A stretch of DNA of 30,085 nt from a virus, in the IMG/VR virus record IMGVR_UViG_3300028027_000168, positions 1 to 30,085 of that record; one strand, 5' to 3'. Positions 1 to 30,085 of this stretch are shown here, in pieces (within the stretch, counting starts at the first letter, position 1; each line of letters begins with the position of its first letter). Position numbers and translations under genes: made by a program. The notes beneath the pieces were generated by a model. The model was not told the origin of the DNA, made no database searches, and was given only the letters and a program-made list of their open reading frames with translations.

Positions 1-77
1 ATGTTTCTAGGTGTACATCCTAATATTCTAGCGACTTCTTTTGTCTGTATAATATTTTCTATTTTAATTGTTTTCAT
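1..77 (-). CDS. HTH DNA-binding protein, N-terminal part (continues at 29809-30085)
   Basis: An ATG at base 77 opens a frame that runs off the left edge. Its 25 residues include TKEVARILGCTPRN, which looks like the first helices of an excisionase/MerR-type helix-turn-helix. If the window is closed into a circle, the split codon at bases 1-2 plus base 30085 reads Ile. The frame then continues without a stop as SKIINK..., completing a plausible recognition helix and a 117-aa protein ending at 29809. The family suggests a DNA-binding regulator or replication accessory factor; the target is unknown. It starts before the upstream 51-aa gene ends (64-219), so the two overlap by 14 bases, as is common here. 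The HTH assignment is moderately sure; the role is inference. Confidence 0.75.
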   Translation of the reverse strand, partial: MKTIKIENIIQTKEVARILGCTPRN

Positions 78-219
78 CTGTTTTTAATTTATCAATTTCA
101 ATTTTACATTCTTTTAATAATTCTAAAGTTTTTTCAACTCCAATTACATCGGAAACTTTTCCTATTAATAATTGTCTTAGTAACTTAGCTCTAATTAATT
201 GTTTATTTAGGTTCTGCAT
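64..219 (-). CDS. Small hypothetical protein, 51 aa
   Basis: This hand-translated frame starts at ATG 219 and stops at TAA 64-66. It is largely helical and charged: MQNLNKQLIRAKLLRQLLIG, then a Glu/Lys-rich second half (KTLELLKECKIEIDKLK) that could form a short coiled coil. No family is recognised. It overlaps the downstream HTH gene by 14 bases and is overlapped by the upstream 41-aa gene by 17 bases. That chained arrangement fits a translationally coupled early operon served by promoter P2. It is short, so the coding call rests on gap filling, composition and A-rich leader context rather than homology. Confidence 0.6.
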   Translation of the reverse strand: MQNLNKQLIRAKLLRQLLIGKVSDVIGVEKTLELLKECKIEIDKLKTDENN

Positions 220-328
220 ATTCTTTTAGTATTTCTTCGTATGTTGGTGCAATATATTCGTAATTTTCGCCTTCAAAATAAGGTTCTTCTTTGCTTCCAA
301 TTTCAGCTTGTTTAATGTAATAAATCAT
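203..328 (-). CDS. Small acidic hypothetical protein, 41 aa
   Basis: ATG at 328, TAA at 203-205. The product begins MIYYIKQAEIGSKEEPYFEG and continues with a Glu/Tyr-rich stretch (NYEYIAPTYEEILKEYAEP). It is strongly acidic with no membrane segment, and no family is recognised. Its start overlaps the end of the DnaA-like gene (stop at 325) by four bases in the ATGA pattern, strong positional evidence for a real coupled gene. Small acidic early phage proteins can be inhibitors or DNA mimics, but nothing here proves that. Confidence 0.62.
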   Translation of the reverse strand: MIYYIKQAEIGSKEEPYFEGENYEYIAPTYEEILKEYAEPK

Positions 329-669
329 ATTGTTTTAAATTTTCCTATTCGTGTTATTTCCTGTAAATCTTCCATTATGTTGATGTTTATTTCTTTGTAT
401 TTATTATCATTTTTTAAGATTTCGTGTTGCTTTACATTATAAATAACTTGTGCGTGATGTCTTCTAATTAGCAATCCTACCTTTTCTAGCTGAATACCTA
501 GCTTATTCACCATAAAGTCGCAAAAAATCATTCTATTATACACATTTGTTTGTTTTCGGCTTGTGCTATCCAAATCATACCGAAGTATGACTTGGCCTAC
601 ATTGTGTTTCATTATATCAAATATGCTATTCAATATAAGGTCTTTTGAATACGAGTGTCGCTGATTCAT
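325..669 (-). CDS. Protein with a DnaA domain IV-like DNA-binding region
   Basis: This 114-aa protein has no AAA+ domain. Residues about 38-83 resemble the C-terminal DNA-binding domain of DnaA. A helix (NVYNRMIFCDFMVNKLGI) precedes GLLIRRHHAQVIYNVK, which lines up with the DnaA signature around GRDHSTVLHAVKK, including the key His-72, Val-75 and Lys-80. In DnaA this segment reads DnaA boxes, so the product may bind the phage origin or recruit host replication factors; this is inference. It lies in the P2 operon, overlapping 666-899 by four bases (ATGA), a few genes before the replicative helicases. Alternative: a generic small regulator with a convergent HTH. Confidence 0.6.
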   Translation of the reverse strand: MNQRHSYSKDLILNSIFDIMKHNVGQVILRYDLDSTSRKQTNVYNRMIFCDFMVNKLGIQLEKVGLLIRRHHAQVIYNVKQHEILKNDNKYKEININIMEDLQEITRIGKFKTI

Positions 670-899
670 ATAATAGAAGGTTCGGCTAAAACTATTGATA
701 TTGTTTCATTTTGAAATCTATAATTTTTCATTTCATCACTCCAGAGTAATTGATAACCTTTGTCGAATAGTATTCGTTCTAAATGTTCATTATAATAACC
801 AATTAACAATACTTTTTGCTTAGTTATTTCTACGTTAAAAAAATTGTCTAAATTCAATTCGTAGTGTAATTTTGTCGCTAAATCTAAATTTGTTTTCAT
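666..899 (-). CDS. Hypothetical protein, 77 aa
   Basis: I do not recognise this protein. It starts MKTNLDLATKLHYELNLDNF and shows alternating strand/helix character (VEITKQKVLLIGYYNEHLERIL), suggesting a small folded alpha/beta domain. There is no signal peptide or membrane segment. The start at 899 lies two bases after the stop of the upstream 53-aa gene (902), and its stop overlaps the start of the DnaA-like gene by four bases, so it sits tightly inside the P2 early operon. Confidence 0.72.
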   Translation of the reverse strand: MKTNLDLATKLHYELNLDNFFNVEITKQKVLLIGYYNEHLERILFDKGYQLLWSDEMKNYRFQNETISIVLAEPSII

Positions 900-901
900 A
901 A

Positions 902-1063
902 TTATTTTTGTTTAATTGTGTAAGTATTTCTATCCCAGTTTTTAAGGTTTTTAACCCTATCCATTTCTTTACCATAAAGACCCCAAAAGTACATTGCCCA
1001 TTCGTTAAAGTCAGATGGTCGATCTTTTGGAAAAATTGTTTTGCTAATTCTTAAAGTTTTCAT
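902..1063 (-). CDS. Small hypothetical protein, 53 aa
   Basis: Hand translation from ATG 1063 to TAA 902-904 gives a basic protein starting MKTLRISKTIFPKDRPSDFN and containing EWAMYFWGLYGKEMDRVKNL. It is rich in aromatic residues and lysine, ends TIKQK, and has no membrane segment. No family is recognised. It fills the space between the 66-aa and 77-aa early genes almost exactly, with 12 bases before it and 2 bases after it. The Trp/Tyr-rich composition is unlike random AT-rich translation. Confidence 0.7.
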   Translation of the reverse strand: MKTLRISKTIFPKDRPSDFNEWAMYFWGLYGKEMDRVKNLKNWDRNTYTIKQK

Positions 1064-1075
1064 AATTTCTAGTTT

Positions 1076-1276
1076 TTAAAGTTTATTAATTTGTTCTTTT
1101 ACTTCTTTCCAATATTCAATAGTTTTTACTATGCTTTTTGTATCATAAATAAATAAATGACTTTCTATTATTTCATCTACTATTTTATTTGTAATTAATT
1201 TTGCTTTTTCATCATTTGCAATAATATCTCTAATTATGCTAAAATATATGTGAAAGGCTTTTGATTGTGTATTCAT
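1076..1276 (-). CDS. Member of a small VDEII/YW paralog family, 66 aa
   Basis: The second half (KIVDEIIESH ... IEYWKEVKEQINKL) matches the pattern of two other small proteins in this genome (1670-1888 and 3103-3330): VDEII, a 12-18 residue spacer, then YW-x-x-V-[KR]. Unlike those two it lacks the MTPKEK N-terminus and the Cys-Ala-Ile-Ile stretch before VDEII. The function is unknown. It lies second in the P2 operon. A short GC hairpin (1283-1299) sits directly before its ATG and could affect its translation. Confidence 0.72.
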   Translation of the reverse strand: MNTQSKAFHIYFSIIRDIIANDEKAKLITNKIVDEIIESHLFIYDTKSIVKTIEYWKEVKEQINKL

Positions 1277-1282
1277 AATATT

Positions 1283-1299
1283 GTGCGTTACAGTCGCAC
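1283..1299 (-). other. Short GC-rich hairpin before the 1276 start codon
   Basis: The inverted repeat GTGCG/CGCAC (5 bp, 7-base loop) lies in the 35-base gap between the 72-aa gene (stop 1312) and the 66-aa gene (ATG 1276). It stands out in very AT-rich surroundings. No T-tract follows, so it is not a typical terminator. It could mask the next translation start or stabilise an RNA end. The sequence shows the repeat; any function is a guess. Confidence 0.35.
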
Positions 1300-1311
1300 C
1301 CCTGATTTTAT

Positions 1312-1530
1312 TTAGTTTAAACCTTGTTGTGTCATATAGTCATCAAACATCATATCCATACATTGTTTATTTTCAGTTACTTTTTTCATTAATTTTAAAC
1401 CATTATTAACCCAGTCTTTTAATAATTGTTTCATATCTTCTTCAGTTTCTAAAATGTAGTTATTTAATTTAGCAAACATCATTAAGTTTTCTAATTGCTC
1501 TTGATCTTTTTGTGTAAATTCTGCGTTCAT
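1312..1530 (-). CDS. Hypothetical acidic helical protein, 72 aa; first gene after P2
   Basis: MNAEFTQKDQEQLENLMMFA begins an acidic, methionine-rich, mostly helical protein (KQLLKDWVNNGLKLMKK, then CMDMMFDDYMTQQGLN). No family is recognised. It is the first gene after promoter P2: its ATG lies about 38 bases beyond the -7 box, behind an A-rich leader. That position predicts early, strong expression. Small acidic first-in-operon proteins often act on host factors in phages, but that is only a general tendency. Confidence 0.75.
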   Translation of the reverse strand: MNAEFTQKDQEQLENLMMFAKLNNYILETEEDMKQLLKDWVNNGLKLMKKVTENKQCMDMMFDDYMTQQGLN

Positions 1531-1567
1531 AATCTTTTTTTTTTAGTTATTGTTTCTTTGTACACTA

Positions 1568-1597
1568 CAAATATACATACTTTTTTTAAATAAACAA
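1568..1597 (-). promoter_or_regulatory. Promoter P2, Bacteroidetes type (TTG-N19-TATATTTG)
   Basis: On the minus strand TTG (1597-1595), a 19-base spacer ending AAGTATG, and TATATTTG (1575-1568) match the Bacteroidetes -33/-7 promoter (TTTG, about 19-21 bases, TAnnTTTG). The same spacing and the AAGTATG extension before the -7 box recur at P1 (4149-4180). Transcription would start near 1561 and run into the 72-aa gene. The hairpin at 1625-1660 lies just upstream and would insulate P2 from P1. Confidence 0.8.
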
Positions 1598-1624
1598 GTG
1601 TAAATTTAAAATAAATGTAAAATA

Positions 1625-1660
1625 AAAATTAACTACCTGATTATCAAGATAGTTAATTTT
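1625..1660 (-). terminator. Terminator-like hairpin upstream of P2
   Basis: A perfect 11-bp inverted repeat (AAAATTAACTA/TAGTTAATTTT, 14-base loop) follows the 72-aa paralog gene ending at 1670. On the minus strand the stem runs into TTTTTATTTTACATTT, a broken T-tract. It is AT-rich and therefore weaker than the terminators near 10.1 and 10.8 kb, but its place before P2 matches the hairpin-promoter layout at 4149-4237. Confidence 0.6.
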
Positions 1661-1669
1661 AAAAATAAT

Positions 1670-1888
1670 TCATAGTTTTTCAATTTCTTTGCGTACTAAT
1701 GACCAATATTGCTTAAAAGGATTTGGATATAAGACATCATCCATTGCTTTAATTATCTCATCTACTGCAATTATAGCACATTGTTTGGATACTTCTAATG
1801 GAAGTGTATATCCATCATTATGTTTTGTTGCAAATGTAAGCAACCCAAATTGCTGACATAATTTCAATGCTTTTTCTTTTGGTGTCAT
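1670..1888 (-). CDS. Member of a small VDEII/YW paralog family, 72 aa
   Basis: I place the start at ATG 1888, not the in-frame ATG at 1897. It then overlaps the upstream stop by ATGA, and the product begins MTPKEKALKLC, like the paralog at 3103-3330 (MTPKEKCKELL). A Cys-Ala-Ile-Ile-x-VDEII segment is followed by YWSLVRKEIEKL at the C-terminus. The family is unknown to me. Three copies within 2.3 kb, in two transcription units, suggest duplication followed by divergence. It is the last gene before the hairpin at 1625-1660. Confidence 0.75.
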   Translation of the reverse strand: MTPKEKALKLCQQFGLLTFATKHNDGYTLPLEVSKQCAIIAVDEIIKAMDDVLYPNPFKQYWSLVRKEIEKL

Positions 1889-2100
1889 AAATAACATTTA
1901 AATACGTTTAATACTTTTTCGCTAACAGGCATCTTATAAATAATGAATTTGTTGTAAGTCACTCTGTTTATACTTTCCAAAACTTTCTCCCTTAATGGTG
2001 ACTTTGATTTCAACCCTACTATTATTCTTTGTTGAAATTCAAGTGTAACGAAGCTATCTCTAACCTCGTCACACTTTTGTTGATCTATTAATAATTTCAA
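1885..2100 (-). CDS. Hypothetical protein, 71 aa
   Basis: Starts MKLLIDQQKCDEVRDSFVTL. It is a basic, mostly helical protein with no recognised motif and no membrane segment; it ends KVLNVFKCYL. Both ends overlap neighbours by four bases (ATGA at 2097-2100 with the SSB-like gene and at 1885-1888 with the paralog gene), so translation is probably coupled to the ssDNA-binding protein. A recombination or replication accessory role is suggested only by its position. Confidence 0.72.
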   Translation of the reverse strand: MKLLIDQQKCDEVRDSFVTLEFQQRIIVGLKSKSPLREKVLESINRVTYNKFIIYKMPVSEKVLNVFKCYL

Positions 2101-2435
2101 AATGGTAAATCTTTTGGATCCTCTAAAATAGTATTCTCAACCTTAACCTCGTTAGTCACTGGCTCAATTCTCCAAGCGTCCAAAGATACAAAATTGCTTA
2201 CTATCTGAGTCGTTGGGTTTGTCCAATCACGACCATTTAAATTGCAACTTACATTTACCTGATCATTCACTTTGAATTTGTCTAGTAAAGCACATTTATC
2301 TTTCGTTACTTGAATTTTAAACGTATTTGGGTACGTTTCATCTGTTACCACTTTAAACTCTCTCTTAGAGAAGTTATCACTTACTACTATCGTTTCGTTG
2401 ATCCCAACAATTCGACCTTTAATTTCAATATTCAT
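2097..2435 (-). CDS. DUF3127/SSB-like single-stranded DNA-binding protein
   Basis: The 112-aa protein has the DUF3127 pattern seen in Bacteroidetes: SKREFKVVTDETYPNTFKIQ, then DKFKVNDQVNVSCNLNGRDW, then SLDAWRI, consistent with an OB-fold. An acidic tail ends EDPKDLPF, like the DDIPF tip bacterial SSBs use to recruit partners. It likely coats phage ssDNA during replication or recombination and may recruit host SSB-interacting proteins. It lies downstream of the RAD52/ERF-like annealing protein in the same operon, a usual pairing. The fold is read from pattern similarity, not a search. Confidence 0.8.
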   Translation of the reverse strand: MNIEIKGRIVGINETIVVSDNFSKREFKVVTDETYPNTFKIQVTKDKCALLDKFKVNDQVNVSCNLNGRDWTNPTTQIVSNFVSLDAWRIEPVTNEVKVENTILEDPKDLPF

Positions 2436-2604
2436 ATTTATTTATTATTGGATTACTATTTAAATACTCGTTTGATGTTCCTGTTGTGTCTATATATAAT
2501 GAACTTTCTCGCTCGTTTACATTATACGTTTTACTTTCTTTTCCTTTTTGATATCCCATTAGATAAAATGTAGCTAAAATTAATAAATATATAAAAAATC
2601 TCAT
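2425..2604 (-). CDS. Small membrane-anchored or secreted protein, 59 aa
   Basis: Hand translation from ATG 2604 to TGA 2425 gives a hydrophobic N-terminus (MRFFIYLLILATFYLMGYQK) and a polar tail (GKESKTYNVNERESSLYIDT...). This fits a single membrane anchor or uncleaved signal with the tail outside. The start overlaps the upstream stop by ATGA and the end overlaps the SSB-like start by 11 bases. A membrane protein inside a recombination operon is unexpected; superinfection exclusion is one possibility, with no direct support. Confidence 0.68.
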   Translation of the reverse strand: MRFFIYLLILATFYLMGYQKGKESKTYNVNERESSLYIDTTGTSNEYLNSNPIINKYEY

Positions 2605-3101
2605 ACATTTTTAACCATTATTGACGACTTACTGAATGTTATGATTGGTCTTTGCAATACTTCTCCAGTTGACTCATCTAAACTAGATACTTTTGATAAC
2701 GCAACTTGTTTATATTTGTCCTCAATTTCTTTCAAGTTATCTTTTGCGATTCTCCATTCTTCAATATCTGAAAAGTCAATTAGTCTTCTACCCTCAACTT
2801 TGGTTATCATTTTAGAACCATATTTAAAACTTTTTTCAGTTCTATTTTCAGCTTCTTCAATTGCTAACTCTTGCACATCTCTATTAACTTTATCCGCTAT
2901 GTCTTTTACCTCCTTAGATATAGTGTATAGGCTAAGTGCGTCCAATTCTCCATTTCTAACTGCATTTACCATCATTTCAAAATGATCTTGTAGTGTTATA
3001 ACAGTTGCTTCGGTAACTACCGATAAATGAAAGGGATTTTCAGTTGGTGTATTTTCCCAGTGCATTTGATCTTGTTTATCTATGTCGTTTAAATTTTCCA
3101 T
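2601..3101 (-). CDS. Hypothetical recombination-operon protein, 166 aa
   Basis: I do not recognise this protein with certainty. It has a polar N-terminus with VVTEATVITLQDHFEMMV, a long charged helical centre (about residues 60-90) that may be coiled coil, then RRLIDFSDIEEWRIAKDNLK and KEIEDKYKQVAL. It ends in a less charged tail, PIITFSKSSIMVKNV. Lying between the annealing protein and the SSB-like protein, it may be an accessory factor, in the way of Gp157-type or nuclease-associated proteins of other phages; this is positional inference only. It starts one base after the upstream paralog gene stops. Confidence 0.75.
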   Translation of the reverse strand: MENLNDIDKQDQMHWENTPTENPFHLSVVTEATVITLQDHFEMMVNAVRNGELDALSLYTISKEVKDIADKVNRDVQELAIEEAENRTEKSFKYGSKMITKVEGRRLIDFSDIEEWRIAKDNLKEIEDKYKQVALSKVSSLDESTGEVLQRPIITFSKSSIMVKNV

Positions 3102-3102
3102 T

Positions 3103-3330
3103 TTATTTGCTTTTTTCGATTAATAATTGTTCTTTAACTTCTTGCCAATATAAAGTATATGCTAATTCTAATATGTCATATTTCTTTATTGAATTTATTA
3201 TCTCATCAACTGATATTATCGCACATTCTACGGCGTGAGTATAAAGCATACACATACTTTCATTTTTACAATTTAAATCTACATTGTTCATTTTATGTAG
3301 TAATTCTTTACATTTTTCTTTAGGTGTCAT
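3103..3330 (-). CDS. Member of a small VDEII/YW paralog family, 75 aa
   Basis: Begins MTPKEKCKELLHKM and carries AVECAIISVDEIINSI followed by LYWQEVKEQLLIEKSK. The same blocks occur in 1670-1888 and, partly, in 1076-1276. Its last residues LLIEKSK are also the tail of the upstream annealing protein (LLIEKSKL), encoded by a 19-base direct repeat (3110-3128 and 3337-3355). The start overlaps the upstream stop by four bases. The function is unknown; several cysteines and the conserved YW suggest a small folded domain. Confidence 0.76.
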   Translation of the reverse strand: MTPKEKCKELLHKMNNVDLNCKNESMCMLYTHAVECAIISVDEIINSIKKYDILELAYTLYWQEVKEQLLIEKSK

Positions 3331-3355
3331 AATTTACTTTTTTCGATTAATAATT
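3110..3355. repeat. 19-base direct repeat pair (3110-3128 and 3337-3355)
   Basis: The plus-strand sequence CTTTTTTCGATTAATAATT occurs exactly at both places. Each copy encodes the C-terminal LLIEKSK of its gene (75-aa paralog and annealing protein). The copies are 227 bases apart, so recombination between them would precisely remove the 75-aa gene. Confidence 0.85.
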
Positions 3356-3923
3356 CTTGCATTTCTACACTTACATTGTACTTTGCTTTGATCTGTTCTA
3401 ATGTTCCTTTACCTTCTTTTAAAGCGTCTACGCATCTGATGAAATTAGTTGAACCAACTTGTAAAACTTCTTTAATAATAGGTGGTGCAAACTCTTTTTT
3501 CATTTCTTCAATGTATCTCACATCATCAAATTTACCCATAAAAATATCTGCATTAAAACCTAGTTTTGATATTGCTTTGGTTAAAGCATCTGTTTCGATT
3601 TTCTTTGCAAAATTATCATCTACCATTGTATTTGCTCTATCCATAAATAATTTACAAGAATTTATGATCTCAAACTCACCATTTGGAAAAAAGAAAGTAC
3701 CTTTAAAAACAACTAGATTACATTTTTCAACTAAATCATAACTTAATGATATATCTTTAAACCCCCAAGTTTGACCATAAACTCCAAACTGTTCAGTAAC
3801 TTGCATAATTTGGTATTGTGGTGCTATAGAGGTTATTTCACGACCTCCTAGCTTTGCATTTTTTGTATACTTTGGATTTGTTTTTTCAACTTTATTCCAA
3901 AGTGTTAAATTTTCATTACTCAT
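3327..3923 (-). CDS. Single-strand annealing recombinase, RAD52/ERF superfamily (probable)
   Basis: 198 aa. The N-terminal half has an early conserved segment (LGGREITSIAPQYQIMQVTE), then FGVYGQTWGFKDISLSY and the strand VVFKGTFFFPNGEFE. The diagnostic-looking stretch is KKIETDALTKAISKLGFNAD, followed by IFMGKFDD; it resembles the [K/D]xxxTDALxKAxxxLG block of RAD52/Sak and ERF annealing proteins. Such proteins anneal complementary ssDNA in phage recombination and end repair. The SSB-like protein downstream in the same operon supports this. The exact subfamily cannot be fixed by eye. It is second gene after P1, overlapping the first by four bases. Confidence 0.72.
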   Translation of the reverse strand: MSNENLTLWNKVEKTNPKYTKNAKLGGREITSIAPQYQIMQVTEQFGVYGQTWGFKDISLSYDLVEKCNLVVFKGTFFFPNGEFEIINSCKLFMDRANTMVDDNFAKKIETDALTKAISKLGFNADIFMGKFDDVRYIEEMKKEFAPPIIKEVLQVGSTNFIRCVDALKEGKGTLEQIKAKYNVSVEMQELLIEKSKL

Positions 3924-4123
3924 AACTGTTCGTAAATTAAATCTTTAATATCATTTATTTGTTTTTCACCTAAAATATCTAGTATTTCAGTCTCTTGAAC
4001 ATACACGAATAAATCGTAAATCGTTCCACCTTCCTCAGGTTGCCAATGTGTAGCAGGTTCATATTTATCAATGCTAAATTCACATCTTAATACGACATCT
4101 TTGTAATTGATTGTTTTTTCCAT
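3920..4123 (-). CDS. Hypothetical acidic protein, 67 aa; first gene after P1
   Basis: An acidic small protein starting MEKTINYKDVVLRCEFSIDK, with alternating strands followed by a helix (EKQINDIKDLIYEQL). No family is recognised. Its ATG at 4123 lies about 25 bases beyond the -7 box of promoter P1, so it should be among the first proteins made. It overlaps the annealing protein gene by ATGA. Confidence 0.75.
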   Translation of the reverse strand: MEKTINYKDVVLRCEFSIDKYEPATHWQPEEGGTIYDLFVYVQETEILDILGEKQINDIKDLIYEQL

Positions 4124-4148
4124 AATTAATTTGTTTTAGTTTGTAATA

Positions 4149-4180
4149 CAAAGATACATACTTATTTTTAATATACAACA
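4149..4180 (-). promoter_or_regulatory. Promoter P1, Bacteroidetes type (TGTTG-N19-TATCTTTG)
   Basis: On the minus strand TGTTG (4180-4176), a 19-base spacer ending AAGTATG and TATCTTTG (4156-4149) match the Bacteroidetes -33/-7 consensus. The spacing, the AAGTATG extension and the following GTA/GTAT agree with P2 at 1568-1597, so the pair looks like one phage promoter family read by the host sigma factor. The expected start is near 4142, leaving a leader of about 20 bases for the 67-aa gene. Confidence 0.82.
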
Positions 4181-4205
4181 GTAAACTTAAATTATTTTAA
4201 ATAAA

Positions 4206-4237
4206 AAAAGTGAGATAGTTTTAATTACCTCACTTTT
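4206..4237 (-). terminator. Rho-independent terminator after the endolysin gene
   Basis: The minus-strand transcript forms AAAAGTGAG/CTCACTTTT (9 bp), extended by three pairs (GTA/TAT, one G-T), with an 8-base loop and a run of seven T. It lies 52 bases after the endolysin stop and directly before promoter P1, so it ends the late structural/lysis unit. The flanking A and T runs mean it might also work on the other strand, but no genes lie there. Confidence 0.85.
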
Positions 4238-4288
4238 AATAACTTAACCTAAAACTAAAATATTATGAAATATAAAGATAGTTATTAT

Positions 4289-4693
4289 TTATGGAAGAAA
4301 AAACCTATTTCCTGATTTTGGCGGATTAATTTGGAAATGACACCAAGTCTTAGTAGCTGAGAAATCCTCTAACCATAAGCCAATCTCTTCCATTAGCTTA
4401 ATGTTATCTTTCACCCACGCTTTTAATTTACCATCTGAATCCGAAAAATCAACTGCTCTACCACTTAAATGATTAGATTTCATAGGTACTTTTGGAGGAT
4501 AAATTCCTTTTCTTGCGTATATCTCTAAATGGTGCTTAGTTGTGCGAAGTCCTGATGTTACTATCATAGGTTTTCCGTACGCTACACGAACTTTATTTAT
4601 CTTAACGAGTAAATCATTAAGATTGTTTTGAACATCATTTGGAAGTTCTCCTAACCTAGCTTGATTACTAAGCAATTCATTCATTGTTATCAT
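4289..4693 (-). CDS. M15-family peptidase, endolysin
   Basis: 134 aa with the zinc peptidase pattern of M15 (VanY/D-Ala-D-Ala or L-Ala-D-Glu peptidases). MIVTSGLRTTKHH lies at 43-55, NHLSGRAVDF at 74-83 (His-75 and Asp-82 as zinc ligands), and WCHFQ at 117-121 (His-119 as third ligand). It should cut the peptide stem of host peptidoglycan at lysis. No signal peptide is visible, so a holin is needed, consistent with the small membrane protein gene directly upstream (ATGA overlap). A second in-frame ATG lies at 4684. It is the last gene of the late unit. Confidence 0.9.
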   Translation of the reverse strand: MITMNELLSNQARLGELPNDVQNNLNDLLVKINKVRVAYGKPMIVTSGLRTTKHHLEIYARKGIYPPKVPMKSNHLSGRAVDFSDSDGKLKAWVKDNIKLMEEIGLWLEDFSATKTWCHFQINPPKSGNRFFLP

Positions 4694-4878
4694 ATCTTAG
4701 TTAATTTAGCTATTGCAGTTGCAGTACTTCCAACCGTAATTAATACTGCTCCGATTGTAGCCGTTGCAGGTAAAGAAATTAAACCCGTTCCAATTATTCC
4801 CACTATTATTCCAAAGTTTATTACTTTTTTAAAAAACATCGGAGTATCTGAATTCCATCTTTTTTTTATCTCTCTCAT
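4690..4878 (-). CDS. Holin candidate, small two-TM membrane protein
   Basis: 62 aa: a basic N-terminus (MREIKKRW), then two adjoining hydrophobic stretches, about 16-36 (VINFGIIVGIIGTGLISLPA) and 40-60 (TIGAVLITVGSTATAIAKL), rich in Gly, Ala and Thr. Size, topology and an ATGA overlap with the endolysin gene make a class II-like holin the best guess. No holin family was matched by sequence, and a non-lytic membrane protein remains possible. Confidence 0.62.
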   Translation of the reverse strand: MREIKKRWNSDTPMFFKKVINFGIIVGIIGTGLISLPATATIGAVLITVGSTATAIAKLTKI

Positions 4879-4889
4879 ATTATTTTTAT

Positions 4890-5504
4890 TTATTCGCTTA
4901 ACATTCTGCCAATTTCATCTGTTTGGTGTTTAAATTCTTTATAATCAAAGTTTAAAAGATTACTTTGTTTTACATAATCAACACCAATATACCCAACAAA
5001 TTTGTTATCTGTAAAAATTGGGGCTATCATTAACGATTTTATACCTTGATTTTTTAAAGCTATTTTTGTTGCTTCTTCTTTTATGTCGTCAACATCTGAA
5101 TATACCATTCTACAAAGCATAACTTCCTGTAAAAATGTAGGAAAAAGGCTTGTAGGTAAGTTCTGTAAATTTGAATTTTCAAAAGAAATACCTCTATTAC
5201 ATACCTCGTTAGTTAGTGATTGGTGGTTCTTATGTTTGCCATCATAGAACGAAACACCGTTATGGAATCTAAAAATATACGATCTATCCGCTCCGTATTT
5301 AAACATCAAATTATTCAACATTTGCTGAATTAATACATTATTAGTTACATCTTCTTTAATTGGGTCTTTTTCTTCAATTTTCTTTTCAACTACTTCGGTT
5401 ATCAATGACTTATAATAAAATAGCACTAACCCTACGAATAGAAGGATTAGAGCTATATTTTTCATTTTACTAAGTTCTGCTAGGATTAATTTAATATTGT
5501 TCAT
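4890..5504 (-). CDS. Membrane-anchored GAF-domain protein
   Basis: 204 aa. One hydrophobic segment at about residues 16-32 (NIALILLFVGLVLFYYKSL) follows a short basic start. A charged linker (VVEKKIEEKDPIKED) leads to a GAF-like domain at about 50-200, with RSYIFRFHNG, GISFENSNLQ, KNQGIKSLMIAPIFTDNKFV and GYIGVDYV. GAF domains bind small ligands or nucleotides and pair with signalling outputs, but no output domain is present. It lies between the receptor-binding genes and the holin, so roles in lysis timing, host sensing or superinfection exclusion are possible; all are inference. The anchor predicts a GAF domain at the cytoplasmic face. Confidence 0.72.
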   Translation of the reverse strand: MNNIKLILAELSKMKNIALILLFVGLVLFYYKSLITEVVEKKIEEKDPIKEDVTNNVLIQQMLNNLMFKYGADRSYIFRFHNGVSFYDGKHKNHQSLTNEVCNRGISFENSNLQNLPTSLFPTFLQEVMLCRMVYSDVDDIKEEATKIALKNQGIKSLMIAPIFTDNKFVGYIGVDYVKQSNLLNFDYKEFKHQTDEIGRMLSE

Positions 5505-5734
5505 TATATTAAAGTATTTTGCTCTATATACTCAAAATCACTAGGTAAACCTAAAATACCTTCAATCACTTCATCGTGTTTAATGATATATTTTCCGTTA
5601 TTAACCTCAAAATTAGTATATGTTTGGGTAATTGCATTAATCGAAATAGGTATTCCTAAACTTGAATTTATTGAATTTAAAACATTTTGAACTTCTAATT
5701 CATTGTTGTATACGTAAGCCTTAATATATTGCAT
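5504..5734 (-). CDS. Hypothetical protein next to receptor-binding gene, 76 aa
   Basis: Starts MQYIKAYVYNNELEVQNVLN; strand-rich with Asn and Ile, e.g. NNGKYIIKHDEVIEGILG. No family is recognised. It overlaps the LamG-like gene by 14 bases and the GAF gene by one base (TAATG). The size, position and composition fit a small tail-tip or fibre-assembly protein, without direct evidence. Confidence 0.7.
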   Translation of the reverse strand: MQYIKAYVYNNELEVQNVLNSINSSLGIPISINAITQTYTNFEVNNGKYIIKHDEVIEGILGLPSDFEYIEQNTLI

Positions 5735-6590
5735 AATAAGTGTTTATATTTGTATTTATTGCTGTTAAATTTGTTTGTTGATACGTTGGATAAAGTACTA
5801 TTTCTTGAATATTTCCATTTATATAGTAACTATTATCTCGATTATTTCTACCGATATTAAATTGATAAGAATTTGAACCAGTTAAATCTTGTGAAGTAGT
5901 AGCCTGACCGTAGATAACATTATTTTGGTATAACTTAATGTTATTCGCTTCAGTTGCATTTGTGTTTGAGAATAAATACTGTTGGTTTTTATTAGTTACC
6001 ACCGTTGATAATGGAAAACTTTCAGTTTCAATAACTACTTGCAAATAATTGCTTCCATCAGATTGTTGACCTAGTGAATAAGCTCCGTCAATACCGTATC
6101 CTTTAGAAACAATGTGTCCATAATTTCCGCCAGTATTGGTAAAATTAGCAACTGAAAATGTTGATATACATTCTTGAATGTTTAAAACTGAGGTTGAATT
6201 AACATATAGATATTTTGACAAATCTCTATCAAAATTAATAGCTGTTTTTCCATTTAATATATTAATTGAACCACTTGTAACTATTTGTGGTTGATTAGAT
6301 GCTGTTGTCTGTATAGCATTATTTGTTCCGCTCTGGTCGTACCAAGTAGTCACAAAGCCATTATTAGCACCAACAAATGAAAGTAAAGATGATGTGTCTA
6401 AATCAGCACCACTAAAGCCAATATTTTGCTCTGTATTATCTGATGACCGCCTTACTCGAATAGCACTACCACTATAAGCTGTTGATAATTTTCGCAATGA
6501 ATAGGCAGAACTTGCACCACCATAAGTGTCTAGTAAATAACTTATAGGTGCCGTACTTTCTTCTAAGAAACTTCTATAATATCTACTCAT
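5721..6590 (-). CDS. Arabinofuranosidase-like/LamG tail protein, receptor-binding candidate
   Basis: 289 aa. The N-terminal part (about 15-105) resembles the start of the alpha-L-arabinofuranosidase B catalytic region found in many phage tail proteins: SYLLDTYGGASSAYSLRKLS, GSAIRVRRSSDN, IGFSGADLD, FVTTWYDQSG. The rest (about 110-289) is a concanavalin/LamG-type beta sandwich with TAINFDR, STFSVANF, NIGRNNRDN and GNIQEIVLYP. It probably binds, and may trim, host surface polysaccharide. It follows the tail fibre gene by one base. Catalytic competence cannot be judged by eye; a purely binding lectin-like function is equally possible. Confidence 0.78.
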   Translation of the reverse strand: MSRYYRSFLEESTAPISYLLDTYGGASSAYSLRKLSTAYSGSAIRVRRSSDNTEQNIGFSGADLDTSSLLSFVGANNGFVTTWYDQSGTNNAIQTTASNQPQIVTSGSINILNGKTAINFDRDLSKYLYVNSTSVLNIQECISTFSVANFTNTGGNYGHIVSKGYGIDGAYSLGQQSDGSNYLQVVIETESFPLSTVVTNKNQQYLFSNTNATEANNIKLYQNNVIYGQATTSQDLTGSNSYQFNIGRNNRDNSYYINGNIQEIVLYPTYQQTNLTAINTNINTYYAIY

Positions 6591-6591
6591 C

Positions 6592-7782
6592 TTATGAAGG
6601 TTTAGTTATCCAATATTCCACTCTTGTAGAGCTTACCCATTCACAAAAGATAACATTTAATGTAGATGTTGTATAAGTAGCAGTACCCATTTTAACCCAC
6701 CCAGCAGGAAAAGTCGGAGCAACCGTATGATTGTGGTATATTTTCTGAACTATTCCGATTTTTGCACTCGTTAAACTATCCGTAATATTAGATGTCGAAG
6801 GACTTGCAACAGAATTGTAGATTTGTGGAACTACAAATGAAATAACACTTCCCGTTGTTGCCGTTGTATATGGTTGGTATGTACTTAAGTCTTGATCACC
6901 TGTATTTGTTCCTGAAGTATTGCCTAATAACGTAGCTTCTGCACTTGTTATTAATCTTTCACCTACTACTTTGTCAACTTTAGTATCTAATTGGTCATCA
7001 ACTGCTTTAACACTCGGATATAGCACATCGTTAATAGTAGCGAATGTAGTTGCTTTATTAGTGTTTAATTCAACGTTGCTATCTAAAAACGTTTCAACCA
7101 AATCAGGCACAACCGCAGTTATATAAGTGTCAACCGCTTGTGTTGTTGGATATAAAGTATCGTTAATTGTAGTAAAATCAGTTACTTTATTATTTACATC
7201 TTCACCACTTAATGAAGCTAATGTTTGGTCACCTGTATTATAGCCTTCTAAATTGTCTAACTTAACTTTATCATCAGCATTAAGCAAACCAGCTTCTCTA
7301 ACATTTGCTTGTGGTATAGTAACATCTGAACCTGTTGAGCTTTCAATTTTAAAACTTGTACCTGTTTTTGTACTTAATGTTAAATTAGTTGTACTTGTTA
7401 AACCAGCATCTATAAATGCTCTAATTTCAGCAACCGTTGTTTCATTTGTACCGCCCTCATCTAAGATAGTATCTTTGTTTTTTTCGTGAGCTAAAATCGT
7501 TGGGAAAACATCATTCCATTCAGCACTACCATTAATTGGAGTGACACCAGTTGAAATTTCAGTTGCTAACCATAATCTACCATCATACGTTGCGAACTCA
7601 TCAACTAAGTAAGTTCTATCAACATCATATATTAATGTCGGGTCATTTGTTTGACTTAAAGATATAAAGTCATTATAGATATTAATAAAATTACCATCAA
7701 TTTCGGCATTCGTTAACGTATCATCTTTGTTTATTAACGGTGCATTATCCGTTTCTCTTAAAATTAAATTATCACTATTCAT
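6592..7782 (-). CDS. Tail fibre protein with internal repeats
   Basis: 396 aa. The N-terminus has the fibre-head motif LTNAEIDGNFINIYND, followed by YLVDEFATYDGRLWLATEIS, like short carbohydrate-binding modules. Two 21-residue repeats follow: NKVTDFTTINDTLYPTTQAV(D) at 198-218 and NKATTFATINDVLYPSVKAV(D) at 242-262. YNTGDQ and GTNTGDQ elements, common in phage fibre shafts, lie at 181-186 and 291-297. The C-terminus (about 310-396) is a distinct beta-rich tip. The gene lies between the connector and the LamG-like protein, so the two probably form the adsorption apparatus. Confidence 0.8.
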   Translation of the reverse strand: MNSDNLILRETDNAPLINKDDTLTNAEIDGNFINIYNDFISLSQTNDPTLIYDVDRTYLVDEFATYDGRLWLATEISTGVTPINGSAEWNDVFPTILAHEKNKDTILDEGGTNETTVAEIRAFIDAGLTSTTNLTLSTKTGTSFKIESSTGSDVTIPQANVREAGLLNADDKVKLDNLEGYNTGDQTLASLSGEDVNNKVTDFTTINDTLYPTTQAVDTYITAVVPDLVETFLDSNVELNTNKATTFATINDVLYPSVKAVDDQLDTKVDKVVGERLITSAEATLLGNTSGTNTGDQDLSTYQPYTTATTGSVISFVVPQIYNSVASPSTSNITDSLTSAKIGIVQKIYHNHTVAPTFPAGWVKMGTATYTTSTLNVIFCEWVSSTRVEYWITKPS

Positions 7783-8318
7783 TAGCTTCCTATATTTCTA
7801 ATTTTTATACCATTTGTAAAGTTAGCATTTTTATCGCATTTAAATAATGGATAACTTGCTTTATTTCTTTCAAGATATTTCTTTATATTTTCTTCGCAAA
7901 ATGTAGCTCCTGAACGTGCTTGAGATACTAATCTACTAATTGTTTTTTCTTCTACTTTGTCCGAATATTGGTTAGTCTTGTGAACTAGTCCAGTTGCTGT
8001 GCTTATTACGTTAGAATTAGCCAAATAACGAGCGTAAGTAGAATAAACTAAATACTGTTTAATACCATCTAAATAGTATATCTCATTTTGATAGGTATAT
8101 TGTCCTCCATTAAATAATAAATCGTACTTATCTAGTGAGGGTAAAGCTGTGAAATCTGCTATTAAATCTAAATAAAAAGCATCGCCAATTAATTCACGTA
8201 AATCAAAGTTTTGAGCCTCTAATATATGAGGTGTTAATTGCTTTATTTCATTTACATTTAGTGAAATTGATTTAACCGCCTGAATATTTGCGAGTGTTAT
8301 AAGTTTTGTTGTTATCAT
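7782..8318 (-). CDS. Head-tail connector/adaptor candidate, 178 aa
   Basis: Starts MITTKLITLANIQAVKSISLN, with NFDLRELIGDAFYLDLIADF and YARYLANSNVISTATGLVHK. The largely helical layout, with an early segment describing one substructure per 'LIGDAFYLDL' block, resembles the small head-tail connector proteins (gp6-like) of Bacteroidetes phages. It follows the portal gene with an ATGA overlap, the usual place for an adaptor. The family assignment is by layout and position, not a strong motif. Confidence 0.6.
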   Translation of the reverse strand: MITTKLITLANIQAVKSISLNVNEIKQLTPHILEAQNFDLRELIGDAFYLDLIADFTALPSLDKYDLLFNGGQYTYQNEIYYLDGIKQYLVYSTYARYLANSNVISTATGLVHKTNQYSDKVEEKTISRLVSQARSGATFCEENIKKYLERNKASYPLFKCDKNANFTNGIKIRNIGS

Positions 8319-9652
8319 AGTGTCAACATTTGAGTTACTTGTTCATCTGAAAGTCCGAATAATACCTTTAATGTACCTTGTTTTTGTGAAATTGTTAGAT
8401 TTGGGTCTGCTAAAATACTAGTTAAGGCTTGCGTACCACCAACTCCCAAAGTAACTGCTAACAAAGTAGTATCTGCCTTTAAATCAGTCGCTTCTTCATC
8501 TCCATTTGCTATACGAATTTCGTTTTTAGTATAATAAGAAAGGTATTCGGGTGCAATTGCCTTGCTATATTTCAAGGGCAAAATAGAATAGTCATTTGAA
8601 GGGCAAATATTGTAGTAAAAATTAGTAAATATTTCGGTTAAAATTTCTTCAACTACTAATCTGTCATCACTTGTTATACCGTTATAATAATCGAATGCAT
8701 CACTTATCTCTTTTGAAGTTCCTAAACTACCTTGAACACGTAATAATAAAACTGGAGGTATCAAAAACATTTTAATTATTGCATCTCGTGAACTATTTTC
8801 AGTATATTCATAAAGACCATCGTAATTTTGTATGTCTAACTTTTTAAGTTCAATTGCTTCTTCATTACTTTCTCGTTCAATTACCATTATACGCCCAGCA
8901 CCCTCACCACCTTGAAAAGCTCTCATATTTTCATCAAATAATTCCGCATCTTCATCGCTTTCTGTTTTACCCATAACTAGCAAATGACTAGCCAAAAAAT
9001 TATCCGTTGCCGTAGAATGTTTGAATTTCTTTAATTGACCTTCAGTAAGCATATCCTCTAAAACAGCATCAAAAGGTGCTAAAGGATATTCATTCATAGG
9101 AGAATAATAGATTTGACCTTTGTAGTTTTCCCAACCGCCAGCTTCTTCGACCTCTATTTCTACATTTGCAGGATTGTAAGGGTTAATATAAACAATATCA
9201 GTCTTATCGAATTTCTTATGCTTAGTCATACCCCAGTCATCATAAACCTCAATCATTCCATAGCGTTCATCACCTTCAGGAACTAGTCTACAAAATTCAA
9301 AAGGAATTAAACTAACTTCCCTTTTTTGGTAAAGTCCGTTGTAATTAACGTGAATAGCAACTCCACCAAATTTACCGAAGTCTTTAACTAATTTTCTTAC
9401 AAATTTATCCGTAGTTTCATTCTTTGAATTTATTATACTTTTATAAAAATCAGTATCTTTTAAACCACCACCAAAAACAAATTTTTCATACAATTTTAAA
9501 CAAGTTTTTGCCGTTCCACTATCATTGACAATATCAGTTACCCTTTGAGGGTACTTATTATCAAAGTCGTATTTCTTTACAAAGAAACCAATGTTATCTA
9601 TAACATCAATTCTTTGCGTAACTTTTTGAGCTGTAGATTTAACTTTAGCCAT
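8315..9652 (-). CDS. Portal protein
   Basis: 445 aa, the right size for a portal. Features include LVKDFGKFGGVAIHVNYNG (wing region), EVSLIPFEFCRLVPEGD, IYYSPMNEYPLAPFDAVLED, and the portal-like segment SSRDAIIKMFLIPPVLLLRV followed by GSLGTSKEISDAFDYYNG, corresponding to the stem/crown transition with the IPP-hinge. Twelve copies would form the DNA channel at the capsid vertex and dock the terminase. The gene is about 14 kb from the large terminase, with tail genes between. It overlaps the 154-aa gene by one base. It lies after two terminators that follow the capsid gene, which would keep its level below that of the capsid protein. Confidence 0.85.
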   Translation of the reverse strand: MAKVKSTAQKVTQRIDVIDNIGFFVKKYDFDNKYPQRVTDIVNDSGTAKTCLKLYEKFVFGGGLKDTDFYKSIINSKNETTDKFVRKLVKDFGKFGGVAIHVNYNGLYQKREVSLIPFEFCRLVPEGDERYGMIEVYDDWGMTKHKKFDKTDIVYINPYNPANVEIEVEEAGGWENYKGQIYYSPMNEYPLAPFDAVLEDMLTEGQLKKFKHSTATDNFLASHLLVMGKTESDEDAELFDENMRAFQGGEGAGRIMVIERESNEEAIELKKLDIQNYDGLYEYTENSSRDAIIKMFLIPPVLLLRVQGSLGTSKEISDAFDYYNGITSDDRLVVEEILTEIFTNFYYNICPSNDYSILPLKYSKAIAPEYLSYYTKNEIRIANGDEEATDLKADTTLLAVTLGVGGTQALTSILADPNLTISQKQGTLKVLFGLSDEQVTQMLTL

Positions 9653-10116
9653 TATGCTTTACGTTTTGCTCGTGTTCGTTTAACAGCCTGAATTACCTCT
9701 TTAATTTCTTCCGCTAGTTCCTTAACATCCTCAACTATACCAACTATTTTTTGCCAATTTTCAGGTACTTTTTCAAAGAATTTTATCAATACTGGATTGT
9801 GTTTTAATGCCGAAATACATTGTTTATCAGTTGAGTGTTCTGTAATAGTATCAACCCCGAACGACATTATAACCGCTCCTTTTTTAACGTGAAATTGTTT
9901 TTCCATTTTTTCTATTATTTTGTTTGTTATGTTTGGACGTTTTAATGCGAAAAATAAATCCTCTATACATTCGCATTTTTGAGCCTTATTTAGACTAATT
10001 CCAAATAAGGTTATATTTAATTTATTAGCTTCTTGCCACTCAACCGAAAGGTGGTTACCCCTCCATATACTTTTGGTTTTTTCGTAGCTTAATACTTTGC
10101 TTATTTCTTCTTCCAT
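9652..10116 (-). CDS. Hypothetical protein before portal, 154 aa
   Basis: I do not recognise this protein. It contains FGISLNKAQKCECIEDLFFA with a Cys-x-Cys, a helical centre KIIEKMEKQFHVKKGAVIMS, and a strongly charged C-terminal helix (EDVKELAEEIKEVIQAVKRT) ending RAKRKA. The basic tail may bind DNA. It directly follows the terminator at 10121-10153 and precedes the portal (one-base overlap). A minor virion, connector or packaging-accessory role is plausible from position only. Confidence 0.72.
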   Translation of the reverse strand: MEEEISKVLSYEKTKSIWRGNHLSVEWQEANKLNITLFGISLNKAQKCECIEDLFFALKRPNITNKIIEKMEKQFHVKKGAVIMSFGVDTITEHSTDKQCISALKHNPVLIKFFEKVPENWQKIVGIVEDVKELAEEIKEVIQAVKRTRAKRKA

Positions 10117-10120
10117 ATTT

Positions 10121-10153
10121 AAAAAAAAAGGGTATCAAATAAATGACACCCTT
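10121..10153 (-). terminator. Rho-independent terminator after the 191-aa virion gene
   Basis: The minus-strand transcript forms AAGGGTGTCA/TGATACCCTT (10 bp with one G-T pair, 6-base loop) followed by a run of T. It lies 22 bases after the 191-aa gene stop and directly before the next ATG (10116). No new promoter is visible between them, so it probably lowers rather than abolishes expression of the portal block. Confidence 0.88.
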
Positions 10154-10175
10154 AAATTTAGTTATTATTTTTGAA

Positions 10176-10751
10176 TTAATCCAATAAACTATCTACAACA
10201 GCTTTTGAACTTGCATAATTTGTAATAAACAAAGAGTTAGGAAGTCTAGGCTCTTTATTGTTAATTGTTGTGAAAGTGAAGTCAAATGCACCTTGTGTAT
10301 CTGCATTGTTTGGGTCTCTTTCAAGAACTGACATTTCCAAACCTGTAGTTAAACCATAGATTTCAAATGCTGAATTTCCTGATACTCCTTTAAAATAGTT
10401 TTCTGTTATAATAACAAATCTACCGTCTTTCATTGAGTTCAATTGTTCTTTAATTTCAGGTGACAAATCAAAACCTTTCATTTGTACAGAATGGTCGAAC
10501 ATATTATTGAAACCAACTTTAACCATCATTGCTTTTGGTGCAATTGAGTTATTTTTACCGTCAATTTGGTAAGCAAATTTTCCAACTGCTAAGACAATGT
10601 CCTCAACTGTTGCTGTGTTAACCGCATCAAAAACGATTGATGAAATGTCATCATAATTAAAGATAACCGCTCTATCACGAGTTCCTCCTTGCATCGGAGT
10701 GTCGCAACTAATTAAAATGTTTGATGCAATCGCACCACATACTACTGACAT
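10176..10751 (-). CDS. Major virion protein, tail tube candidate
   Basis: 191 aa, beta-rich, with VVCGAIASNILISCDTPMQG, AVIFNYDDIS, IYGLTTGLEMSVLERDPNNA, AFDFTFTTINNKEPRLPNSL and FITNYASSKAVVDSLLD. This layout and length fit a tail tube or comparable abundant virion protein rather than an enzyme. It lies between two strong terminators, directly after the major capsid gene, which suggests a transcript pool shared with the capsid and kept apart from portal. I could not match a family; a capsid decoration protein is the main alternative. Confidence 0.62.
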   Translation of the reverse strand: MSVVCGAIASNILISCDTPMQGGTRDRAVIFNYDDISSIVFDAVNTATVEDIVLAVGKFAYQIDGKNNSIAPKAMMVKVGFNNMFDHSVQMKGFDLSPEIKEQLNSMKDGRFVIITENYFKGVSGNSAFEIYGLTTGLEMSVLERDPNNADTQGAFDFTFTTINNKEPRLPNSLFITNYASSKAVVDSLLD

Positions 10752-10774
10752 ATTTTTATATTTATAAAGTGAGT

Positions 10775-10803
10775 AAAAAAAAGGGAGTTTTAACGCTCCC
10801 CTT
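10775..10803 (-). terminator. Rho-independent terminator after the major capsid gene
   Basis: On the minus strand GGGAG (10800-10796), an 8-base loop and CTCCC (10787-10783) form the core stem, with A-G/T-T flanking pairs, followed by eight T (10782-10775). It starts seven bases after the capsid stop at 10810 and ends before the ATG at 10751. A GC stem this clean is rare in the surrounding sequence. Confidence 0.85.
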
Positions 10804-10809
10804 AGTTAT

Positions 10810-11886
10810 TTAGTAAGCAACTTGAATTTCGTAATCAAGAACTACTTTTGCATCGATATTGAAAGCGAAGTCAATAAAGTTTTTCTTAGATTTCTTATCA
10901 TTAAATACATCCATTCCTGACATTGCAGTAACTTCTTCAGTACCTACTTGTAAGTTTGTTGGAGTAACTAATACCGCTCTGTGAGGTAAGTAATATTTAG
11001 TTCCATCTGAATAATAAGATCTAATAATTCTATCCCATAAGTTGAAAGAATAAACTTCAATACCACCCGACTTAAGTAAAGTAATACCGTTTTCAAGTCT
11101 TTCAGTTGTGAATGCAATATTGTAAGCTAACAATTCTCTTTCGTATTGGTCTGCAACTGATTGAGTAACTACATATACAAGTCCAGCTTGTTCACGTAAT
11201 CTGTAATCAGCTCCAAAACGCATATTTTGAAGTGCATTTGAAACAACTTTGTTTGTTGTATCTGTAGAAGTGAAATTTTGAAGAGCAAATGACGCTTGAC
11301 CATTTCTTGAAGCTAAATCAGTTGTTTTTCTTGCAGAATCACCAGCAACAATTGCGAAAATTTGTTTCCAAAAACCATCAATTTTATTGAAATAAGCTAA
11401 ATCCGTACCATTAGTTATAACCCCACCGTCAACAACATTTTCAGCTGTAGTATCTCCAAACCAAGCAATTCTGTAGATAGCTTCTTGAATAGCATCAGTT
11501 ACTAATTCTTCAACAAAGTTCAAGAAATCTGTTCCCGTTAAATCATATTTTTCAATACCTTTTTTAGTACCATACAAAAAGAAAGTTTCTTTTAAATCTG
11601 ACCAACAAGACTCGAATCTGTCAGAAACAACTGCAGGATTCCAAAATTTCTCAGTGTTTACGATTGCGTTAGTTGCACTTGAAGGGTCGCAAGAACCAGT
11701 TCCTTTTCCAACTAATCCATTCAATCTACCTAAGATTGCAATTTGTTTTTTTGCTACAATTCCATTTACTACTGAATGAAATTTTGTTAATTCTGGTTTA
11801 GAAAATGCACTCTCAAATACCGCTTCCGATACTGCTTTAATTTCTTCTCCGTTGAATGTTAAATCTGTTACATCAATTAATGCCAT
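10810..11886 (-). CDS. Major capsid protein
   Basis: 358 aa, the expected length for an HK97-like coat protein. It directly follows the protease/scaffold gene (16-base gap) and is followed by a terminator. Typical features are an N-arm (LTFNGEEIKAVSEAVFESAF), a central TDAIQEAIYRIAWFGD helix, and a C-terminal part with SGGIEVYSFNLWDRIIRSYY, YLPHRAVLVTPTNLQVGTEE and FIDFAFNIDAKVVLDYEIQV, which fits the P-domain/A-domain strand pattern. Position and size support the call more strongly than any single motif. No obvious cleavage delta domain is seen at the N-terminus, so any proteolysis may act mainly on the scaffold. Confidence 0.85.
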   Translation of the reverse strand: MALIDVTDLTFNGEEIKAVSEAVFESAFSKPELTKFHSVVNGIVAKKQIAILGRLNGLVGKGTGSCDPSSATNAIVNTEKFWNPAVVSDRFESCWSDLKETFFLYGTKKGIEKYDLTGTDFLNFVEELVTDAIQEAIYRIAWFGDTTAENVVDGGVITNGTDLAYFNKIDGFWKQIFAIVAGDSARKTTDLASRNGQASFALQNFTSTDTTNKVVSNALQNMRFGADYRLREQAGLVYVVTQSVADQYERELLAYNIAFTTERLENGITLLKSGGIEVYSFNLWDRIIRSYYSDGTKYYLPHRAVLVTPTNLQVGTEEVTAMSGMDVFNDKKSKKNFIDFAFNIDAKVVLDYEIQVAY

Positions 11887-11902
11887 CTTGTTTATTTATT
11901 TA

Positions 11903-12460
11903 TTATTTGTTTTTACTAATTAATTTTCTTTCTTTCATTTGTTCTTTGATAGTCTTAGGAGTTTCAATTTCTCTAAATACAGTCGCTTGAGCTGGCGGTG
12001 TATAATTGCTCCCAACTTTCGCAAGTTCTTCCATTTTAGCAACTACTGTTTCGGCTACTCCGTTTGCTTTATCCAATTCCAATTTCAAAGCTTCAATTTC
12101 AGCTTTTAAACTTTCGTTTTCAGCTGTTAAAGCGTCCATTTCTTCCTGTGTTGGCATTGCTGATAGTTCAACTTCCAATTCTAATTCAGGAGCTTCAGCT
12201 TCCATATACTCAGAAACTAGACCGTTTAAAATAACGATTGTAGCACCTTCAAGAGTTAAGTAAGTACCATCTGTTGGAACTGTTCCGTCTTCCAATAAAA
12301 CTGCATCTCCAACTTGAATATCTTCAAATGGAAGGTTTAAAATACCTTTATCCGTTTCAACCATCATTGCTAACTCGTTTCTTTCAACTGTAGCAACAAT
12401 TTCTTCACCTTTTAAAATCGACATTGCTAAGGCAACACGCTCCATTAATGGTTTTTTCAT
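11903..12460 (-). CDS. Possible nested scaffolding protein from internal start
   Basis: In frame with the protease gene, codon 193 is an ATG preceded by AAAAACAAACAAAT, the same A-rich leader type as real starts here. The product, starting MKKPLMERVALAMSILKG, would have 185 aa without the ClpP domain but with the coiled coil and basic tail. The same arrangement exists in lambda C/Nu3. Nothing but leader context and domain boundary supports separate initiation here. Confidence 0.45.
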   Translation of the reverse strand: MKKPLMERVALAMSILKGEEIVATVERNELAMMVETDKGILNLPFEDIQVGDAVLLEDGTVPTDGTYLTLEGATIVILNGLVSEYMEAEAPELELEVELSAMPTQEEMDALTAENESLKAEIEALKLELDKANGVAETVVAKMEELAKVGSNYTPPAQATVFREIETPKTIKEQMKERKLISKNK

Positions 12461-13036
12461 ATTTGTTTGTTTTTGATTATAAATTAGAGCCACTGCTCTT
12501 TGTTGCTGTTTTGGAACTATTGCACTTGCAAAATTCAATTTTAAACATTGGTCAACTGTTAATGAAGTTTCAATTTTCATCAAACCACTTAATGCTTCTT
12601 TACTAACACCAGTTGCCTTAGCATAGTTGTTAATCATTTCTGATTCAGTTTCCTTAATATTTTTCGACATTTCCTCAAGTGCTGAAGCGTCACCCGTAAC
12701 ATTCATTAAAAAAGGGTTGTGAATAATATAAGATGTACCTTCTTGAATAAATCTGTTATTAAGTGGAACAGATAAATGAATTTCTGTAGCGATTGACGCA
12801 CAAAGATTTTCGGCAATTGTATTGACATTTCCTAATGATGAAAGAAACTGAGCTATTGAGCGACCTACCTCAACGTAACCACCTTCACTATCAATATGCA
12901 CATTAATAGTGTCAACCTCTCCAAGTCCTTGAACTTGCGAAACGACATCAATTAATTCAACTCCCATTTTAGTAACTATACCATTTTCATCGTATGAATT
13001 ACCAATTTGACCTTTTATGTAGACATTTCCTATCAT
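11903..13036 (-). CDS. ClpP-type prohead protease fused to a scaffold-like C-terminus
   Basis: 377 aa. Residues 1-180 form a ClpP/S14 fold: VHIDSEGGYVEVGRSIAQFL at 46-65, the nucleophile in NLCASIATEIHLS (Ser-81), SYIIHNPF with His-106 (25 residues later, as in ClpP), and KIETSLTVDQ, where Glu-156 replaces the usual Asp, a change seen in phage members. Residues about 285-342 are a Glu/Leu heptad region (ENESLKAEIEALKLELDK) typical of scaffolding proteins, and the end is basic (KEQMKERKLISKNK), as in capsid-binding scaffold tails. It should shape and mature the prohead. An internal ATG at 12460 may make the scaffold alone. Confidence 0.88.
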   Translation of the reverse strand: MIGNVYIKGQIGNSYDENGIVTKMGVELIDVVSQVQGLGEVDTINVHIDSEGGYVEVGRSIAQFLSSLGNVNTIAENLCASIATEIHLSVPLNNRFIQEGTSYIIHNPFLMNVTGDASALEEMSKNIKETESEMINNYAKATGVSKEALSGLMKIETSLTVDQCLKLNFASAIVPKQQQRAVALIYNQKQTNMKKPLMERVALAMSILKGEEIVATVERNELAMMVETDKGILNLPFEDIQVGDAVLLEDGTVPTDGTYLTLEGATIVILNGLVSEYMEAEAPELELEVELSAMPTQEEMDALTAENESLKAEIEALKLELDKANGVAETVVAKMEELAKVGSNYTPPAQATVFREIETPKTIKEQMKERKLISKNK

Positions 13037-13068
13037 ATTGTAAATTTAAGTTATTGTTTTTGTGTTAA

Positions 13069-13088
13069 TTTGACTTTAAAACGTCAAA
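13069..13088 (-). other. Small inverted repeat between 78-aa gene and protease
   Basis: TTTGAC and GTCAAA form a 6-bp stem with an 8-base loop in the 54-base gap before the protease gene. No T-tract follows on the minus strand, so it is not a convincing terminator. It may be an operator, processing site or chance. Confidence 0.3.
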
Positions 13089-13090
13089 GA

Positions 13091-13327
13091 TTATAAGTAA
13101 TAATTAACCGCTATCTCAGGGTAATAAGTTTCTAAGACATTAAATATCTCAGGCTTGTGAATTTCAATCTCACTTATCAAAGTTTCTTCAATCGTTCCGA
13201 CTATTGTATCATCGTGACCATACAATAACAAGTCTTTTAAAGCTAAATTAGTAGGTGATAATTCATAATAAAATGTTCCGTTATCATTATCTACTATTCT
13301 GTGTATTTCTACGTTAAATTGTTCCAT
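13091..13327 (-). CDS. Hypothetical protein, 78 aa
   Basis: Starts MEQFNVEIHRIVDNDNGTFY and is acidic and strand-rich, with DDTIVGTIEETLISEIEIHK and a tail EIAVNYYL. No family is recognised. It follows the 656-aa fibre-like gene with a 3-base gap and precedes the protease. It may be a fibre chaperone or minor virion protein; the sequence alone does not say. Confidence 0.7.
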   Translation of the reverse strand: MEQFNVEIHRIVDNDNGTFYYELSPTNLALKDLLLYGHDDTIVGTIEETLISEIEIHKPEIFNVLETYYPEIAVNYYL

Positions 13328-13330
13328 AAT

Positions 13331-15301
13331 TTATAATGAATAAGCTATTAAATGTGACCATTGTGTTACTGTTGCAAGTGCTGTAGCTCCATTTGTTCTA
13401 ATTGATTGTGGAGCTAATAAAACAGTATCTAATGGTAAGTCGGTTGTAAGTGTTCCTTGCGTTGTATTTCCTGTAACCCTATCAGTTATTCTATATTTTA
13501 CTTCCATTGAATCGTATTCATTATACAAATCAAACACGTAAAACTTATCTAAAACAGCTCCAACCGTTCTATTTGCGGGAAAATTAGCTCCCAAATCAAT
13601 CTTACTAGCTGTTCCACTTGCATCATTGTGAAATATTTGTAGATTAGTATCTAATGCATCACTTCCAACACCGATAAAGTTAATCAAACTTGAAACATCT
13701 ACTAAGTTGTTTATTGTACTTAATGTTGAAATAGGTAGTAATCCGTGAAATTGTTTAGCACCCACTACATAAGAAGCGTCTTGAATACACCACCCAACCG
13801 AAAAGCTGAAGCCTTGACCAACTGAATGTCTTAATGAAGCCGTTCTAATTCCAGCCTTTGTACCAACTGTTGAACTCGTGGGTATTTGTGTTCTAATTGT
13901 TCTATTGACTATAGAAGTGTTTGTAATTGATATTGCTGAAGCCGTACCACTTAATGCGGCTGTTGATACGTTACCCATTACCGAAAATGTAGCCGAACCG
14001 TTATTGGCATAATATCCACCTGCTATTGAACTTGCAGTTAAATTAGGTATAAATGAACCACCACTTGAAGGCTGTTTATTTTCCCAAAGTAAAGTAGTGC
14101 TATTATACTGAATAATGTCATTATTTGCAACTGAATTAATAGATACGTTGTGTAATTCGTCTAATTCAAAACCATTTGTAATTCTGTAAACAATACGTCC
14201 TAAAGTAGGTGAAGTTCTCGCAACAACTCCAATAAAAACAATATGATTTGGAGCTTGTGGTTTTGTCTTAGTTACATAACCAGCATTATTAGGGTCAAGC
14301 CATAAAACATCACCGTCAACTAATGTATCAGTTGTAAATGGATAAGGTGCATCGCTTCTAGTATCTAGATTATGCAATGTTCCCAAACAAGCTACTAATC
14401 CATCTGAATTTATAGCAATATCAGAAATAACAACTCCGAATGTTCCACTTGACGTACTTTCTGCATTTGCTTGAGCTTTTATTGCATTTGGTCTGTACCC
14501 CGTTGAGCCATTTAAATATACAATAGTTCCCCTTCTTAATATGTCAACTGAACTATTATTCCTAACCGTTACGGGGATAGTTTCTGCATAATCTACAATT
14601 CCATCGTTATCAATATCATAAGTCGATTTTTGCATATCACCGTTACCAATAGTAACAGTTACATTTTCCCATTGAGAACTAGTAAAATTATATCTTAATA
14701 TTTGACCATTTGCAACATCTGTTATTGTGACATCGTTTAAAGCATTAATAGATACGTTAGCATCCATTTTAGTAGTCCATTTAGTCGCATTCTCAAATGT
14801 CGAAGGAGTTAAGTATTTATCCGTTAATGTACCTGTGTTAACCTCACTTTGTGTGGCTGTTGTTGGTGCATCTATGTACTCCCAACTCGTTCCGTTTGAA
14901 TAGTAAAGTCCATTTGATTTATATGTACCTAATATTCTATAACCTTGTGTACTTGACACCCAATAGAAATCGTTTGAAACTAGTGTTGCGTCTGGCAAAC
15001 TTGCAAAATTTGAAACAGTATTAATTACCGTTCCTGCCCCACTACCTCCTGAGGCTGGATTAAAACCCGTATTTTCAGCATACCATAACTCCCAAGCCGA
15101 AACATTAGCATAAGCAGAACCATTTTCTTGCGTTAATTCACTAAATGTCACGTAATTTACACCCAAGTCATCTGAATAGATACTATAAGTTTCATTTGAT
15201 ACATTTGTTTTGGTAATCTTAACCTCGTTTGCGTGGTCTTGTTTAATGTCTCCACTCGCATTTACTAGATAAATGTAGTTACCTTTTTTGTAGATTTTCA
15301 T
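13331..15301 (-). CDS. Fibre-like tail protein, 656 aa
   Basis: A long, beta-rich, Ser/Thr/Asn-rich protein. A short N-terminal domain (MKIYKKGNYIYLVNASGDIK) is followed by a Gly-rich linker (NPASGGSGAGTVINTV), then a region typical of fibres: TQSEVNTGTLTDKYLTPSTF. Two related blocks appear, NVSINALNDVTITDVANGQI-LRYN...QWEN and NVSINSVANNDIIQYN...LWEN, showing an internal duplication. The C-terminal third (about 430-656) looks like a globular beta-sandwich tip. It follows the tape-measure protein and a small HTH gene, so a side fibre or tail-tip role is likely. Host binding is inferred. Confidence 0.75.
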   Translation of the reverse strand: MKIYKKGNYIYLVNASGDIKQDHANEVKITKTNVSNETYSIYSDDLGVNYVTFSELTQENGSAYANVSAWELWYAENTGFNPASGGSGAGTVINTVSNFASLPDATLVSNDFYWVSSTQGYRILGTYKSNGLYYSNGTSWEYIDAPTTATQSEVNTGTLTDKYLTPSTFENATKWTTKMDANVSINALNDVTITDVANGQILRYNFTSSQWENVTVTIGNGDMQKSTYDIDNDGIVDYAETIPVTVRNNSSVDILRRGTIVYLNGSTGYRPNAIKAQANAESTSSGTFGVVISDIAINSDGLVACLGTLHNLDTRSDAPYPFTTDTLVDGDVLWLDPNNAGYVTKTKPQAPNHIVFIGVVARTSPTLGRIVYRITNGFELDELHNVSINSVANNDIIQYNSTTLLWENKQPSSGGSFIPNLTASSIAGGYYANNGSATFSVMGNVSTAALSGTASAISITNTSIVNRTIRTQIPTSSTVGTKAGIRTASLRHSVGQGFSFSVGWCIQDASYVVGAKQFHGLLPISTLSTINNLVDVSSLINFIGVGSDALDTNLQIFHNDASGTASKIDLGANFPANRTVGAVLDKFYVFDLYNEYDSMEVKYRITDRVTGNTTQGTLTTDLPLDTVLLAPQSIRTNGATALATVTQWSHLIAYSL

Positions 15302-15525
15302 TGTTCAAATCGTTTTATTATTCTGTATACTATTCTTTCACTAACACCAAAAACATCAGAAACATCTGTAATTGCTTGTGTTTTTTTAACTCCTTTTTGC
15401 ATCTGAAATTGAAATGCTTTATATATCTTATACCAAGTTAAGACATTTACGGATATAAGTCCTGAACGCAATAGGTCGTGAAGTTCTCCACTATCGTGTA
15501 ATTTCTCTAATAATTTTATTGACAT
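15298..15525 (-). CDS. Small HTH DNA-binding protein inside the tail cluster
   Basis: 75 aa. The C-terminal half reads as a helix-turn-helix: KKTQAITDVSDVFGVSERIV then YRIIKRFEQ, with Gly-60 in the turn. The N-terminal half (KLLEKLHDSGELHDLLRSGL) is helical and may dimerise. It overlaps the 656-aa gene by ATGA and follows the tape-measure gene by 12 bases. Regulators are unusual at this place in a tail operon; a late-gene feedback regulator is possible. The DNA target is unknown. Confidence 0.68.
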   Translation of the reverse strand: MSIKLLEKLHDSGELHDLLRSGLISVNVLTWYKIYKAFQFQMQKGVKKTQAITDVSDVFGVSERIVYRIIKRFEQ

Positions 15526-15537
15526 ATATAAAGTTAA

Positions 15538-18327
15538 TCAAAAATTCGCTCTATTTTCTACACTTGCTAAATTTCCTTGTGCATCGTTTATATCTTGAAC
15601 AACAACAACAGGTTTTGGCATTAATTCAATCATTCTCATTAATTGGTTTTGTGCATTTAATTGGTTGTCTAAATTGTTAGATAAACTACTCGCAACTGCA
15701 CCACCATTAGCAAATTTCAATGTACCGCCGTTAGCCATTAAAGGTACACCGCCCGTTGCTGTATTAATGTTAGATAATTGACTAATTAATGGAGTAGCTC
15801 TTTTGTTTAGAATAAAAAAACTCTCATCTTTTTCAACCTCAATTTGCGTACCGTCTTCAAAGTAACCTTTCGTCCCTCCGTTTGCGTGACTATTCCCACC
15901 GAATAAACCCCCTTTTGCGAATTTCGGTGTAGGCTGTGATACTATTAAGCCAATTTGGGCCGCACCTAATATACCTGCTAATATAGACAATGGAACATTT
16001 GGCAAAGCTCCAGTAATACCTAATGCAGTATTCATTGTGGCTTTAATTATATTAGCTTGTTTTTCTTTTTGGAATGCTTCGGTTTTCAGTTTGCTTTCAG
16101 TCGCTTTAAATGTAGCATCTAACTCACTTTTTTTAGATTTAAATTCAGCTTCAGTAATAAGACCAGCATCTAATTGCTCTTGTAATTTTTTCTGATTTTC
16201 ATCATTTTTATTTTGTTCCGCATTTAATTCATTTGCTATTCTATTTTGAGTAATAGATGAAAGTGCATCTGTTAATTGTGTAGCACTCTGTAAGGTAATT
16301 TCTGCTGTTTTTTGTGCTTTCTCTTGTTCTTTGGTTAGCTTTTTTTCAACATCTTCAGTATCCTTTTTTTCAGTCTTCTTAATTTCTTCAGATTGAATTT
16401 TATCTGTCTCCAAAGCAAGTTTTGAATTTACGGCTTCGGCTTCAACACCTACTAATTTTTTTAAATCAATTTCAGCTTGTGCATTTTCAGTTAATACTTT
16501 TATTCTTGCTTTTTGAAATTTTTCAAATTCTGCTTGTTCATTTTCGTTACCTTTTGATTTTATATAATTTAATTCGGCATTAATTAATTCTATTTCTTGA
16601 CTTGCTTTTCGTTCACTTTCAACCTTTAATTTGTTTAAATTTTCTGTATCTGTTATTTGTTTATTTTCACGCTCTTTTTGTTTGTTATCAAAATCAATAT
16701 TTATTTTATCAATTTCAGTTTGATTATTTATTTTTAATTGTGCTAATAATTTAGCGTTACCTTTTGCATCAGTTTGTTGTCTTTTATAATTTTCTTCTTG
16801 TTTTGCTAAAGCATCATTATAAATATCTAAATCTAATTGAGTTAATTTATTATTCTTTTCTTCTTGAATTTTCAATAATTGTTCTGCATTTCCATTTGCT
16901 GTATCTTCTAAAAATTTATAATGTGCTTCAATAATTTTAGATTGATTTTCATTTTTTAAATCTTCATTGTCTAAAATCAAATCTTTTATTTTATTTGCAA
17001 TTGCTAATCTATCCTCTTCGGCTTTTTGTGTATCAGCTAATATTTTTTCATTTGCTATTTTATTTTCTTCACGAATAGCATTATTATTTTCAATTATTAA
17101 ATTTCTCTTTTTATCCTCATAAAGTTGATTTTCATTAAATAGATTAATATATGATTGTTCGGCATCGTCCATTTTTTCCTGTAAATCAGCTTTACGGTCT
17201 TCATCTTCTGTTTTTGCAATTCTACGAGACAAATCACCAGCTAATTTCTGAAATTGTTGTTGTTCTTTAATTTGGCTTTGATTAGTTTCTCTTAAATATT
17301 TTAATTTTAATTTACCAACTTCTTCGGCACTTTTACCTTCTAACTCTGCTCTTTTTAATTCTAATTCACTTGTTTTTTCTAGCCATTTTCTTTGGTCTTG
17401 AATGGATTTTATATTGTTTTCAATTGCTTTAGTGTGTTTTTCCTGAGCCTTTACCGCCTGTTCCGCTGAGTAATCACTCCACATTTTTAAAGCACCAACA
17501 ACTGCAACAATTGCCCCAACCATTAAGAATAAAGGATTTGCTAAAATCGCCTTACCTAATGAAATTAAAGAAGAACCCATATTTTTTAAGCCACCTATAA
17601 TTTCCTTAAAAGTCATTCCCTTAGAAATAACAGCCATTTGTTTCATATTTTCAGAAACTCCTGCAAAATCTAAGTTCATTAAATTATCCTTAACAAGTCC
17701 TAAATTATTAGATAATTTCTCAAATCCTGTACCACCTGATGAAGCCTTAACATTCTCATTTACTTCTTTGATTTTATCGCCTAAAACCCCCGCTTTTTCG
17801 CTCGCTTGTTGGTATTCTTTAGAGCCAGCGTCCAAACCTACCATTATAGACTTAAGGTCTTTTAATTCAGCTTTAAGACCTCTTATTCCTTTATCATAGT
17901 TACCTACTTCACGAACGTGAACACCGTAACCAGCTTCTGACTTTTTTAAACTTTCGTTAAGGTCATTTACTTCTTTATTTAATTGCTGTCCACTTTCAGT
18001 ATTTGCTATTTGTTCAGAAGTCAAATTACGTAAAGCCGTTTTACCAGCGCTTAAAAGCTCCCCTTGTTCCTTTAATGTTAGATTTTGTTTATGTCCTAAA
18101 CGTTCATTTATTTCAATTGCTTTTGCTGATTGATTTAAAACCATAGTTTGGGCCTTAATTTCAACCCCTAGTTTTACATAAGCCAAAGCACCTTCCTTAG
18201 TTGTCTTATCCAACTCCGATTGTCTTTTTTTAAGATCTAAAATATTTGCCGAAGCTTCCTCACTTCTCTTTTTTAAATCTCCAGTATCCAATTTGATACT
18301 CAATAATATTGTTTTTTCTTCGCTCAT
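15538..18327 (-). CDS. Tail tape-measure protein
   Basis: 929 aa when started at the second Met (18327), which overlaps the upstream stop in the ATGA pattern; an in-frame ATG also lies at 18345. It has an N-terminal helical part, one hydrophobic segment around residues 262-282 (LANPLFLMVGAIVAVVGALK), a very long Lys/Glu/Gln-rich coiled coil to about 720, and a second hydrophobic part (GITGALPNVPLSILAGILGA). The Gly-rich C-terminus PKFAKGGLFGGNSHANGGTK is followed by DESFFILNKRATP, a hallmark of these proteins. It sets tail length and crosses the host envelope on injection. Its length suggests a tail of roughly 130-140 nm by the usual 0.15 nm per residue rule. Confidence 0.92.
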   Translation of the reverse strand: MSEEKTILLSIKLDTGDLKKRSEEASANILDLKKRQSELDKTTKEGALAYVKLGVEIKAQTMVLNQSAKAIEINERLGHKQNLTLKEQGELLSAGKTALRNLTSEQIANTESGQQLNKEVNDLNESLKKSEAGYGVHVREVGNYDKGIRGLKAELKDLKSIMVGLDAGSKEYQQASEKAGVLGDKIKEVNENVKASSGGTGFEKLSNNLGLVKDNLMNLDFAGVSENMKQMAVISKGMTFKEIIGGLKNMGSSLISLGKAILANPLFLMVGAIVAVVGALKMWSDYSAEQAVKAQEKHTKAIENNIKSIQDQRKWLEKTSELELKRAELEGKSAEEVGKLKLKYLRETNQSQIKEQQQFQKLAGDLSRRIAKTEDEDRKADLQEKMDDAEQSYINLFNENQLYEDKKRNLIIENNNAIREENKIANEKILADTQKAEEDRLAIANKIKDLILDNEDLKNENQSKIIEAHYKFLEDTANGNAEQLLKIQEEKNNKLTQLDLDIYNDALAKQEENYKRQQTDAKGNAKLLAQLKINNQTEIDKINIDFDNKQKERENKQITDTENLNKLKVESERKASQEIELINAELNYIKSKGNENEQAEFEKFQKARIKVLTENAQAEIDLKKLVGVEAEAVNSKLALETDKIQSEEIKKTEKKDTEDVEKKLTKEQEKAQKTAEITLQSATQLTDALSSITQNRIANELNAEQNKNDENQKKLQEQLDAGLITEAEFKSKKSELDATFKATESKLKTEAFQKEKQANIIKATMNTALGITGALPNVPLSILAGILGAAQIGLIVSQPTPKFAKGGLFGGNSHANGGTKGYFEDGTQIEVEKDESFFILNKRATPLISQLSNINTATGGVPLMANGGTLKFANGGAVASSLSNNLDNQLNAQNQLMRMIELMPKPVVVVQDINDAQGNLASVENRANF

Positions 18328-20312
18328 ATCTCTATTATTTCGCAACTTGTTAAGCCACCTTTGTAATTTTCTATTTTATTAATGTAAAAATAACCACTTA
18401 AATTTAAATCAGGTCTTTGAATCTGAATAGGAATACTAAAATCTAAGTCACTAATATCATTTACGTTCAATTTAGCTACTATTTTAAGCACTTTCGGAGC
18501 TTGAACTATTGATTGTATAGTTGAATAGTATTTAGGCACTAATTGACCAAATGTGGGTACATCGCAAAATGGTATAAATGTACTTTCTGATAATGTAGTT
18601 GTGCCATCTGTATAGTTAACATCGAAATTAGTAGATTGTATTTTTAAATTTAACAACCTCCAGTCACTTTTTAACCATTCATTTGTGTTATCTTTTAACC
18701 CATTAATTGTAGGTATAGCATAACCATTAAATCTATTACCCCAAGGTGTGTATGGATGGGCTAATTTAACAACTGTTTTCTCAGGTTCTAAATTTTCACC
18801 TACTAAATTGAAATAATAATCACCATACAAATCAGAATTGAAAACTTTGTCTGTATCTAATTTAAATAGAAAGTTGTTTTTCTTAGCATAGTTTCCAAAT
18901 TTAAAACCCATTTGATTTTGATTCTGAATCTTATTACTCCAATCATTAGCAATTGACTTATTAACTTTTAAATCTTCAAAATTATTGAAAGATATTGTTT
19001 TTGTATAGTTGTTAGTTTGTATAATTATTGCCCTTAAATTTAAAATGTCTTTTAAAACATCTTTTACTTTCATCGTGAAAATCTTAGTAAAATTTATCGG
19101 TGTATTGTAAGCTATTTTTGGTGAAGGTGTAAATATCAAACTATGAGGATAAGTCGTTTCACCGCTAAACACGTTGCTAGGATTCATACTATTATATTCA
19201 ATTAATGCCAAACTTTGCTCTTTATTTGTTTGAGCAACATAAGTTCTAATCTTAACTTTATATTCAGTATTTGCTAAAAAAGTCATTTCACTTGTTTCAA
19301 TATCTAATGCAATATCTACTACTCCATTGTCGACATAATCGTAAGGTCCAAAAATTATAGGTCCATAAATATTAGTGTTGCCAGTAACATCTGTAATTGC
19401 CACATCTATATATGCTTGTTTTTTACTTATTGTTTTTGTTGTAGGAATAGAACTATATTTGAAAAATAAATCATATTGACCGATAAATTTTAACGTTCCA
19501 ATTTTATTAACCGATGGCTTAAAAACTCCCAAATTAAAATCAGACAAATTGTTTTCATTTCTAAAATTAGGATAGCTTGTTAATATACTCATTGAAGAAC
19601 CTACAGGAATAACCGTTGCTGTAGCTATTTTTTTAGTCTTTAATTGTTGACTTGTTTTAACCGCATCACTTGAAGGAATAGTAAATTCATTCGGAGTTAA
19701 TATCATATTTAAATGGTCTGAACTAGTCAAGTAATTGCCAGTAAATGAATAACCAATTTTTTGAGATAATCTGAAAAACAACTCTTGCATTACCGCACAA
19801 GGTAACATCTGTCTAACATCAATTGTAGAAGTAGTAAAAAAAGTGACATCCTTTCGCCATCCAATTAATGGGTAAATATAGTATCTACTTTTATCTCTAA
19901 TTGCTATATTATTTGTTAAATTCCAATTATAAACTATGTCATTTTCGTATAATTCACCAACTGTTAAATCCCCAATTGACTCCAACAAATCAGTATTTCC
20001 GCTGTAAACATTAATGTAAAAGAAGTTACTATCCGTAGATTGAATTTCCGCTATTCCATCACTAATTATCTCTATACCATTTTGCCTGTAAGTTGCTTTT
20101 AGCTTGTTATAAGGCATTACAGAAGATGAAGTTTGCAAATGTGACCATTCAAATATTTCTTTATTTGTTTTTGAAGTAGGTAGTTTAAACGTATTCGTGA
20201 AATTACCTTGTCTATTTTGTAATTCACCTATATTATTGGCACAAAAAGTTAAGCCAATATTGGTATTTTCTCCCAAATCTACCCTTCTATTGTTTATAAT
20301 TAGCTCGTTCAT
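18324..20312 (-). CDS. Large tail/baseplate-hub candidate, 662 aa
   Basis: The N-terminus reads ELIINNRRVDLGENTNIGLT, then LQNRQGNFTNTFKLPTSKTN, a pattern I associate with tail proteins of Bacteroidetes phages and prophages located beside the tape-measure gene. The protein is beta-rich over its whole length and ends YFYINKIENYKGGLTSCEII. Candidate roles are distal tail or baseplate hub. It overlaps the tape-measure start by four bases and the upstream 146-aa gene by one base. The exact structural role is not fixed. Confidence 0.65.
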   Translation of the reverse strand: MNELIINNRRVDLGENTNIGLTFCANNIGELQNRQGNFTNTFKLPTSKTNKEIFEWSHLQTSSSVMPYNKLKATYRQNGIEIISDGIAEIQSTDSNFFYINVYSGNTDLLESIGDLTVGELYENDIVYNWNLTNNIAIRDKSRYYIYPLIGWRKDVTFFTTSTIDVRQMLPCAVMQELFFRLSQKIGYSFTGNYLTSSDHLNMILTPNEFTIPSSDAVKTSQQLKTKKIATATVIPVGSSMSILTSYPNFRNENNLSDFNLGVFKPSVNKIGTLKFIGQYDLFFKYSSIPTTKTISKKQAYIDVAITDVTGNTNIYGPIIFGPYDYVDNGVVDIALDIETSEMTFLANTEYKVKIRTYVAQTNKEQSLALIEYNSMNPSNVFSGETTYPHSLIFTPSPKIAYNTPINFTKIFTMKVKDVLKDILNLRAIIIQTNNYTKTISFNNFEDLKVNKSIANDWSNKIQNQNQMGFKFGNYAKKNNFLFKLDTDKVFNSDLYGDYYFNLVGENLEPEKTVVKLAHPYTPWGNRFNGYAIPTINGLKDNTNEWLKSDWRLLNLKIQSTNFDVNYTDGTTTLSESTFIPFCDVPTFGQLVPKYYSTIQSIVQAPKVLKIVAKLNVNDISDLDFSIPIQIQRPDLNLSGYFYINKIENYKGGLTSCEIIEI

Positions 20313-20752
20313 TAACCTTGTATATTAATGTAAGGTAATTCTAAGGTAATTTGAATAGTCGCTCTAACATCAGTTGTATCATACAATTTAAACGACCCAA
20401 CCTGAGGTCTTACTGTTTGCCATTTAATTGGACTTTCGCTAACTAACCATTCCACGCAAGGAGAATAAAGCATTGTTTTAATGCCTTCTATGTCCTCAAT
20501 ATCAACCGTAGCATTAACAATCAATAAAGGTGTGGCATTTTTAGAAATATCAGTTATTTGCCCCCTCGCATTTGTTAAGTCTGAAATATAACTTTCATAA
20601 TTACCAGCATTTTGGGTTATTATCCCCTTAGTTTGCACTTTGTGAAATAACCAATGTTCACGACCACCATATGTATTTAACCACGAAACGAATACTGGAT
20701 TATCCTTGCATTCCCTATCAATCTTAATTGTCTTTATTTCTGTAACTCTCAT
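20312..20752 (-). CDS. Tail-associated structural protein candidate, 146 aa
   Basis: Contains ECKDNPVFVSWLNTYGGREHWLFHK, then PLLIVNATVDIEDIEGIKTM and SFKLYDTTDVRATIQITLEL. The small beta-rich layout fits a distal-tail or minor tail protein. It sits between the 347-aa and 662-aa virion genes with zero- or one-base spacing. No named family is recognised. Confidence 0.65.
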   Translation of the reverse strand: MRVTEIKTIKIDRECKDNPVFVSWLNTYGGREHWLFHKVQTKGIITQNAGNYESYISDLTNARGQITDISKNATPLLIVNATVDIEDIEGIKTMLYSPCVEWLVSESPIKWQTVRPQVGSFKLYDTTDVRATIQITLELPYINIQG

Positions 20753-21796
20753 CTATGCTCTATTATAAAAATAACTTTCTTTTGGTCTATAAGGTGTACT
20801 CCATTCTATCCCATAATCTACATCATATTTTCTAGGAACGACAACCGCTACATTTGATTCTAACCAAATATCTAATGTCTTTATATTGCTAGTATATCCT
20901 TGCTTTAGCATTAAACGATTTGCATACAACCTACTAGCCATATTTAAATTATCCGTTGTTGTTGCTATAATATTGCCATTTAAATCTTTGGTTTGCTCTT
21001 TTCTAGTAACTTGGTAATTTAACATATTATCTGAATAAATAAAATTCAAACTAAATGGATAACCAACAAAGTATGTAGGTCTTTTAAATACGCTTTGAAA
21101 TTTAGCTTTATCCGTTCTTGCATTGTCATAAGTAGGAACAAAAGAACCCATATTATAACCATACTTCTCTTGAATCTGATTAGATGAATTTGTATAATAA
21201 AGGACATTTGCATCTGTTAAGGCTGTATAATTTCCAGCTACTCCATTTATAACCTCTCTAATTTGGATATTAAATTTAGAACCTTCGCCAAATTGATGTT
21301 TATTTATTGCGTTATAAAGAAAGTCATTTTGATTAATACATTTTGTTGACAATAGTTCTTGCACGGAAACTTTAGATACTCCGAATAAATCAGTTTTGTT
21401 TTTTATGCTTCCTATTGCTTCGTAAACAGAACCATTAATGTAAGATACCTTTGTTTCTATAAAATGACTAATGTAACTATCTGTGAAGATAATATAACCT
21501 AATACACCACTATAAGCACTACTATTATAAGTTACAACTAATTTATTGCTACTTGCTGAAACAACGGTTAATAGTGTTTGTTTAGTGCCTTGAACTAAAC
21601 TAAATTTATGACCAGCTTTAACCGAAGACGGTACAATAACGTTTAATGTGAATGTAATTTGATTGTTTCTATACGACCTAGAAATAACACTAGCATCAAT
21701 CCTTTGCATTTCAAATGTAATCGGCTGATGAGCAGGAAACCAATTTGATTTGTGACCATTTATTAATATACTAGGATTCTTTTTAATTGAAATCAT
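20753..21796 (-). CDS. Structural protein candidate of the tail cluster, 347 aa
   Basis: Starts MISIKKNPSILINGHKSNWF. It is beta-rich with FTLNVIVPSSVKAGHKFSLV, LVVTYNSSAYSGVLGYIIFT, and LDIWLESNVAVVVPRKYDVD near the end. No family is recognised. It overlaps the upstream gene by four bases (ATGA) and precedes the 146-aa gene directly. By position it belongs to the tail tip or baseplate group. Confidence 0.65.
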   Translation of the reverse strand: MISIKKNPSILINGHKSNWFPAHQPITFEMQRIDASVISRSYRNNQITFTLNVIVPSSVKAGHKFSLVQGTKQTLLTVVSASSNKLVVTYNSSAYSGVLGYIIFTDSYISHFIETKVSYINGSVYEAIGSIKNKTDLFGVSKVSVQELLSTKCINQNDFLYNAINKHQFGEGSKFNIQIREVINGVAGNYTALTDANVLYYTNSSNQIQEKYGYNMGSFVPTYDNARTDKAKFQSVFKRPTYFVGYPFSLNFIYSDNMLNYQVTRKEQTKDLNGNIIATTTDNLNMASRLYANRLMLKQGYTSNIKTLDIWLESNVAVVVPRKYDVDYGIEWSTPYRPKESYFYNRA

Positions 21797-22254
21797 TGTT
21801 TAACTATGTTAGTTATTTGAACAAAATACCTTTGACCTATTAAAGATAGTAAATTATCTATACGATTAGATGTCAAAATAGTATCAAATATATTTTGTTT
21901 TCCGCCTTGTTGGTATAATTTTGTTCCATTTAAATGAATAGATTTTGAAATCGCCCAACTTAACTGCTCACTTGTTGGAACATTACCATCTTTATTTGCT
22001 TTACCACCTATACCTTTATTATTTATCCAATCTAAAATAGACTTTTGTAAAGTAGGATTTCCTTTCTTTGCTCCAAATGAAGTAGGTTTTCTACCATTCC
22101 ATAGAACCGATATAAATGGACTAGCATAAATAGTCATACTATTCTCGTTAGATTCAACCTCAATTGATTTACCGAAAAAAGAACCTGCTACCTTTTGCAA
22201 TTCAGGAACTATTGTATTCGTAAATTGATCAAATATTTCTTTATTTGTTGACAT
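21793..22254 (-). CDS. Tail completion/gp10-like protein candidate
   Basis: 153 aa starting at MSTNKEIFDQF (22254). A longer in-frame start at 22272 would add MAQLFI but falls inside the 28-aa frame at 22241-22327, so I prefer the shorter one. Features include SMTIYASPFISVLWNGRKPT and SEQLSWAISKSIHLNGTKLY with a QQGG that follows, a layout reminiscent of small HK97 gp10-like head-tail or tail-completion proteins. No catalytic motif is seen. The assignment rests on layout and position. Confidence 0.6.
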   Translation of the reverse strand: MSTNKEIFDQFTNTIVPELQKVAGSFFGKSIEVESNENSMTIYASPFISVLWNGRKPTSFGAKKGNPTLQKSILDWINNKGIGGKANKDGNVPTSEQLSWAISKSIHLNGTKLYQQGGKQNIFDTILTSNRIDNLLSLIGQRYFVQITNIVKQ

Positions 22255-22327
22255 AATAAATAATTGAGCCAATTAATAACCAACTAACTATAGTAATTAA
22301 CCAAAGATATTTTTTATATTTTAACAT
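22241..22327 (-). CDS. Tiny single-TM protein, 28 aa
   Basis: Hand translation from ATG 22327 to TAA 22241 gives MLKYKKYLWLITIVSWLLIG followed by SIIYYVNK: a basic head, one membrane span of about 18 residues and a short basic tail. It fills the only gap between two virion genes, overlapping the upstream stop by 7 bases and the preferred downstream start by 14 bases. Short length makes it uncertain. A membrane protein inside a virion block could be a lysis or injection factor, but no evidence supports either. Confidence 0.5.
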   Translation of the reverse strand: MLKYKKYLWLITIVSWLLIGSIIYYVNK

Positions 22328-22761
22328 ACCCCATCTGTATTTATCATTCGTAAACTAAATGGCATCATAACTCCACTCATATTTGTATCAAATAAATTAA
22401 GAACCTGAACACAAGTTTCAACTTTCAATTCTCTTACATTATCGACATCATTTTCAAGTGATATTTGAAATTCTCTTTGAGCTGTTTTCGCCTTAATAAA
22501 TATGCTTTCTTGTTGTGTATCATTGTCATCTAATTCAGATTTAAATAAGAATAAAGCCACACAAATATAAGTCTCCTGAAACGCTCCTGTAATAGCTATT
22601 TTCGGTGTATACTTCATTGGCATATCTAAATAAACGGCAGGCAAAATTTGTTCATCAGCCATAAGATTTTGAAACTGAGTTTCTGAATGTAAGAAGGTAT
22701 AACTTTCACTATTGGATGTCATATTATCAACGTGTCCTTGTACTAATTGTTTAATTGTCAT
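22321..22761 (-). CDS. Virion assembly protein candidate, 146 aa
   Basis: Contains MTSNSESYTFLHSETQFQNL, LPAVYLDMPMKYTPKIAITG, a strand YICVALFLFKSEL and KTAQREFQISLENDVDNVRE. The alpha/beta layout and position after the terminase suggest a tail-terminator or head-tail joining protein. No named motif is seen. It overlaps the 216-aa gene by four bases. Confidence 0.6.
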   Translation of the reverse strand: MTIKQLVQGHVDNMTSNSESYTFLHSETQFQNLMADEQILPAVYLDMPMKYTPKIAITGAFQETYICVALFLFKSELDDNDTQQESIFIKAKTAQREFQISLENDVDNVRELKVETCVQVLNLFDTNMSGVMMPFSLRMINTDGVC

Positions 22762-23408
22762 TTGTCTTTTATTATTTCTGAGTAGTTCTTTTCAAATTTA
22801 GTACTTATATTTTGTTTTAATAGAATTAAAAAGATTAAATTATACGGTAATTGTTCAACTTGTTCGTGAGTATAGTTGTATTTTTCTGCTATCATATCAA
22901 TAGTATTGAAATCGCCTAGTTCATTAAAGCTATCAATACCAGCCATTTTTTGCTCTATTGTAATATCAGATTTTAATCGTTCATTATCACGTTCAATTAT
23001 CTTAACTAATCTATTTAATAGATAGCAATAGGATTGAAATACGACCTCACAATTCAATTCTAAACAATCTACACCAGAATACAATTTAATGACCTCATAC
23101 ACGTTGGATATGTCTCTACAAGCTAATATCTTTTTTTCATAACTTTCTTGACCTAAGTCAAAAGGTAACTCAATATTATCTATATAATTACTTTCTTCAA
23201 ACTTAGTAGGGTCATCTTGTAGAAATTCTAAATAAGGAGTTATAATCTCAATATCTAACATCAATATCTCAACCTCATTTAACCCAGTTAATATTTGAAT
23301 AGCTTGAATTTCACTTGAACTTTGAAGTTTTAAATAATCTTTGAATTTAATATCACTCCAGCTAGTGGGTAAATTGAAATCCTTTATTTGCGTTTTAAAC
23401 TTTATCAT
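22758..23408 (-). CDS. Hypothetical protein after terminase, 216 aa (tail assembly chaperone candidate)
   Basis: Acidic and helical, with LPTSWSDIKFKDYLKLQSSS near the start. The middle has ELPFDLGQESYEKKILACRD and the end DFNTIDMIAEKYNYTHEQVE, then QLPYNLIFLILLKQNIS. The overall pattern, short helical repeats with an acidic centre, resembles the tail assembly chaperones that precede tape-measure genes, but here it is four genes away from the tape measure. It overlaps the terminase by ATGA. Function is uncertain. Confidence 0.6.
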   Translation of the reverse strand: MIKFKTQIKDFNLPTSWSDIKFKDYLKLQSSSEIQAIQILTGLNEVEILMLDIEIITPYLEFLQDDPTKFEESNYIDNIELPFDLGQESYEKKILACRDISNVYEVIKLYSGVDCLELNCEVVFQSYCYLLNRLVKIIERDNERLKSDITIEQKMAGIDSFNELGDFNTIDMIAEKYNYTHEQVEQLPYNLIFLILLKQNISTKFEKNYSEIIKDK

Positions 23409-24574
23409 AGTAAACGGCTTCTAGGTGCTTTTGCTTTTGGTTTTGACGTAAAGAAATACCTAATTCCGTCAATTGCGTGGTTAAAATTATCGATAGGTTT
23501 ATTTAGTTTGTTACCTTCACGGTCAACTGCCCACGTATACGCTCGTAATTCTTTGATTATATTCAAACTATTGGAAGTTACATAAAAGTTATTCTCTTGC
23601 ATCCTTTGAATACCGTACATAATACTATCAGCTCCCTTAGTTGCACCGATTATTTTCATACCCAAACTAGAAAGTTCTTGTATTGATTTTGGTTCGGCAC
23701 TATCCGCAATAGTATAAATTGAATTATCAATATTTAAAGACTTAAATTCTCGCCATATTTCGGGGTTAGTCAAACCAGTTCGATAAATACGTTCATCAAA
23801 TATGTATTCGTTATTCCATTGATAAATATCAGTTATTGTCGTAGGGTCGTTAGTATAACCAAAATCCATACCTCTACCTACTAATTTAGCATCTAAAGGT
23901 ATTTTGTCAAGTTGTTTCCAATCTGAAAAAATTACACCCTCTAAATTACCAATTTGACCTAATCCATAAACATTATACCAATTCGCCCAAAATTTTGAGG
24001 TTTTTGATTTTTCCTTAGCTTTTAAAATAAAGTTTAATGCACTTTCAGGACACGCTTCATTATCTAGGTAGTTAACTATTAAGAAGTCGACATCACTATC
24101 ATTCATTAATTCTTTGTGAAACCAAAATTCACTAGTCGGATTCCAATCTAAATAAACGAATTCTTTAGTTCTTGAAGCTAATTCTGTATAAGCGTGGAAT
24201 GTCATATTATTGCACTCGTTCATATAAAGACCGTCACGCCTTGCACCTCTCAATTTAGCATCATTGTCGGCACTGAAAAATTCAATTATGCTACCATTTG
24301 CAAACGTATATTTAAAGTCGGTAGCATTCCACCGTTCATCAAACCATCGATTTGTTTGTACCATTATCTTTTTAAAGTCTTTCATTGCTCCTCTTTTTAA
24401 GTGAGGTATACTTTCTGCAACTACTGAAATCTCTAATAATGGTTTTTTACTTGCTTTATTAATAAGCAAAGGCAGGATACCAAATGTCTTACCCGCACTC
24501 GTTCCGCCTTGAATACCCTTAATAAATTTAGATAATTTAGATATTTTATTAATTACCGTAGTACGAATAAACAT
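23405..24574 (-). CDS. terL: Terminase large subunit
   Basis: 389 aa. The ATPase part has Walker A GGTSAGKT at 23-30, the adaptor/coupling region, and Walker B with catalytic Glu in GLYMNE (Glu-120). The nuclease part has GMDFGY (Asp-237), IADSAEP (Asp-291) and NHAIDGIRY (Asp-369), a plausible RNase H-like metal triad. It powers DNA packaging into proheads and cuts the concatemer. Packaging mode (cos, pac or other) cannot be told from this. It lies two bases after the small terminase gene. Confidence 0.95.
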   Translation of the reverse strand: MFIRTTVINKISKLSKFIKGIQGGTSAGKTFGILPLLINKASKKPLLEISVVAESIPHLKRGAMKDFKKIMVQTNRWFDERWNATDFKYTFANGSIIEFFSADNDAKLRGARRDGLYMNECNNMTFHAYTELASRTKEFVYLDWNPTSEFWFHKELMNDSDVDFLIVNYLDNEACPESALNFILKAKEKSKTSKFWANWYNVYGLGQIGNLEGVIFSDWKQLDKIPLDAKLVGRGMDFGYTNDPTTITDIYQWNNEYIFDERIYRTGLTNPEIWREFKSLNIDNSIYTIADSAEPKSIQELSSLGMKIIGATKGADSIMYGIQRMQENNFYVTSNSLNIIKELRAYTWAVDREGNKLNKPIDNFNHAIDGIRYFFTSKPKAKAPRSRLL

Positions 24575-24576
24575 AT

Positions 24577-24978
24577 TTAATCAATGTCAGGAAACAAAGG
24601 TTGTTCTATTTTAACCTCGTGTTGTTGTTTGTCTATTAAGTTATTTAAACGCTGGGTAATTGATGCATTATATTGACCTACCATACCTCCCTCTATTTGG
24701 TCTTGTCGTATTTCTTCCTTTATACGTGTACAGATAGGTCGATATTCTTCATAAGCATTGTCAGTATTTTCTAAATAATGTTTAATACTTCCTATTTCAT
24801 TATAACAATATACTTTAAAACCTTCAATGGTTAATGGTACTTTTAAAGGTATTGGAACAACTTTACCAGTCTTATCTAATTGATATTGATAACGTGGATT
24901 TTCGTGAATTTTACTTTTATATTTATCAAATAATTCATATAATAATTCAGGAGTTTCTATATATTTTTTTTTGCTCAT
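24577..24978 (-). CDS. terS: Terminase small subunit
   Basis: 133 aa. VPLTIEGFKVYCYNEIGSIK is followed by ICTRIKEEIRQDQIEGGMVG and QYNASITQRLNNLIDKQQHE. The G-x-Y-N-x-S-I-T-Q-R-L pattern is characteristic of small terminase/DNA-packaging proteins of Bacteroidetes and related phages. The N-terminal part should bind the packaging site and the helical C-terminus oligomerise and contact the large subunit. It is followed immediately by terL and overlaps the 70-aa gene by four bases. Confidence 0.82.
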   Translation of the reverse strand: MSKKKYIETPELLYELFDKYKSKIHENPRYQYQLDKTGKVVPIPLKVPLTIEGFKVYCYNEIGSIKHYLENTDNAYEEYRPICTRIKEEIRQDQIEGGMVGQYNASITQRLNNLIDKQQHEVKIEQPLFPDID

Positions 24979-25187
24979 AAAATAAGTGTCATTTGTTTAT
25001 TAAACATTGCATCTACAACTGTACTACAACCGTATCTTTTAACTGCTAAGTCTATAAAGTAAGGTTCTTTTCTTACCCTATAATTTGACTTTACAATAGG
25101 TAAAGGGTCGATCAAAATACCATCTACAAATGTAGCTTTGATATTCCTAATCCTGCAATATTCTTCTAATTTCTCTAATTGTTGCAT
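24975..25187 (-). CDS. Hypothetical protein before terminase, 70 aa
   Basis: MQQLEKLEEYCRIRNIKATF starts a helix followed by a strand-rich part (VDGILIDPLPIVKSNYRVRK), then FIDLAVKRYGCSTVVDAMFN. Two Cys are present but no zinc-site spacing. No family is recognised. It overlaps terS by ATGA and the 32-aa gene upstream by 13 bases. It may be an accessory to packaging. Confidence 0.7.
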   Translation of the reverse strand: MQQLEKLEEYCRIRNIKATFVDGILIDPLPIVKSNYRVRKEPYFIDLAVKRYGCSTVVDAMFNKQMTLIL

Positions 25188-25273
25188 AACCTTTCATAAA
25201 GATAATAATATTTCTCACATCTTATATTTTCGTAAACGATTATTTCAATCCATTCAAAAAGTTCTTTTGTCAT
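25175..25273 (-). CDS. Small hypothetical protein, 32 aa
   Basis: Hand translation from ATG 25273 to TAG 25175 gives MTKELFEWIEIIVYENIRCE followed by KYYYLYERLCNN. Its beginning resembles that of the 36-aa gene at 26151-26261 (MEKELFDFFMWFRENG). It is amphipathic, aromatic-rich and overlaps the 70-aa gene by 13 bases. The leader (AAATACCCAAAATAAA) fits other starts. Length limits confidence. Confidence 0.5.
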   Translation of the reverse strand: MTKELFEWIEIIVYENIRCEKYYYLYERLCNN

Positions 25274-25335
25274 TTTATTTTGGGTATTTATTTATTTTGG
25301 TTGTATATGCGATACGAGTTTCGGGTATATACTAG

Positions 25336-25515
25336 TTATATGCCATTTGACAAAAAGAACTGTTTGAGAAACCAAATATAAGCCATTACCATAGTAGAAG
25401 CGACAATCAATTTAGATACAAAATCGCTAAACTTTTCATAAGATTTATTACTTGCAAAAGGTACAACGGTTCTAATTGTTGCTAAACCAAACATTATTAT
25501 TGTAAATATTAACAT
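25336..25515 (-). CDS. Small two-TM membrane protein, 59 aa
   Basis: Hand translation from ATG 25515 to TAA 25336 gives MLIFTIIMFGLATIRTVVPF, a polar link ASNKSYEKFSDFVSK, a second hydrophobic span LIVASTMVMAYIWFLKQFFL and SNGI. It is the kind of small hairpin-like membrane protein seen for holins and exclusion factors. The leader is A/T-rich as for neighbours. There is no homology-based support. It is about 20 kb from the lysis genes, so it is a second, weaker holin candidate. Confidence 0.58.
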   Translation of the reverse strand: MLIFTIIMFGLATIRTVVPFASNKSYEKFSDFVSKLIVASTMVMAYIWFLKQFFLSNGI

Positions 25516-25615
25516 AATTTATTTTTATTAGTCAAATAACCATTTACTGATTATTAATTGTTTATACTTTATTAATTTCATTTTTATTTACGCAACTACG
25601 CATACACGAGAACCG

Positions 25616-25798
25616 TTATTTTTTTGTTTTGAAGGTAGCGTAATTGTTTACAATGTAGATGACAAATTCACGCATAAAAATACTATCCTTTTCGCTCTTG
25701 TACCATTCAATAGCAACCTTATGAAGGTCGGACAAAGTACCGTGCTTTGTAATTATATTTCTACGATTGGGTAAATCTAAAATGGGCTGTATTAACAT
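25616..25798 (-). CDS. Small hypothetical protein, 60 aa
   Basis: MLIQPILDLPNRRNIITKHG is followed by a helical part DLHKVAIEWYKSEKDSIFMR and EFVIYIVNNYATFKTKK. It is basic, with no membrane segment and no recognised family. It overlaps the upstream gene by seven bases. About 100 bases without a gene follow, containing no recognisable promoter or terminator. Confidence 0.68.
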   Translation of the reverse strand: MLIQPILDLPNRRNIITKHGTLSDLHKVAIEWYKSEKDSIFMREFVIYIVNNYATFKTKK

Positions 25799-26154
25799 AA
25801 TTTATTTTCTTTTAACCATAAATCAATAACTACTTTTGACTTGTTTAAATCACTTTCAAACTCGCCTTTTTTTTCTGATCGTTCTAATCGTTTAACAATG
25901 TCGAATAAATAAGCATTCCAGCCTCGCTCTTTTGCTATTTTGTATAAAGTTCCGTTATCATTGTTATAATGTTTAGGTATATCCGTATTACAATTACTAG
26001 ATATATCAAATGAACTTGTACTCCAATAATCAATTTTACCTATCTCATTATACTCGTCACCAACTAAAACTTGACCTTTGATAATATTGTCATCTTTATA
26101 AGTTACTTGAATAACTAAGTCACTTATTTTATGTTCTGCAATTGTATTTTTCAT
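25792..26154 (-). CDS. Hypothetical protein, 120 aa
   Basis: Begins MKNTIAEHKISDLVIQVTYK and contains VGDEYNEIGKIDYWSTSSFD, GTLYKIAKERGWNAYLFDIV and ERSEKKGEFESDLNKSKVVI. It appears to be an N-terminal beta domain followed by helices. I do not recognise the family. It lies after the 36-aa gene (ATGA overlap) in the post-replication small-gene block. Confidence 0.72.
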   Translation of the reverse strand: MKNTIAEHKISDLVIQVTYKDDNIIKGQVLVGDEYNEIGKIDYWSTSSFDISSNCNTDIPKHYNNDNGTLYKIAKERGWNAYLFDIVKRLERSEKKGEFESDLNKSKVVIDLWLKENKLC

Positions 26155-26261
26155 TTCTTTTCTGTTAAATAAATCTTAATCATTTTTTCAATTGACTTAT
26201 CGATATGTTTTTCTCCATTTTCACGAAACCACATAAAGAAATCAAATAGTTCTTTCTCCAT
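26151..26261 (-). CDS. Small hypothetical protein, 36 aa
   Basis: Hand translation from ATG 26261 to TGA 26151 gives MEKELFDFFMWFRENGEKHI, then DKSIEKMIKIYLTEKK. It links exactly to its neighbours: the MazG-like stop and this start share a base (TAATG), and its stop overlaps the next start (ATGA). The charged amphipathic composition is typical of tiny phage proteins of Bacteroidetes hosts. The function is unknown. Confidence 0.68.
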   Translation of the reverse strand: MEKELFDFFMWFRENGEKHIDKSIEKMIKIYLTEKK

Positions 26262-26554
26262 TATTCCTTGATAAAATTTCCATTTTCCGTACGTCCTTTC
26301 CTATCTTTTATCTCATCATAAGCACTTTCTAAACACTTATCAAAATCGTGTCCCAATTGGTTAGCTAAAATGATTAAAACTATTGCACAGTCTCCAATCG
26401 CATCTATTTGCTCGTACGGATCTTTATCTAATATTGACAATAAAAGTTCATTACTTTCTTCCTGCAACTTGCTATATTGCTTTAAAGCATTCTCGTTGTG
26501 TAAAAGGTCCCTTTCCGAAGCCCACTCTAATACTTTTTCTTTTATATTTTTCAT
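26261..26554 (-). CDS. MazG-like nucleotide pyrophosphohydrolase
   Basis: 97 aa, a single all-helical domain. The MazG signature is visible: EESNE (E32, E33, E36) for the first metal-binding helix, EQIDAIGD (48-55, with Asp-51 and Asp-55) for the second, and SAYDEIKDRKGR (77-88) for the nucleotide-binding end. These enzymes hydrolyse NTPs or modified nucleotides; phage forms may alter nucleotide pools or (p)ppGpp-linked signalling. The gene lies 28 bases after the nuclease gene and directly upstream of the 36-aa gene. Confidence 0.85.
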   Translation of the reverse strand: MKNIKEKVLEWASERDLLHNENALKQYSKLQEESNELLLSILDKDPYEQIDAIGDCAIVLIILANQLGHDFDKCLESAYDEIKDRKGRTENGNFIKE

Positions 26555-26582
26555 CTTATTTAGTTTTGTTGTGCGAATATAG

Positions 26583-26822
26583 TTAAATATCTTTAATAAT
26601 CATAAATTCACAACCATATTTTGTAACTTCTTTTCCTCTGAATAATTGCAAAGGTTTAACAGTGTCGGTTTTTTCTTTACATTCTATGAATAAAGGCTTC
26701 TCATTTTCCTTTAAAGCTAGTAAATCTGAAATACCGTTTTTATTTGTACGTGTCAAATTTATGACAAAATAACCTTGTTTCTCTAGGTCTTTAATAACTT
26801 TTGTTTGTAGTTTGCTAGCCAT
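26583..26822 (-). CDS. VRR-NUC-type nuclease
   Basis: 79 aa, a minimal PD-(D/E)XK-like VRR-NUC domain. NKNGISDLLAL carries the acidic Asp-33, FIECKEK gives Glu-47 and Lys-49 of the E-x-K pair, and LQLFRGKEV (Gln-59) completes the core. Stand-alone phage members are proposed to resolve branched DNA. It follows the SF2 helicase by a one-base overlap, so the two may act together in replication or recombination. Confidence 0.88.
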   Translation of the reverse strand: MASKLQTKVIKDLEKQGYFVINLTRTNKNGISDLLALKENEKPLFIECKEKTDTVKPLQLFRGKEVTKYGCEFMIIKDI

Positions 26823-28027
26823 TATATTAATTTTAAAAATTGTTTTTCTGTGAAATTCTTTTTATTTTTTACCACATTATATATTTTTTCTGTTAAACTA
26901 CCTTTTGGATAAACAAAATAAACATTATTTTCTAATCTATTTATTGTTGTTAAACGATCAATTGACTGAATAAAATTTGTGCCAGAGTATCCAAAATTAT
27001 AGAATATTAAACAATCTGCTGAACTTAAATTAATACCCATTGCCGAGCTATATTGTTGACCTATATATGTTTTATCTGAATTATTAAATTCCTCAATATC
27101 GGTTGTATAGTTTGTAAATATTTCTTTTAATAGTTCAAATTCTGCAATATAATAATAGAAAATAGCTATCTTTTTATATTTGAATTTATCTTTAATATAG
27201 TTTGCCTTTGAATAATCTAAAACTTTAACATTACCACTTTCAAATTTAATCGTTCCATTTTCTAATTGGTGTATTTTCTGCATTAATTTTGCTCCTGTAT
27301 CTGCTAAAATTAACTCATCTTTGCCCTCTATTAATTTATCTTTTTTAAGTCTTTTAATTAATATTTTGTTTATTGGTTTGCAATATAAAACATTGATATT
27401 TACTTTTGATTTAAACCCTGAATTTTCCTGAGTATATTTAATTGTATATTCATCAATAATTGGATTGATTAAATCCATTTTAGCATCTGAATAATCTTTT
27501 ACAACTCCATAACCTAAATGTTTTTCAGTTACGTTTACAAATGTTTTCGACCATTTATAAAAATTACCATATTCTTTAAATGGAGAATAATAAGATACCC
27601 AAAATTGGTGGTAAATTTGTGATCCACTTTCAGTTGACATTGTACCACTTAAAAATATCATAGGTAAATACGAATATTTTAATTTAAATAGTTTAGTACG
27701 ATTACTAGGTTTTGGAAAAGCTCCATTTCCGTGGTGTTCATCTGAAATAATTAAATCAAAGTTACCATCTATTTTATGCAATGATTCAGCATTTATAATA
27801 GTTATATCAAATAAGAAATTAAAGTCGTTATAATCGTCTTGAATTGATTTAATAGCCTTCTTTTTAGTTATAAATAAAACATTTTTAGCATTGAATAACT
27901 TTGCCGTATTTAAAGCCGTTAATGTTTTACCTGTTCTCGGTTGCATATTTAAATAAACTATCTTTTTATTTCTTAATATTTCAACTGCTTTTTCTGATAT
28001 CTCTATTTGATAGTCTCTTAAATTCAT
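26822..28027 (-). CDS. SF2 (DEAD/DEAH-like) helicase
   Basis: 401 aa. LRDYQIEIS (Q-like start), Walker A QPRTGKT at 29-35, DEHH at 96-99 (motif II), SGT at 127-129 (motif III), and a C-terminal part with NLSSADCLIFYNFGYSGTNF then QSIDRL as motif V/VI-like elements. It probably unwinds or remodels DNA in replication or recombination. It is shorter than many relatives, with no extra domains. It overlaps the 119-aa gene by four bases. Confidence 0.88.
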   Translation of the reverse strand: MNLRDYQIEISEKAVEILRNKKIVYLNMQPRTGKTLTALNTAKLFNAKNVLFITKKKAIKSIQDDYNDFNFLFDITIINAESLHKIDGNFDLIISDEHHGNGAFPKPSNRTKLFKLKYSYLPMIFLSGTMSTESGSQIYHQFWVSYYSPFKEYGNFYKWSKTFVNVTEKHLGYGVVKDYSDAKMDLINPIIDEYTIKYTQENSGFKSKVNINVLYCKPINKILIKRLKKDKLIEGKDELILADTGAKLMQKIHQLENGTIKFESGNVKVLDYSKANYIKDKFKYKKIAIFYYYIAEFELLKEIFTNYTTDIEEFNNSDKTYIGQQYSSAMGINLSSADCLIFYNFGYSGTNFIQSIDRLTTINRLENNVYFVYPKGSLTEKIYNVVKNKKNFTEKQFLKLI

Positions 28028-28383
28028 TTAAAATTTTGTTTAAAATAGTTTAATTTTTCCTCTAATAATAAATTATCTCGCTTTAATGTTTGAACTTTAA
28101 TATCTAGTTCAGTAAATTGATATTGAATAAATAACAATCGTTTTAAAGTGTTTTCCGATAGCTTTGTATCTATTCCTTTAGCTTCCTGATTTAAGATAGT
28201 TGCTTCCGTTCTAAATGCTAAATTCTTTAAATAATGAAAAGCCACGTTAACATCAATTTCTGAACGTAAATTATAATTTATTATCTCATCTTTTGACAAA
28301 GTAATATTTTGATTTACTAACTCTTTTTTTATCGAAATAAACGGAGTATTTAATATTACTCCTTTTGGTCTAGTTAATTCCAT
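28024..28383 (-). CDS. Hypothetical protein between helicases, 119 aa
   Basis: MELTRPKGVILNTPFISIKK begins the protein. LKNLAFRTEATILNQEAKGI is followed by a charged helical end (LDIKVQTLKRDNLLLEEKLN) likely to be coiled coil. The proline-rich N-terminus is unlike the rest. No family is recognised. It overlaps both helicase genes (14 bases on one side, four on the other), suggesting a complex partner or loader; this is inference. Confidence 0.7.
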   Translation of the reverse strand: MELTRPKGVILNTPFISIKKELVNQNITLSKDEIINYNLRSEIDVNVAFHYLKNLAFRTEATILNQEAKGIDTKLSENTLKRLLFIQYQFTELDIKVQTLKRDNLLLEEKLNYFKQNFK

Positions 28384-29812
28384 TTTCTTTTTCTATTTGC
28401 GTCCATACATCAAGAGTAGTCGGGTCTACTTTGGTTTTGATTATTTTAAACTTTTTAACTCCACCAGGAGAAACTGTTTCATAATGATAATTAAAGAAAT
28501 CACAATACTTTTTTATTGAACTTGTAACTTTATTTTTAGATAATTTATTACGATCAAATTTATTTACTAATTGATTTTCATAAAAAGTATAAAACCAAGT
28601 TGACTCAATCCATTCATCTGATTTAATTTGATTAATGCAATCAATTAATTCTTTAGTTATCTCAACTTCTAATTTCTTAAATGGTAAAGAAATACTTTCA
28701 TATGACATTAAACCATTTTTAAGATACTTTTTTAAACATTCAATCATATAACAATCAAAACGAGCGTATTCTTCTGCGTCCCAATCATCAAAAAACATAT
28801 GTTTAAAATAGTCTTTAGGTGTGTAATTTGCATTAAAAAAAGAACTTAATTCAACCTCAAACTTTCTAGCATCGTGCGAACCTCCTGTACCTTTTAAAAC
28901 ATAATTAGTAGTAATTAATATTTTTGGGCTATCCTCAACTGGCAATTTAATAGTGTCTTTTCCCTTATAAGTTATTTCTATACCCTCAGTAATTACAGAA
29001 AAAAGATTTATAAATTGAAAGTTTGGTTTAACATCATCAAAAACTAATACTTGACAATCTGTCTTTATTCCTTGATAAGGAAAAGGATCGTTAAATGAAA
29101 ACTTTTTACCGTCTATAGATTGAACTTTTTTTAGTTGTTTAATTGCATTCCAAAATAAACCTTTTCCACTCCTTCCATTTGGCTCGTCTGAAATCATTTC
29201 ATCATTTAAAACAATTGCTTTATTTTCGCTTTTTGATTTATATGAATGAACTAAATAACCAATAACAGTTTGAAAAGTATTATATCTATCTACATTTTCA
29301 CCACTAATTTTCCAAATAAATTCCCTATACTTACTTTGATGATGATCACTTTCGATATAATCTCTTTTTATAACCTGATCCTTCCATATACTTAAACCAA
29401 AATCGCTATAAGGTTTTAATTTTTGAGTATCTTTTTTAACTTCAACAACTCCATTTTCATAGAATAAATAACAAGTATCTTTTTTATCTCTAAGTAATGA
29501 AATTTCTTTACTTTGTATCATAGATAAAAAATCACGTTTAAAGATATTAGTTTTTGAAGTCATCAAATTATAAACAGGTTTACTTTGTATTTCATTCTCA
29601 ACGTAATTTAATACAAAATCTTTAACCTCAAAATCATCTTTTATCTCTAAAAATATATCATTTTTTTTAATAATATTAAATGAACTTTGATCGTTTGGTT
29701 TACATTTAAAAAAGTTGTTTACTTCTAAAAATCTTTTAAAATTATAATTATCTAATGATAATTTACCGTCTTGACTTGCCGTGTAAAATGGCTCTAAATT
29801 GTTTTCATTCAT
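28370..29812 (-). CDS. SF3-type replicative helicase (D5-like)
   Basis: 480 aa. The ATPase core lies at about 195-330: Walker A NGRSGKG (212-218), Walker B VLVFDD (255-260), sensor 1 ILITTN (298-303), and an Arg finger in GGSHDARKFEVELS (Arg-316). This is the pattern of phage/virus SF3 helicases such as D5. The first 190 residues have no clear PrimPol or TOPRIM motif, so a primase activity is not shown. The C-terminal part (about 370-480) may be a DNA-binding winged domain. It overlaps the HTH gene by ATGA, linking the regulator and helicase. Confidence 0.88.
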   Translation of the reverse strand: MNENNLEPFYTASQDGKLSLDNYNFKRFLEVNNFFKCKPNDQSSFNIIKKNDIFLEIKDDFEVKDFVLNYVENEIQSKPVYNLMTSKTNIFKRDFLSMIQSKEISLLRDKKDTCYLFYENGVVEVKKDTQKLKPYSDFGLSIWKDQVIKRDYIESDHHQSKYREFIWKISGENVDRYNTFQTVIGYLVHSYKSKSENKAIVLNDEMISDEPNGRSGKGLFWNAIKQLKKVQSIDGKKFSFNDPFPYQGIKTDCQVLVFDDVKPNFQFINLFSVITEGIEITYKGKDTIKLPVEDSPKILITTNYVLKGTGGSHDARKFEVELSSFFNANYTPKDYFKHMFFDDWDAEEYARFDCYMIECLKKYLKNGLMSYESISLPFKKLEVEITKELIDCINQIKSDEWIESTWFYTFYENQLVNKFDRNKLSKNKVTSSIKKYCDFFNYHYETVSPGGVKKFKIIKTKVDPTTLDVWTQIEKENGIN

Positions 29813-30085
29813 ATGTTTTCTGCTAAAATATTATTTACTAATTTGCTTGTAACTTCAAAATCAAATCCGTTATAACTAAATTTAGTTCCTTCTTCTAACT
29901 CAATATTAGATATAAAAGTTTCTGATACTTGATCATTTTCAAAAACTAAATGATAATTAAATTTATATTTATCTATTATAAAATCATATTTAATAATTAA
30001 ACTTCTTTTATTAAAACATCTATAATCATTCTTATATAAATCACCTAATCTTTTACTAAAAACAACTTTATTAATTATTTTAGAT
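29809..30085 (-). CDS. HTH protein, C-terminal part (continues from 1-77)
   Basis: The frame is open from the right edge to TGA at 29809-29811, about 92 codons. It reads SKIINKVVFSKRLGDLYKND near the edge and ends VTSKLVNNILAENI. No start is visible because the gene continues at base 1 on the minus strand: joining the ends keeps the frame and gives a 117-aa protein with an intact HTH (TKEVARILGCTPRN-I-SKIINK). The rest, KYDFIIDKYKFNYHLVFEND onward, is a beta-rich domain of unknown family. It overlaps the SF3 helicase start by ATGA. Confidence 0.75.
   Translation of the reverse strand, partial: SKIINKVVFSKRLGDLYKNDYRCFNKRSLIIKYDFIIDKYKFNYHLVFENDQVSETFISNIELEEGTKFSYNGFDFEVTSKLVNNILAENI

Follow-up and report, generated by a model that had tools for sequence, protein, structure and literature searches.

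The question raised by this locus is whether two similar promoters, each lying behind a hairpin, mark modular points at which one transcription unit of a phage ends and the next one starts, and whether the sequence adjoining their -7 boxes is a phage-specific addition. According to the initial annotation both promoters, called P1 and P2, share TTG, a 19-base spacer, the extension AAGTATG and a common -7 box, TAT(C/A)TTTG, and this was confirmed from the sequence of the minus strand:

4149-4178, minus strand: P1 promoter, TTG-TATATTAAAAAT-AAGTATG-TATCTTTG, read from 4178 to 4149
4176-4178, minus strand: TTG of the P1 -33 element, kept in 11/13 P1 islands
4157-4163, minus strand: AAGTATG extension of P1, an exact match to the motif
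4149-4156, minus strand: -7 box of P1, TATCTTTG, kept in 13/13 P1 islands
1568-1597, minus strand: P2 promoter, TTG-TTTATTTAAAAA-AAGTATG-TATATTTG, read from 1597 to 1568
1595-1597, minus strand: TTG of the P2 -33 element, kept in 12/12 P2 islands
1576-1582, minus strand: AAGTATG extension of P2, an exact match to the motif
1568-1575, minus strand: -7 box of P2, TATATTTG, kept in 12/12 P2 islands, with one relative reading TAGATTTG

The span originally given for P2 was exact; the one for P1 (4149-4180) was too long by two bases and ends at 4178. Scanning both strands of the window, i.e., the whole stretch of 30,085 nt analyzed here, yielded P1 and P2 as the only TTG-N19-TANNTTTG sites, and they are also its only exact matches to AAGTATGTATNTTTG. 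The number of TTG-N19-TANNTTTG cores as such is within chance expectation (1.09 expected; at least two in 28/100 shuffles). What lifts the pair above chance is less this core motif alone than its combination with hairpins at equal spacing, an extension common to both sites and conservation in relatives. When aligned to each other, P1 and P2 are alike over about 80 nt, from just past the hairpin into the leader, with a score of 71 compared to a shuffle maximum of 51 (0/500).

Such a shared stretch around TTG might serve as an operator through which a regulator of the phage switches P1 and P2 together, and the 27 nt upstream of TTG are indeed strongly conserved within each cassette type and similar between both. 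This conservation would be equally well accounted for by an A/T-rich upstream element for RNA polymerase, and dyad symmetry did not exceed that of shuffled sequences, 348/500 and 108/500 of which were at least as good. A dyad operator around TTG was rejected on the latter ground, and joint control by a phage regulator is considered unlikely overall.

The second component noted initially, a hairpin ahead of each promoter, was also found at the positions given and is stable in folding:

4206-4237, minus strand: P1 hairpin, 12-bp stem and 8-nt loop followed by T7, flagged as terminator-like by the scan
1625-1660, minus strand: P2 hairpin, A/T-rich 14-bp stem and 8-nt loop followed by an interrupted T tract

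Folding energies were -13.6 kcal/mol for the P1 hairpin (z = -4.8) and -12.3 kcal/mol for the P2 hairpin (z = -4.5), with no shuffled sequence folding equally well in either case, and the distance from hairpin end to TTG is exactly 27 nt in both cassettes. In the alignment of relatives, 99% of the cells of the P1 hairpin are paired, with two-sided changes at two pairs, and 92% of those of the P2 hairpin, with two-sided changes at four pairs. The P1 hairpin shows the composition of an intrinsic terminator, namely a stable hairpin followed by a T tract, and is likely to terminate the late/lysis unit. The P2 hairpin is stable and covarying, yet its stem is poor in G-C pairs and its T tract is interrupted; it is absent from the list of the terminator scan, which demands at least three G-C pairs. 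It is probably a terminator as well, albeit a weaker one, and termination may be leaky because of its A/T-rich stem and interrupted T tract. In a wider set of 105 intergenic promoters, a terminator-like hairpin was located upstream of 26 and downstream of five, many of the 26 being homologs of P1 or P2. No third cassette was detected in the window, where the strong terminators at 10153-10128 and 10803-10780 are not followed by TTG-N19-TANNTTTG, and no match to a known RNA family was obtained from Rfam for the window.

Nearly all genes of the phage are encoded on one strand, and its terminase is nearest to those of Flavobacterium psychrophilum phages (~42.7 kb; 54%). The phage is one of Bacteroidota and probably Flavobacterium-related; among named phages no near relatives were found by DNA, and only distant ones by protein. 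A literature search on transcription in such phages returned nothing useful. The core of P1 and P2 agrees with the promoter described for Bacteroidota (PMC6847099; PMC9723704; PMC7366714). Both -7 boxes, TATCTTTG and TATATTTG, read TAnnTTTG without G at either n (TAHHTTTG), a pattern kept in relatives, and TTG/TTTG is expected ~19 nt upstream, with both spacers being exactly 19 nt long, a distance more frequent than any other in the F. aciduliphilum set as well as in the phage set. P1 and P2 possess both boxes of the Bacteroidota sigma-A (sigma-ABfr) promoter, TTTG and TAnnTTTG, together with an A/T-rich spacer, and show no essential difference from it, AAGTATG representing one variant of the spacer end. 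Judged by its sequence, the core is an ordinary Bacteroidota sigma-A promoter. The RNA 5′ end of such promoters lies 4-5 nt past the box; transcription is predicted to start at ~4144 for P1 and ~1563 for P2, giving leaders of ~21 and ~33 nt.

The extension had been interpreted as a device peculiar to the phage by which the -7 box of the host is strengthened. It is common to both P1 and P2, Flavobacterium chromosomes contain few GTATG sites (7 in 150 genomes), and several other viral contigs carry the extension, including one of 238 kb with at least five near-identical copies. However, TG before the box is a feature of the host: in 21 Flavobacterium genomes TTG-N19-TATNTTTG was enriched (1710 sites versus 712 for the reversed pattern), and TG adjoined the -7 box at 215/1710 of these sites compared to 28/712 in the control. 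Full AAGTATG also occurs in cellular Bacteroidota promoters, and at 16/97 sites a tRNA gene follows within 250 bp. Moreover, it is not reliably retained at the same places in relatives, being present at only 2/13 P1 sites, though 11/13 retain TG, and at 9/12 P2 sites (5/8 without the sites found by the pattern scan). AAGTATG, GAATATG, GAGTTTG, AATGTAG, TAATGTA and AGAGTTG all occur among close relatives, and the extension is the part of the promoter that varies between them. The preset check, whether close relatives lack the motif at corresponding positions, gave a split outcome: the -7 box (13/13 for P1, 12/12 for P2) and TTG (11/13 and 12/12) are retained, the extension often not. Based on the comparisons with host genomes and relatives, a phage-specific device was rejected as very unlikely; TG adjoining the -7 box rather appears to be a common trait of Flavobacterium promoters.

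Comparison with relatives extends to the regions around the promoters, which comprise the following features:

4124-4288, minus strand: P1 cassette, the full intergenic region from the endolysin stop codon to the next start codon, a conserved island
4289-4693, minus strand: endolysin (peptidase M15), ended by the P1 hairpin; four other families take its place in relatives
3920-4123, minus strand: gene directly behind P1 (67 aa, family F12), with other families or extra genes in relatives
3327-3923, minus strand: second gene behind P1, similar to annealing proteins/exonucleases (phrog_7838; in Pseudomonas phage PseuP_222 a Rad52-like annealing protein)
1531-1669, minus strand: P2 cassette, the full intergenic region between a 75-aa and a 72-aa gene, a conserved island

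Identity of the P1 cassette is 79-92% in 12 relatives, where homology usually ends at the adjoining genes, and that of the P2 cassette 81-97%. The conserved stretches, 4284-4117 and about 1674-1522, sit between unrelated genes in relatives, with five lysis genes in front of P1, five cargo states behind it and six cargo states behind P2. The proposal of a modular point ending one unit and starting the next is supported by the covarying hairpins, the conserved terminator-promoter islands and the gene turnover on both sides. The comparisons also suggest a picture that goes beyond what a single sequence could reveal, namely constant cassettes between swapped genes.

All this might still reflect ordinary operon punctuation, i.e., two sigma-A promoters behind two terminators that are selected for transcription only, with the adjoining genes being replaced by unrelated illegitimate recombination in which the cassette has no part. 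The same anatomy would be expected, the islands could persist merely because promoters are needed, only two cassettes were found per ~35-kb genome, and other boundaries are mosaic too, homology restarting at 3487, 3143, 1077 and 319. On the other hand, the likeness of P1 and P2 reaches well past the promoter core, and further evidence comes from the P2 slot:

1089-1537, minus strand: exchanged block behind P2, comprising the genes at 1312-1530 (72 aa) and 1076-1276 (66 aa, except for its last codons), shared without any difference by L045 and L047
1059-1074, minus strand: leader repeat AACTAGAAATTATGAA, where the constant gene that follows the slot begins
902-1063, minus strand: constant 53-aa gene of family F3, MKTLRISKTIFP..., behind the slot in 12/12 P2 loci

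The longest exact matches of the block with the relatives L045 and L047 are 445 and 449 bp, and its flanks differ by 10-30% among the three phages (mostly 70-90% identity), a pattern from which one recent exchange behind P2 is evident. That the block starts 3-7 bp ahead of the first start codon behind P2 argues against an uninvolved cassette, as does the cargo of L002 and L045, which has a copy of the leader repeat on either side. In the other 10/12 P2 genomes at least one side of the slot lacks the repeat or has a degraded form of it, which favors mere punctuation; in L042, L046, L049 and L146 the 53-aa gene directly follows P2. Punctuation alone is considered a serious alternative at somewhat less than even odds.

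We favor, with a probability of roughly 0.7, the interpretation that P1 and P2 are host-recognized, probably early terminator-promoter cassettes which insulate and frame slots for accessory genes and functionally resemble the PeSL (promoter early stem-loop) cassettes of T4-like phages. They would represent a single type of regulatory cassette, present twice, with its parts in the order intrinsic terminator, 27 nt of A/T-rich DNA, host sigma-A promoter with TG at the -7 box and short leader. P1 would halt the upstream lysis-gene unit and P2 the upstream recombination/SSB operon, each restarting transcription for the unit downstream, probably soon after infection since only the sigma-A RNA polymerase of the host is required. 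The slots bordered by the cassettes would hold lysis genes ahead of P1 and small cargo genes behind either promoter, all of which change between relatives while the cassette stays, and recombination may be helped by the cassettes or the repeated leaders, perhaps via the annealing protein of the phage itself. More tentatively, and with considerable doubt, Bacteroidota phages might have evolved, independently of T4-like phages, terminator-promoter exchange joints at which cargo, flanked by an invariant promoter leader and an invariant downstream gene, is inserted, lost or swapped via short leader repeats, with the annealing protein encoded behind P1 carrying out the joining.

The locus would be a clear example of a PeSL-like arrangement in a phage that is not T4-like, built on a promoter other than sigma-70, and is therefore relevant to the question of how general modular exchange at regulatory cassettes is among phages. 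In uncultured Bacteroidota phages, early accessory genes (host take-over, anti-defense) may be sought in the slots behind P1 and P2, with the cassettes serving as search anchors.

PeSLs were reportedly first studied in T4-like phages by Arbiol et al. in 2010 and Comeau et al. in 2014. According to a paper citing both studies (PMC4503421), they consist of a stem-loop terminator and a host-type early promoter, a composite also seen in P1 and P2 with their equal 27-nt gap, for which early timing is predicted. PeSLs of one genome are multiple and resemble each other, as do P1 and P2 (~80-nt alignment, 0/500 shuffles), though these are two copies only. They border variable small ORFs, and gene content is shuffled around the conserved cassettes; P1 and P2 likewise border genes differing between close relatives, with shuffled gene content around them. 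A further PeSL trait is recombination through the cassettes, which may or may not extend to P1 and P2, the exchanged block beginning just behind P2. In contrast to the high cassette density in the shuffling regions of T4-like myoviruses, with sigma-70-type early promoters, the phage analyzed here contains two cassettes per ~35-kb genome, has a Bacteroidota sigma-A promoter and is not T4-like, no T4-like genes being found among the window proteins scanned. In the haloarchaeal virus HGTV-1, a promoter-like box plus inverted repeat ahead of many ORFs has been proposed to be PeSL-like (PMC3950731). That motif resembles P1 and P2 in joining a promoter box with an inverted repeat, and differs in its archaeal TATA-like promoter and many copies. 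Cluster K mycobacteriophages contain start-associated sequences (SAS/ESAS), a repeated leader at the starts of small accessory genes. These differ from the leader repeat described here in sequence, hosts and arrangement, but share with the P2 slot the placement of a repeated leader where accessory genes begin.

The window, a virus record of 30,085 bases, carries almost all of its genes on the minus strand, and the two cassettes P1 and P2 consist of the following elements:

4206-4237, minus strand: hairpin of P1
4149-4178, minus strand: promoter of P1, TTG-TATATTAAAAAT-AAGTATG-TATCTTTG, spacer 19 nt
1625-1660, minus strand: hairpin of P2
1568-1597, minus strand: promoter of P2, TTG-TTTATTTAAAAA-AAGTATG-TATATTTG, spacer 19 nt

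The core promoter motif alone is not improbable because the window is so A/T-rich (1.09 sites expected by chance); no further TTG-N19-TANNTTTG site was found in the window. Both hairpins are far more stable than shuffled sequences, the distance from hairpin end to TTG is 27 nt in both cassettes, and their alignment over about 80 nt exceeds all 500 shuffles. These features confirm the initial annotation's description of hairpin-promoter pairs sharing TTG, a 19-nt spacer and AAGTATG.

P1 is preceded by an M15-peptidase endolysin gene and followed by a 67-aa gene and an annealing-protein/exonuclease-like gene, and is therefore located between the lysis and recombination modules. P2 sits inside a block of small genes, behind a small phrog_21441 gene within an operon containing an SSB-like gene; further round the genome, the right-hand end of the record carries primase- and helicase-like genes. 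The small unknown protein family phrog_21441 has three copies in the window (3103-3330, 1670-1897 and 1076-1276); in relatives its members turn up in various places, frequently as the second cargo gene. Near the lysis genes, 4890-5504 encodes a protein with weak GAF-domain similarity (phrog_14038), which is unusual in a phage. Elsewhere, 325-669 encodes a 114-aa protein weakly similar, below the Pfam cut-off, to the DnaA C-terminal DNA-binding domain. In the structural region, strong terminator hairpins (10128-10153 and 10780-10803) flank the gene 10176-10751, and no sigma-A-type promoter was found behind either. The terminase shares 54% identity with its counterpart in Flavobacterium psychrophilum phages about 42.7 kb long, a similarity suggesting that the host is Flavobacterium or a related genus.

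The primary sigma factor of Bacteroidota is known to use the promoter TTG-N19-TAnnTTTG. In F. johnsoniae the box reads TAHHTTTG, transcripts begin 4-5 nt beyond it and leaders average 33 nt (PMC6847099); promoter data from F. psychrophilum and Bacteroides are consistent with this form. Summed from a per-genome table, 21 Flavobacterium genomes contain 1710 TTG-N19-TATNTTTG sites vs 712 for the backwards-read pattern; TG precedes the box at 215 vs 28 of these (12.6% vs 3.9%), so that TG beside the -7 box is an enriched host trait. With a 19-nt spacer, TG right before TATNTTTG is several times over-represented in these genomes (G001, G006-G025) and makes up an extended -7 form of the promoter. 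The complete AAGTATG form was found in at least 119 stretches of cellular genomes. Among the matches listed, 97 sites were not excluded by name as other phyla, the phylum of the last 39 stretches being assumed rather than read from titles; 69 of the 97 are intergenic and 16 have a tRNA gene within 250 bp downstream, compared with 0.4% of positions in the background. Among the same matches, 18 sites belong to named other phyla, and 16 of these fall within coding sequence; together with the unassigned sites they number 22, not one of which has a tRNA gene nearby. GTATG is rare in Flavobacterium (7 sites in 150 genomes, five of them intergenic), with four of the intergenic sites apparently ahead of RNA genes. 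Taken together, these occurrences identify AAGTATG as an allowed variant of the host promoter; its earlier interpretation as a phage-specific strengthening of the host -7 box is therefore abandoned. An otherwise unrelated 238-kb contig, IMGVR_UViG_3300043425_001539 (loci L148 and L151), repeats a promoter with the same extension: seven near-identical copies of TTGCCAGnTyGyrAAAAGTwTGTATATTTG, then TATATAA, in 23 kb (about 207-230 kb).

In relatives, the cassettes were found through sequence similarity, independently of the motif, except for four P2 sites that came from a motif scan and are thus biased. The non-redundant islands (13 for P1 including the window, 12 for P2) derive from metagenomic records, some of which are fragments and in which strains may be mixed, and the numbers are small. 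The expectation that the motif recurs at the same places holds for the -7 box, retained in every island (once as TAGATTTG at P2), and mostly for TTG (11/13 P1, 12/12 P2), but not for AAGTATG, which is often replaced (present at 2/13 P1 and 9/12 P2 sites, or 5/8 P2 sites without the motif-fetched ones). TG precedes the box at 11/13 P1 sites. Both hairpins keep pairing through compensatory changes, with 99% of cells paired and two pairs changed on both sides at P1, and 92% and four pairs at P2. In two relatives (L137 and L002) the P2 stems differ in sequence and the 27-nt stretch behind them is identical.

The conserved DNA spans 4284-4117 at P1 and about 1674-1522 at P2, and in most relatives DNA homology ends on one or both sides of these islands. 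Clustering of neighbouring ORFs gave five different lysis-gene families before P1 and, after it, five cargo states preceding the 67-aa gene and the annealing protein. The cargo slot behind P2 is in every case followed by the constant 53-aa gene F3.

States of the P2 cargo slot (F, protein family; L, locus in a related viral record)
Cargo absent: L042, L046, L049, L146
F20+F0: window, L045, L047
F24+F0: L044, L137
F35: L002
F49: L145
F54+F55: L153

Conserved islands amid changing neighbours, together with the compensated hairpin pairing, uphold the proposed modular switch point. Locus L002 belongs, with L043 and L055, to IMGVR_UViG_3300033984_000265 (38,023 bp), whose P2 core recurs at 51-80 and 34826-34855, giving a genome unit of about 34.8 kb; this genome is probably circular or circularly permuted. 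Its two P1-P2 stretches have different first genes and represent two strain versions in one record.

Punctuation is the simplest account of the cassettes: host RNA polymerase would transcribe the preceding unit up to the hairpin, stop, and restart at the promoter 27 nt beyond. Since host sigma-A alone would be needed, the promoters could fire at once after injection. Plain punctuation has a somewhat less than even chance. It overlaps with the reading that we favor at a probability of roughly 0.7, namely terminator-promoter cassettes that also frame variable gene slots: it makes the same claims about promoters and terminators and rejects only a role in exchange. An identical block of 445-449 bp (1089 to 1533/1537), common to the window, L045 and L047, has flanks of mostly 70-90% identity; it begins 3-7 bp upstream of the first start codon behind P2, stops just before the F3 leader, and represents a recent exchange of the two-gene cargo. 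The leader AACTAGAAATTATGAA is found at both cargo ends in L002 and L045, and intact only downstream of the cargo in the window. The cassettes might plausibly also assist recombination, by way of the sequence they share, the repeated leaders and the annealing protein whose gene lies behind P1; this active-joint version has a fairly low probability.

The proposed terminator-promoter cassettes framing variable slots resemble the promoter early stem-loop (PeSL) cassettes of T4-like phages, which combine a stem-loop terminator with an early promoter and are considered to mediate small-gene shuffling (work cited in PMC4503421); a PeSL-like motif has also been proposed for the haloarchaeal virus HGTV-1 (PMC3950731). 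P1 and P2 lie outside the T4 PeSL set because phage group, promoter type and copy number (only two per genome) differ, whereas the anatomy and the turnover of neighbouring genes are alike.
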